The translations under genes were made by a program, and so were the position numbers. Of a stretch of DNA of 43,949 bases, positions 1 to 43,949 are shown one piece after another. Under the pieces are notes generated by a model. That model saw nothing but the letters and a program-made list of their open reading frames with translations. It ran no database searches and had not been told where the DNA came from. Every line of letters begins with the position of its first letter. The stretch's first letter is position 1. The stretch is from Verrucomicrobiota bacterium. Lineage in GTDB: Bacteria > Verrucomicrobiota > Verrucomicrobiia > Limisphaerales > SIBE01. The stretch is from assembly GCA_016871535.1 (NCBI GenBank), contig VHCZ01000021.1, positions 1 to 43,949 on the forward strand, in the 5' to 3' direction.

Positions 1-71
1 CCAGCCGCTTCACCACCGCCTCCACCTTCTCAGGTTTCACGGCCCAGATTGGTTCCGCTGCAACGCTCATG
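1..71 (-). CDS. Start of an unidentified protein, cut by the window edge
   Basis: An ATG at 71 on the minus strand opens a frame of 23 codons that runs off the window, beginning MSVAAEPIWAVKPEK and continuing with an alternating hydrophobic/charged pattern. The composition looks like a genuine N-terminus. Short openings of this kind occur in nucleotidyltransferase-fold and antitoxin-like small proteins, but too little is visible to assign a family. It lies just downstream of the DUF1156-like remnant on the same strand, so it may be the next gene of the same accessory region. Confidence 0.45.
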
Positions 72-122
72 GCAAATAATGTGGCAAATCCCGCGTTTTC
101 TGGCCATCCCTTCTTTTTGGCC

Positions 123-610
123 TTAAATCATCTCAGCTTGCACCGGCCCGACCGCCTTCTGCTCCGTCACCAGGCGGATTAGGTCAGGCCAGCTCTGCAC
201 GAGGCCGTTGTAGGACAGCGCCTCGGTCGCGCGTTTGTTGCGCTCGCAGAGGGTGTAAAGGCGGTAGGCCAGCTCGCGGGCCGTCTCGGCTTTGGAGCCC
301 AGCTTCGACACCAGCTCCGATGCGGCGCTCTCACCGCCCGTCGCGAGGACGCGGATGAGATGATGCACGGTCTCCCAGTGCGTGAGCCGTGCGTCCGTCG
401 CGGGATCCCAGCCGTCGGGCAGTTCGTCGGGCTTGAGCAGCCTGACCTGGCCCCGGCTGGACTTCAGGATGCCGGCTTCCTCCAACCCGCTCACGCTCGT
501 GTTCTTCGCTTTGCTCAAAATCGCCCAGGGGCGGAGCCAGCCGGCGATGTCCCACGTGTCAAGCCCTGCCGTCAAGACCTCGGTATTGGCCGGTATTGGC
601 CTGCACGCCT
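123..610 (-). pseudogene. C-terminal remnant of a DUF1156-type DNA methylase
   Basis: The frame from about 575 (TTG) to 123 carries about 150 residues that read like the extreme C-terminus of DUF1156-containing adenine-specific DNA methylases: a segment with SKAKNTSVSGLEEAGIL, then WDPATDARLTHWE, then YRLYTLCERNKRATEALSYN. Full-length members are roughly 900 residues or more and carry the catalytic NPPY-type motif far upstream; none of that is present here. The frame has no credible start. Upstream it runs into a 10-bp tandem duplication (582-601) and then into unrelated LamG-like sequence, so this is a truncated, probably non-functional relic of a modification or defence gene. Family assignment is from recalled motif resemblance. 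Confidence 0.6.
582..601. repeat. 10-bp perfect tandem duplication causing a frameshift
   Basis: The decamer GGTATTGGCC occurs twice head to tail (582-591 and 592-601). On the minus strand the extra copy throws the LamG-like frame upstream out of register with the DUF1156-like frame downstream. Deleting one copy joins the two frames. This is the signature of a recent slippage event. Confidence 0.8.
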
Positions 611-960
611 TCCTTATAGACGGCGGTGGTCATGGCGGCGCCGTTGTAGGTGTAGGCCACATACGTCCATCGGCCAACGATCACATTCGTCACGCCGCCC
701 CAACCGATGTCGGACGCGTCCCAACGTCCTTCATAGCATCGGACGCATTGGCGGGATTCAGGACGGCGCTATAGCGGCGCTCGAACCAGTCCGGGATTCC
801 GTCGTTGTCTGTATCACCAAGCCGAAACGTGGCTTTCTCTTGATCGAATTTGGTCTGGATCGTCGCGCCATCCAGGGTGGTATCATGCACGCGAATTTTG
901 CGCCGGTCGGCACCGAAAAGTTGCCCACGGTCGCGGCGCCGTTTGTCCAGGTTGGAAGCG
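602..960 (-). pseudogene. Broken secreted-protein remnant (TSP3 plus LamG-like)
   Basis: Reading the minus strand, one frame (about 890-690) contains DTDNDGIPDWFERRYS, a typical calcium-binding thrombospondin type-3 motif with spaced Asp residues. About 740-760 the sense shifts to another frame that reads GRWTYVAYTYNGAAM, the core strand pattern of LamG/concanavalin-like domains. Such TSP3/LamG combinations are common in very large secreted proteins of Verrucomicrobiota. Here the piece is about 120 codons with at least two frame breaks and no signal peptide, so it is a fragment of a dead gene. The exact limits are approximate. Confidence 0.55.
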
Positions 961-995
961 GCCCCGTAGGAAGCTGAGATTTGAGATCTGAAAAG

Positions 996-3900
996 TCACT
1001 CCTTCGGCAGCAACGATCCATCCGGCTGCGCCAGAAACGCGAGCAAGTCCGCGATGTCCTGCATCGAGAGTCCTTGCTCCAATCCGTCCGGCATGAGCGA
1101 TTTCCCGTCGGCGCGCAGCTCCTGGATCTGACTTCGCGGAATCGTTTCATCCGGCAAGCTTTGCCGCCGCAAAGTGACGCTGGCAGAAGTTTCAGCCACA
1201 AGCAGCCCGGTCACAGACTCTCCGCGCGAGGTCGTGACCGTGTAACTCAGAAAATCCGGCGTCACTTGCCGGCTCGGATCCAGGATATCAATGAGCACGG
1301 TCTCGGGCGGGCGGCTCGCGATTCCGGACAAGTCCGGGCCGATCTGTTTTCCGCGGCCTTGAATCGTGTGGCAAACAAAGCAGGTTTTGGCGAACACCTC
1401 CGCGCCGCGGCCCGCCTCCCGGTCGAGGGTCAGCGCCGGTTTGAACTTGCGCAAAACCTCTTCGCGATCGGCGGCGACGGTGCTTCGAAAAAGTTTCGTG
1501 GCGCGCATTCGTGCTTCGGCGTCGGGAACCTTTTGCAGCGACTGGCGCGCCGAAGCGTCCATTTCAATCGACGGAATCCGGTTTTGTTCGAGCGCATCGA
1601 GGAGAGCGACCGTGAGCGCAGGGGAACGCGATGCCACGTTCGCCAATTGCCGCCGCGTGCCTTGCGCATACTCCGCCCAGTTCGCGAAAATCCGAACCGC
1701 CAAGTCGGTGTCGGCCACTTTCACCAAAGCATGAATCGCGGCAGATTGGAGTTCCGAAGCCTGTCCGGGCCGCAGCCAATCGAGCGCGACGGCTCCAGCC
1801 TCCGGCGCGCGAGATTCAACCAGGACTCGAATGCCGGCCAGTCGCAGGCGTCGCCGTTCTGATTCTGATCTGACCAACCTCAGCGCACGTTCGAGGAAAG
1901 CCTGCGGAGAGTCCGCTGGAGTTCGGGCCGTTTGGCGCCGGCGCTCGATCCAATCGCGCAAAGAATGTCCGCGTTGTTCCAGTCCGTCTGCCATTCCCGC
2001 GAGAAACACGAGGCGAGCAGGCAGCGTCGCCTCGGAACCGGCCGCCATCGCCCAGGATAAGGACCTTTCCAGATCCTGGCCATCCGGGATCGATCCAATG
2101 AGGCGCGCGCACTTCTCGACAAAATAAACCGTGTCATCGTTCGGCAGCGTTTGCCAGGGTCTTTTACCGATCGTCCAATTCGCTCCGACCAATCGGGCGA
2201 AAAAGCCCCACGGCCGGGAATTCAAGCTGCTCAGAATCGCCAGGGTCTGCCAGCGATCTGCGACTCCTCGCCGAGCCAACTGCGCGAGCAAATTCTCTCT
2301 CTCTGCTGCGGCAAGTCCTCCGGCCGCCAAAGCGAGTTCAAGGCGGACTCGCGCATCGGCATCACCGGCCAGCCGGGTCACGCCTCTCTTGAGCTGCGCC
2401 GCGTTGGGCGAGTTTCCGAGGAACCGTTCACTGAGACGCACGGCGTGCTCCCGAATGCGCGGGTCCTTGTCGCGGAGCGCCGACAAAACCGTCCTTTCAT
2501 CAAGCGCGCCAAGGCCGTCGAGCGTCCACGTCGCGTGCAGACGAGCCAGTGGGATTGCGGATTGCGGATTGCGGATTGCGGATTGCGGATTGCGGATTGC
2601 GGATTTGAGGAGTGAGATGGCGGCGCGATCCTGGCGTTCGACCAGAAGCCGCTGCGCCGTATCGCGCCACCAGCCGTTTGGATGGCCCAGCCACTGGACG
2701 AGTTCGGCCGTCGAAGCGCCACTCAAAGTAGGACAGGCTTCCAGCCTGTCTGACTTTGTGGCCGCCGCTTTTCCTCCGGAAGTTTGCGTTGCTTTTCGCT
2801 TGATCCGCCAGATGCGCCCGTGCTCCGCTCCCGTCCGCCAGGGAATCCGTTTTTCGACGCTTGGGTTATGGACGTACTCCGGATGCTCCACAAACTGGCG
2901 GTAAAAATCGACGACGTAAAGCGCGCCGTCCGGTCCCGTGGCGAAGTTCACCGCGTGGAACCAGGGATCGCTCGAAGCCAGAAACTCCTTCCCTTCCTCA
3001 CCCCGGCGCGCCACGAAAGTCACCCCGTTCGGTTCCAGCACGCGGCGGTGGACGAGATTCCGCAGCGACTCCCCCATGAACGCATTGCCACAGTATTTTT
3101 CCCCGAGTGCGTCGCCGCGATAAATCGTCAACCCGGCCAGCGCGTTGAAATGACTGGATGACTCTTTGTTGAAGACCAGCGGCGGCGGCGTGAGCGGAAA
3201 CACACGGCCGGTGTCGGCCGGCGCGAGGATATCGAGCACGCCTTCGTCCGGCCGCAGTTGCGGATTGCGATTCAAGTAGCGCTCTTCGATGACGACGTGC
3301 CGGACCGGAATCGTGTTCCACGACAGAAAGTGGTTTCCCCAATCGTCCCGCGCCCGGCCAAATTGGCTTCGCCCCGCGATGACCTCGAATTCGCCGGTGT
3401 CGGGACGGAAGCGCAAATCATGGTTGCGCAGCGACACGCCTTTCGCGGCTGGCTCGTCCGGTCGGCGGATATCGCCATCGCTCCGGCCATTCGCGGCGTA
3501 AATCCAGTTGTCGATCCCCCAGGTGAGCCCGTTCACGCGCAACTGCTGGTTGCCTTCGCGAAACCCGGTGAGGATCACGCGGCGTTCGTCGGCTTTTCCA
3601 TCTCCATTGGTGTCTTTCAGGAACCAGATGTTCGGCGCAGACGTGACCAGGAGGCCGTCCTTCCAGGGCAGGACGCCGTTCGGAAAGGAAAGTCTGTCGG
3701 CAAAGACGGTGGCCTTTTCGTACTGGCCATCGCCGTCCAAATCTTCGAGCCGGCGAATCTGGCCCGTGCCCGGGCCCAGAGGATAGTCGATCATCTCCGC
3801 GACGAACAGGCGTCCGTCTGCGTCCCAGGCAATTGCCACGGGGCTGATCACGTTGGGTTCAGCGGCGACGAGCTCAACGGTCAGATTCGCATCCGCGAGG

Positions 3901-4031
3901 CAAAGGGTGGCGAGTTCGTCGGAGGGACTCAGCGGACGGCTTGCTTGACTCGCGGCCACCGCCGTCAGCCCGATGAGATAGAGCCACACTCCAAGCAAAG
4001 CGGGTTCTGCCCAGATTCCAATGACTAACAA
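996..4031 (-). CDS. PVC-type membrane-bound dehydrogenase with cytochrome c domain
   Basis: About 1011 residues if started at TTG 4031; GTG 3989 would give a shorter signal sequence. The N-terminus has a hydrophobic export segment ending near VAASQA. Residues about 40-400 match the PVC membrane-bound dehydrogenase (soluble glucose dehydrogenase-like propeller) pattern, with VAIAWDADGRLFVAEMIDYP and LDGDGQYEK. A HEAT-like helical middle follows. The C-terminus holds a haem site CFVCH at about residue 884 followed by IGPDLSGIA, as in the PVC haem-binding family. It probably oxidises a sugar or similar substrate in the periplasm; the substrate is unknown. Two foreign repeat tracts are translated in frame (about residues 427-435 and 476-494). 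The open frame extends to 4544, but that stretch is repeat DNA and is not included. Confidence 0.88.
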   Translation of the reverse strand: MLVIGIWAEPALLGVWLYLIGLTAVAASQASRPLSPSDELATLCLADANLTVELVAAEPNVISPVAIAWDADGRLFVAEMIDYPLGPGTGQIRRLEDLDGDGQYEKATVFADRLSFPNGVLPWKDGLLVTSAPNIWFLKDTNGDGKADERRVILTGFREGNQQLRVNGLTWGIDNWIYAANGRSDGDIRRPDEPAAKGVSLRNHDLRFRPDTGEFEVIAGRSQFGRARDDWGNHFLSWNTIPVRHVVIEERYLNRNPQLRPDEGVLDILAPADTGRVFPLTPPPLVFNKESSSHFNALAGLTIYRGDALGEKYCGNAFMGESLRNLVHRRVLEPNGVTFVARRGEEGKEFLASSDPWFHAVNFATGPDGALYVVDFYRQFVEHPEYVHNPSVEKRIPWRTGAEHGRIWRIKRKATQTSGGKAAATKSDRLEACPTLSGASTAELVQWLGHPNGWWRDTAQRLLVERQDRAAISLLKSAIRNPQSAIRNPQSAIPLARLHATWTLDGLGALDERTVLSALRDKDPRIREHAVRLSERFLGNSPNAAQLKRGVTRLAGDADARVRLELALAAGGLAAAERENLLAQLARRGVADRWQTLAILSSLNSRPWGFFARLVGANWTIGKRPWQTLPNDDTVYFVEKCARLIGSIPDGQDLERSLSWAMAAGSEATLPARLVFLAGMADGLEQRGHSLRDWIERRRQTARTPADSPQAFLERALRLVRSESERRRLRLAGIRVLVESRAPEAGAVALDWLRPGQASELQSAAIHALVKVADTDLAVRIFANWAEYAQGTRRQLANVASRSPALTVALLDALEQNRIPSIEMDASARQSLQKVPDAEARMRATKLFRSTVAADREEVLRKFKPALTLDREAGRGAEVFAKTCFVCHTIQGRGKQIGPDLSGIASRPPETVLIDILDPSRQVTPDFLSYTVTTSRGESVTGLLVAETSASVTLRRQSLPDETIPRSQIQELRADGKSLMPDGLEQGLSMQDIADLLAFLAQPDGSLLPKE
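2552..2606. repeat. 7-bp tandem array inside a coding region
   Basis: Seven complete copies of GGATTGC plus a partial eighth lie inside the PVC cytochrome gene. Because 7 is not a multiple of 3, the array is read through all three frames and encodes a repeating NPQSAIR heptapeptide on the minus strand. The coding frame is intact on both sides. A gain or loss of one unit would frameshift the gene, so this is a potential slippage (phase-variation-like) site. Confidence 0.9.
2726..2754. repeat. Short dispersed palindrome (ACAGGCT/AGCCTGT) inside a CDS
   Basis: The sequence AGGACAGGCTTCCAGCCTGT is a short hairpin: ACAGGCT pairs with AGCCTGT across a 3-base loop. A near-identical copy lies at 14629-14655 in the start of the FG-GAP gene. 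Here it is translated in frame in the minus-strand cytochrome gene, contributing residues around RLEACPTL in the linker between the propeller and the helical part. Confidence 0.8.
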
Positions 4032-4083
4032 CCTGGTTGTCGGGGAACCACTTTTCCACTCACTCCGGCCCTCTCCCTTATGG

Positions 4084-4248
4084 CCCTTAGAGCCTGCCTG
4101 AAAATTGTCTTCTGGGTGGAACAGGCCACCGGCCTGTTGCGGCGGGCTACCAGCCCGCCGGGCCTTTTGGCGGCAGGTTGCCGCCAAACACAGGCTGGTA
4201 GCCTGGCTGGTAGCCCGTTCCACCCATTTTTCAGACAGGCTCTTAGGG
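4084..4248. repeat. 165-bp palindromic element
   Basis: The outer arms at 4084-4104 and 4228-4248 are inverted copies (19 of 21 bases match) built on AGAGCCTG.CTGAAAA. Nested arms GGGTGGAAC/GTTCCACCC and CCGGCCTG/GCTACCAGCCCG-type palindromes lie inside. No reading frame is conserved in it. It is a MITE- or REP-like dispersed element sitting upstream of the PVC cytochrome gene. Confidence 0.75.
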
Positions 4249-4331
4249 AGAGGGAGCCTCGATCTAAGGATTTCGTGGGGTCGAGCGGCGCAGGTCGATC
4301 CTCGATCAGGATGGTCTGTTCCCTCCCCATA

Positions 4332-4413
4332 AACCTGACTCAACCGCGGATAACACGGATCACGCGGATAAGACCCTTCTCTATCTGCGAAATCCGCGGA
4401 ATCCGTGGTCAAA
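4332..4413. repeat. Dispersed CACGGAT-type repeat, copy 1
   Basis: A roughly 80-bp unit opening near AACCTGACTCAACCGCGGAT and closing with AATCCGTGGTCAAAG, rich in ACGGAT/ATCCGT steps. Related copies lie at 14080-14108 (partial), 29053-29135 and, inverted, 32081-32152 inside polA. The two ends are roughly inverted copies of each other (CACGGAT against ATCCGTGG). Confidence 0.8.
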
Positions 4414-4450
4414 GAATCTGTTCGGGGGGTCAATATGCGAGCTTCGATCG

Positions 4451-4490
4451 GAGAATTCTCCCCCTGAGAGAGAGGGCCAGGGTGAGGGGG
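4451..4490. repeat. Dispersed CTCTCCC/GGGAGAG-type repeat
   Basis: A purine/pyrimidine-skewed unit ending GGGCCAGGGTGAGGGGG. It resembles the pieces at 32004-32046 and 32219-32262 inside polA, there in inverted or related orientation. It belongs to the same low-complexity palindromic set that recurs across the window. Confidence 0.6.
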
Positions 4491-4628
4491 AACGCGGTAA
4501 CACAGTCGTTGGAGGCCGTCTGGCATAGTGTGGCGCAAGATCACAGGTCGCGGACTCTCGTCAAGGCTGGAGAGTGTTAGACTGCGAACGAGGCATCCAA
4601 AGTTTATCAGCGTCGGTGGTTCGCCGAT

Positions 4629-4731
4629 GTTTTGGGACTGCGGTGGCAGAGCGCAGCGGCGACACCGAGAAGCTTGGCCAGCGCGGCCAAAGCGGCGTGG
4701 CGCTTCGCTTCCCGCCGCAGTCCAAAAAGCG
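4629..4731. repeat. Palindromic element with TTTTGGGACTGCGG ends
   Basis: The left end TTTTGGGACTGCGG (4629-4642) and the right end CCGCAGTCCAAAA (about 4719-4731) are inverted copies with one base difference. The interior contains further GC-rich stems (GGCGACACCG, GCGTGGCGCTTCGC). It lies directly downstream of the MFS gene stop and could also serve as its transcription terminator. No protein is encoded. Confidence 0.7.
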
Positions 4732-4734
4732 AGA

Positions 4735-6024
4735 TCAATCCGGCAAGGGTTGGTTCCTGGTTTCGGGAAGAAACAGAATGATAATCAGCCCGAGACTGAA
4801 CAGAAGGCCCAGCAGGGTGACCGCCAGGCGCAGGTCCATTCCAGGAAGCGACTTTAGCCAGCCGGAAAACCAGAGCATCGGCGCCGCGAGAATGCGCCCG
4901 CCGTTGAAACAAAAGCCCGTGCCTGTGGCGCGCAAGTGCGTCGGGAAGAGCTCCGGAAAATATATCGCGTATCCGGCGTGCATGCTCAGCGTGAAGAATC
5001 CAAACACCGGGAGCAAGATCAGCAGTTGAAAATAATTCCGCGGGAGATAGCACGTGATGGGCACCATCGCCAGCGCGGCCAGGTGCAACAACGCGAAGGT
5101 TCGCTTGCGGCCCAGGCGGACGCAAATCGGCCCGAACGCCAGCAAGCCCAAACCGCCGCCCGCAGTCTCAACGATTCCGTAGGCGAACTTCGCCCTTTCT
5201 GCGGCGATCTTTTCCGCCACCCCGCCGTTGAGCATGATTTGTTTCGCGAGGTCTTGTCCGGCGACGGTCACTCCCCAGAATGTCGCCAATCCCACCGCGG
5301 CCAGGAGCATGCCCAGAAACGCCCGCGGCCCCCATTGCGGATGGAGGAGCAGTTCCCGAAAGCTGCCGAGCTTGACGGATTGCCCGCCTGCCGCCCGGTC
5401 GCTCCAACTTTCCGATTCGTTGACGCTGGCGCGGACCCAAAGGACGAGCAGCGCTGGAAGCACCCCAATCAGGAATGCGTAGCGCCATTGCGCGCCCACG
5501 GCCAGACCGGCCAGGGCTGCCATCCACGTGCCGAAGATGCTGGTGGCATGGAAAATCCCCGAGGCATGGGCCCGCGCAGATTTGGGAAAAACTTCAGCCA
5601 CCAGACTGGCGGCGACCGCCCATTCGCCGCCCACGCCCATCGCGACGAGAAACCGCAGCACCGCCACTTGCCACAACGATTGCGCGAAGAACGTCAGTCC
5701 GGAGAAAATCGAATACATGAGGATCGTCACGATCATGGTGGGCCGCCGGCCGAAGCGATCGGCGAGCGAACCGAAAAGCAATCCGCCCGTCGTCCCGCCC
5801 ACCAGGAAGATGCCGAGGAAAGCATCGCCGTACCGTTTGATGGCCGGATCGCCCGGGCCGACGTTCAGGATGTCGGCCAGGAGTTGGTTGCGGGTGATGT
5901 TGAAGAGCTGGCCTTCAAAGGTGTCGAAAGCCCAGCCGGCTGAGGCAATGGCGAGGACGAGCCACTGGTAGCGCGTCACGCCGGTGTACCAACGCGAGGC
6001 TTTCTCTTCGGTGGCGGCAAACAT
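4735..6024 (-). CDS. MFS transporter (metabolite:H+ symporter type)
   Basis: A 429-residue integral membrane protein with about 12 hydrophobic segments. The canonical MFS motif A in loop 2-3 is visible as GSLADRFGRRPTM. An acidic helix-1 segment FDTFEGQLF resembles the sialate/lactate and aromatic-acid symporter branches (SHS/AAHS). It probably moves a small organic acid or sugar across the inner membrane with protons; the substrate cannot be read from sequence. ATG 6024 is preferred; an in-frame TTG at 6051 would add nine residues (MFLRPNPDP). It sits downstream of the permease gene on the same strand but is separated by a 200-bp repeat-bearing gap. Confidence 0.88.
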   Translation of the reverse strand: MFAATEEKASRWYTGVTRYQWLVLAIASAGWAFDTFEGQLFNITRNQLLADILNVGPGDPAIKRYGDAFLGIFLVGGTTGGLLFGSLADRFGRRPTMIVTILMYSIFSGLTFFAQSLWQVAVLRFLVAMGVGGEWAVAASLVAEVFPKSARAHASGIFHATSIFGTWMAALAGLAVGAQWRYAFLIGVLPALLVLWVRASVNESESWSDRAAGGQSVKLGSFRELLLHPQWGPRAFLGMLLAAVGLATFWGVTVAGQDLAKQIMLNGGVAEKIAAERAKFAYGIVETAGGGLGLLAFGPICVRLGRKRTFALLHLAALAMVPITCYLPRNYFQLLILLPVFGFFTLSMHAGYAIYFPELFPTHLRATGTGFCFNGGRILAAPMLWFSGWLKSLPGMDLRLAVTLLGLLFSLGLIIILFLPETRNQPLPD

Positions 6025-6102
6025 GGGGTCCGGGTTCGGGCGCAAGAACAACAGCCCTGCCTGCGACGGTCAAACTCAAAAGCCGGCGTAACGGCGCTAA
6101 AA

Positions 6103-6137
6103 TGTTAAATGGGTTGAATCGTTAAATCGGTTAAATG
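6103..6137. repeat. GTTAAAT-type simple repeat
   Basis: Degenerate iterations of GTTAAAT/GTTGAATC separate the MFS gene from the ABC-2-type permease. A related array is found at 23131-23178 in the opposite orientation. No gene is visible in 6052-6223; a second short iteration (ATTCGTG twice) lies at about 6202-6216. Confidence 0.6.
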
Positions 6138-6223
6138 AGCCTTGCACCTTCTTGCGGCAGATCGAATCGCTGCTGATGGCTGTCGTCAGGAGCGCAAATT
6201 CGTGAAATTCGTGTCGCTCGAAT

Positions 6224-7117
6224 TTAACGCGCCGGCACAGCGAAGAATTCCGGGTAATGTTTGGCGAGAGAAGAAAGGAGCGCCAGGGCCACGCAAACGC
6301 CGAGGATGAATCCGATCAGCCAGAGCCAGAATCGAGCGGGGATGTAGAAGGGGGCAGCCGGGCTTCCGATTTCTTTTCGAGAGTACACACGCTGGCCCAG
6401 CCACAAGGCGCCCGCGCCCGCCACGAGCAGGAGCGGGAAAGAAAAAAAGCCGGTCAGCGATTCCCAGAGGTGTTGCTCGTACCAAAAGCCCAATTGCACG
6501 AGAAACAAGGCGGTCAGCGCCGCCCAAAACCACGCGGTCATCACCAGGGTCCGCGAATGGGTGTTGGCCGCCAGTGCGAACGAGAACGCAAACACCGCGA
6601 AGGGCAGGGCGCCCACCAGGCCGTAAAGCAACCCAGGCTTCAGAATCGGCAAAGGTTTGATGATGCCCGTGCCCACGTAGAAGCGTGCTAGAATCTGCGG
6701 CAGGTCAAATCCCAGCGCGAAGAGGTTCATCGCCGTCAGCAGGAGAAGCGTTCCGCCGCCCACGGTCGCGCGCGCCCAGTAGCGGGCGGAGCGGCCGGCG
6801 GGCAAGGCAAAGGAGAATTCCTCGCAGCCTTCCAGGACGTCTCCGCCTCCGTAAGCCGGGCCCGCCAGCAACGCGTACACCCCGCCCAGCAGAAGAATCC
6901 AGCCGGGACTGATGAAAAGCGGAGAGCCCCAGACCCCGATCAACCACAACGCCAGAAAGAAGAGCAATAGCTTGCTATGCGCGAACCACTCCGCCCAGAG
7001 CAATCCCCGCAACGGAGAACTTCTCGCGCGGAGACGTTCGCTCACCGCGCGCGCCGCTTCCACGCTCGCGCTGGCAAGTTTTGAGGAGAACAGTTCTTTA
7101 CTGATGTGGTCCAGCAT
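6224..7117 (-). CDS. ABC-2-type multi-span membrane permease
   Basis: 297 residues, starting ATG 7117 directly after an in-frame stop. A cytosolic N-terminus of about 50 residues is followed by around six hydrophobic segments, with small-residue-rich loops such as LAGPAYGGGDVLEG after the second. This is the layout of ABC-2-like permeases of the type paired with YtrB-like ATPases. The likely partners are the ATPase at 12369-13295 and the GntR regulator at 13302-13730, on the same strand but about 5.2 kb upstream. Substrate unknown; in related systems export of peptides or envelope-active compounds is common. Family assignment is from topology and context, not from a diagnostic motif. Confidence 0.65.
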   Translation of the reverse strand: MLDHISKELFSSKLASASVEAARAVSERLRARSSPLRGLLWAEWFAHSKLLLFFLALWLIGVWGSPLFISPGWILLLGGVYALLAGPAYGGGDVLEGCEEFSFALPAGRSARYWARATVGGGTLLLLTAMNLFALGFDLPQILARFYVGTGIIKPLPILKPGLLYGLVGALPFAVFAFSFALAANTHSRTLVMTAWFWAALTALFLVQLGFWYEQHLWESLTGFFSFPLLLVAGAGALWLGQRVYSRKEIGSPAAPFYIPARFWLWLIGFILGVCVALALLSSLAKHYPEFFAVPAR

Positions 7118-7131
7118 ACATCAAGCATCCA

Positions 7132-7214
7132 GGTAGGGCGAGCCTGTCCCCAGCGAGCCGATCCGGACGTGTTCCAAGCCCGTGGAGCGGCTCGCCGGGA
7201 CGGCTGGCCCTACC
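7132..7214. repeat. Palindromic repeat family E, copy 1
   Basis: GGTAGGGCGAGCCTGTCCCC at the left pairs with CGGGACGGCTGGCCCTACC at the right, and CGAGCCG/CGGCTCG stems lie between. Further copies are at about 28771-28856, 28918-29003 and 29859-29941. It lies immediately upstream of the permease start. Confidence 0.85.
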
Positions 7215-7296
7215 TTGAACCCGACGGTAGGGCTGCGTTCCCGCGCAGCCGCGTTTTTGACGATGCGGCGGCGCAGCAGCGCCGTCTGTGTTAGCC

Positions 7297-7423
7297 GTAG
7301 CGCAGATTTTCAATCTGCCGTATCGCGCATTCCGCAAGCGGCCCCAAGATCGAGCGCTCTGGAACTTGCCTGAACGCCGCCGATTACAAATCGGCGATAC
7401 GGCAGAGTGCAACTCTGCGCTAC
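7297..7423. repeat. Palindromic repeat family F, copy 1
   Basis: GTAGCGCAGA at 7297-7306 is exactly inverted at 7414-7423, with inner stems around AATCTGCCGTATCGC and GCGATACGGCAGA. Partial copies occur at 29172-29208 and 40349-40397. The rest of 7215-7600 holds only similar debris and no credible gene. Confidence 0.8.
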
Positions 7424-7600
7424 AGCGGACACCTCGCTCACACATCCCCACCGCCGCCCGACCCTCGATGGGATCAGCCGATCTTTTCATACGCCGCGAT
7501 GAATCAGGGACGCGCCCAGTCGCGCGTCCCTGATTTCGTCTTTTTGGACGCCCCACACGGGTGTCCACTCGTGTTTTCCCGCAAGATTGATACACCGGAT

Positions 7601-8410
7601 TCACGGCACGGATTCGTCCGTGAACAAGCGCCACGGATAACTGCTCGGCGCGGGGGACATGGCCGGTGCCGCCTGCGGCGCCGTCAAAGCCGGGCCGGCC
7701 GCAAAAGCCGACGGCGGCGCCGCGGCGACCTCGGCGTCCACCACGCTTCTGGACTCGATGTTCGCTACCGGTTCCCAAAAGACCTGGCGTTTGACGACCG
7801 CCCCATCGCGTTGCGCGCGCAGGAGCAAGCCCTGGAAGTCGCGAATGCTGGGGGAATTCAAGTTTGGTTTTCCCAGCCCGTGAAGCTGACAGGCAGCGAT
7901 GCCCGCGCTGGGATCCGCTTTGGCGAGGCGATTCCACGCTTCGTCATCCCAGGACAACGGGTGCAAATAGGAGTAAGGAATCTCCCGTATTGGGTCCGTG
8001 TGGCCCGCGACTTTCAGCGCTTCGGTTGCGGGAGCGGCTTTGAGCAAGGAAGTGGGTTCGCCAAAGCGCGATCCTTCCACCAGGCCGCCCCAGTTCCGAG
8101 TTTTGTCTTCGGGACAAAGCAGCACGGCGGGAGCGGGAAGGTATTTGGCCGTCACCAAAGCGCCCAGGTAGTTCGGACGCTTCTGTTCGTCGTCCAAATA
8201 CATGTTGAAGGCGAGGCTGACTTGCCGAAGGTTCGAAGTGCAGGCCACCTGCCGGGCTTTTCGCTTCGCCGAACTCAGCGCGGTTGAGAGCAACGTGGCG
8301 AGCACGGCGATGATCGCGATCACCGTCAGCAATTCGACCAGCGTGAAGGCCTGAATCTTCCGGCCGCGCCCGGAGCCGACTCGAGGTCGAGTTTGCCTGG
8401 AAGGTTCCAA
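7601..8410 (-). CDS. Prepilin-type (type II pseudopilin-like) secreted protein
   Basis: About 269 residues from a TTG at 8410. The diagnostic element is a short basic leader followed by AFTLVELLTVIAIIAVLA, the type IV prepilin / pseudopilin cleavage and methylation segment, then KRKARQVACTSNLRQVSLAFNMY. Such proteins are numerous in Verrucomicrobiota and Planctomycetota and are thought to be processed by PilD-type peptidase and assembled or anchored at the envelope. The C-terminal half is a variable Ala/Pro-rich domain. The start is uncertain: the frame stays open to 8788, but the DNA beyond 8500 is repeats, so a long leader is unlikely. No good Shine-Dalgarno is visible. Confidence 0.75.
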   Translation of the reverse strand: MEPSRQTRPRVGSGRGRKIQAFTLVELLTVIAIIAVLATLLSTALSSAKRKARQVACTSNLRQVSLAFNMYLDDEQKRPNYLGALVTAKYLPAPAVLLCPEDKTRNWGGLVEGSRFGEPTSLLKAAPATEALKVAGHTDPIREIPYSYLHPLSWDDEAWNRLAKADPSAGIAACQLHGLGKPNLNSPSIRDFQGLLLRAQRDGAVVKRQVFWEPVANIESRSVVDAEVAAAPPSAFAAGPALTAPQAAPAMSPAPSSYPWRLFTDESVP

Positions 8411-8539
8411 CGGGACATTCGCCGAAGGCCGGCCTTGGGCGGCGCTGAGGATTTCCTTTTCTGCGCACCTCAAGTCGGGCGTCCAACCGCTCGCCTCGAA
8501 CCGACCCAGCGGGATGGTCAGGCGCGGAGCTCTTTCCTG

Positions 8540-8606
8540 AACGTCCCGCTCATCCGTCCTACGGACACCCTCTCCCCCTCCGATGGGGAGAGGGACAGGG
8601 TACAAT
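8540..8606. repeat. Palindromic repeat family D, degenerate copy
   Basis: Contains the family core CCGTCCTACGGACACCCTCT followed by CCCCCTCCGATGGGGAGAGG. The same core occurs in polA (31382-31455) and, with GTCCGGAGGAC, in the J-domain gene (35887-35962). This copy is outside the likely coding limit of the pseudopilin gene. Confidence 0.7.
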
Positions 8607-8639
8607 GCCATTGAATTAACTCTGTGGAGTTCTCCTGCT

Positions 8640-8703
8640 CCTAATCCTAATCCTAATCCTAATCGTTCAGAGACAAGCGCTCTTCGAGTAAGAGTAAGAG
8701 TAG
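8640..8703. repeat. Two hexanucleotide arrays
   Basis: Four exact copies of CCTAAT (8640-8663) are followed after a short gap by about three copies of AGAGTA (roughly 8685-8703). They sit in the gap between the pseudopilin and beta-propeller genes. No gene is seen in 8411-8845. Confidence 0.85.
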
Positions 8704-8806
8704 GATTACGATGAAGAATCACGCTCAAAGTCCAATGCGCGAAGCCCTTCGCGGGATTCTCTCCTCGTTCTGGATGGGAATCAAACATGGATCAGGTCCA
8801 GCCTGG

Positions 8807-8836
8807 GGTAAGGCAGACCCGAAGGTCTGCCCTACC
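8807..8836. terminator. Hairpin downstream of the beta-propeller gene
   Basis: GGTAAGGCAGACC (8807-8819) pairs with GGTCTGCCCTACC (8824-8836), one mismatch, loop CGAA. It starts ten bases past the stop of the minus-strand propeller gene, so a terminator role is plausible, though no U-run follows and it may just be another dispersed palindrome (compare GTAGGCCTGCCGGTCTGCC near 41220). Confidence 0.45.
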
Positions 8837-8845
8837 GGACCGTCG

Positions 8846-11800
8846 TCATTGATTGATCGCAATGCGCGTGACGCCGTATGGGCCCAGCGGAATCCACAGC
8901 CCGCGATCCCGCGTGCCGGTCGCGAACTCCAAATTGTAGCCGATGCATCCGAGCGGCGCGCCGGTTGCGCGCAGCTTCAACTCCGACGGATTGGAGGCGT
9001 CGTACAACTGGATCTTGTTGTTCACTTGCGCGGCCAGCAGATCTCCGAACTTCCGCAAATCGTTCGCCGGCGAGGTCAAGGCCGTGGAACTCAGCCGGGT
9101 GAATTTGCCCGTGTCGGCCAGGGTCCAGACTTCCAATGAGCCGGCAGTGCTTCCGGTGCTTCCCGGAGCGGGCGCCGGCTTCGTCGCGTCCACGACTTTC
9201 GGTTCCGTTGTCGGAGCGCTGGCGGCCCGGACATCGAGCACTTGCCCGATGAACAGATTCGCATCGTTTGCGAGCACGGGGTGCGGCCAGGTCTGAGGCA
9301 ACTGAATCGAATCGACGCCGTGCGTCGCGACGCCGTCGTAAGCCACCGCATCGAGGTACTCCCTCATGTCCGTCCATTTCTCAACGTCCGTGTAACGATA
9401 GCCCTGCGTGTAGAGCAACTGGCCTTTGTGCGCGACGCCGATGAGCGCGCCCGGAAGGGCGACAGGTTTCCGCACGCTCGGCTCTTTCGGATCGGCGTAG
9501 TTGATCACGTCGAGGAAATAGCGCTGCGCCCAGACCCCGGGGGCCGGTTCGATCGTTGGTTTTGTGCTATCAATCCAATGCGGCGGCTTGAGGTAAGGCA
9601 AGTACTCCGAGGCCTGGTGACTGAGGTAAACCAGGCCATCGACCGCGAACGCTTTGCTGAAGCTCCACCAATAGTTGGTTCCGTTGACTTTGACTTCCGA
9701 GAGGAAGGCCGGCTGACCGGCGTTCGCCACGTCGTAAGCCACGAAGATCGCTTCGGAACTGCCCCGCCACGGCGCAAAGCCAATGCGTGAATCGATCGGG
9801 GCGGCGATCCTGGGCGAGCCGACCGCGGAGTCCTCAGCCAGAATCCGCCACGGTCCGCCGTAGCTGCTCGTATTCCAAACGAGCACGCCCGGTTTCGGCC
9901 AGAGCGCGGTGAGCGAAGACCAATAGCGGTTTTCGAATTGGGTTTTGGTTTGGCTCAGCAGCGTTACCTCCGGCAGTTTCGAGAGATCGTAAATCGAGAG
10001 GGTCAGAGCGGCTTCATTCGTCCTCACGAGACGCCAGGAGCTGGCCGCCGGATCTTTTTCCCACACGTATTCCGTGGACTTGCCTTGCGCGACGTAGAGG
10101 CGCTGGTGGCGGGCTGCTGCTCCCAAGAACGGCACGTCCGACAGGCTCACATGTTTCAGGACCTTGGATGGATCATCGGCCTGAACCACGCGCAGCGACA
10201 CTGGGGTATTCCATTGCGAACTGATTTCGATCAGGTGTTGCCCTTCGAGATAAACTCGGTCCGCGGCCCAGGAGAGTTCCGTCGAGGAAACCACGCGCGG
10301 ACGATCGCGATCCGTGGCATCAACGCTCAACAGCTCTTGCCCGGAGACGGAGAGGATGCGGTCCCGGTGAATGGTCGCGCGGCGGGGTTGAAGTTCGTGC
10401 TCGATCGCGCCGCGCTTGCGAAGCGTGTCGCGTTCCAGGTCGATCAGGTGAACGCCTTGGAAATAGCCGTCCGCTCCGTAAGTGGAGTAGGGCACCAGCA
10501 GCAGCTTCTCCTCCGGCAGGACGCCGAAAGCTTTCTCATCGTAGTTCGCCTCGCTGGATGAATATTGCTCGCCGAGGATGACTTTGCTCAGAAGCGAAGG
10601 TTTGGCGGGATTTTCAACGTCGAAAAGCTGGACGGCCGTCCGCCAGCCCGCCGTATTGTCCAGCCCGATGGTCACGAGCCGGCCATTCAGCGGCTGGATG
10701 TAGGTCGAGTAGCCCGGAATCTCCAGCTCGGAAACCTTCTTGGGATTGGCCGGATCGGAAAGATCGATGATCCAGAGCGGGTCGATCCGGAAAAACGTGA
10801 CCGCGTAGAGCAAATCGCCGTCGAAGCGCGTGGCGTGCAGTTGCTCGCGCTCGATGATCTTGAGGACGGCCAGGTGCTTGGGGGATTTGGGATCGGCCAG
10901 CGAATACGTTTCGACCTGGGTGGAGGGATTGTTCCGCGTTAAATTCCAGGTCTCCGTGACCGCCGAGAACGTGGTGCCGTCGAGGTTCATCTTGAACTTG
11001 TCCTTGACCTTGCCCGTGGCCGGAATGCTCGAAAGCTTCCGCATCGTGCCGTCCGGCGCGGAGATGTCGAAGACGTGGATGAGAGAGTTTCCGTTCCAGG
11101 AATTCTGATTGGGCGCCGGGGCGGCCACAAAAAGGTATTGGTCGGTGGCCATGATGGCATTGATGTTTTGATACATCCCGCTTGAAACCCATTCCTTGGA
11201 TTTGACGGCCGGTTTGGCGAAGTCGCTGAGATCGAAGGAAGTCACCTGGCTGCCCCATTCCCACGCTTCTTGAGGTCGGCCGCCAGGTTTAGCGGGCAGC
11301 AGCATGGGCTGGTAGCGTTCGGACACGACGTAGAGCGCGGTGCCGACGAGGCGGCTTTCGCGGATTTGTCCGGAAATGGCGAGTTCGGCGACGGGCGCGG
11401 GCTGTCCATCCTTCACTTCCAGGAGCATGAGTTCGCTCTCGGCGGTTGGGCCCCAATTGCAATTGTCTCGCGCGAGCAAAACCACCTGGCTCGATCCCAG
11501 CAGGTACATCTGCTCGCCGGCCGCCGGGAGGTTGAACGTCCCGCGAACCACCGGCTTGTCCGGCTGCGCAATGTCGATGACCTGAAGCCCGCGGTACTGA
11601 TTGAAAAAGTAAAGCGTGTCACCGTTGAGCTTCCAGATGTCCGATTCGACGACGCTGCGCGCGGCCGACCCTGACGCGTTCTCAGCGGGGGCAGCCACTT
11701 TGGCGCGATCATCGAAAGCCGTCGCCATCGGCGGCGCGGCGGCGAGATTGTTGTTCCCGACGCCGCTAACCGCGAACTGGATGGAATTCGTGCCCTTGAA

Positions 11801-12178
11801 AAATGTGGCTGGGATGGTCTCGGTAGTGTCGCCGCGGGCGCGAATCAACTCCATCGTCTCGGTGCGCGGGATGCGGAAGGTGACCGCCTTCACGGGCGTT
11901 GTGAACTCGGACATGCGCTGGATCGCGCGTGGATCCCACGCGCCGCTGCCGACGCGAAGCCGGGATTCCAACACGACGGTTTTGACGTCAGCCGACACAT
12001 CGACCGTCACCACGATATTCGTGCCGTCGAGCCGGATGGATTGGATGGCCACCAGACTGCCCGGGAGAATTCCTCCGGGGTTGCTGCCAGGCGTTTGGCC
12101 CTGGACGTGCTGAGCGGACTGAAGTGCCAGTCCGAGGAGCAATGCCAGGATTGAGTTTTGGAATTTGGTACGTCTCAT
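8846..12178 (-). CDS. Large secreted beta-propeller protein
   Basis: 1110 residues beginning at ATG 12178. A signal peptide is visible (basic MRRTK, hydrophobic ILALLLGLALQSA, cleavage near VQG-Q). Residues about 150-1080 repeat the pattern of the C-terminal beta-propeller family (Beta_propel, PF09826): WKLNGDTLYFFNQYRGLQVI, IDLSDPANPKKVSELEIPGY and several further blades with DVENPAKP-type turns. The family is extracytoplasmic and of unknown biochemical role; a propeller of this size suggests a binding or scaffold function at the cell surface. It lies between the ABC ATPase and the pseudopilin gene, same strand. No enzyme motif was seen. Confidence 0.8.
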   Translation of the reverse strand: MRRTKFQNSILALLLGLALQSAQHVQGQTPGSNPGGILPGSLVAIQSIRLDGTNIVVTVDVSADVKTVVLESRLRVGSGAWDPRAIQRMSEFTTPVKAVTFRIPRTETMELIRARGDTTETIPATFFKGTNSIQFAVSGVGNNNLAAAPPMATAFDDRAKVAAPAENASGSAARSVVESDIWKLNGDTLYFFNQYRGLQVIDIAQPDKPVVRGTFNLPAAGEQMYLLGSSQVVLLARDNCNWGPTAESELMLLEVKDGQPAPVAELAISGQIRESRLVGTALYVVSERYQPMLLPAKPGGRPQEAWEWGSQVTSFDLSDFAKPAVKSKEWVSSGMYQNINAIMATDQYLFVAAPAPNQNSWNGNSLIHVFDISAPDGTMRKLSSIPATGKVKDKFKMNLDGTTFSAVTETWNLTRNNPSTQVETYSLADPKSPKHLAVLKIIEREQLHATRFDGDLLYAVTFFRIDPLWIIDLSDPANPKKVSELEIPGYSTYIQPLNGRLVTIGLDNTAGWRTAVQLFDVENPAKPSLLSKVILGEQYSSSEANYDEKAFGVLPEEKLLLVPYSTYGADGYFQGVHLIDLERDTLRKRGAIEHELQPRRATIHRDRILSVSGQELLSVDATDRDRPRVVSSTELSWAADRVYLEGQHLIEISSQWNTPVSLRVVQADDPSKVLKHVSLSDVPFLGAAARHQRLYVAQGKSTEYVWEKDPAASSWRLVRTNEAALTLSIYDLSKLPEVTLLSQTKTQFENRYWSSLTALWPKPGVLVWNTSSYGGPWRILAEDSAVGSPRIAAPIDSRIGFAPWRGSSEAIFVAYDVANAGQPAFLSEVKVNGTNYWWSFSKAFAVDGLVYLSHQASEYLPYLKPPHWIDSTKPTIEPAPGVWAQRYFLDVINYADPKEPSVRKPVALPGALIGVAHKGQLLYTQGYRYTDVEKWTDMREYLDAVAYDGVATHGVDSIQLPQTWPHPVLANDANLFIGQVLDVRAASAPTTEPKVVDATKPAPAPGSTGSTAGSLEVWTLADTGKFTRLSSTALTSPANDLRKFGDLLAAQVNNKIQLYDASNPSELKLRATGAPLGCIGYNLEFATGTRDRGLWIPLGPYGVTRIAINQ

Positions 12179-12235
12179 ATGCGATTCGGTTTGAATTAAG
12201 ACTTCATCAACTACTCACAGTGGGATACCGCCAAA

Positions 12236-12298
12236 GGAATGGACGCGAAACCGAAGCGGCAGTCCCTGCGTTTGATTCGCGTGCATTGGCGTCCATTC
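12236..12298. repeat. Inverted GAATGGACGC repeat
   Basis: GAATGGACGCGAA near 12237 is matched in inverse by TTCGCG...GCGTCCATTC ending at 12298. It is a short dispersed palindrome in the 190-bp gap before the propeller gene. Nothing else is seen in 12179-12368. Confidence 0.6.
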
Positions 12299-12368
12299 AC
12301 GGTTGAACCGAAAGATCTCTGCTGGCGTTTTCATCAGGAATCCGGTCGCTTCATCTTCGGTGTCACCT

Positions 12369-13295
12369 TCACTCGACTCGGGCCGCTTCAAAGTCCTCCC
12401 GCGTGTTTTGCCCGACGACCTCGATGAAGATTTCTTCGAGGCTCATGGGAAAAATCTGCACCCGCACACCGGGCCTGGTTTTCAGAGATTCAAAGTATTG
12501 ATGGTCCGCATGCCGAGTAATCGCGGTCACGACTGGTCCTGCCGTTTCGGTTCTTGTCGCGCCGGGGATGGACAAATTCTGCGGTGGAGAATCACCCGGG
12601 AAAATGATTTGAACGCGCCGGGTGCTGGCCTGCAGTTCATCCAGCCGGGCGCTCAGCAACAGTCGCCCTCGATCCATAAACCCGATGCACTCCGCGATCC
12701 GTTCCACATCCGCCGTGACGTGCGTGCTGAAAAGCACGGTGCAACCTTCGCCCCGGCTGATCACGCTCACCAACTCTTCGACCAATTCCCGCCGCGCGAT
12801 CGGATCGAGTCCGGCCGCCGGCTCATCCAGGAGCAACACTTCCGGTTGCGGGGCCAAAGCCAGAGCAATGGCGGCTTTTCTTTGTTCGCCGTTCGAAAGC
12901 CGGCCGACCGCGCGATTCCAGGGCAATAACCAGCGGCGCGCCAGGTCGGTGATCACGTCCTGATTCCAGCGCTCGTAGAAATGCGACACGTACCGGCAAA
13001 GTTCACCAAGGGTCATCCAACTGGGAAGCTGTTCGGTTTGGGAGACGTAAGCGATCCGTGATCTCGACCCGCGAGGCGCGTTCCAGAGATTCGATCCAAG
13101 AAGCAGAGCCGTCCCGTGGTCCGGCCTCAAGAGACCCATCAAGAGGCGCAAGGCGGTCGTCTTTCCGGCCCCATTCCGCCCCATGAGTCCGAACACAGCG
13201 CCGCGCTCGACCTGGAGATCCAGACCGCTGACCGCAACCGCACCGCCAGGGAATGCCTTGGTCAAATCGATCGCTTGAATGGCGTAGTCCTTCAT
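12369..13295 (-). CDS. ABC transporter ATP-binding protein (YtrB-like)
   Basis: 308 residues with one ABC nucleotide-binding domain: Walker A GRNGAGKTT (about residues 39-47), Q-loop in YVSQTEQLP, signature LSNGEQRK (degenerate relative to LSGGQ), Walker B VLLLDEPAAGLD and switch His in FSTHVT. About 90 C-terminal residues form an accessory domain typical of ATPases that drive ABC-2 permeases. It starts six bases after the stop of the GntR gene and is evidently co-transcribed with it. The expected permease is not next to it; the nearest candidate is 6224-7117. The LSNGE signature is common in this subfamily and need not mean loss of activity. Confidence 0.9.
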   Translation of the reverse strand: MKDYAIQAIDLTKAFPGGAVAVSGLDLQVERGAVFGLMGRNGAGKTTALRLLMGLLRPDHGTALLLGSNLWNAPRGSRSRIAYVSQTEQLPSWMTLGELCRYVSHFYERWNQDVITDLARRWLLPWNRAVGRLSNGEQRKAAIALALAPQPEVLLLDEPAAGLDPIARRELVEELVSVISRGEGCTVLFSTHVTADVERIAECIGFMDRGRLLLSARLDELQASTRRVQIIFPGDSPPQNLSIPGATRTETAGPVVTAITRHADHQYFESLKTRPGVRVQIFPMSLEEIFIEVVGQNTREDFEAARVE

Positions 13296-13301
13296 CGCGT
13301 T

Positions 13302-13730
13302 TCAGCTTCTGTTATCGCCGCGTTTTTGGGCGAAGGTTCCCAGGTCCCGGCCTGCGATGTCGTTAAACTCTTCATTGAGCACGCGCAATACCACTTCCGG
13401 TGTAGCGCCCATCTGGGCGGCCTCGACGGCAAGCTGCCGGGCCAGGCGGCGCAACGCTTTTTCGCGTTCGCGGTCGGAAAGGCGGGTCGAGCCTTCGGCC
13501 ACGAAGGCTCCTTTGCCGTGACGCATTTCGATGACTTGCTCATGTTCGAGTTCCGAGTAAGCCTTGACCACCGTCGTTGGATTCACCGCCAGCTTCTGCG
13601 CAAGTTCCCGGATCGAAGGCAACTGATCGCCCGGGCGCAACGTGCCAGACGCCACGTAATATTTGATCTGATCCATCACCTGCCGGTAAACCGGCAAACC
13701 GGAGTGCGGATCGATCTGGAAATGGAGCAT
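13302..13730 (-). CDS. GntR-family regulator, YtrA subfamily
   Basis: 142 residues. The N-terminal winged helix is clear (GLPVYRQVMDQIKYYVASG, LPSIRELAQKLAVNPTTVVK, HGKGAFV). The effector domain is only about 60 residues, which is diagnostic of the short YtrA type rather than FadR or HutC types. YtrA regulators usually repress their own operon encoding an ABC exporter, matching the adjacent ATPase gene. Start ATG 13730 has AAAGG six to ten bases upstream. A sigma70-like promoter and a palindromic operator overlap just upstream, supporting autoregulation. Confidence 0.9.
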   Translation of the reverse strand: MLHFQIDPHSGLPVYRQVMDQIKYYVASGTLRPGDQLPSIRELAQKLAVNPTTVVKAYSELEHEQVIEMRHGKGAFVAEGSTRLSDREREKALRRLARQLAVEAAQMGATPEVVLRVLNEEFNDIAGRDLGTFAQKRGDNRS

Positions 13731-13756
13731 GGTTGCCTTTTCTCAGTCCGTTGAGT

Positions 13757-13774
13757 GTATGATAACACCCATAC
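13757..13774. promoter_or_regulatory. Palindromic operator, probable YtrA-type site
   Basis: GTATG-8-CATAC forms a dyad (extending to TGTATG/CATACA at 13756-13775). It overlaps the -10 box of the regulator promoter, an arrangement expected for repression of its own operon. The assignment to the GntR protein is inference. Confidence 0.6.
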
Positions 13775-13786
13775 AGTAAGTGTCAA
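13759..13786 (-). promoter_or_regulatory. Sigma70-type promoter of the GntR-ABC operon
   Basis: On the minus strand TTGACA (13786-13781, perfect consensus) and TATCAT (13764-13759) are separated by 16 bases. Transcription would begin near 13752, about 20 bases before the GntR start codon. This is the clearest promoter in the window. Confidence 0.7.
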
Positions 13787-14079
13787 CTGGAACTTTTTTT
13801 GCCCCCCTGATCCTTGTTGTCTTGTCGGCAGCGTGAGCTTGAAACTGACAAACGACGGAGTTCTGCCTGGTGGCAGCGTGACGCCGAATCTGAATTTCGG
13901 AGGGCTGCAAGTGCCGATCTCATTCCGGGTGAGCTCAAGCGGCGTCGCTTCGTTCTCCGGCAACAAATCGGTCGATTCCGGCTGGGTGAGGTTCTGCGAC
14001 TCGCCCGCGCCCTCGGCATCGTTCTTCAATCAGAACCCGCCGAATCCGCCGGAAGGCGACCTGGTGAATGCGTTCCTAT

Positions 14080-14108
14080 CTGTGTGAATCCGTGTGATCC
14101 GTGGTCAA
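14080..14108. repeat. Dispersed CACGGAT-type repeat, partial copy
   Basis: TGTGTGAATCCGTGTGATCC followed by GTGGTCAAA is the closing part of the same repeat seen whole at 4332-4413 and 29053-29135. Confidence 0.7.
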
Positions 14109-14109
14109 A

Positions 14110-14300
14110 TTTCAAATCTCTTTCGCTAGGTTTCAGCCCTGACAGAGCGCTCAATCGCCATGCCAGAATGTCATCTGCATGGCCCGTGAACAGTGTGAGC
14201 CTCGAAAGTCGGTGAAGTTGAGGGAGCAGATTGTCGTCTTTGATCCCCAACTCGGCGAGCTCCACTCCGATTACGCGGACGTCCTGGAATGCCGGCCTGC
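14110..14300 (-). pseudogene. Remnant of a DUF5615/PIN-like toxin gene
   Basis: The minus strand reads VIGVELAELGIKDDNLLPQL then HRLSRLTLFTGHADD, which resembles the middle and C-terminal part of small DUF5615-type PIN-like proteins (LGVKDD...LLPLLHRL...TFFTRD). The expected catalytic Asp context TRD is altered to TGH and there is no start or intact N-terminus. It is a decayed fragment in an 850-bp gap (13755-14607) otherwise filled with repeats. Assignment is tentative. Confidence 0.35.
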
Positions 14301-14450
14301 TAATCGGACGGCCTCTGCGACGGCCGCGCGCGGCACTCGGCCACGCCATTCCTTCACGATCTTATCGTTTCATAGGACGACGCAAAGGATGCGCGCGACA
14401 AGCGGCGAAGGCAAATCGCCTTCGCGGCTGCCAGCAATTCTGCCCTTGAA

Positions 14451-14518
14451 CCGGAGTGCCGGTCTCCGATCCGGCAAGGTTCCGCTTCGAGTCGTGCCGG
14501 GCCGGAGGCCGGCACTCC
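14451..14518. repeat. Inverted GGAGTGCCGG/CCGGCACTCC repeat
   Basis: CCGGAGTGCCGGTCTCCG (14451-14468) and CGGAGGCCGGCACTCC (14503-14518) form a hairpin. A half-copy GGGCCGGAGGCCGGCGCTCC is found near 16192-16212, downstream of the FG-GAP gene. Confidence 0.7.
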
Positions 14519-14607
14519 AATCCCGGTTCTGGAGTACCCTCCTAAAGTCCGTTTCGTTGCCGTAAGTCGTTGCTCACTTCGGAACGTTGTCCTAAGTTCG
14601 CGTCCCG

Positions 14608-16185
14608 ATGCGCCGATCCGTCCTCAACGTAGGACAGGCTTGCAGCCTGTCTCACCGAGTTTCGCTCTTGGGACGCGTTTGGCTGAGCTTGTTGACGGTC
14701 CTGCCTTCGACTTGGGGTCAAACAGAGCCGGCCACCACGCGTGAATTTCAGCGAGGCAAGGAACTGGCGCAACGGTACTGCGCTACCTGCCACCTTTTTC
14801 CCGACCCAAATCTCCTGGATCGATCCACCTGGCAGAAAGGCACCATGCCGTTCCTGCGAGGCCGGCTGGGCATTGACCGCCTCGACCCAACCGATCCGGA
14901 TCACCGCGTCGTCTTGGACGAATGGCAACTCGTCTGGAAGTACTACTTCGCCGCCGCGCCGGAGAAAGCCTTGCCGCTAGGACCGCGCGCGCCCATTCAA
15001 ATGGACCTGAAGAGATTCTCCGTCGTGAATCCCGGATACCGGCCCGGCCAACGTTTCGTCACGCTCACGCAAATCGATCCGGCAACCTGCCGGATTTACG
15101 TCGGCAACGCCCAGACCAAAACGCTCGATGTGCTCGACGCCAGTGGGAAACTGCTTTCGTCGCTCGCGGTGGAAAGCCCTCCAGTTGGACTGGCGCGGCG
15201 TTCCAGCGGCTGGTTTTGCACGTTGATTGGGCGTGTGCCGCCGCACGATCAGCGATTGGGCAAAGTGATTCAGCTCGACAACAAAGGCGACACATTTGCC
15301 TGGCGCGCCGACGCGCTGGCCAACCTCGGGCGGCCCACTCACTCCGCATTTGGTGATCTGAACGGCGATGGCCGCGAAGACCTCGTGGTTTCTGGTTTTG
15401 GAAACATCATGGGCGAGTTGGCGTGGTACGAGCAGCGAAGCGACGGCGGGTACATTCCTCACGTGATCTATGATCGCCCGGGCGCCGTGCGCACTGAGCT
15501 GTTCGATTTCAACAAGGATGGCCACCTGGACATCCTCGTCCTGATGGCTCAGGCGAAGGAAGGCATTTACCTGTTGCTGAACAACGGCCACGGCCAATTC
15601 ACCGAGAAACCCGTCGTGGAGCAGCACCCGGTTTGGGGCTACGCGGGATTCCAACTGGTTGATTTCAACAAGGACGGTTTCATGGATGTGCTGACAGCCA
15701 ACGGCGACAATGGCGAATATCCGTCGTGCCTGAAAAATTACCATGGCATCCGGCTTTATTTGAACGACGGGCAAACTCGTTTTCGGGAAGCTTTCTTCTA
15801 CCCGCTCAATGGCGCGTTCAAAGCCGTGGCGGCGGATTTCGACCTGGACGGCGACTCCGACATCGCGGCGATCTCGTATTTTCCGGACTACGAATCGTCG
15901 CCGGAAGAAAGCTTCGTCTATCTCGAAAACAAAGGCGGCCTGAAGTTTGACGCGTTCTCATTTCCGGAAAGCGTTTCGGGCCGCTGGCTCGTGATGGACG
16001 CCGGGGATGTCGATGGCGACGGCGATCCGGACATCGTGCTCGGCGCGGCCAACCGCACGCCGTATAAAGTGAACCCCGCGCTTTACGAGAAATGGCAGAA
16101 CGACGGCCCTTCCATTTTGATACTGAAGAATGAAGTCATTTCAGGACGGCGTTCACCAGCCCGGCGGATCGATTGCGGTCTCTGA
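14608..16185 (+). CDS. Secreted cytochrome c / FG-GAP (VCBS) repeat protein
   Basis: 525 residues. After a hydrophobic export segment (LGRVWLSLLTVLPSTWG) comes a haem-binding site CATCH near residue 59 with FPDPNLLD, then a long propeller of FG-GAP/VCBS repeats with calcium-type loops: DLNGDGREDLVV, DFNKDGHLDILV, DFNKDGFMDVLT, DVDGDGDPDIVL. Such proteins are periplasmic or surface-located and common in Verrucomicrobiota; the partner or substrate is unknown. The first 20 residues (NVGQACSLSHR) are encoded by a dispersed palindrome copy at 14629-14655. Translation may instead start at a TTG near 14668, which would exclude the repeat. Confidence 0.82.
   Translation: MRRSVLNVGQACSLSHRVSLLGRVWLSLLTVLPSTWGQTEPATTREFQRGKELAQRYCATCHLFPDPNLLDRSTWQKGTMPFLRGRLGIDRLDPTDPDHRVVLDEWQLVWKYYFAAAPEKALPLGPRAPIQMDLKRFSVVNPGYRPGQRFVTLTQIDPATCRIYVGNAQTKTLDVLDASGKLLSSLAVESPPVGLARRSSGWFCTLIGRVPPHDQRLGKVIQLDNKGDTFAWRADALANLGRPTHSAFGDLNGDGREDLVVSGFGNIMGELAWYEQRSDGGYIPHVIYDRPGAVRTELFDFNKDGHLDILVLMAQAKEGIYLLLNNGHGQFTEKPVVEQHPVWGYAGFQLVDFNKDGFMDVLTANGDNGEYPSCLKNYHGIRLYLNDGQTRFREAFFYPLNGAFKAVAADFDLDGDSDIAAISYFPDYESSPEESFVYLENKGGLKFDAFSFPESVSGRWLVMDAGDVDGDGDPDIVLGAANRTPYKVNPALYEKWQNDGPSILILKNEVISGRRSPARRIDCGL
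14629..14655. repeat. Short dispersed palindrome, second copy
   Basis: GTAGGACAGGCTTGCAGCCT followed by GTCTCAC differs by only a few bases from the copy at 2726-2754. It overlaps the predicted N-terminal coding region of the FG-GAP gene. Confidence 0.8.
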
Positions 16186-16199
16186 TCGAGCCGGGCCGG

Positions 16200-16464
16200 A
16201 GGCCGGCGCTCCAGTGCCATGAAACGTCCACAACGGGAGCGATTCAGCTTTCGGTTCCCGTTCCGCCAAGTCGAGCCGGCAAAGGTTGTCGGAAAAATAG
16301 TTCGCGACATAGAGCCGCGAACCAGCCACAGCAACGGCGCGGGGACCTTGGCCGGAAAGCGGCACTCGTTTGCGGACGCGAACCGGGTGCTGGGGCGGCC
16401 GGGAGATGTTGCGTCCGTCATTGGCGTAGGCGCCGATTCTGAGATTGAAGAAGCTCGCCATCAA
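16200..16464 (-). pseudogene. Fragment of a YVTN-like beta-propeller protein
   Basis: The minus-strand frame contains VPLSGQGPRAVAVAGSRLYV then ANYFSDNLCRLDLA, the blade signature of YVTN/lactonase-like propeller proteins. It has no signal peptide and stops in a repeat (about 16192-16212) after about 60 meaningful codons. The remaining part of 16186-16740 shows no further gene I can support. Confidence 0.4.
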
Positions 16465-16740
16465 TCACACACGGTTCCACGCCCCGCCGCCCCGCCGCCG
16501 TTTGGGCTCCTGGAGGACAAACTGGAGCCTTCTGTGCGTCCGAGCGGCCTTCAGGCATCGTTCAGGAATTGCGCAATGCGAAATCCGGGCCGTTACTTCA
16601 CCTTATTGACGGGCTGATCCGGATGCGCGGGGTTGGGGATGACTCGGTTTCGCGCGCAGTCCATCCTTCTGTTCAGCGGTTTTCATGACGCCGGTATTCT
16701 CGCTCGCCTGAATCAAAACGCCAACCGTCAAGTGATTTGT

Positions 16741-18840
<2,100 letters not shown>

Positions 18841-18880
18841 CTACCACGCGCCGCAGATCGTTTGGAGCGGATTCTTCCGG

Positions 18881-20677
18881 CTATTGCCGCACGAATTCCT
18901 CGTAAAGCTTCGCGTAGTGGCCGCCCTGCGCGATCAGTTGTTCGTGATGGCCGCGCTCAATGATCCCGCCGCCTTTCAGAACCAGGATTTGATGCGCGTT
19001 GCGCACCGTAGAGAGCCGGTGCGCCACGACGAAGCAGGTGCGGCGCTCGAACAGCTTTTCCAGCGCGCGCTGAATCAGTTGTTCCGTGTGCGAATCCACC
19101 GCGCTGGTCGCCTCGTCCAGGATGAGGATCCGAGGGCGGGCCACCATCGCGCGCGTGAAGGTGATTAATTGCCGCTCGCCCGCGCTCAGGTTGTTTCCGC
19201 GCTCGGCGACCTTGGTTTCGTAGCCCTTTTCCAATCGCGAAATAATGTCGTGCGTGCCGAGGGTTTGCGCCGCTTCGATAACTTCCTGGTCGGTCGCGCC
19301 GGGCCGGCCAAACTTCAGGTTCTCCATCACCGTGCCCGTGAAGAGAAAATTCTCCTGCGTCACAATGCCGATTTGCGAGCGCAACGATTCGACCGTCGTC
19401 GTCTGGAGATCGACGCCATCCATCCAAATGCGGCCTTGCTGCGGTTCGTAGAAGCGCGCGATCAAACTGATGATCGTGGTCTTCCCCGATCCGGTGGCGC
19501 CGACCAGCGCGACCGTCTCACCGGGTTTTGCTTCCAAGCTCACGTCGCGCAGCACCCAGTGGTCCGGCGGCGTCGTCTCGTAGCGGAACGAGACGCGCTC
19601 GAACACGATATGTCCGCGCACCGGCGGCAACGCTTCGGCGTTAGGCCGATTGATGATTTGCTGTTGGGTATCGAGCAATTGGAAGATGCGCTCCGCGCTG
19701 GCCGCGGCGGACAACACCGAATTGTAAAGATCGCCCATCGTTTGGATCGGCCCGAAAAACATGCCCAGATAAAGAATAAAGGCCGCCAATTCTCCCACCG
19801 TGATCTCGTTGCGCAGGGCCAGCGATCCGCCGTAGCCCAGGATGATCGTGGTGCCGAGGCCCGACAGCAGCGCGACGAACGGCATGTAGGTGTGAAAAAT
19901 GCGCGCCGCGGCCCGCACGGTCTCCGCGTAGAGCAGGTGAATCTTCTCGAAGCGCGCCAGGTTCTCCTCTTCGCGGGAAAACGCCTGAACGACGCGCACG
20001 CCAGAAATGTTTTCCGCCAGCGCAGAAGTCAGCCGGGCGCCTTGTTCGATCATTTTCCGATAGGCGCTCATCACGTGGATGTGAAAAAGCCGCGTGCCCA
20101 CCGCGAGGAACGGCAGGACGGAGCCGACCGCAAGGCACAAGCGCCAATCATACTGCACCAGGATTACAATGGCGCCTGAGAGCGTCAGCACGCTGGAAAG
20201 CAGTTGATTGCCGCCCCAAGTCAGCACGTTATCCAGCGCGCTGATATCGCTGTCGGCGCGGCTGATGATGCGGCCTTGATGCGTCCGGTCAAAATAGTTC
20301 AAAGACAATCGCTGGATGTGCTCGAAGACCGCGAGCCGCAAATCGTTCATGGCGCGCTGGCCGATTGCGATCGCGCTTGTGACCTGGGCGATGGAAAGAA
20401 ACCAGCCCAAGAGAAGGTTCCCCAGGTAAATCAAGCTCACCACGAAAATTCCTCGGAAGGCAGCCTGGGCAGAGGTGAACGAGGTCAGATGTCGGTCAAT
20501 CCCGATCTGGATCAATTTCGGGCCGAGCAGCGAGGAGGCCGTGGCCAGGACCGTGAAGAGCAGATTGAGCGCAAACCGCCTTCGGTACGGCCAGATGTAG
20601 CGCATCAGCCTCAGAAAGGTCGCCTTCGTCATTCGCCTCTGAGCGAACTGTTCTTCGATGGCGAGGTTGTGAGCCAT
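18881..20677 (-). CDS. ABC exporter subunit, catalytically complete partner (MdlB-like)
   Basis: 598 residues from ATG 20677: six-span exporter domain (about 35-330) followed by a nucleotide-binding domain with Walker A GATGSGKTT (about residue 390), signature LSAGERQ, Walker B ILILDEATSAVD and switch HRLST. The Walker B glutamate is present but the signature is non-canonical. The upstream gene shows the complementary pattern, so the two probably form a heterodimer with one active and one degenerate ATP site. The 20677 ATG directly abuts an inserted cassette and lacks a Shine-Dalgarno; Met16 (ATG 20632) is a likely original start. Substrate (lipid, peptide or drug) is unknown. Confidence 0.9.
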   Translation of the reverse strand: MAHNLAIEEQFAQRRMTKATFLRLMRYIWPYRRRFALNLLFTVLATASSLLGPKLIQIGIDRHLTSFTSAQAAFRGIFVVSLIYLGNLLLGWFLSIAQVTSAIAIGQRAMNDLRLAVFEHIQRLSLNYFDRTHQGRIISRADSDISALDNVLTWGGNQLLSSVLTLSGAIVILVQYDWRLCLAVGSVLPFLAVGTRLFHIHVMSAYRKMIEQGARLTSALAENISGVRVVQAFSREEENLARFEKIHLLYAETVRAAARIFHTYMPFVALLSGLGTTIILGYGGSLALRNEITVGELAAFILYLGMFFGPIQTMGDLYNSVLSAAASAERIFQLLDTQQQIINRPNAEALPPVRGHIVFERVSFRYETTPPDHWVLRDVSLEAKPGETVALVGATGSGKTTIISLIARFYEPQQGRIWMDGVDLQTTTVESLRSQIGIVTQENFLFTGTVMENLKFGRPGATDQEVIEAAQTLGTHDIISRLEKGYETKVAERGNNLSAGERQLITFTRAMVARPRILILDEATSAVDSHTEQLIQRALEKLFERRTCFVVAHRLSTVRNAHQILVLKGGGIIERGHHEQLIAQGGHYAKLYEEFVRQ

Positions 20678-21253
20678 GAAACGTAAAACGTAAAACGTAA
20701 AACGTGATTAGGGCATCGGCATCTCTTCAAGCATCCAAGCGGTCGGCGCTCCTGGATCGATGCGATCGGAACTCGGAATTCGGTATTCGGGGGAATTCTC
20801 CTTCAAGACACTCTCTCGCTGCTGGGGTATCATGGCGAGAAGGAGACGAATCAATTGGGTCGTCAATCTTGTTCGGTGGTTCGTCACCGTGTCTGTCAGT
20901 ACGTAGCGAGCTTTGTAATACCAATCGCGAGCTTCCCTCGCGGATCCCAGCGCGTACTCATAGAAACGAGATCTATCTCTCCCTGTCCCTCTCGAATAAC
21001 CCTCGGCGAGATTGGCCGATATCGATCCCACTGACCGAAACAATTGCCCGGACAAGTCTTGGGTCCTCTTGTCCTGTATTAGTTTCGTAGCATCGTGCCA
21101 CGCGAGATCAGAGAGAAACAAACCGAGTCGATACGCTTCCATCTTCCAGAGGGAATCAGCCGTGATCTCGGCTGGAACTGTCGCGAGCCATTCTTGGTAA
21201 TTCATAAAGTTGTCCTGATAGAATCACGTTTCACGTTTTACGTTTTACGTTTC
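20678..21253 (-). mobile_element. 576-bp cassette with heptamer-built inverted ends carrying a four-helix-bundle gene
   Basis: The left end (20678-20709) and right end (21222-21253) are 32-bp inverted copies with a single mismatch. Each is made of the 7-bp unit CGTAAAA repeated and closes with CGTGATT toward the inside. Between them lies only the four-helix-bundle gene. ATG occurs on both outer sides (20675-20677 and 21255-21257 on the minus strand), a possible 3-bp target duplication. No transposase is encoded, so movement would need a function in trans. Confidence 0.7.
20708..21205 (-). CDS. Four-helix-bundle protein (23S rRNA intervening-sequence type)
   Basis: 165 residues, ATG 21205 with AGGA eight bases upstream. 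The core WKMEAYRLGLFLSDLAWHDA, TQDLSGQLFRSVGSISANLA, EGYSRGTGRDRSRFYEYALG and SAREARDWYYKARY matches the TIGR02436 four-helix-bundle family, first known from intervening sequences in 23S rRNA genes and distantly related to the Avd proteins of diversity-generating retroelements. No enzymatic activity is established for the family; nucleic-acid binding is suggested for Avd relatives. The last 20 or so residues are low-similarity tail. The gene fills an inserted cassette between two exporter genes. Confidence 0.85.
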   Translation of the reverse strand: MNYQEWLATVPAEITADSLWKMEAYRLGLFLSDLAWHDATKLIQDKRTQDLSGQLFRSVGSISANLAEGYSRGTGRDRSRFYEYALGSAREARDWYYKARYVLTDTVTNHRTRLTTQLIRLLLAMIPQQRESVLKENSPEYRIPSSDRIDPGAPTAWMLEEMPMP

Positions 21254-23014
21254 ACATTTACGAATCTGCTGCTCAAAAATTTCACAATAGAAGCCCTGGC
21301 GCTGAATGAGCTCGCCGTGCTTCCCGCGCTCCACGATCCGGCCTTCTTTCAACACAAGTATCTCGTCCGCCCGTTGCACCGTGGAAAATCGATGCGCAAT
21401 AATGAACGTCGTTCGGCCCGCGCTCAACCGCCACAGCGCTTCTTGAATCAGGCGTTCGGTCTGGGAATCGACGCTGGAGGTCGCGTCGTCCAAAATCAGA
21501 ATGCGCGGGTTCATCAGAAAGGCGCGGGCGATGGCAATGCGCTGCTTCTGGCCGCCGCTCAAGGTCACGCCGCGCTCGCCAATGATCGTTTGGTAGCCTT
21601 CCTCCAGCCCCAGAATGAACTCGTGCGCCTGGGCCGCGCGCGCGCATGTTTCAATCTCCTCCCGCGTGGCCTCGGGCCGGCCATACGCGATGTTTTCCGC
21701 CACCGTCGCGCTGAACAGAAACGTTTCTTGAAAGATAACGCCGACGCTCCGGCGCAGTTGTGTCAGGTTCATCTCCCGCACATCGATCCCTTCTACCAAA
21801 ACCCGTCCGCTCGCAACGTCATAGAAACGCGGGATCAAGTTCACGAAGGTCGTTTTTCCGGAGCCGGTCGGTCCCACGATGGCGTACGTGCGTCCCGGCT
21901 TGGCGTCGAAACTCACGTCCGTGAGCGAGGCCTTGCCGTCGCGGTAATTGAAACTCACGCTTTCGAAGGCCACCGCGCCCGGTCCGGCCGGAAGGTCGCG
22001 TTTGCCGCTCTTGATCGTTTGCGGCTCGTGGATGATTTCGAGAATTCGCTCGGCGCTGGCGCTGGCGTTCTGAAGGATATTTGTGAACTGGCCCACCATG
22101 CCGACGCGATGGCCAATGGCCATCAGATACAAAACCACCTTCGCCAGGTCGCCGATCAGGAGGTCGCCTCGAATGACGGCCTGGCCCCCGAGCCAAAGCG
22201 CGAGGGGCATGCTCAGGCCGTAGATGAATTGGGCGACCGGCACGCGCGCAGCCCAGTAATTGATGGCGTCCAGCACCGTGGTGACCAAGGTGTCGCGTTT
22301 CTGGATGAATTTGCTGATTTCATCCGACTCCTTGGCAAAGGCCTTGACGACGCGGACGCCGGCGATGTTCTCCTGGATCACGGTCATCATCGCGCCGTGC
22401 AGGTCGTGAATTTTGCGCCAGCGAGGCTGGAGTTGGCCGCCGAAATAAATCAGCAGGCCGATCGTCGGCCCCATCGTCCCGACCGCCACGATTCCGAGCG
22501 TGGGATCGATGGCGAAAATCAACCCGATCGTGACGATCAACGAAACCAGAATGTCGAAACTCAACAGCAAGCAGGCGAAGAAGAAATCCTGCAGCTTCGA
22601 GACATCCGACGTCGAACGGGAAATGAGTTCACCGGTGCTGGACTTGTCGTGGTACTGAAACGCCAGCCGCTGAATCGCATTGTAAATCGCGGCCCGGACA
22701 TCCCCCAGCGTGTATTGAATCAGCCGATTCCGCGCGGGACCCAGAATGTGCGCCAGCCCGGCGCGAATGAAGACCAGCGAGCCGAACAACCAGACGAAAT
22801 TCCAATGATCGAACGCCGCGCCCCATTCCAGGCGCCAGCGCAAATGGGTAATGGCGTTTCCAATGATTTGCGGCAACGTCAGGTCGATGCTGATGATGGC
22901 CAGCAGCAACGACACACAGAGCGCGACTCGTCTGGGATACTTTCCGAGGAACTGGAGGACGCCGATCAGATTGCGCGGTTTGACGCGCCGTTTGTCCGCA
23001 GACGGCTCAGCCAT
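21245..23014 (-). CDS. ABC exporter subunit with degenerate Walker B (MdlA-like)
   Basis: 589 residues. Exporter transmembrane domain about 25-320, then Walker A GPTGSGKTT (about residue 380), canonical signature LSGGQKQR, Walker B ILILDDATSSVD in which the catalytic Glu is replaced by Asp, and HRFST. The Asp substitution and canonical signature complement the downstream subunit, the arrangement known from heterodimeric exporters such as TM287/288 and MdlAB. The last residues (after RK) and the stop codon come from the end of the inserted cassette, so the native C-terminus has been replaced. Confidence 0.92.
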   Translation of the reverse strand: MAEPSADKRRVKPRNLIGVLQFLGKYPRRVALCVSLLLAIISIDLTLPQIIGNAITHLRWRLEWGAAFDHWNFVWLFGSLVFIRAGLAHILGPARNRLIQYTLGDVRAAIYNAIQRLAFQYHDKSSTGELISRSTSDVSKLQDFFFACLLLSFDILVSLIVTIGLIFAIDPTLGIVAVGTMGPTIGLLIYFGGQLQPRWRKIHDLHGAMMTVIQENIAGVRVVKAFAKESDEISKFIQKRDTLVTTVLDAINYWAARVPVAQFIYGLSMPLALWLGGQAVIRGDLLIGDLAKVVLYLMAIGHRVGMVGQFTNILQNASASAERILEIIHEPQTIKSGKRDLPAGPGAVAFESVSFNYRDGKASLTDVSFDAKPGRTYAIVGPTGSGKTTFVNLIPRFYDVASGRVLVEGIDVREMNLTQLRRSVGVIFQETFLFSATVAENIAYGRPEATREEIETCARAAQAHEFILGLEEGYQTIIGERGVTLSGGQKQRIAIARAFLMNPRILILDDATSSVDSQTERLIQEALWRLSAGRTTFIIAHRFSTVQRADEILVLKEGRIVERGKHGELIQRQGFYCEIFEQQIRKCET

Positions 23015-23130
23015 GCGCGCGGAGGATAAAGCTCAGGTTTTTCATGGGGCGATTGATTTCCCAAACGCCGCCGGATTTCCACCAAAAACTTTACCCACAG
23101 CCCACTCGCCAGTATTTTTTACCCATCTAA

Positions 23131-23178
23131 CCCGTTCGCCCGTTTAACTGATTTAACGATTTAACGTTGTAACGCATT
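23131..23178. repeat. TTTAAC/TTTAACG simple repeat
   Basis: CGTTTAACTGATTTAACGAT continues with TTAACGTTGTAACGCATTAACG. It is the same kind of array as 6103-6137 in reverse orientation. It lies between the divergent exporter and GNAT-like genes; 23015-23248 holds no gene. Confidence 0.6.
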
Positions 23179-23248
23179 AACGACCTCGGTCGCGGCTTCG
23201 TCGCGTTGCGCGATTCGCGGTCTGAAGGTTCCGTCTTGAGAGTTTGCC

Positions 23249-23935
23249 ATGACTCCCCAGAGCTATCAGATGCGCCGGGCGACGATTGAGGATTTGGACA
23301 GGTTGCGTTCTCTTTGGGCGCAAACGGCCGGCGCCAACTCCGGCCTGGAGAAGTCGTTGACCGAGTTTCAGGTCGCCGAAGCCGTCGATGGAACCCTGCT
23401 GGCGTGCATCGGACTGCAACTGGAAGCGCAGCAGGGCCGAATTCACGCCCCGTGCTTTCGCACCCCCGAATGCCGCGTCGAACTGGAGCAAGCCCTTTGG
23501 GAGCGCGTGCAATCCGTTGCCCGAAACCATGGTTTGTGGCGGCTCTGGACTCAAGACCCAAGCCCGTTCTGGCGCGCACACGGCTTTCAGGAGGCAGATG
23601 CCAATGCCCTCGAGAAACTCCCGCCGCGCTTTGGCCGGCAAGACAACGGTTGGTTCACGCTGCAGTTGCGTGACGAAGTGTCTCCCGAGATGTCGCTCGA
23701 GCACGAATTCGAGATGTTCAAGCAATCCCGGCAGGAATGGACACAGCGGAAGCTCCGGCAGGCGCGCGTTCTGAAGGTGCTGGCCATCATGGTCGCGGTG
23801 GCGCTCTTCGGCGTGGCGGGTTGGTTGCTGTTGCAGCTCATGCGAGGCCTGCCGACCGGCCCGAAGCCCAAACCAAAGCCGGCCCGGGAGCAGCCAAAAC
23901 CGGGCAGAAATGAGGGGAAAGCAAGGGAAAAATAA
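23249..23935 (+). CDS. GNAT-like protein with C-terminal membrane anchor
   Basis: 228 residues. The N-terminal 125 residues have the GNAT N-acetyltransferase layout: YQMRRATIEDLDRLRSLWAQ at the start, a central strand region and RNHGLWRLWTQD...FWRAHGFQEA at the end. The acetyl-CoA pyrophosphate loop (Q/RxxGxG/A) is not obvious, so catalysis is doubtful. A charged helix (about 145-180) leads to a single hydrophobic span VLAIMVAVALFGVAGWLLLQ and then a Pro/Lys-rich tail. This topology suggests a tail-anchored protein facing the cytoplasm. Target unknown. It sits directly upstream of the rpsB leader. Confidence 0.65.
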   Translation: MTPQSYQMRRATIEDLDRLRSLWAQTAGANSGLEKSLTEFQVAEAVDGTLLACIGLQLEAQQGRIHAPCFRTPECRVELEQALWERVQSVARNHGLWRLWTQDPSPFWRAHGFQEADANALEKLPPRFGRQDNGWFTLQLRDEVSPEMSLEHEFEMFKQSRQEWTQRKLRQARVLKVLAIMVAVALFGVAGWLLLQLMRGLPTGPKPKPKPAREQPKPGRNEGKAREK

Positions 23936-23938
23936 AGA

Positions 23939-23966
23939 TTGCGACGGAAGTTGGCTTTGTTATGTT
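23939..23966 (+). promoter_or_regulatory. Possible rpsB promoter
   Basis: TTGCGA and TATGTT, 16 bases apart, each match four of six consensus positions. They precede a 170-base leader containing a small hairpin (CTTCGTTC/GAACGAGG, about 24041-24060). rpsB-tsf leaders are often bound by S2 for feedback; that role here is only a possibility. Confidence 0.3.
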
Positions 23967-24137
23967 GCCAGCCCTTTTCGCCGGGTTGGCCGAGGTTCGG
24001 ACACCCGCGAACTGAGGACATAACGGCCCGAAATGACCTTCGTTCGAGTGAACGAGGCGGCCACAACAACATCAAATTGAATCCCGTGTTCCGCGGGATG
24101 GTTTGCGCAAAGGCAAACTAAGAACAAAGGAAAACTT

Positions 24138-24941
24138 GTGCTGAGCATTGGCATCAAAGAACTGTTGGACGCGGGCGTCCATTTCGGACACCAAACCAAG
24201 CGCTGGAACCCAAAGATGAAGAAGTTCATCTTTGATGCGCGCAACGGAATTTACATCATCGATCTGAGCAAGACGCTCGCTCAACTGGAAGCGGCTTGCG
24301 ATTTCCTCGGAAAGACCATCGGCAAAGGAGGACGAGTTCTCTTCGCGGGCACCAAGAAGCAGGCCCAGGAATCGGTCAAGGAATCGGCGAAAGCTTGCGG
24401 CCAGTTTTACGTTACCGAGCGGTGGCTGGGCGGCACGCTGACCAATCTCAAGACGATCAAACGTTCCGTCGGCCGGTTGAAGCAGATCGAGAAAATGGAG
24501 ACCGACGGGACAATCAACAATTACGTCAAACAGGAGCAATCCTCGCTCCGCCGCGAAGCCGCCCGCCTCATCAAGAATCTCGATGGCATCCGCGCCATGG
24601 ACAGCCTGCCGGACGCCCTGTTCGTCGTGGACATCAAACGCGAGCACAACGCCGTGGCCGAAGCGCGACGCTTGAAGATTCCGATTGTCGCCATTGTCGA
24701 TACGAACTGCGACCCCGACCTCGTCGATTTTCCGGTCGCCGGCAACGACGACGCGATCCGTTCCGTACGTCTCATCCTGAGCGTCATCATGCAGACCATC
24801 ATCCAGGCTCGCGCAGAGTACGACGCGAAATACGGACGGCGGAAAGAAAGCGAGGCGGCGTCCACCGAAGCTGCCGCTGAGGCTCCTGCGGAGTCCGCGC
24901 CCGCTCCCGCTCCTGCGACGGAGTCTGTCGTGACGGCCTAG
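24138..24941 (+). CDS. rpsB: 30S ribosomal protein S2
   Basis: 267 residues starting at GTG 24138 with AAAGGA upstream. Family signatures are unmistakable: LLDAGVHFGHQTKRWNPKM near the N-terminus, RWLGGTLTNLKTIK, PDALFVVDIKRE and PIVAIVDTNCDPDLVDFPV. The last 30 residues are an Ala/Glu/Pro-rich extension not needed for the fold. S2 joins the small subunit late and helps hold S1. It is followed by tsf in the usual order. Confidence 0.97.
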   Translation: MLSIGIKELLDAGVHFGHQTKRWNPKMKKFIFDARNGIYIIDLSKTLAQLEAACDFLGKTIGKGGRVLFAGTKKQAQESVKESAKACGQFYVTERWLGGTLTNLKTIKRSVGRLKQIEKMETDGTINNYVKQEQSSLRREAARLIKNLDGIRAMDSLPDALFVVDIKREHNAVAEARRLKIPIVAIVDTNCDPDLVDFPVAGNDDAIRSVRLILSVIMQTIIQARAEYDAKYGRRKESEAASTEAAAEAPAESAPAPAPATESVVTA

Positions 24942-25018
24942 CGCGCCACATTCCGTGCCGTTTCTTCTCCGGAGAGATACGGTGGAATCCCTGAACCATT
25001 ATCTAGAACTGATCCTTT

Positions 25019-25861
25019 ATGTCTGAAATCACAGCAGCACTTGTCGGCAAACTCAGAGAAATGACCAACGCGGGCCTGATGGACTGCAAAAAGGCGCTGA
25101 CCGAATCCAAAGGCGACCTGAATCTCGCCGTGGATATTCTGCGCAAAAGAGGCGTTGCGGCCGCCGCAAAGCGAGCCTCCCGCGAGACGAAAGAAGGGAT
25201 TGTGGCGCAATACATCCAGCCTGGGGCCCGCCTCGGCGTTTTGGTGGAAGTGAATTGCGAAACGGATTTCGTGGCGAAAAATGAGAGTTTCCGCGCGTTC
25301 TGTGATGAAGTCGCCAAAACGCAGGCCGGCGATCCCGCTGCCGATTGCGAAGCGCTGCGGACTGCGGTCGTGGCCAAAACCGGCGAGAACATCAAAATCT
25401 CCCGATCGCAACGCCTGGAAGTCACTGGCAATGGTTTGATCGCCGGCTACATCCATACCGGCGCCAAAATCGGCGTCCTCGTCGAGGTCGGCGCGGGAAA
25501 GGAAGCGACCGTAGGGAACGACGACTTCAAGCAGTTGGTTCGTGACATCACGCTGCAAATCGCGGCGGCGAGCCCGATCGCCGTTTCGAGAGAGCAACTC
25601 GATCCGGCCGTGGTCGCCAAAGAAAAAGAGATCGCCGCCGAACAGGCCAAGAACAAACCTCCGCAGGCCGTGGCGAAAATTGTCGAAGGCAAGCTGGAAA
25701 AGTTTTACCAGAGCTTCTGCCTGCTCGATCAAGGCTTCGTGAAGCAGAACTCCGAAATCACCGTGAAGGAACACGCCGCCGCCGTGGCCAAACGCGTGGG
25801 GGACGACGTGGCCATCCGCCGATTCATCCGGTTCCAGGTGGGCGAAGTTTTTTCGGGATAG
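25019..25861 (+). CDS. tsf: Elongation factor Ts
   Basis: 280 residues from ATG 25019. The N-terminal UBA-like helix bundle reads LVGKLREMTNAGLMDCKKAL, and the EF-Tu contact motif appears as CETDFVAKNESF. A second core subdomain and coiled-coil portion follow, giving normal family length. EF-Ts catalyses GDP release from EF-Tu. It follows rpsB by 77 bases. Confidence 0.97.
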   Translation: MSEITAALVGKLREMTNAGLMDCKKALTESKGDLNLAVDILRKRGVAAAAKRASRETKEGIVAQYIQPGARLGVLVEVNCETDFVAKNESFRAFCDEVAKTQAGDPAADCEALRTAVVAKTGENIKISRSQRLEVTGNGLIAGYIHTGAKIGVLVEVGAGKEATVGNDDFKQLVRDITLQIAAASPIAVSREQLDPAVVAKEKEIAAEQAKNKPPQAVAKIVEGKLEKFYQSFCLLDQGFVKQNSEITVKEHAAAVAKRVGDDVAIRRFIRFQVGEVFSG

Positions 25862-26035
25862 CGCAGGTCATTCGCAGATCCTAATCTCAGAGAAGGTGGG
25901 GCGAGCGTCCTCGCCAGTCACCATCGACACACGGCTCGGCGGGAGTCTCGCTCCATCGCCGTTCACAGACAGGCGTTGCGCAAGGCAATTGGACACCGTT
26001 GACTTGCCGGCAACAAATCGGAGAATACCACCAGT

Positions 26036-26227
26036 ATGGCAACACCCGCCGTCAGCGAAATCGAAAGCGAATTCGCGCGCCTCTCGCCCGAAGCTCAGCT
26101 CACCCTTCTGAATTTCATGCTGAACTTCTATTCCTCTTCGGCTGGAAAAGCAACTTTGCCTTCGGTCTCATGGTCGATCGTGATGATTTTCCTTTTGGGA
26201 GTGCCGCACCGCCTGGCTTTCATTTGA
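26036..26227 (+). CDS. Small ORF with antitoxin-like N-terminus, doubtful
   Basis: 63 codons opening MATPAVSEIESEFARLSPEA, a pattern like the N-termini of small addiction-module proteins. After residue 25 the composition becomes unconvincing. A 31-codon minus-strand frame (26128-26223, MKARRCGTPKRKIITIDHET...) overlaps it. Either may be debris. The remaining 25862-26337 gap has a half-palindrome GGTGGGGCGAGCGTCCTCGC (25895-25914) and nothing else I can name. Confidence 0.3.
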   Translation: MATPAVSEIESEFARLSPEAQLTLLNFMLNFYSSSAGKATLPSVSWSIVMIFLLGVPHRLAFI

Positions 26228-26337
26228 CGGGGGCGAGGCCGGTTGCTAGAACCTCCCGCTAATGTTGCTGGCCACCAACCGCCCCTTCGAGCTGAGGGAC
26301 GCGCTTTCCCCATCGAACCCAGACACCCTTTCACGCC

Positions 26338-27063
26338 ATGAAACGTGAGAACAAAGCCAGATACCGGCGGATCTTGATCAAGCTCAGCGGCGAAGCGTTG
26401 GGCGGTGAAACCGGCGTGGGCATCTGCCCCGAATCCATCCATGACATGGCCAAACAAATCCAGCAGGTGCGCGCGCTCAACCTGGAAGTCGTGATCGTGG
26501 TGGGCGGCGGAAATATTTTTCGCGGCGAACAAGGCAGCGAACGCGGGATCGACCGCACCACCGGAGATTACATGGGCATGCTGGCCACCGTGATCAACGC
26601 CCTGGCCCTGCAGGATGCCCTTGAAAAACTTGGCGTCGCCACGCGCGTCCAGAGCGCGATCAGCATGGCGCAAGTCGCCGAGCCGTTCATTCGGCGCCGG
26701 GCCATCCGGCATCTGGAGAAGGGGCGCGTCGTCATCTTCGGAGGCGGCACGGGCAATCCTTATTTTTCCACCGACACGACGGCCGCTTTGCGCGCCAATG
26801 AAATCGGGGCAGAAATCATTCTCAAAGCCACGAAGGTGGACGGAATTTATGACAGCGATCCCAAGAAAAACCCGGCCGCCAAACGCTATACGCGAGTCAG
26901 CTACATGGAAGCCTTGCGCAAACGGCTCAAGGTGATGGATTCGACCGCGTTCTCGCTCTGTATGGACAACAAAATGCCGATCATCGTCTTCGATCTGTTC
27001 AAGCCCGGCAATCTGAAGCGAGTCGTGCTGGGGGAGAATGTCGGGACACTGGTGAGCCATTAG
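26338..27063 (+). CDS. pyrH: Uridylate kinase
   Basis: 241 residues, the standard bacterial UMP kinase length. The amino-acid-kinase fold is visible: [49 protein letters not shown] and [14 protein letters not shown]. It phosphorylates UMP to UDP with ATP, feeding RNA and nucleotide-sugar synthesis. ATG 26338 opens the protein. It is third in the conserved rpsB-tsf-pyrH order, but after an unusually long 476-bp gap, and the expected next gene frr is absent. Confidence 0.97.
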
Positions 27064-27152
27064 ATTTCGCGTAACTTCCTGGGACACTTCAGAGTCATAC
27101 CCGGTGACGATGATTTGACGAACTCGGCTAAATCCCGCACTCTCGCTGCCCC

Positions 27153-28664
27153 ATGCATTTGACCCGAATCCTTTCCTTGCTGGCCTTGATCAGCGCCGGC
27201 GCCGTTCAGGCCCAGAATCCGCCCGCCAAACCGAGCCGCGAAATCACCCTGGCGGAGGCCATTCAGATGGCGCTGGAGAACAACCTGGACGTAAAGATTC
27301 AACGCTTCAATCCGTTGATCGCCGAGCACAACTTGCGCAGTTCCTACGCGATCTACGAACCGGGAATCACCCTGCAAGGGTCGCACTTCTTCAGCTCCCA
27401 GCCCGGCGGCGTCGATCAGTTTGGCCGCGACATTGGGAATCGCGAATTGGAAGTGGATACCCTGCCCGGGATCAACTTCGGACTCGGCGCGATCTTGCCC
27501 ACGGGAGCCCGTTACTCCATCACCGAGAGCCTTTCCCGGACCACCAGCCTCGTCGGCACGAATGAGAATTCAAACTACAACGCAAGTTGGTCGATCCAGC
27601 TCTCGCAACCGCTCTTGCAAAACTTCTGGATCGATCCGGGCCGCGCGACGATCCTGATCAACAAGAAAGTGCTCAAGCTTTCGGAAACGATGCTCAAGGG
27701 CCAAATCATGACCACGGTGCACAGCGTGGAGCAGGCGTATTACAACCTCATCTTCGCGCGTGAAAATGTGAAAGTCGTGGAAAAGGCGCTCGAACTGGCG
27801 CAGCGCACCCTGTTCGAAAACAAGAAAAAAGTGGAACTCGGCGCTCTGGCTCCGCTCGACGAAAAGCAAGCGGAAGCTCAGGTCGCCGCCAGCAAAGCCG
27901 ACCTGATCGCCGCCCAGCAGAATCTCGCCTTTCAGGAGAACGTCCTGAAATCGTTGCTCACCGACAAATATGAGAGCTTCCATGAAGTGGAACTGATCCC
28001 GGCGGAAAAGCTCGTGCCAGTGCCGGTGGCCTTCAATTTGCAGGATAGCTGGCAGCGCGGCCTGGCGATGCGCCCGGACCTTCAGCAAGCCAAGTTGGAC
28101 CTGGAACGGCGGGACATCACGCTCAGGCTCCAGAAGAACCAGATCCTTCCTTCCCTGGATGTGTTTGGCCGGTACGGAGTGAGCGGCAATCGGCTCAACA
28201 CGTCGTATGGCGATGTCCTCAGCGATCTCACGCGCGACCGAAATCCCAGCTATTCTTTTGGAGGTTCCTTGACGATTCCGTTGGGAAACATCGGCGCCCG
28301 CAACCGCTACAAAGCCACCCGCGCTGAAAAGGAGCAGGCCCTCCTGCAACTCAAGAAACTCGAACAGGACATCATGGTCCAGATTGACGACGCCATCAAA
28401 GCCGTCCAATCCGCTTTCGAACGCGTGCAAGCGACGCGCGAGGCGCGTGAATTTGCGTTCACTGCGTTGGATGCCGAACAGAAGAAGCTGGAGAACGGCA
28501 AGAGCACCACCTTTCAGGTCCTCCAGCTCCAGCGGAATCTCACGGCCGCGTCGTTCGAGGAAATTCGTGCGCTCGCGGAATACAACAACGCCCAAGCTTT
28601 GCACGCGTTTCGCGAAGGTTCCACCCTCGACCGCCACCGCCTCAACTTGAATCTGCAGCGTTGA
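27153..28664 (+). CDS. TolC-family outer membrane efflux protein
   Basis: 503 residues with a signal peptide (MHLTRILSLLALISAGAVQA). It has the duplicated TolC layout: an early ITLAEAIQMALENNLDVKIQ, a long coiled-coil stretch (VEKALELAQRTLFENKKKVE, APLDEKQAEAQVAASKADLI), and the second repeat with RNRYKATRAEKEQALLQLKK and TTFQVLQLQRNL. It would form an outer-membrane/periplasmic channel for a tripartite pump or type I secretion. No membrane-fusion protein or pump is adjacent; the exporter pair 4 kb upstream is divergent. It takes the place where frr is often found. Confidence 0.92.
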   Translation: MHLTRILSLLALISAGAVQAQNPPAKPSREITLAEAIQMALENNLDVKIQRFNPLIAEHNLRSSYAIYEPGITLQGSHFFSSQPGGVDQFGRDIGNRELEVDTLPGINFGLGAILPTGARYSITESLSRTTSLVGTNENSNYNASWSIQLSQPLLQNFWIDPGRATILINKKVLKLSETMLKGQIMTTVHSVEQAYYNLIFARENVKVVEKALELAQRTLFENKKKVELGALAPLDEKQAEAQVAASKADLIAAQQNLAFQENVLKSLLTDKYESFHEVELIPAEKLVPVPVAFNLQDSWQRGLAMRPDLQQAKLDLERRDITLRLQKNQILPSLDVFGRYGVSGNRLNTSYGDVLSDLTRDRNPSYSFGGSLTIPLGNIGARNRYKATRAEKEQALLQLKKLEQDIMVQIDDAIKAVQSAFERVQATREAREFAFTALDAEQKKLENGKSTTFQVLQLQRNLTAASFEEIRALAEYNNAQALHAFREGSTLDRHRLNLNLQR

Positions 28665-28758
28665 TTCCGCGCCACACCCACGGCGGTGATTCGTCGCTAC
28701 TTTCTGAGGCCACAGCCATCGGTAGTTGAACGCTTCGTGCCCCCTCACCTGGCCCCTT

Positions 28759-28874
28759 CCATGAACCTGACGGTAGGGCGAGCCTGTCCCCAGCGAGCCG
28801 GGTCGGACGTGTTCCACGCACGTCGAGCGGCTCGCCGGGACGGACTCGCCCTACCAGCGACGGGTTCATGGGCT
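28759..28874. repeat. Palindromic repeat family E, copy 2
   Basis: The core GGTAGGGCGAGCCTGTCCCC...CGGGACGGACTCGCCCTACC lies at about 28771-28856. The outer arms CCATGAACC/GGTTCATGG extend the palindrome. Confidence 0.85.
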
Positions 28875-28905
28875 GCGAGCCTGAGTCTGAAACCAAGGGA
28901 ACTTC

Positions 28906-29012
28906 CCATGAACCTGACGGTAGGGCGAGCCTGTCCCCAGCGAGCCGAGTCGGACGTGTTCCACGCACGTCGAGCGGCTCGCCGGGACGGACTCGCCCTA
29001 CCGGGTTCATGG
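28906..29012. repeat. Palindromic repeat family E, copy 3
   Basis: Nearly identical to copy 2 and in the same orientation, so the two make a direct repeat of palindromes about 147 bp apart. The intervening text (around CCAAGGGAACTTCCCATGAA) is repeated again after copy 3. Confidence 0.85.
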
Positions 29013-29052
29013 GGAGAGTGCATGGTTCCGAGACCAAGGGAACTTGCCACGA

Positions 29053-29135
29053 ACCTGATTCAACCACGGATGACACGGATGACACGGATAAGACCGCTTC
29101 CGCATCCGCGAAATCCGTAGAATCCGTGGTCAAGA
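29053..29135. repeat. Dispersed CACGGAT-type repeat, full copy
   Basis: Runs from AACCTGATTCAACCACGGAT to AATCCGTGGTCAAG with inner ACACGGATGACACGGATAAG. This is the best copy of the family also found at 4332-4413 and inside polA at 32081-32152. Confidence 0.85.
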
Positions 29136-29171
29136 AGATATGAGACACGCCCCCATTGATCCCCAACAATT

Positions 29172-29208
29172 CCGCGATACGGCAGATTCCAAATCTGCGC
29201 TCCGAGAC
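29172..29208. repeat. Palindromic repeat family F, half copy
   Basis: GCGATACGGCAGATTCCAAA followed by TCTGCGCTCCGAG matches one arm of the element at 7297-7423. Confidence 0.7.
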
Positions 29209-29244
29209 CCTCAGCACCCGCCCTCATGCGGCGATACGGGCACC

Positions 29245-29452
29245 GCGCGCCGTGTGCATGCGTGATCTTGCGATGGTAGCCAATCGTGACGCCAAGACCT
29301 GTCACCAGGTAAAGAGCCAGGAGCAAAAAGAATCCTTCCCAAGTTGGGAACGCCACGCCTAGAACCAGGGCCAGGAGATGAACCGTGCCGAGAAAGATGA
29401 CAATGAGGGATCCAAGGACTTCAAACCTCCCGGGGGACCTCGAGTGGCACGA
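29245..29452 (-). pseudogene. N-terminal fragment of a fatty acid desaturase
   Basis: The minus-strand frame reads LGSLIVIFLGTVHLLALVLG then FFLLLALYLVTGLGVTIGYH followed by RKITHAH. This is the first membrane region and first histidine box (HRxxTH) of acyl-CoA/delta-9 desaturases. The frame begins after an in-frame TGA with no start codon and breaks off right after the histidine box where repeat DNA begins. The other two histidine boxes are missing, so the gene is dead. Confidence 0.7.
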
Positions 29453-29529
29453 TCATCATTTTGTGTGTCCCGGTAATGAAGACCTCGCGTGGATCAGGGA
29501 GCATTCCGGGCGGTAGCGGGAAGCCCGGT

Positions 29530-29800
29530 TCATTCACTGCGGCGCTTCTGCAATGTAACAAGGAAGGCGGCGTGCTCGGCGCTGCTCAGGCCTTCGTGCA
29601 GCTTGGCCATCAGCTTCGCCCCGTCTTCGGCCAGGAGGGCCAATGCGTCCAGCCAAAGCCCTGGGAAACACCTTGCTGCGTAAAACCCCGCTCGGATCGG
29701 CGGGAAGCGGGCGATATTCGTCCTCTTCGAGCGACCACCAATCCACGGCTTGGTCCTCCGTTCGCCAAACCAGGTACTCGCGAACGCCGGCTCACTCCGG
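29530..29800 (-). pseudogene. Frameshifted C-terminus of an Uma2-family nuclease-like protein
   Basis: One frame gives REYLVWRTEDQAVDWWSLEE then DEYRPLPADPSGVLRSKVF; the next frame continues FPGLWLDALALLAEDGAKLM and ends SSAEHAAFLVTLQKRRSE. Together these are the C-terminal half of Uma2/DUF820 restriction-endonuclease-fold proteins. The break is an extra T in a TTTCCC run at about 29670. The N-terminus is lost after a stop near 29800. Confidence 0.7.
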
Positions 29801-29856
29801 AATCTAACTTTGCCGCGGGTCACTGTCGAGAATGACCAGCAATTCTTAGTTCGACT

Positions 29857-29942
29857 GGTAGGGCGAGCCTGTCCCCAGCGAGCCGCCTCCAGCGCTCCCA
29901 CACGTCGGACACGGCTCGCCGGGACGGACTCGCCCTACCGTG
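29857..29942. repeat. Palindromic repeat family E, copy 4
   Basis: GGTAGGGCGAGCCTGTCCCC opens it and CGGGACGGACTCGCCCTACC closes it, as in copies 1-3, with a variant middle. It lies about 80 bp downstream of the polA stop. Confidence 0.85.
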
Positions 29943-30024
29943 GAAACGTTCCCTTCTTGGAAAGCAGTCCATAACGAGAGTCGCTGGCCATTAGCCCAGG
30001 TAACGCGACAACGCGGCAACGACT

Positions 30025-33000
30025 TTAGTGCGCTTCCAGCCAATTCTTCCCCAGGCCTATTTCGACCGCGATCGGCACCTCCAGCGGAATCGCGGTTCCC
30101 ATGCCTTCCTCGATCAGGGCTCGGACTTGTTGTTCCTCCGGTTTGAACAAGTCGAAGATGAGTTCGTCGTGAACCTGGAGCAGCATGCGTGTCGTCAGTC
30201 CGCGCCGCGTCAATTCCCGATGGATCTGGACCATCGCGATCTTGATCATATCCGCGGCGCTGCCCTGGATCGGGGCATTGATCGCGTTGCGCTCGGCGCC
30301 GCCGCGAACGGTCGCGTTCGACGACCGGACATCCCGCAGGTACCGGCGCCGCCCGGCGACCGTTTGCACGAAACCCTGTTCGCGCGCAAACGCGATCGTG
30401 TCCGACATGTATTTCCGGATGCCGGGAAACTGATGGAAGTATTGCTCGATGATCGCGGCCGCTTCCTGGCGTGCGATGCCCAGGCGCTGCGCCAGGCCGA
30501 AGGCGGAGATGCCGTAGATGATGCCGAAGTTCACCATCTTCGCCTTGCGCCGCATTTCCGCGTTCACCTGGTCGAGCGGCACGCCATAAACTTTCGCCGC
30601 CGTCGCCGTGTGAATGTCGTGGCCGCTGCGGAAGGCTTCGATCATCGCGGTGTCCCGGCTGAGCGCGGCGATGATGCGCAACTCGATCTGCGAATAATCG
30701 GCGGAGAGCAAAAGATGATTCTCGTCGCGCGGCACGAAAGCCTTCCGGATTTCCTGTCCCAGTTCGGTGCGGATCGGAATGTTTTGGAGATTCGGGTTTT
30801 GCGATTGCAGCCGGCCAGTCGCGGTCGCGGCCTGTTGGTAAGTCGTGTGGACGCGGCCCGTTTTCGGAAAGATCGCCGTGGGCAACGTATCCGCGTAGGT
30901 TGATTTCAATTTCGTCATCGCCCGGTATTCGAGGATGCGCGGGACGATTTCGTGTTCGCCCGCCAGCGCCAGCAGCGTCTGTTCGTCGGTGGCGTACTGG
31001 CCGGTCCGCGTCTTTTTGGGTTTCGCGGCGATCTTGAGACCGTCGAAGAGAATTTCCCCAAGCTGCTTGGGAGAATTCAAATTGAATTCGGTTCGCGCCA
31101 GGCGGTAGATCGCTTTCTCGCCCGCGTTGATCTCCTTGGACAACTGGTCGGCGAATTCGCCCAGGACCGCGGCATCCAGGCGGACGCCTTCGCATTCCAT
31201 GGCCACCAGCACGGGCAAGAGCGGCGACTCGATTTCGTAAAACACGCGTTCCTGGCCCTTCTCTCTCAGCAACGGGGCCAGGACCGCGCGCAATTGCCAG
31301 GCGATGTCTGCGCCTTCGGTGGCGTAATCGGTCAATTGATCGAGCGGGACATGGCTCAAGCTGAGTTGCTCGGCTTCTCTCCCCCTGAACGGCCCCCTCT
31401 CCCGTCCTACGGACACCCTCTCCCCCTCCGAGGGGGAGAGGGGGCCGTTCAGGGGTTCAATGGGCGAAGTCGGTCGGAGAATTCCCTCTCCGATCAGTTT
31501 GGTGACGGGCACCGGACTGTAGCCCAGATAAACCTCGGCCAGATAATCCAGCGCGTGCCGCATGTCCGGCTCAATCAAGCTGTGCGCGAGCATCGTGTCG
31601 AACAGCTTCCCGCGCGCGGTCACGCCGCGCCATTGGAGAAGACTCAACTCGAACTTCAGATTGTGGCCGACTTTCTCGATCCGGTCGCTCTCGAACAGCG
31701 CGCGGAATTCTTCGAGGATTGCGCGCGCTTCAATTTCGTCCTGCGGCACGAGGACGAAATAACCGCTGCGCGGCGCGAAAGAAAAAGCGATCCCGATCCA
31801 CTGCGCCTCTTTCGGGTCGAAGCTGGTCGTTTCGGCGCTGAAGCAAAAGGACGGCTGATTGCCGAGCGTTTGAATGAGTTTCGCGCGCTCTTCTCGAGTG
31901 CGGATCAACTGATATTCATGCGGAACGTCGGCGATGGTTTTGAGGTTCGAGGCGCTGGGCGCTGGGCGTTGGGCTTCAGCCTCGTGGACAGGGCCGCTCC
32001 CTTCCCCCTCACCCTGGCCCTCTCCTTCAGGGAGAGGATTTTCCGAAACGCTTCGCACATTGGATCCTTGAACAGACTTGTTAACCACGGATTTCGCGGA
32101 TGGAGAAGCGGTTTTATCCGTGTAATCCCTGGTTGAATCAGGTTCGTGGGGAGGGGAGGATTGATCCTGCGTTGGAGCAAATCGAGTTGCCCTGGCTTTA
32201 CCAGAGCGTGGCGACAGACTCTCCCTCCCTCTCTCTCCACGGGAGAGGGCCGAGGTGAGGGTAAACAGGTCGCCAGTTTCCCCCACATCGACAAGCTTTG
32301 GCGGAATGCCTCCGGCTTTCGTCTGTGATTCACCCGCGAAACCGCGACCGGCTTTGAATTCGTCCCCAAGCAACCGGCGTCCGATGGAATTGAACTCGAA
32401 CTCGACGAAAAGACTCTTGAGCCTGGCTGCGTCCCATTCCCGCCGTTGGAGCGCGTCGAGGTCGATCGCGAGCGGGACGGCGCAATCGATTGTGGCCAGG
32501 CGTTTCGAGAGGAGTGCCTGGTCGCGATTCGCCTCGAGCGATTCCTTCAGCTTGCCTTTCAACTCCGCGGTGTGCGCGAGCAGATTTTCCACGCTGCCGT
32601 ATTCCGAGATCAATTTGCCGGCGGTTTTTTCGCCGATGCCGGGCACGCCCGGAATGTTGTCCGTCGCGTCGCCCCACAGCCCGAGAATGTCGATGACCTG
32701 GCGGGTTTCCTTGATGCCCCATTTGCCGAGAATCTCGGCCACGCCCAGAATTTCGATGCCGTCGCCCTGGCGCGAGGGTTTGTAGAGGAAAGTTTTGGGG
32801 GTCACCAATTGCCCGAAATCTTTGTCCGGCGTGACCATGTAGGATTCGAAGTCCTCCTGTTCCGCGCGGCGCACGAGCGTGCCGATGACGTCGTCCGCTT
32901 CGTAGCCGTCGAGGGCGATCACGGGGATGTTGAACGCTTCGATCATGCGGCGCACGTGGGGAAGCGCCTGGCTCAGGTCTTCCGGCATGGCTTCGCGCTG

Positions 33001-33231
33001 GATCTTGTAGTCCGGAAAATCGCGATGCCGCTGCGTCGGCGCGTCCGTGTCGAACGCGACCGCGATATGCGTGGGCGATTGCTCGGTGAGGATTTCGAGG
33101 AGCGTTTGCGTGAAGCCGAAGAGCGCGGAGCTATTGACGCCTTTGGACGTGAAGATGGGCCGGCGGATGAGCGCGAAGTGGGCGCGGTACGCGAGCGCCA
33201 TCCCATCCAGCAGGAAGAGTTTCTTCGGCAT
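30025..33231 (-). CDS. polA: DNA polymerase I
   Basis: 1068 residues, well above the usual 880-930. Order: 5'-3' exonuclease/FEN domain (about 1-290), a swollen linker (about 295-435), a 3'-5' exonuclease-like domain and the polymerase domain. Polymerase motifs are intact: A SADYSQIELRIIAALS, B RRKAKMVNFGIIYG, C LLQVHDELIFDL. The exonuclease-like domain looks inactive: the usual FDTETDS is FSAETTS (Ser465 for Asp), NLKYD is NLKFE, and AEDAD is TEGAD. The excess length is repeat DNA translated in frame: four tracts in the linker (32262-31952) and one inside the exonuclease-like domain (31455-31382). It functions in repair and Okazaki-fragment processing. Confidence 0.96.
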   Translation of the reverse strand: MPKKLFLLDGMALAYRAHFALIRRPIFTSKGVNSSALFGFTQTLLEILTEQSPTHIAVAFDTDAPTQRHRDFPDYKIQREAMPEDLSQALPHVRRMIEAFNIPVIALDGYEADDVIGTLVRRAEQEDFESYMVTPDKDFGQLVTPKTFLYKPSRQGDGIEILGVAEILGKWGIKETRQVIDILGLWGDATDNIPGVPGIGEKTAGKLISEYGSVENLLAHTAELKGKLKESLEANRDQALLSKRLATIDCAVPLAIDLDALQRREWDAARLKSLFVEFEFNSIGRRLLGDEFKAGRGFAGESQTKAGGIPPKLVDVGETGDLFTLTSALSRGERGRESLSPRSGKARATRFAPTQDQSSPPHEPDSTRDYTDKTASPSAKSVVNKSVQGSNVRSVSENPLPEGEGQGEGEGSGPVHEAEAQRPAPSASNLKTIADVPHEYQLIRTREERAKLIQTLGNQPSFCFSAETTSFDPKEAQWIGIAFSFAPRSGYFVLVPQDEIEARAILEEFRALFESDRIEKVGHNLKFELSLLQWRGVTARGKLFDTMLAHSLIEPDMRHALDYLAEVYLGYSPVPVTKLIGEGILRPTSPIEPLNGPLSPSEGERVSVGRERGPFRGREAEQLSLSHVPLDQLTDYATEGADIAWQLRAVLAPLLREKGQERVFYEIESPLLPVLVAMECEGVRLDAAVLGEFADQLSKEINAGEKAIYRLARTEFNLNSPKQLGEILFDGLKIAAKPKKTRTGQYATDEQTLLALAGEHEIVPRILEYRAMTKLKSTYADTLPTAIFPKTGRVHTTYQQAATATGRLQSQNPNLQNIPIRTELGQEIRKAFVPRDENHLLLSADYSQIELRIIAALSRDTAMIEAFRSGHDIHTATAAKVYGVPLDQVNAEMRRKAKMVNFGIIYGISAFGLAQRLGIARQEAAAIIEQYFHQFPGIRKYMSDTIAFAREQGFVQTVAGRRRYLRDVRSSNATVRGGAERNAINAPIQGSAADMIKIAMVQIHRELTRRGLTTRMLLQVHDELIFDLFKPEEQQVRALIEEGMGTAIPLEVPIAVEIGLGKNWLEAH
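31382..31455. repeat. Palindromic repeat family D inside polA
   Basis: Perfect 21-bp inverted arms at 31382-31402 and 31435-31455 (CCCCTGAACGGCCCCCTCTC...). The inside carries CCGTCCTACGGA and a second hairpin CTCTCCCCCT/AGGGGGAGAG. It encodes about residues 593-617 of polA in frame, between LIGEGILRPTSP and QLSLSHVPLDQL. Confidence 0.9.
31952..31974. repeat. Heptamer array GCGCTGG in polA linker
   Basis: Three tandem 7-bp units (GCGCTGG, GCGCTGG, GCGTTGG) lie in the polA linker, encoding residues near AEAQRPAPSAS. This is the third different 7-bp array in the window. Confidence 0.7.
32004..32046. repeat. CTCTCC/GGAGAG repeat in polA linker
   Basis: CCCCCTCACCCTGGCCCTCT followed by CCTTCAGGGAGAGG. 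It encodes NPLPEGEGQGEGEG on the minus strand. It resembles 4451-4490. Confidence 0.75.
32081..32152. repeat. Inverted CACGGAT-type repeat in polA linker
   Basis: AACCACGGATTTCGCGGATG to CCCTGGTTGAATCAGGTTCG is the reverse complement of the family at 29053-29135, slightly shortened. It encodes HEPDSTRDYTDKTASPSAKS in polA without breaking the frame. Confidence 0.85.
32219..32262. repeat. CTCTCCC/GGGAGAGGG repeat in polA linker
   Basis: CTCTCCCTCCCTCTCTCTCC followed by ACGGGAGAGGGCCGAGGTGA. It encodes LTSALSRGERGRES in polA. Confidence 0.75.
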
Positions 33232-33311
33232 GCGCGCAGGTTAACCCGAATCCGCGGCGCGATTCCAATCTCGATTTCGGGTTCCTGATGCTTGCAGGAG
33301 CAGGACAATCT

Positions 33312-33581
33312 TACTGATCAGACCGTGGGATAGAATACACTTTGCCAGGAGGGATTTTGGCCAGCCGCGAGGAGCGCGTGAGGCGGTGTATCCCTGCGAT
33401 CCACAACGAGCGAGCGACGAAGCGGCTGGCCAAAAGACCCCTGGCCCTGCGGGTTGCGCCGCATTTGGGCTCTGGCTTCGTTGCTCCTCAGTCGAAGATC
33501 CACCAGGGATATTCTCCTTCGTCGCGCCTGAGCCCAAATGCAACGCAACAAAGTGTATTCTATCCCACGGTCTGATCAGTA
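33312..33581. mobile_element. 270-bp MITE-like element with perfect 33-bp inverted ends
   Basis: 33312-33344 and 33549-33581 are exact inverted copies (TACTGATCAGACCGTGGGAT...). Two nested palindromes lie inside: TTTTGGCCAGCCGC (33355-33368) with 33422-33435, and GCATTTGGGCTC (33461-33472) with 33530-33541. The outermost TA on both sides fits the TA target duplication of IS630/Tc1-mariner-type elements. No transposase frame is present; the open frames inside read like non-coding text. It occupies most of the gap upstream of the polA start. Confidence 0.85.
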
Positions 33582-33595
33582 GGTGAGCCGAACCG

Positions 33596-34354
33596 CTAAT
33601 TGCCAAGCACAGCCGCGTTCCGGAGAAATGCCTTGGGCGTGACGCCGTAAGCGCGCTTGAAATGAGTCGTCATGTGGCTCTGGTCGCAAAAACCCAGGCG
33701 CAACGCGACATCCGCGATGGATTCTGAGGATTGGAGGAGAAGTTGCTTGGCGCGTTCGGTGCGACACTGAAGCAGGTATTGATGCGGGCTGGCGCCGGTG
33801 GACCGTTTGAACAAGCGTGAGAAATGGAACGGACTCATCCCCACTGCCGCGGCAATCGCCTTCAGCGAGATGTCCTCGGAGAGATGGTCGTGGATGAAAT
33901 CAATGGCGCGGCGGAGTTGGTATTTGGCCAGGCCGCGGGATTCTTCCCTGCAACGGAGGGTTTGACCGGAATACTTCCGGGCGACATGAACCGCGAGCCT
34001 CGTGGCCAGCGTCTCCGCGTACAAAGGGCCGCTGGCGCCGCCGGTCTCGACTTCGGCCCTTAGCGCCAGCGCCAGGCCATGGATGAGCGGATCATTCAGG
34101 CCGATTTGCGGAGTCAGTTCGAGCCGGTTTTGGGAGCCGATTCCATGCGCGGCGCACGCCAGGAATTTGGGTTCGAGCGAGATGAGCAAAAAGTCGCTGC
34201 GCCCCTCGCATCGCGCTGAGAACGGGAGATTTGAAGGCAGGAAATTGACTTCACCGGCCCGCATGGTGTGGGTGGGGGCGTGGCCGTTGAGTTTCATCTC
34301 CAGTTGCACGGGGTCCCCCAGATGCACGCCGCCGCCGTGGTTCAAAAAGAACAC
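33596..34354 (-). CDS. AraC-family transcriptional regulator
   Basis: At least 252 residues from GTG 34354. The C-terminal 100 residues are a double helix-turn-helix AraC domain: LRRAIDFIHDHLSEDISLKA, AVGMSPFHFSRLFKRSTGAS, IADVALRLGFCDQSHMTTHF and YGVTPKAFLR. The N-terminal part is a cupin-like sensor. Recognisable protein sequence continues upstream of the GTG in the same frame (GPWKGFFLELHSIPS, to about 34470), but no ATG, GTG or TTG exists there before the stop at about 34478. The true start may be unusual or lost. The ligand and targets are unknown; it precedes the MITE and polA on the same strand. Confidence 0.85.
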   Translation of the reverse strand: MFFLNHGGGVHLGDPVQLEMKLNGHAPTHTMRAGEVNFLPSNLPFSARCEGRSDFLLISLEPKFLACAAHGIGSQNRLELTPQIGLNDPLIHGLALALRAEVETGGASGPLYAETLATRLAVHVARKYSGQTLRCREESRGLAKYQLRRAIDFIHDHLSEDISLKAIAAAVGMSPFHFSRLFKRSTGASPHQYLLQCRTERAKQLLLQSSESIADVALRLGFCDQSHMTTHFKRAYGVTPKAFLRNAAVLGN

Positions 34355-34600
34355 ATCTTGAACCTCGGTGCTCGGAATGGAGTGCAGTTCGAGGAAGAAT
34401 CCCTTCCAAGGGCCGTTCGCGCTCGAGAGCGCAGGGGCTTGGGCGACGGGGTGACGGGACGCGCGGCCTTTTGGTTACAGTATTCCCTCAAGGCGTGACT
34501 GGTTGCAGCACATTCGCGTTTACCGCAGCGGGTTTGATTCGCTATCTTCGGCCTCGTACGGGTTTCACCGAATCGGTTGGATCGCGGATGAGCAGCGGCT

Positions 34601-36439
34601 ATGGACGACATTTTGAAGTGTTACCAAATCATCGGTGTTCAGTCGGGAACTTCTCCCAAGGCGCTCAAGAAGGCTTATCGCGATCTGGTGAAACGCTGGC
34701 ATCCGGATCGTTTTCCGGACGATTCCAACGCGCGAAAGGAAGCGGAGGAAAAGCTCAAAGCCATCAATCTGGCCTTCGAACGCATCCAGGATCACCGCGA
34801 AACTCTCATTGCGCTCGCCGCCCGAAAGTCCGGGGCAGCCGACCGCGCGCCAGGCCCGCGCGCGGCCTCCACACCACCGCGCCCCCCGCCGAGGCCCAGA
34901 CCGCAGGCGGAACCCAAGCCGCCTCCGGCATCGACAAACAAACCGCCGAGAACGCAAGCGGCATCGAGCCCCTCGGCCAAACCAAAATCAGCCTCACGGA
35001 AGGATTCCCACGCGAACTGGTTTGTGGGCCGGTTTCGTCCGGTCTCGATTGCGGCCGGCTGCGCCATTCTTCTCGCTGCCACGGCGGTGATTTTTTTGTC
35101 CGGAGGACGGAACGAAGATTCCTTTGACGCGGTCAGCGATGCCGAGCCGATGGCGCCCTTGTCGCAAATCGAGTTTCGCCGCAGCGCCGCGGCTCAAGCT
35201 CCGGATCGAACAGCGTTGTCTGGAGTGGGTGAAGTTCCGGATTCTTCGCGATTGTTGTTGCGCGAGGAGAGGGCCGACGGAAGCCCGACGCCGCCTGTTG
35301 CCGCGTTGGACTCTCCAAACTCGCAAACGGACCGCCGCAGTTCGTCTGCGCACACCAATCCGTTGCCGATGCGGATTGATGCTGTGGGACCAACGGCTGA
35401 TCGCTCGCGCCCTGAATCTCAGCCGTTCGCTGCCGACCGCAGTGCGGCGGCCGAATCGCTGCCTGCGGACGCCACCGTTTCGCCACTCCTCAGCGGCTCA
35501 CTGAAAGCGAAACTCATCGCGAAGGCCGAGGCCCCACGCCCGCTTCCCCCGAAGTTCGAGGAAACTCCCGAAGGCCGTTTCCGCTCCGCATTACGCTTGG
35601 CGCAGAGCGAAGGCGGAGCGCGGGATTACGCCGAGGCCGCGCGGTTGTATCGGCTCGCTGCGGAAGCGGGTCACGCGGAGGCGCAGAAGAATCTGGGTTT
35701 CCTTTACGTCGAGGGCAAGGGCGTGCCGCAGGATTCCGTCGAAGCCGAGAAATGGTTCAACAAAGCCGCGGCCCAAGGAATCGCCGGCGCCCAATTCGCC
35801 AGTGCGCTTCTGGCCCATGCGCAGGCGAATTCTTCGAAAGCCGCCGCGCCTCGCGAAGCGCTCCTGCGGCCTGCTGCCCTCTCCACGAACGGCCCCCTCT
35901 CCCTGTCCCTCTTCCCCTCGGAGGGGGAGAGGGCGTCCGGAGGACGGGAGAGGGGGCCCTTCAAAGAGACAATGCGCGAAGACCTTCGGAGGGCTATCCC
36001 CCAGGATGGGCCGCGTTCGCCGCTCCTGAAAGGTTTGGGCCGCTCAAATTCCCCGCAGCCGAGTCCGAAGGATTCTCCGCCGTTCCGGAGTTCCGAACCT
36101 GCAGACCCAGCCGCGCAATACGAACTGGGCCTCCGATGCGAAAAGGGCGACGGACTGAAGCCAGACTTTGCCGCCGCGGCGAAGTGGTATCGCCTGGCCG
36201 CTGATGCCGGACACTCCGCCGCGCAAAAGAAACTGGGCGACCTCTATGCATCCGGCCAAGGCGTCGCCCAGGACTTCAACGAAGCCCGGAAGTGGTATGA
36301 CAAAGCGGCCGCGAGCGGACTGGCTGGAGCCGGTCTGCGGAGAGTCTCGTCCGGCGCGGCCCAAACCGACGGACCCATCGAATCTCCGGACTCGGTCAGA
36401 TCGGATCCGCGAGAGAACCCGGACGCGAAGAAGAACTGA
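34601..36439 (+). CDS. J-domain, single-span, Sel1-repeat protein
   Basis: 612 residues. Residues 1-66 form a DnaJ domain with the HPD motif (KRWHPDRFPDD). A Pro-rich segment leads to one membrane span (VSIAAGCAILLAATAVIFLS, about 147-167). The exterior or periplasmic part has a low-complexity stretch and two Sel1 blocks: AARLYRLAAEAGHAEAQKNL with YVEGKGVPQD (about 345-385), and AAKWYRLAADAGHSAAQKKL with YASGQGVAQD (about 525-565). The J-domain should stimulate a DnaK-type chaperone on the cytoplasmic face. A palindromic repeat (35887-35962) is translated as residues about 429-455 between the two Sel1 blocks. The following gene is seven bases downstream. Confidence 0.8.
   Translation: MDDILKCYQIIGVQSGTSPKALKKAYRDLVKRWHPDRFPDDSNARKEAEEKLKAINLAFERIQDHRETLIALAARKSGAADRAPGPRAASTPPRPPPRPRPQAEPKPPPASTNKPPRTQAASSPSAKPKSASRKDSHANWFVGRFRPVSIAAGCAILLAATAVIFLSGGRNEDSFDAVSDAEPMAPLSQIEFRRSAAAQAPDRTALSGVGEVPDSSRLLLREERADGSPTPPVAALDSPNSQTDRRSSSAHTNPLPMRIDAVGPTADRSRPESQPFAADRSAAAESLPADATVSPLLSGSLKAKLIAKAEAPRPLPPKFEETPEGRFRSALRLAQSEGGARDYAEAARLYRLAAEAGHAEAQKNLGFLYVEGKGVPQDSVEAEKWFNKAAAQGIAGAQFASALLAHAQANSSKAAAPREALLRPAALSTNGPLSLSLFPSEGERASGGRERGPFKETMREDLRRAIPQDGPRSPLLKGLGRSNSPQPSPKDSPPFRSSEPADPAAQYELGLRCEKGDGLKPDFAAAAKWYRLAADAGHSAAQKKLGDLYASGQGVAQDFNEARKWYDKAAASGLAGAGLRRVSSGAAQTDGPIESPDSVRSDPRENPDAKKN
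35887..35962. repeat. Palindromic repeat family D inside the J-domain gene
   Basis: GAACGGCCCCCTCTCCC (35887-35903) is inverted at 35946-35962 with one mismatch. It is the same family as 31382-31455 in polA but lies in a plus-strand gene. It encodes NGPLSLSLFPSEGERASGGR and the following residues in frame. Confidence 0.88.
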
Positions 36440-36446
36440 ACGAGTT

Positions 36447-37079
36447 ATGAACCGAAAAGTGCGGTCCTTGTCGGAGCATCTCTGCTACATCGCGCTGGCG
36501 AAATCGGACGTCTCCGCTTGCGTTCAACTGCTTGAGGGATCGTTCCAAAGGTTCGGACCGGTCGAGAAAACGCTGATGTCCGACCGCGGCGCGGCGCTGA
36601 AATTTCTGCTTCCGCTGAAATCGTTCACCACACGTTACCTGGTTTTCGAACTCAACGGCTGGTGCCTGTGCGTCACGGACATGATCGGCGAGAATTGTTT
36701 CGTCGATGTGTATGCGCTGAGCCGCAAGACGCGTTGCCCGGCCATGGCGGCGGAGTTTGGCGCGACGCAGAGATCGTTTCGTTTCATGGAAGGCGGCGAA
36801 GTCAAACGCTCGATCGATTGCTACCGCGACGGCAGCGACTGGTTTTTTGAGGAGATGGGCGCGCGGCTGGACTTCGAGTCCGCCGAACACTACTCCCGGC
36901 CGGATCGCTCGGAGCGATTGACGCCCGATCTGGTGACACGCTACCTCAGCCAGTGCTCGGAGATTCCGTTTCCGCTCGACGTGCGCAAGACCGCGTTCGC
37001 CTCCATTCACGGCATCCAGCGCTGCCTGGACCGCTTGCGCGTGCCTCTGGAACAATTCTTCGTGGACGACCAGCTTTGA
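36447..37079 (+). CDS. Conserved-looking protein of unknown function
   Basis: 210 residues from ATG 36447, seven bases after the J-domain gene stop, so probably co-transcribed. The frame is open further upstream, but that part is antisense to protein sense and overlaps the J-domain gene. No signal peptide or membrane span. It has balanced composition with several aromatic and cysteine residues (LNGWCLCVTDMIGENCFVDV, RDGSDWFFEEMG). I do not recognise the family. Context suggests a partner or client of the J-domain protein, which is a guess. Confidence 0.7.
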   Translation: MNRKVRSLSEHLCYIALAKSDVSACVQLLEGSFQRFGPVEKTLMSDRGAALKFLLPLKSFTTRYLVFELNGWCLCVTDMIGENCFVDVYALSRKTRCPAMAAEFGATQRSFRFMEGGEVKRSIDCYRDGSDWFFEEMGARLDFESAEHYSRPDRSERLTPDLVTRYLSQCSEIPFPLDVRKTAFASIHGIQRCLDRLRVPLEQFFVDDQL

Positions 37080-37087
37080 CTGCAGTG

Positions 37088-37187
37088 ATTGCCAAAAGGG
37101 ATTTCCGAAAAGGTGGAGCAAACCTGCCGGTTTGCTGCGACGCCCGGCAGGGCGTCGGCCACCTTTTCAGAAATCCCTCTTGCCAAT
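37088..37187. terminator. Large hairpin between convergent genes
   Basis: ATTGCCAAAAGGGATTTCCG...GGTGG (37088-37116) and its inverse at 37159-37187 match at 26 of 29 positions. Inner hairpins CAAACC/GGTTTG and CGACGCCC/GGGCGTCG stack within. It fills the gap between two convergent genes, so it probably ends transcription from both sides, although it may also be a dispersed element. Confidence 0.65.
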
Positions 37188-37190
37188 GAT

Positions 37191-39113
37191 CTATCGCGTC
37201 AATCGAGGCGGCGTGGGGGAGAACATTTTCCAACGGAGCCCTTGGGCGTTGGCGCTGCCGCTGTACACGACAAAATGGAAATACTTCGAAATCCGGTCAA
37301 ACGCCGGCAGCAACGAAAAATCGAACCAATCTTTCAGTTCTTTGATTTCACCGCCCCCGCTCAGTTTGCTCTTGATCGTGGGAATCGAGAGCAGTTGCTC
37401 CAGCGCGCCCACGTTGTTTTTCAACGTCTCGAAGGCCACTCGCATGGTTTCGTTTTGGTTCTCGAAACCGAACAGACCCGTGCTCATGCCTCCGACGCGT
37501 TGCGCCGCCTCGCTCAAGCCGGAAGCCTCGCGCAGCGGCCGGCCCGCGTTCTCGTTGCTGCGGAGGAATTCTTCGAGCATAGCATTATCGGTGGACACGG
37601 CCACGTAACCGCCGCTGGCGGCAAAGCTGAGCGTGAGCTTCGGGCTCGGGCCGTCGGGTCCGGGCGGTGTGGGCAGCGTCAGGGAGTAAATCTTCCGCCC
37701 CAAAAACTCGCGCTCTTGCGGCGTGACGCCCGCGGCCGCAGAAAACATCGCGGCGCCCACGTTCACGGCCTGCGCCAGCTTCTCCGAGTTTGGCGAGCCG
37801 ATCAGAAAGAGCGCCGGCGGAGAACTGAGGTCGGCAAGCGTGGTGCCGCGCGGGCTCTTTTCCACGGCGATGAAATCGTCGCCCAGGTTGCCAATGAGAC
37901 TTTTCTTCAAATCGAAATTGGGATCTTTGTCCTTCCCGATCGTGGACAGCGTCATTTGAAAAAGGCCCGCGATCTCCGGCGACACGCTGGCGATCATGGC
38001 CTCCAGCGCGGCCCAGGCTTTCTGGCCATCCAGCCGCCATCGGCTGTATTTGGCCGCTTCGGCCGCGACAAACGGCGGCGGCCCGGAGTCCTTGGGTTCG
38101 GCGACCAGAATCTTGAAGAGGCCCTGGCGTTCAGACTCCGGCACGGCCAGGAAAATCTCCGCCGAACCGCCCTCCGCCGAACCGCTCAGTTTGAAGGCCA
38201 CGGACTTCAGACCGCCCAACCCAAGCGCGGTAAGGATTTTTTCGGGACGCGGCCCCATCGGATTCTCGGCGGCGGCTCCTTTGGCGGATTCGCCGACTTC
38301 GCGCAGGATCAGTTCGTAGATCGGTTTGAAATTCACCCAGCCCAACAGGAGCGCATCGCGGAACAGCGCGGCGTGATTGGCTTCGTAGGCCGCCTGCTCG
38401 GCCAGCGGTGGCAGGGCGCCACCGGACTGCCGGATGAGGATTCTCTCCAGATCCTTCGCCGAGTTGCCCAATAAGAAGAGCGACTCGGATTGCCCGACGG
38501 TGATTTCGAACTGGCCGTCCTTTTTCTCCGCGCTGTCGTCCTTTGGCGCCGGGAAGGCTTTCTCAAGCGTGCGGCTCAGATCGCTGTGCCGCATCAGCAG
38601 CGTGGTGAATTCCACATCGCGGATTTTTTCCGATTTGATCTGTTTTCCGGCGTCCACCCATTTCTTGCGCAACGCCGCCCACTGCGTGCGCAAGCGATCG
38701 CTCTGGTCTTTGGCATCGATCAGCAGAAGAACCCCCGGTTTCGCGCCGGCCTTTCCGTCGGCTCCGCCGGACGTCACGGCGAAAGTCACCTGACCGTGAA
38801 CGAGATTGGCGTAGTCGCTGAAAGCGATGCCCAACTCCTTCTCCAGCGGCTCGACCGCGTCCTCGGTAAACTGCTTGAGAAAATGGTCCTTGAACGGTTT
38901 CAAGGCCGGATCGCGCCAGAGCTGGCCCAAAGGCGACTGCCCGTAATAGGCGGCGGCTTTGTCCCAGTCCGGAATGGAGACCACGACAAGCGTGTCGGCC
39001 GGCAAGAGTTGTTCGGGAGGCGGGACGGCGGCCCGGCTGGCGCCCGCGAATGCGATGAGACAGGCGAGGATCGAAAGGCTTTGTGTCAACTTGCGAATCA
39101 TATCCGCATTCAT
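37191..39113 (-). CDS. Secreted 640-residue protein of unknown function (DUF3352-like)
   Basis: A signal peptide is clear (LTQSLSILACLIAFAGASRAA). It is followed by PPPEQLLPADTLVVVSIPDW and SPLGQLWRDPALKPF, the opening typical of large secreted proteins in Planctomycetota and Verrucomicrobiota that resemble DUF3352. The rest alternates strands and amphipathic helices without catalytic motifs. It is probably periplasmic or outer-envelope. It lies downstream of galE on the same strand but is separated by a palindrome and a pentamer array. Met1 (39113) or Met5 (39101) may be the start. Confidence 0.7.
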   Translation of the reverse strand: MNADMIRKLTQSLSILACLIAFAGASRAAVPPPEQLLPADTLVVVSIPDWDKAAAYYGQSPLGQLWRDPALKPFKDHFLKQFTEDAVEPLEKELGIAFSDYANLVHGQVTFAVTSGGADGKAGAKPGVLLLIDAKDQSDRLRTQWAALRKKWVDAGKQIKSEKIRDVEFTTLLMRHSDLSRTLEKAFPAPKDDSAEKKDGQFEITVGQSESLFLLGNSAKDLERILIRQSGGALPPLAEQAAYEANHAALFRDALLLGWVNFKPIYELILREVGESAKGAAAENPMGPRPEKILTALGLGGLKSVAFKLSGSAEGGSAEIFLAVPESERQGLFKILVAEPKDSGPPPFVAAEAAKYSRWRLDGQKAWAALEAMIASVSPEIAGLFQMTLSTIGKDKDPNFDLKKSLIGNLGDDFIAVEKSPRGTTLADLSSPPALFLIGSPNSEKLAQAVNVGAAMFSAAAGVTPQEREFLGRKIYSLTLPTPPGPDGPSPKLTLSFAASGGYVAVSTDNAMLEEFLRSNENAGRPLREASGLSEAAQRVGGMSTGLFGFENQNETMRVAFETLKNNVGALEQLLSIPTIKSKLSGGGEIKELKDWFDFSLLPAFDRISKYFHFVVYSGSANAQGLRWKMFSPTPPRLTR

Positions 39114-39172
39114 CGCACGGAGCGGGCAGGCATGAAAGCGAAATTCGTATCCTCTTTTTGCACGGACCCTCA

Positions 39173-39238
39173 GGTGGGGCGAGGCTCCAGCCGAGCCAAT
39201 ACCATCGAAGAAAAGCTCGGCAGGAGCCTCGCCCCACC
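39173..39238. repeat. Palindrome GGTGGGGCGAGGCTCC
   Basis: The 24-bp arms at 39173-39196 and 39215-39238 match with one mismatch. A half-copy lies near 25895. It sits just upstream of the secreted-protein gene. Confidence 0.8.
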
Positions 39239-39242
39239 GTCG

Positions 39243-39265
39243 TTAACTTAACTTAACTTAACTTA
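39243..39265. repeat. TTAAC pentamer array
   Basis: Four tandem copies of TTAAC plus TTA, lying 18 bases past the end of galE on its downstream side. Confidence 0.85.
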
Positions 39266-39282
39266 GAGGGGTTACCGAAATT

Positions 39283-40254
<972 letters not shown>

Positions 40255-40348
40255 GGCCGCAACCTAGTTCGTGTCCCGCGCCCGCTCAACGGGAAAGTTG
40301 GCTCTGACGTAATGGGCCCGTCTTGCCCGGCGGTAAAGCGCGAACCTC

Positions 40349-40397
40349 GTAGCGCAGATTTGTAATCTGCCGTATCGCAGAATTGAATTCTGCGGCG
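40349..40397. repeat. Palindromic repeat family F, partial copy
   Basis: GTAGCGCAGATTTGTAATCT then GCCGTATCGCAGAATTGAAT and TCTGCGGCGC. It matches the left arm of 7297-7423. The rest of 40255-40488 shows no gene. Confidence 0.75.
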
Positions 40398-40488
40398 CGG
40401 CGGCCAGTTGGATGGCGTCAGAAGGACTGATGCCTTGCCACCTTCACGGAGTTTTGACGACCGTTCCACGGTGAGGTTTAATCGGCGA

Positions 40489-41217
40489 ATGCCACACACC
40501 GTTGAATGGTTACGCCTCTTCCTTCCGTTGCCGTTGCTCCTGCTGCTTGCGGCCGGAGAGACGGTTCGTGCTGCCGACAACGAACTCATCGCGGCGGAAG
40601 CGAGCGGGGGTTGGATTTTGCTGTTCGATGGCCGATCCCACCGCGGCTGGATGAACAGCGACCGCACAGCCCCGCGGGTCCCGGTGAAGGACGGCGTGCT
40701 CAATCCGCACAAAGCCGGCCATTACATGCTCGTCCACACCCAGCAATGGGAGAACTTCGTTCTCGCGCTCGATTTCAAGATCAGCCCCCGCTGCAACAGC
40801 GGCATCTTCGTCCGGACTTCTTCCCTGACGCCGCGACCGGGCAAGGATGTCGGCTTCAACGGCCTGGAAATCGCCCTCGACGACACCCGGGGCGCTGGCT
40901 TCCACGACACGGGCGCGCTCTACGATCTGGTGAAACCCTCCAAGAACGCGATGAAACCCGCCGGCGAATGGAACCATATCGAGATCACCTGCAATCAGAA
41001 CTTCATCGAAGTCGTTCTGAACGGGGAGAATGTCCTGCGCGCGGATCTGAGCCAATTCAATGAACCGAACAAACGCCCCGACGGCACCGAGCACAAGTTT
41101 GACGTGGCTTACAAAGATCATCCGCGCCGCGGTTACATCGGCCTTCAAGATCACGGCAGTCCGTGCTGGTTCAAAAACATCAAGCTGCGCCCGCTGGACA
41201 GACCGCAGGGCCGGTAG
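40489..41217 (+). CDS. Secreted DUF1080 protein (3-keto-disaccharide hydrolase-like)
   Basis: 242 residues from ATG 40489. Signal peptide LFLPLPLLLLLAAGETVRAA. The DUF1080 jelly-roll fold is visible: WILLFDGRSHRGWMN, FVLALDFKISPRCNSGIFVR, GLEIALDD, EWNHIEITCNQNFIEVVLNG and RRGYIGLQDHGSPCWFKNIK. The family binds or hydrolyses sugar derivatives outside the cytoplasm and is greatly expanded in Verrucomicrobiota. The frame is open back to 40408, but that part is repeat text. The stop lies at the edge of a short palindrome (GTAGGCCTGCCGGTCTGCC near 41219). The Tat-exported phosphatase follows 70 bases on. Confidence 0.9.
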   Translation: MPHTVEWLRLFLPLPLLLLLAAGETVRAADNELIAAEASGGWILLFDGRSHRGWMNSDRTAPRVPVKDGVLNPHKAGHYMLVHTQQWENFVLALDFKISPRCNSGIFVRTSSLTPRPGKDVGFNGLEIALDDTRGAGFHDTGALYDLVKPSKNAMKPAGEWNHIEITCNQNFIEVVLNGENVLRADLSQFNEPNKRPDGTEHKFDVAYKDHPRRGYIGLQDHGSPCWFKNIKLRPLDRPQGR

Positions 41218-41287
41218 GGTAGGCCTGCCGGTCTGCCGACATCATTCTGGCCATCCTCCGCAGTGTCCGTTATCCATTCGGTTCTCC

Positions 41288-43255
41288 ATGAAACGAATCA
41301 ATCGCCGCACCGCCCTCAAGATCACCGCTGCCGGAGCGAGCGCGCTCGCGCTCAGGCCCGGCGCCCTCGTTGCAGCAAACGCCGCGCAACCCTTCGGCGC
41401 CGAATTTCCCACGCTTGAATCGCTCACCACTGGCGAATGGTGGACCCGCGCCGCTGCAAACGCCGCCCGACCCATAGGCAAGCCCAAGACGAAACCAGGC
41501 GGCCAACCTCCGGCCCCGCCCATGGACGTGCCGCGGGATCAGGTCGTTGTCTTCGCCATTTACACGCACCAGAACGGCGTCCTCAAGATGTCCGCACAAC
41601 TCTACCCGCTGAAGCCCGGCGAGGAACGCGTCGCGCGGCTCGAGTTCAAGCGCGACGGCCAGTGGAAGGAAGCCGCGCGCGCCGAGGTGCACTATCCCGG
41701 CTGGGACGCGCATTTCCGCATCGAGAATTGGAACAGCACCCAGGCCGTGCCGTACCGCGTGCGCCACGGGGAGAAGGCGATGTTCGAAGGGCTAATCCGT
41801 CGCGACCCAGTGGACAAAAACGAGATCGTCGTCGCCAACCTGTCGTGCAACTCCAGCCGCACCGTCGGCCCGCGCACCGAGATCGTCGAGAACCTCCGGC
41901 GGCAGGATCCCGATCTTTTGTTCTTCGGCGGCGATCAGACGTATCGCCACACGGAGCACACGGCGGGCTGGATCGAGTTCGGCCTCCAGTTCCGTGACCT
42001 CATGCGCGACCGCCCGGCCATCTGCGTGCCGGACGATCATGATGTGGGCCACGGCAATGTCTGGGGTGAATCCGGCAAGCGTTCCACCCTCCAGGGCGAC
42101 GCCGACGGCGGCTACCGGTATCCGGTCGAATACGTGAACCAGGTGCAGCGCCAGCAATCCTGGCATCTGCCCGACCCGGTGGACCCCGCGCCGGTGGACC
42201 GCGGCATCCGCGTCTATTTCACCCGCATGACCGTCGGCGGCGTGGACTTCGCCATCCTTGAGGACCGCAAGTTCAAGAGCGGGCCCGCGGGCAAGATTCC
42301 GCAGATGGGTCCGCGCCCCGACCACATCAACGACCCTGGTTACGATCCGAAAGCCATTGACCTGCCCGGCCTCCAACTGCTCGGGGCGCGCCAGGAGAAG
42401 TTCCTCCACGATTGGGCGCAGGACTGGACCGGCGCGGAGATGAAATGCGTCGTGTCGCAGACCGCGTTTTGCGGCGCGGTGCACCTGCACGGCTCGCCCG
42501 CGAACCGTCTGCTCGCTGACCTCGATTGCAACGGCTGGCCGCAAACGCCGGGCCGCCGCGCGCTCGAACTCATCCGCCGCGCCTGGGCCGTGCACCTTTG
42601 CGGCGACCAGCATCTCGCGGTCGTCGTGAAGCACGGCATTCATGAATTCGGCGACGGCCCGTACGGTTTCACCAGCCCGGCGCTCGTGAACACCATTTAT
42701 GGCCGTTGGTGGCATCCGCTGGACGAGAAGCCGGGGCCCAATCCCGTCGCCGGCAGTCCGCTGCCCTGGACCGGCGATTTCAAGGACGGCCTCGGCAACC
42801 GCATTTCGATGCTCGCCTACGCCAACCCGGAGAACCTCAGCGACGAAAAGAAACGGGCCGACGGCTACGGCATTGCGCGTTTCAACAAGAAGGCTCGCAC
42901 GATCACTTTCGAGTGCTGGCCGCGTTTCAGCGATGTGCGCCAGGGCGACAAGGCTCAGTTCCCCGGCTGGCCCATTACTGTGGCCATGGACGCCAACGAC
43001 GGCCGCAAGGTCGCGGGTTACCTTCCGGAATTGATCTTCGAGGGGCGCGCGAATCCCGTCGTGCAGGTCATCGAAGAAGTGAGCGGCGACATCCTTTACA
43101 CCGTGCGCGCGCCGGGAAACCGTTTCCAGCCGCGCGTCTATGCCACGGGCAAACACACCGTGAAGATCGGTCGCAACAAGCCTGACGCCCAAACCCTCGC
43201 CGGCTTGGAACCCAAACCCAAATCCTCCACCGGAACGCGCACGGTCAATGTGTGA
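41288..43255 (+). CDS. Tat-exported PhoD-like metallophosphatase
   Basis: 655 residues from ATG 41288. The N-terminus is a twin-arginine signal (NRRTALKITAAGASALALRP). The PhoD-type metallophosphatase core shows the metal ligands in order: NLSCNS, FFGGDQTYRH (GDxxY), VPDDHDVGHGN (DDHD) and the late HLCGDQHLAVVV (GDxH). It probably hydrolyses phosphodiester or phosphomonoester substrates in the periplasm. The open frame upstream of 41288 overlaps the DUF1080 gene in another frame and is not used. With DUF1080 it may form a two-gene export unit. Confidence 0.9.
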   Translation: MKRINRRTALKITAAGASALALRPGALVAANAAQPFGAEFPTLESLTTGEWWTRAAANAARPIGKPKTKPGGQPPAPPMDVPRDQVVVFAIYTHQNGVLKMSAQLYPLKPGEERVARLEFKRDGQWKEAARAEVHYPGWDAHFRIENWNSTQAVPYRVRHGEKAMFEGLIRRDPVDKNEIVVANLSCNSSRTVGPRTEIVENLRRQDPDLLFFGGDQTYRHTEHTAGWIEFGLQFRDLMRDRPAICVPDDHDVGHGNVWGESGKRSTLQGDADGGYRYPVEYVNQVQRQQSWHLPDPVDPAPVDRGIRVYFTRMTVGGVDFAILEDRKFKSGPAGKIPQMGPRPDHINDPGYDPKAIDLPGLQLLGARQEKFLHDWAQDWTGAEMKCVVSQTAFCGAVHLHGSPANRLLADLDCNGWPQTPGRRALELIRRAWAVHLCGDQHLAVVVKHGIHEFGDGPYGFTSPALVNTIYGRWWHPLDEKPGPNPVAGSPLPWTGDFKDGLGNRISMLAYANPENLSDEKKRADGYGIARFNKKARTITFECWPRFSDVRQGDKAQFPGWPITVAMDANDGRKVAGYLPELIFEGRANPVVQVIEEVSGDILYTVRAPGNRFQPRVYATGKHTVKIGRNKPDAQTLAGLEPKPKSSTGTRTVNV

Positions 43256-43426
43256 GGGACGGCAAACGTGTGAAAAGAAGGCGTCACGTGGAAAGAAGAG
43301 GGCAGTCAATAGTATCGTGACGCCAGGGTGTCTCATCACGGAACCTCTGGCAACGATCAAACCAAACTCCCCACACTCCGATGAACCTCACTTGCACGCG
43401 GGGTATGTTTCTGGCAACGTCGTTGC

Positions 43427-43786
43427 GTGAGCGAAGCATTGGTGACGGCCGAAACTTTCCGCGTGACGCTGGCTGAGATGGCCCGGCGCAATGTGGAATC
43501 TACTTTGGCCGCGTGCGACCAGTTCAGGCGGTGGCACCGCGAAAGCTTCATTCTCAAAGAGCCCACGCTCGATCAGGTGTCCGAACATGCGATGGACGTT
43601 CGTATCTTGCTCCTGATGCTCCGGTGGCTGCAAGCGACCCTTGCCGATCCCGGCAGCCCGGCGCGCGAGCTTCTACCCCGCGTCGCAGCGATGATTCGCA
43701 TCTTGGAGGACTGCTGGCAAAGCGTTCACGAACCCATGGACGAGGCCGAAGCTGAAAAGCTTTTGTCTGAAGTGTTCCCGGAATGA
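43427..43786 (+). CDS. Small helical protein of unknown function
   Basis: 119 residues from GTG 43427, almost entirely predicted helical (LAEMARRNVESTLAACDQFR, VRILLLMLRWLQATL, EDCWQSVHEPMDEAEAEKLL). No family recognised, no signal peptide. Its stop overlaps the next start by ATGA (43783-43786), so the two are translationally coupled. Confidence 0.6.
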   Translation: MSEALVTAETFRVTLAEMARRNVESTLAACDQFRRWHRESFILKEPTLDQVSEHAMDVRILLLMLRWLQATLADPGSPARELLPRVAAMIRILEDCWQSVHEPMDEAEAEKLLSEVFPE

Positions 43787-43949
43787 ATCCGGAGCTTGAA
43801 GGGCTGATCCGAGCCTACGACGCGGTGACCCTCGCCGACAATGAACAGGAGCGCTTATCAATGACTACGAGGACTTCCGGAACCTGCTCCCAAGTGAAGC
43901 TCAACTTCAGCACGATTCGTTGGAGCGGACTTTGGTACCCCACGACCGG
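43783..43949 (+). pseudogene. Coupled downstream gene, frameshifted and cut by window end
   Basis: ATG 43783 opens MNPELEGLIRAYDAVTLADN and EQERL. About 43855 the sense continues in another frame as INDYEDFRNLLPSEAQLQHD and SLERTLVPHDR. Restoring one base in GAGCGC-TTATC (as GAGCGCCTTATC) would join them, which points to a single-base deletion or a sequencing error. The partner gene overlaps it by four bases. Function not recognised. Confidence 0.5.

Follow-up and report, generated by a model that had tools for sequence, protein, structure and literature searches.

In-frame palindromic repeats within DNA polymerase I of a Verrucomicrobiota bacterium

The polA locus

The window analysed here is the whole of contig 21 (43,949 nt) of G000, its source genome, a 6.67-Mb draft in 460 contigs; G001 and G002 are two congeners, that is, genomes of the same genus. 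The relatives of its polA place this uncultured bacterium in the Verrucomicrobiota, close to Limisphaerales/Pedosphaera. The only polA copy of G000 is a single uninterrupted frame in the window, in the domain order 5'-3' exonuclease, repeat-filled linker, degenerate 3'-5' exonuclease and polymerase domain (Table 1). The original prediction had taken the encoded protein, at about 1068 residues, to be overlong, and so it is: in an alignment of 21 polA proteins from G000 and 20 relatives of the same order (two congeners and 18 non-congeners), 17 of the 18 non-congeners have 917–969 residues and the remaining one 1005, while the congeners have 1017 and 1003. Insertion points were mapped in this alignment against relatives lacking the tracts, and the relatives do not all have the same linker. 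The excess of G000 corresponds to the D element (residues 583–617), the CACGGAT element (about 360–398) and a pair of CTCTCCC elements (323–334 and 398–409); sequence and translation confirm that the predicted repeats lie where they had been placed and all keep the polymerase frame. The heptamer array, to which part of the excess had likewise been ascribed, aligns without gaps to G001 and so adds no length, and is ruled out as an insertion.

Between polA and an AraC-type gene lies a 270-nt imperfect inverted repeat (33312–33581; 50-nt arms, 84% complementary), whose end k-mer occurs 13 times in the 844-kb sample described below and which probably belongs to another MITE-like family.

Table 1. 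Features of polA and of related repeats, in window positions
Feature	Position	Strand	Basis or distribution
polA, DNA polymerase I, 1068 aa	30025..33231	minus	Pfam PF02739, PF01367, PF01612, PF00476; single copy
Linker, aa 297–427, predicted disordered; carries CTCTCCC pair and CACGGAT element	31951..32343	minus	pLDDT <50; 21-protein alignment
First CTCTCCC element (PIT/TM), read TLTSALSRGER	32230..32262	minus	common to both congeners
CACGGAT element with connector, ~117 nt (39 aa)	32038..32154	minus	absent from G001 and G002
Second CTCTCCC element (PIT/TM), read PLPEGEGQGEG, inverted relative to the first	32004..32046	minus	common to both congeners
Heptamer-like tract	31952..31974	minus	equal length in G001
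3'-5' exonuclease active-site residues, aa 465–467, 528, 640	~31310–31840	minus	degenerate in G000 and G001, intact in G002
Complete D element, 105 nt = 35 aa (583–617)	31381..31485	minus	absent from 20/20 relatives; DNA junctions
D outer palindrome, arm 1, 22 nt, 100% complementary	31382..31403	minus	inverted-repeat search
D outer palindrome, arm 2, 22 nt	31434..31455	minus	inverted-repeat search
D connector module, common to CACGGAT element	31449..31485	minus	element-end comparison
D copy in frame in DnaJ/Sel1-repeat gene (34601–36439)	35873..35991	plus	G002 lacks ~aa 427–466
CACGGAT-connector-PIT composite, probably non-coding, order as in polA, more divergent	4328..4492	plus	repeat comparison

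A degenerate proofreading domain

Purifying selection acts on polA, with dN/dS between G000 and G001 of 0.072 in the 5' exonuclease, 0.248 in the 3'-5' exonuclease and 0.082 in the polymerase domain, and the active site of the 3'-5' exonuclease is degenerate. Its motifs were placed by means of the Klenow fragment residues D355/E357, D424 and D501, which we take to be their counterparts; in G002 they are intact (DxE, D, D), whereas G000 has SxE, E and G, and G001 has GxE, D and G. Catalytic residues have been lost repeatedly across the order, in several relatives without the D insertion, G001 among them; loss of the proofreading residues thus preceded the arrival of D or took place independently of it. 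In the AlphaFold model of the G000 protein, pLDDT falls below 50 only at 297–427 and 585–619, i.e., at the repeat tracts. Judged by model and alignment, the inserts occupy a flexible linker and a domain under relaxed selection, and the original description of insertions in an essential gene therefore overstates the burden.

Insertions in the linker and in the exonuclease domain

The linker between the exonuclease domains varies in length across the order (20 relatives aligned). G000, G001 and G002 all carry the inverted CTCTCCC pair in it, read as LTP.LSP.. and PLP.GEG.GEG, and a degenerate CTCTCCC-like motif is found in the same linker of a more distant relative, G030. The CACGGAT element of G000 directly precedes and abuts the second CTCTCCC element, while in G001, which has no CACGGAT element in polA, a D core overlaps the first. 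As simple hairpins, the two CTCTCCC copies in G000 polA are no more stable than shuffled sequence, with z-scores of −1.1 and −0.3.

In the 3'-5' exonuclease domain, the 74-nt palindrome predicted at 31382–31455 is indeed present, but the insertion is longer, since the connector belongs to it. Its predicted peptide, GILRPTSPIEPLNGPLSPSEGERVSVGRERGPFRG, is placed after LIGE in a loop of the domain, with junction peptides around LIGEGILRPTSPIEPLNGPLSPSEGER, and is specific to G000 among the 21 aligned proteins; within the domain, it is solely at 585–619 that the model has a pLDDT below 50. The DNA of D folds with a z-score of −5.6, and dozens of copies are spread across the G000 genome. The sequence CTCTCC/GGAGAG is found at each end of the polA copy, an ambiguous situation for which the simplest alignment has one substitution and zero duplication.

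Shared ends and nested modules

The CTCTCCC type resembles TM sequences almost base for base (Table 1 of PMC4666352), and the PIT/TM pattern, CCCTCTCCC-loop-GGGAGAGGG-NNN-GGGTGAGGG, is found in the second polA element (PIT) of G000, G001 and G002, the polA copies of G000 being slightly degraded relative to the motif. On its base sequence, we identify the type as the known PIT/TM intrastrand-triplex motif. D copies consist of a PIT-containing core bounded by the ends CCCTCCCCACGAAC and GTTCGTGGGGAGGG, and the CACGGAT element has the left end of D and a right end, GTTCAGGGGTTCAATGTGCGAAG...GGAGAATTC, which also closes a subset of D copies, that of polA among them. In the 844-kb sample, a D or CACGGAT core adjoins 12 of the 13 connector modules, each time on one and the same side, while on the opposite side three modules adjoin a PIT at a nearly equal offset; CACGGAT-connector-CTCTCCC is a recurring composite. 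Given these shared termini, nested cores and the recurring composite, the repeats are modules of one related set, and not unrelated as had first been supposed. At 4328–4544, the start of the open reading frame 996–4544 overlaps such a CACGGAT-PIT composite, and the true start is probably further downstream.

The same CACGGAT-PIT junction is found in polA and L123, a PSCyt gene, with GGAAAATCC or GGAGAATTC followed by TCTCCCTGA, and G001 has a bare PIT at both of the orthologous places, as does G002 at that in polA. This common junction, coupled with the PIT-only state in G001, is the best evidence, from comparison of the genomes, for insertion into PITs, and that state (for polA, in G002 too) makes it less likely that a preformed composite moved into either gene.

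Repeats inside other genes

We surveyed 844 kb of G000 (the window and 800 kb of further stretches), counting a copy as internal if it lay inside a predicted gene and had 25 or more codons of that gene to either side. Genes were called with a home-made codon-pair model, which gave 605 genes and 84% coding sequence, six genes only being backed by homologues. As the original prediction required of a general process, the repeats do occur inside other coding sequences: 43 of the 216 copies of six repeat families are internal and in frame, in 25 of the 605 predicted genes. Since 84% of the sample is coding, genes hold far fewer copies than their share, a strong depletion of the kind that the purging of most insertions would produce. 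The families differ (D 7/16, PIT 13/41, CACGGAT 5/21, GTAG_c 12/38, GTAG_a 3/47, GTAG_b 3/53), with D, PIT and GTAG_c together internal in 32/95 cases versus 6/100 for GTAG_a and GTAG_b (Fisher p 1e-6). Within genes, four strand/phase combinations occur for D and four for PIT, so that neither uses a single coding frame; CACGGAT gives the same peptide in 5/5 gene copies, and few of its frames are open.

Empty sites in relatives were found for five genes besides polA. These are a TPR/glycosyltransferase gene (L137), with a 64-residue insertion where relatives are empty with abutting matches; an FAD-linked oxidase gene (L133, 14576–17902, minus strand), with an in-frame block of about 134 residues, missing in relatives, that combines a PIT with a GTAG REP dimer and a D; an acyltransferase/AMP-binding gene (L120), with a PIT pair of about 60 residues that, among those compared, only G001 also has; L123, where the empty site is recognised by homology; and the DnaJ/Sel1-repeat gene of the window.

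Further repeats were recorded in the course of the survey. Inverted GTAG_c pairs lie in frame inside predicted genes at L143 9865–10009, L145 5716–5800 (a Mur ligase/MurB fusion), L117 430–513, L127 11986–12070 and L133 3722–3803, and GTAG-tagged REP dimers occur in the window at 7119–7215, 28759–28857, 28906–29004 and 29857–29941, a type that is represented 47 times in the sample and lies almost entirely between genes. PIT-like motifs (at most two mismatches), counted in 58 genomes, vary widely within the order, some genomes having 0 and others up to about 880, and are highest in G002, counts that serve as a rough guide because the motif is nearly mirror-symmetric and the backward-pattern control is thus not independent.

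Origin of the inserts

Precise in-frame insertions, empty sites in relatives, many genomic copies, shared termini and a nested order are directly seen. We are confident, on these grounds, that each tract is a small palindromic mobile element of a non-autonomous, REP/MITE-like type, and that such elements entered polA and many further genes but persisted only where they were harmless. From the three genomes we infer an order of events in polA: the inverted PIT/TM pair would have entered the linker in the ancestor of the genus, the CACGGAT element would later have entered the second PIT at its CTCTCCC arm, and D would have inserted at a native CTCTCC of the exonuclease domain once the loss of catalytic residues had begun. 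To survive, an insert would have to keep an open frame, have a net length divisible by three and sit at a flexible or relaxed site; those in polymerase I are probably near-neutral passengers. At some sites, loss in the relatives may have occurred instead of gain in G000. A further proposal, to which we give slightly less than an even chance, is that PIT/TM copies act as landing pads in genes, with elements ending in CCCTCCCCACGAAC inserting site-specifically at the CTCTCCC arm, so that one tolerated in-frame insertion seeds more of them at that point, lengthening the protein in nested fashion.

For the mover, the usual guess would be either an IS that acts in trans or a REP-associated tyrosine transposase. 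Y1 transposase (Y1_Tnp) genes have 13 matches in G000 and 23 in G002, and at the loci examined in these two genomes PIT, D or CACGGAT copies do not regularly lie alongside; only C89 of G002 has PIT and D on both sides, at least 280 bases away. We have therefore rejected a RAYT as mobiliser in the manner of a REPIN/RAYT system, since the Y1_Tnp loci are not consistently flanked by the same repeats. Comparison of junctions with relatives proved neither a target-site duplication, at the polA D or elsewhere, nor an excision, and no parental transposon was found for D or CACGGAT. The argument for transposition thus runs through copy number, shared ends and empty sites.

That no transposase is linked to the repeats would also suit a process in which existing CTCTCCC repeats are copied among one another through gene conversion, template switching or recombination, and in which no transposase takes part. 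The first PIT of G001 polA, which a D core seems to have overwritten or replaced by conversion, fits this as well, and PIT/TM motifs have been tied to genome instability in E. coli (PMC4666352). We nonetheless consider it rather unlikely, as D and CACGGAT insertions are full-length with identical ends at unrelated loci, and the D insertion of L137 sits where relatives show nothing similar.

Selection for the inserts, through peptides or DNA structures that modify polymerase I, seems to us very improbable. The idea has precedent in the mutator effect speculated for REP-tagged repair genes, many intragenic REPs lying in DNA repair genes (Di Nocera et al. 2013, PMC3733652), and the degenerate exonuclease motif of the G000 polymerase would suit it; against this, the catalytic residues are also gone in G001 and in several relatives without D, the genes with in-frame repeats in G000 form a functionally mixed set, and D and PIT, read in several frames, give different peptides. 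Hardly credible, finally, is the notion that ordinary variable linkers or assembly artefacts resemble repeats by chance: the linker does vary in length at this position across the order and G000 is a draft of many contigs, but related element pairs recur in three separately assembled congeners, close matches to the polA elements are found elsewhere in G000, and one insertion lies, in the structure model, inside a folded domain.

If the tracts are mobile palindromes, as we believe, polA is a clear ordered example, with a genus-shared step followed by one in a single genome, of selfish palindromes lengthening proteins, and one far from Rickettsia. A target rule, insertion at the CTCTCCC arm, is suggested, and database peptides like PLPEGEGQGEG or LTPALSPGERG may be either true insertions or false gene starts.

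Comparison with known systems

Like MITEs, the elements of G000 are short, multicopy and palindromic, with the terminal inverted repeats described above; unlike MITEs, they have yielded neither a parental transposon nor a clear target-site duplication in G000. PIT/TM motifs of E. coli MG1655 also occur in inverted pairs and are reported to be always intergenic (Holder et al. 2015, PMC4666352). The CTCTCCC type of G000 is likewise paired and inverted and matches in sequence, its triplex potential being predicted from the motif, but 13 of its 41 sample copies are inside predicted genes, which places the motif in predicted protein genes.

The closest precedent within the phylum is that of the GTAG/CGTC REPs, which, alone or as dimers, encode 20–30 residues or more when intragenic, are most numerous as intragenic GTAG REPs in Opitutus terrae (Verrucomicrobiota) and include DNA polymerase I among the proteins they decorate (Di Nocera et al. 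2013, PMC3733652). The novelty within this lineage that had been expected of the polA repeats is thus forestalled, as repeats inside genes, phylum and target are all shared. The difference is that PIT, D and CACGGAT in polA have no GTAG/CGTC tag at the stem-loop end; G000 has GTAG elements too, in three types, of which two lie mostly between genes.

Rickettsia palindromic elements (RPEs) are about 100–150 nt long and are inserted into unrelated genes without disturbing the frame, the orthologues lacking them (review PMC10969869). A comparable process had been proposed for polA, and the proposal stands as regards in-frame palindromes, empty sites in relatives and the number of genes, polA and five others having such insertions absent from orthologues. 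It does not stand as regards a single coding frame: a strict one-frame design is unsupported for D and PIT with their four strand/phase combinations each, although the five CACGGAT copies in genes give one peptide. The likeness, in a lineage of the Verrucomicrobiota, is thus one of mode of action, and by this analogy we regard it as supported that the polA elements work like an RPE, without claiming that they are RPEs. In-frame palindromic insertions are already known from Rickettsia and, as REPs, from many bacteria; what our sequence comparison suggests to be new is a differing set of elements, in which triplex motifs are read in frame and a motif already in place takes up nested insertions at one constant position.

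Follow-up and report, generated by a model that had tools for sequence, protein, structure and literature searches.

A 270-bp MITE upstream of polA in a Verrucomicrobiota genome and the double-hairpin core that it shares with elements bearing other ends

A MITE is commonly regarded as having arisen from a single transposon by deletion, or as a mimic of its ends. RUP of Streptococcus pneumoniae with IS630-Spn1 is the nearest functional counterpart of the element described here; RUP is 107 bp long, AT-rich and present in about 100 copies (PMC3049150). The two share small size, the lack of genes, IS630-like terminal repeats and strong secondary structure. They differ in length and composition, the present element being 270 bp long with 58% G+C, and PMC3049150 describes no core in common with elements of another transposase family. 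The Nezha MITE of cyanobacteria, as cited in the same paper, was proposed to be moved by ISNpu3-like elements; it is likened to our element by description only, as a MITE that a host IS with similar ends presumably mobilises in trans.

Correia/NEMIS, BOX and GTAG/CGTC REPs are also high-copy, hairpin-forming, modular intergenic repeats, and GTAG REPs were reported to be enriched in the verrucomicrobium O. terrae (PMC3733652). REPs are 20-40 bp long and associated with tyrosine (HUH) transposases (PMC3733652), whereas the terminal inverted repeats (TIRs) of the present element are about 33 bp long and the matched transposases are DDE enzymes. A REP/REPIN identity (RAYT-associated, with a 20-40 bp palindrome and terminal GTAG or CGTC) was thus ruled out by the 270-bp length, the 33-bp TIR and the DDE-type partners. 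In Drosophila, rearrangements of the TIRs and internal parts of Galileo were ascribed to gap repair, template switching and ectopic recombination between copies (PMC4168063). Galileo, however, is a eukaryotic P-superfamily transposon and its exchange takes place within one transposase family. No bacterial MITEs with a shared interior between ends for different transposases were described in the literature searched, which is weak evidence with subscription journals outside the search; a word search of a review of prokaryotic MITEs (PMC10969869) gave no mention of IS630, chimeric elements or Verrucomicrobia. Every component of the shared-core system described below is of a known type.

The element and its copies

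The window is the whole stretch of DNA analysed, 43,949 nt in length. Its genome (G000) comprises 6.67 Mb in 460 contigs and was sampled as ~750 kb of regions plus targeted searches. The element, which contains two internal hairpins and no gene, is flanked by two minus-strand genes, with the 3' end of an AraC-family gene on one side and the polA start on the other. The features are as follows.

33312 to 33581, no strand: whole MITE, family A, 270 bp (exact TIRs; copies elsewhere)
33312 to 33344, plus strand: left 33-bp TIR, IS630-type end (matches the ends of an IS630-family IS in genome G002)
33549 to 33581, minus strand: right 33-bp TIR, exact inverted repeat of the left arm
33312 to 33313, no strand: left copy of the duplicated TA target (TA borders in two-ended copies; paralogous empty sites in genome G172)
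33580 to 33581, no strand: right copy of the duplicated TA target (TA borders in two-ended copies)
33355 to 33435, no strand: core hairpin P2, stem 33355-33368 with 33422-33435 (inverted repeat, fold, compensatory changes across families)
33369 to 33422, minus strand: P2 loop, inverted copy of a conserved ~53-nt motif (loop HMM 32.2 bits, E 4.6e-9)
33453 to 33549, no strand: core hairpin P3, stem 33453-33476 with 33526-33549 (inverted repeat, fold)
33476 to 33528, plus strand: P3 loop, conserved motif CTTCGTTGCTCCTCAGTCGAAGATCCACCAGGGATATTCTCCTTCGTCGCGCC (loop HMM 48.3 bits, E 4.2e-14)
33348 to 33543, no strand: core common to elements with other TIRs (core HMM 152 bits, E 2.4e-46, the window copy itself being part of the model)
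30025 to 33231, minus strand: polA, start 80 bp from the element (Pfam DNA_pol_A, 5_3_exonuc)
33596 to 34354, minus strand: AraC-family regulator gene, stop ~15 bp from the element (Pfam HTH_18/HTH_AraC)

The TIR arms are identical over 33/33 bp (TACTGATCAGACCGTGGGATAGAATACACTTTG) with the first mismatch at base 34, and no transposase ORF was found inside the 270 bp, a length within the 50-500 bp expected of a MITE. The perfect inverted ends, TA borders and missing transposase described by an earlier sequence-only reading are all confirmed. Its two nested palindromes are also present, but are better described as two hairpins side by side within an outer stem, with loops that are inverted copies of each other. 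The stem of P2 is paired at 14/14 positions and that of P3 at 88%. The RNA fold of the element reached -160.5 kcal/mol versus -93 (sd 5.5) in shuffles (z -12), and its DNA fold gave z -13 versus shuffles, with much greater stability than the shuffles for either strand. A cruciform is predicted at the element. The G+C content of the window is 60%.

The polA start at 33231 is genuine, and the element indeed lies 80 bp before it. The proposal that the element carries or displaces the polA promoter gained no support: the promoter/terminator scan gave no sigma-70-like or terminator-like site, and the region upstream of polA has diverged too far in the congeneric genomes for a comparison. An effect of the element on polA is possible. 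Rfam 15 over 32900-34700 gave no family at its gathering score.

A 296-bp query returned nine near-full copies in the host genome, plus internally deleted and partial ones. In all, nine full-length or internally deleted copies besides the window element were ~94-99% identical. When ten two-ended copies were aligned, nine were 269-276 bp long and one, with an internal deletion, 225 bp; their borders were identical, they diverged by a few percent and their flanks were unrelated. The 29-bp end had 38 matches in the genome and none in the reversed control which, together with the nine further copies, indicates that the element is not a chance structure. Perfect arms had been taken to imply recent mobility or conversion. 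Recent spread is supported by the identity between copies. Conversion is not, since perfect arms are insufficient for it and no homogenisation of the arms is visible: private mutations are seen in the left TIR of other copies, whereas their right TIR nearly always keeps the consensus. Homogenisation of the arms by template switching within copies is not supported on the same grounds.

TA was present on both sides in 9/9 fully matched two-ended copies of family A, none of which had a 3- or 4-bp duplication. The first base outward from TA was A at 32/45 ends (p 3e-12), indicating that T-TA-A is preferred. Neither an absence of other copies nor borders other than TA elsewhere, the two findings that had been named as speaking against a MITE, was encountered.

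A search for an IS630-like transposase with matching ends had been suggested, and one was found in G002, a congeneric sister species. This genome contains an intact 1,099-bp IS with ends TACTGATCAGTCCGTTGGATAGACTACAC / TACTGATCAGTCCTTAGCATAGACTACAC and TA on both sides. Its 344-aa protein contains DDE_3 (E 1.2e-35) and HTH_33 and is named IS630-family transposase by NCBIfam NF033545 (E 5.2e-62). The window element resembles this IS in its ends, TACTGATCAG..., and in TA at both borders, but has no transposase and an unrelated interior. Outside the ends, only one 11-bp match was found between the element and the IS locus (L067); the element is therefore not a simple internal deletion of this IS. 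The search of the host genome yielded no matching IS630 transposase, the sole DDE_3 protein found there having no such ends by scan, and current mobility in the host is therefore not claimed. An autonomous IS630 copy may be missing from the assembly, which breaks at repeats. The window element is a MITE, supported by the other copies, the TA borders and the matching IS ends.

Empty sites were seen in G172, a genome from another family of the same class, which has 16 related ends (TACTGATCAGATCGGGGGATAGA), some paired 277 bp apart. The 277-bp elements have the same end type and scored 41.7 bits with the core HMM versus at most -0.5 in 200 shuffles; the IS630-type form is thus not confined to the genus of the window. 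These elements are inside another repeat, which has 52 matches in G172. Removal of the element and one TA gave a gap-free alignment with unoccupied copies of this repeat, TGACCC[CA or TA]AAGCG, most of which have CA rather than TA. The expected single TA at empty sites was thus seen for elements of the same type at paralogous sites, not for the window copy itself. The window element is absent at the polA position of sister genomes, and no orthologous empty site was found for it, G001 and G002 diverging upstream of polA. No empty paralogue was found for another copy (L013), and searches with the end and core motif gave no copies in viral contigs.

A one-ended relic of the family is located ~680 bp upstream of polA in sister species G001 (L066 1501, contig C351), and in G002 the region upstream of polA contains a short element whose ends are of D type. 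These positions may reflect coincidence or a hot spot.

About 20 family A loci had one end only, with scattered breakpoints and unique sequence beyond, and one locus had two ends almost back to back, 44 bp in all. By hand count within this one assembly, the one-ended share was ~20/31 for family A but ~4/24 for family F (p 4e-4). One-ended copies may have arisen when large palindromes suffered deletions or when gap repair failed.

At L061 (1207-2007) a one-ended remnant forms the C-terminus and stop of a nucleotidyltransferase gene (...DSIPRSDQ-stop), and at L063 (2014-2553) those of a TPR-like protein gene (...YSIPRSD-stop). In-frame fusion of genes to one-ended remnants is credible in these two loci only and was rejected as a rule; long spurious ORFs are common at the host G+C.

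One core between different ends

The search of the host genome also returned matches to the interior only. These form families with the following TIRs.

Family B: TAGTGATGTGTCTCACAAATGG
Family C: AGAGCCTGTCTGAAAATT
Family D: AGTGGTCATGGACATAAATACG
Family E: TAGTGCTGTGACGCGGAATT
Family F, the commonest: AGAGCGTGTCCGAAAATT
Family G: AGGGTCTGTGCAAAAATAA
Family H: AGTGGTCCATTTCATAAATACG

All families follow one plan, that is TIR stem, P2, a short GGCCC/GGG stem, P3 and TIR stem, and standard copies across families are 269-276 bp long. A single ~53-nt motif forms both loops, in opposite orientations in P2 and P3, and the loop model detected such an inverted pair in 39/57 clusters within the ~750 kb. 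The first 18 nt of the motif matched 294 times in the host genome and never in the reversed control, from which we estimate roughly 300-400 elements of the superfamily, or some 1.5% of the genome. Among 15 elements from six genomes, 50/68 predicted pairs showed compensatory changes; the P2 stem was also compensated, as TIR pairs are expected to be.

The ends differ in their target duplications. Family A duplicates TA only. Family F was bounded by TNA in 20/20 copies, with 17 exact 3-bp repeats, and family G in 7/7, all of them exact 3-bp repeats, so that an exact 3-bp duplication is present in 24/27 copies of the two families. Family B was bounded by CTAG or CCAG, with exact 4-bp repeats in 7/7. 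IS5-family elements with TNA duplication are represented in the host genome by an autonomous IS on contig C148, which has ends AGAGCCTGTCCGAAAAWTCA of the C/F type. Its ends match those of families carrying the core of the window element, which for its part is bordered by TA and has ends of IS630 type. Since the A ends match IS630 in G002 and the C/F ends match IS5 on C148, each form has its counterpart in a different transposase family, and the two families are unrelated. Mixed ends were also found: L077 has a G left end and an F right end, and an element at L103 8497-8770 has a G left end and an H right end with the same TAA on both sides. They indicate that halves of elements recombine, although their number is small and misassembly of a MAG rich in repeats could have produced them.

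The motif was detected in 12/58 relatives, mostly other families of the same order. Among GTDB-representative contigs it was present in 71 stretches, which come almost entirely from Verrucomicrobiota, with a few from Myxococcales MAGs. The ends elsewhere are mostly of the GAGCCTGTCTGAAAATT type; IS5-type ends are therefore probably the older association of the core, and the IS630-type ends of the window copy probably a later or rarer one. As a MITE the window element is ordinary; what is unusual is its membership of a superfamily whose ends are exchangeable.

The Myxococcales MAG contigs with the core motif (L146, L153 and L181) may reflect horizontal transfer or mis-binning.

How the core may have changed ends

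We consider it very probable that the window element is a non-autonomous IS630-type MITE whose core has spread under several transposases by end exchange. An IS630-family DDE transposase would bind the 33-bp ends in trans. The enzyme would insert the element at TA, preferably T-TA-A, and duplicate the TA, a step that the data support. Long palindromes would be prone to breakage or deletion, giving one-ended relics. The core may then be joined to new ends by recombination at the conserved loops or by template switching at (quasi)palindromes, which is documented at quasipalindromes in E. coli (PMC7202029), and forms with both ends recognised by an available transposase would spread. The core behaves as a mobile module, spread by transposases of at least two families.

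The core could instead be an independently functional module, a structured RNA or a double host-protein binding site, for which the ends are interchangeable vehicles. The loop motif is conserved while the stems, P2 included, change in a compensatory manner, and the spread in Verrucomicrobiota is broad. However, Rfam gave no match, compensated stems can arise by quasipalindrome template switching without selection, and the conservation of the loops may reflect common descent only. We regard this explanation as doubtful, with a real if minor chance of being correct.

Artefacts of short-read metagenome assembly would account for one-ended copies and mixed ends, and many contigs do end inside these elements. 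The one-ended copies, though, lie well away from contig ends, are flanked on either side by unique sequence and have many different breakpoints; they are common in family A and rare in family F; and a one-ended A remnant is also present in G001. Such an origin is unlikely.

Ordinary divergence of one MITE lineage, with TIRs co-evolving with one transposase lineage and no end exchange, fits the constant length and architecture. It also fits the ends of F, C, G and perhaps D and H, which resemble variants of one IS5-type end and have TNA in common. Against it, the duplications differ in kind (TA, TNA, CTAG), the A and C/F ends match unrelated transposase families, some elements combine the ends of two element families, and unrelated interiors occur between A-like ends and between C-type ends. 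We find it improbable.

A chance or functional chromosomal palindrome that is not mobile (a terminator, an attenuator or a polA regulatory hairpin) would suit the very stable fold and the position between the AraC gene and polA, but is hardly credible given the near-identical copies dispersed in unrelated contexts with conserved borders, the missing promoter-like or terminator-like site and the absence at the polA position of sister genomes, and as sole explanation it is refuted by the dispersed copies and empty sites.

In this one genome, a single structured core is enclosed by ends belonging to two or more unrelated transposase families, with three target duplications and recombinant intermediates. 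This offers a testable case of non-autonomous elements outliving their transposases by changing ends, and a natural system for asking what the shared core contributes. More tentatively, and with the odds somewhat against it, the double-hairpin module may be the persistent entity in Verrucomicrobiota, a parasite of several IS families at once that has repeatedly taken on ends from transposases unrelated to one another (those of IS630, of IS5 and of a type that duplicates CTAG), its loops serving as recombination points or shared host-factor sites.

Other repeats and contig ends

Many contigs of the host assembly begin or end inside elements of the superfamily; examples are the starts of L098, L103, L110 and L113 and the ends of L108, L112, L119 and L124. 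Because contigs break within these elements, the elements account for part of the fragmentation of such Verrucomicrobiota assemblies.

A second repeat family of the host genome has A-like ends, TACTG[TA]GCAGACCGTGGGATTGACGACA, around another multi-hairpin interior (GCAGATTTTCAATCTGC, GCCGATTTCCAATCGGC) that is unrelated to the core. Its loci are L089 7978, L101 1472, L103 8846, L107 17845, L108 6345, L115 9174, L121 11694 and L126 18687. At 40348-40393 the window has a tandem pair of CGTAGCGCAGAATTGAAATCTGC, which resembles the small hairpin units of this family.

The window contains a second MITE at 4089-4243, with C-type ends AGAGCCTGCCTGAAAATT / AGAGCCTGTCTGAAAAAT and TTA on both sides (IS5 type). 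Its interior is a palindrome around a GGTGGAACGGGCTACCAGCCCG-like sequence, unrelated to the double-hairpin core. A perfect heptamer tandem repeat, GGATTGC x 7.7, is located at 2552-2605 of the window, and further heptamer arrays are found at 20679 and 21224.

Follow-up and report, generated by a model that had tools for sequence, protein, structure and literature searches.

Palindromes that encode parts of proteins are known above all from the intracellular, small-genome bacteria Rickettsia and Wolbachia; the palindromic repeats termed RPE were reportedly described by Ogata et al. in 2000. RPE are about 105-150 bp long and occur in frame in many unrelated, often conserved genes as well as in intergenic regions, and two reviews name no enzyme that mobilises them (PMC2229807, PMC10969869). 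GTAG/CGTC REPs consist of 20-40 bp units that end in GTAG or CGTC, and those of the GTAG type frequently lie near RAYT genes; intragenic copies are present in Opitutus terrae (Verrucomicrobia), including one in uvrA, and in DNA polymerase I genes elsewhere (PMC3733652). ERIC and Correia MITEs are small, non-autonomous elements with open reading frames that are fused to genes (PMC2229807). The BoxC/PIT/TM-ECO repeats form an intrastrand triplex from the pattern CCCTCNCCC N3-6 GGGNGAGGG N3 GGGNGAGGG, with one mismatch allowed; they are multicopy, often arranged in inverted pairs, and have no associated transposase, and the copies in E. coli are reported to be always intergenic (PMC4666352).

The window analysed here is a whole contig (C21; 43,949 nucleotides) of the 6.67-Mb, 460-contig draft genome of a Verrucomicrobiota bacterium (GCA_016871535.1), and carries a palindromic repeat, family D, inside two protein genes (Table 1). 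The preliminary description had placed one palindrome at 35887-35962 of a plus-strand gene, in frame and in the linker between the Sel1 blocks of a J-domain protein, and this is borne out in each respect. The covariance model matches 35887-35963, the reading frame stays open across the palindrome, and Pfam locates DnaJ at residues 7-65 and Sel1 repeats on either side of the insert (residues ~425-466). In the AlphaFold2 model, which is based on a shallow alignment (mean pLDDT 58), the confident Sel1 blocks span about residues 320-414 and 503-571, and the insert falls within the unstructured stretch from 415 to 499 (pLDDT about 35-46). The core is a G/C palindrome of three stems, with twelve pairs in the inner stem and five in the side hairpin; the arms at 35880-35903 and 35946-35969 are 83% complementary, and the DNA fold of -31.3 kcal/mol is more stable than those of dinucleotide shuffles (z = -3.8). 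The outer arm GGCCCCCTCTCCC is found nine times in the window at up to two mismatches, compared with 2.2 expected, and no shuffle attains nine. The inserted unit of about 117-120 bp is absent from orthologues. Its boundaries are accurate only to +/- 10 bp because the linker is divergent, and the J-domain copy was therefore dropped as a source for the exact ends of the element. A tail of ~40 bp is part of the inserted unit, which means that the earlier coordinates span the core only. Further repeats, among them several CGGTAGGGCGAGCCTGTCCC arms, lie at positions 28772-29003 and 33312-33581 of the window.

Table 1. Features of the window that are related to family D (positions refer to the window).
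Feature	Position	Strand	Basis
Third, more degenerate family D copy, by a gene end or 5' region	8538..8615	-	covariance model
polA, DNA polymerase I, host of the second family D copy	30025..33231	-	ORF, Pfam, orthologues
Whole insertion in polA, exactly 105 bp (35 aa), GGAGAG on both flanks	31381..31485	-	orthologue alignment
Core of the polA copy, with one arm about 12 nt short	31386..31462	-	covariance model
Gene of J-domain protein with Sel1 repeats flanking the insert, 612 aa	34601..36439	+	ORF, Pfam, AlphaFold2
Whole in-frame insertion in the J-domain gene, about 39-40 aa relative to orthologues	roughly 35873..35998	+	protein alignments, +/- 10 bp
Family D core: outer stem GGCCCCCTCTCCC/GGGAGAGGGGGCC, inner stem CCCTCTTCCCC/GGGGGAGAGGG, side hairpin GTCCGGAGGAC	35887..35963	+	covariance model, 93.7 bits
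Tail, reverse complement of the GGAGAATTCTCC-N-CTTCGCNCATTG type, common to other copies	35960..36002	+	12/61 copies

The copy in polA belongs to the same family, as had been claimed, albeit in a shortened form (81.5-bit match in a DNA search). The insertion is missing from the polA genes of both same-genus genomes (G001 and G002) and from more distant orthologues; the nearest named relatives of the gene stem from groundwater MAGs labelled Verrucomicrobia (79% and 70% identical). It comprises the core and a tail (GGAATTCTCC...CTTCGCCCATTGAAC), with the tail of the J-domain copy located on the opposite side; the peptide predicted from the insert contains the stretch GPLSLSLFPSEGER (J-domain protein or PolA). 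Its assignment to a linker has to be abandoned, as the insert is located inside the 3'-5' exonuclease domain, between the second and third catalytic motifs. The three catalytic aspartate positions, which presumably correspond to D355, D424, and D501 of E. coli, are occupied by S, E, and G in this PolA. Because the polA of G001 has no insert at that site and yet already lacks the first and third catalytic aspartates, the sequences suggest that the decay of the exonuclease domain probably came first. A degenerate 3'-5' exonuclease active site is present also in some relatives of the same family. The linker joining the 5'-3' and 3'-5' exonuclease domains contains a second in-frame repeat insertion of a different kind, a BoxC-like inverted pair (window ~32000-32270; residues ~321-415), and at this linker the polA of G001 carries a separate copy of family D (G001:C351:4975-5044). 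Just upstream of polA is a 50-bp inverted repeat whose arms are separated by 170 bp.

A covariance model built from an alignment of 28 copies identifies 61 copies of family D above a threshold of 54 bits in the draft genome, in which repeats may be miscounted, and matches to the family are present in 29 of 58 relatives, including both genomes of the same genus. The tail accompanies 12 of the 61 copies (20%), compared with 1.4% per segment in the control. A clean insertion of 117 bp is found in an FG-GAP/UnbV gene; the motifs at its edges (GGGAAG/GGGAG) and the GGAGAG on both flanks of the polA insertion are compatible with a short duplication, but the surroundings are purine-rich. The inverted arms are long. 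None of the 23 pairs of the structure consensus has a two-sided compensatory change, so that selection on an RNA fold is unsupported and family D is best regarded as a DNA palindrome; searches of Rfam at the repeat yielded only sub-threshold chance matches. One FG-GAP/UnbV region (L147; G000:C44) holds family D at three positions (6440, 7455, and 8472) over about 2 kb, with two of the copies in frame in the same ORF. At four loci (L154, L167, L178, and L179), an in-frame repeat peptide (RASLSPASRxGRxPxxSxGSPGRTRPTxFMGRxxGSETK) directly adjoins family D copies.

Coding contexts were assigned with a 3-periodic composition model trained on the long ORFs of the genome, which was used to call the coding frame flanking each copy; gene calls in this draft genome combine composition and homology. 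In 25 of the 61 copies, the coding frame runs through the element without a stop, a set that was hand-picked with a score threshold below that of the first pass; a stricter automatic rule reduces it to 19. Over half of all copies are situated between genes or at gene ends. The hosts identified by Pfam are functionally unrelated and include PurL, UbiD, a UvrA-type ATPase, an AcrB-type transporter, an FtsX permease, PSD/PSCyt proteins, a ResB-like protein, and a kinase/WD40 protein. The insert is missing from the orthologues of the J-domain, FtsX-like, FG-GAP/UnbV, DUF2339, DUF7133, and PSD proteins and of polA. In the case of purL, UbiD, and uvrA, the alignable relatives also lack the peptide, but the exact gain is less clear because the sites are length-variable loops. 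The two coding insertions noted initially have thus become 25 independent ones. The idea that they prefer linkers holds for the J-domain copy, whereas those in polA and purL lie inside enzyme domains, the latter in the AIRS domain of PurL; inserts are found also in DUF2339, DUF7133, and an FG-GAP/UnbV protein. Tolerance, and not linkers as such, is the rule for the position of the inserts.

Selection for frame is supported by the scarcity of the opposite outcome. The strict rule yields only four copies with coding signal in differing frames on the two sides, and among these candidate frame changes, inspection suggests that one lies between two genes (C57) and one at a gene end (C17:17281), and one shares its frame with a kinase on one of its sides (C280); the fourth is C78. 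Even if all four are counted against it, frame is kept in 25 of 29 cases, far above the one-third expected by chance (p = 6e-9). Frame is therefore not random among the coding copies, and disruption is not as frequent as retention. The proteins concerned would carry an extra, probably floppy peptide, if the insert is translated as its sequence implies.

The core of family D appears to be an elaborated BoxC/PIT motif, for which the sequence predicts a triplex. With at most one mismatch per stem and a first loop of 3-13 nt, the triplex pattern is present in 44 of the 61 copies, including the J-domain copy (one mismatch, 9-nt loop); the polA copy fails because its arm is shortened. Exact BoxC/PIT matches (loop 3-10) occur 140 times in the genome, compared with none in the reversed control, and the plain BoxC motif is in frame in 4 of 20 sampled regions. 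Plain motifs of this genome (G000) often form inverted pairs about 65-67 bp apart (e.g., G000:C1:87739-87871), an arrangement reported from E. coli as well.

Family D is dispersed in the genome, its coding copies were gained relative to several orthologues, and their frame is kept. Very probably, this pattern reflects a non-autonomous BoxC/PIT-based repeat that inserts broadly, with frame-breaking copies being lost and frame-keeping copies being tolerated. Such a small palindromic repeat, founded on the intrastrand-triplex motif and with a core of about 77 bp (about 105-120 bp for the whole insertion in the best-defined cases), would have spread to about 60 sites of the genome by a putative trans-acting mechanism. 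Insertion would occur broadly; a copy that introduced a frameshift or a stop into a conserved gene would be lost, and one that kept the frame in a tolerant loop, a linker, or a decayed domain would persist, its translation adding about 25-40 aa of harmless, disordered peptide. The copy in the J-domain protein would extend a linker between two Sel1 blocks that was disordered already; the one in polA would occupy an exonuclease domain that was already losing its catalytic residues. That the in-frame copies are an artefact, i.e., stop-poor, G/C-rich repeats that are open by chance in intergenic DNA, is extremely improbable: the core is indeed open in most of the six frames, but coding signal and conserved protein sequence extend to either side in a single frame, and orthologues that lack the insert can be aligned over its site, which refutes the artefact for polA, purL, the J-domain protein, and about seven further hosts. 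It is also highly improbable that the inserts are adaptive, with peptides or DNA structure co-opted to alter the host proteins or the way in which they are expressed. Conserved enzymes carry them, and polA was struck independently in two species of the genus, but no host gene was found with an insert at the same site across species, the hosts share no function, and the sites are length-variable loops or a decayed domain.

The preliminary description had left the choice between selection and targeting open. Targeting is not needed: the strict rule leaves 19 of 61 copies in frame, a share that matches that of positions drawn at random from these regions (457 of 1293; Fisher p = 0.58) and thus reveals no enrichment. 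An insertion biased to frame-neutral sites, e.g., by a unit length that is a multiple of three or a codon-phased target motif, is distinctly unlikely. It would agree with the net lengths of the well-defined insertions (105 and 117 bp), with the purine-rich GGAGAG/GGGAAG at two insertion edges, with the lack of depletion from genes, and with the strongly biased use of a single frame of the element; it conflicts with the predominance of copies outside genes, with the core lengths of 77, 75, 74, and 65 nt, which rule against an inherent multiple of three, and with the distance from GAAC to GTTC, which takes all residues modulo 3 in coding and non-coding copies alike. Tolerance and purifying selection account for most of the data. 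A model in which all frame-breakers are purged would, however, leave genes depleted of copies, which is not observed, and some bias at insertion may therefore exist. The reading frames of the element are used at a ratio of 21:4:0 in the coding copies; the frame with no use at all is also the one in which stops occur most often, and the skew is stronger than the availability of stop-free frames in the non-coding copies predicts (p = 4e-4). A more speculative and rather unlikely reading is that a triplex-forming repeat of the BoxC type has turned into a selfish element compatible with translation, with selection on the element itself keeping one reading frame, on either strand, that specifies a stop-free, soluble, disordered peptide (NGPLSPSEGERVSxGRERGPF); if so, family D would occupy genes as freely as intergenic DNA. 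As for the mobilising agent, it is unlikely that a RAYT/Y1 tyrosine transposase moves family D as a classical REP or REPIN. Y1_Tnp matches are present in the genome (13) and in 50 of 58 relatives, but the 3-9 kb around these genes contain no convincing copy (best match E = 0.01), one relative (G037) has 15 family D-like matches and no Y1_Tnp match, and the alignment of 28 copies has no conserved GTAG or CGTC end.

The findings extend RPE-like behaviour to a multi-megabase lineage of groundwater Verrucomicrobia and to a repeat class that is widespread in bacteria and, in E. coli, has been reported from intergenic DNA. With about 25 natural cases in which one sequence is inserted in frame, several of them with empty-site orthologues, there is now a data set that can be used to ask where proteins tolerate inserts and whether insertion or selection sets the frame. 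They are also a warning for annotation, as peptides of the family D type are not domains.

Among the known systems, BoxC/PIT/TM-ECO shares with family D its multicopy nature, the frequent inverted pairs, the lack of an associated transposase (for family D, around the Y1 genes examined), and, in the 44 of 61 copies that fit the relaxed pattern, the motif of the core (CCCTCNCCC-loop-GGGNGAGGG-N3-GGGNGAGGG). Family D differs in having an additional outer arm that is complementary, a side hairpin, and in some copies a 40-bp tail; its first loop usually measures 9 nt instead of 3-6, and 25 of its 61 copies are in coding frames, whereas those of E. coli are reported to be always intergenic. Like the MITEs, it is small and non-autonomous and has an ORF fused in frame; its target duplication is at most a candidate one, and no parental transposon was found in the neighbourhoods of the Y1 transposases examined. 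The GTAG/CGTC REPs resemble it in that palindromes of this type, too, are present within coding genes, among them uvrA in the same phylum and, elsewhere, DNA polymerase I, but family D has neither their terminal motifs nor a link to RAYT. In behaviour, family D resembles RPE, as it is in frame in many unrelated protein genes and missing from orthologues; going by the descriptions, it is set apart by the unrelated phylum, its G/C-richness, and its triplex motif. Family D is therefore best classified, by comparison, as a BoxC-derived repeat that is RPE-like in behaviour, and is not filed as a member of either RPE or REP.
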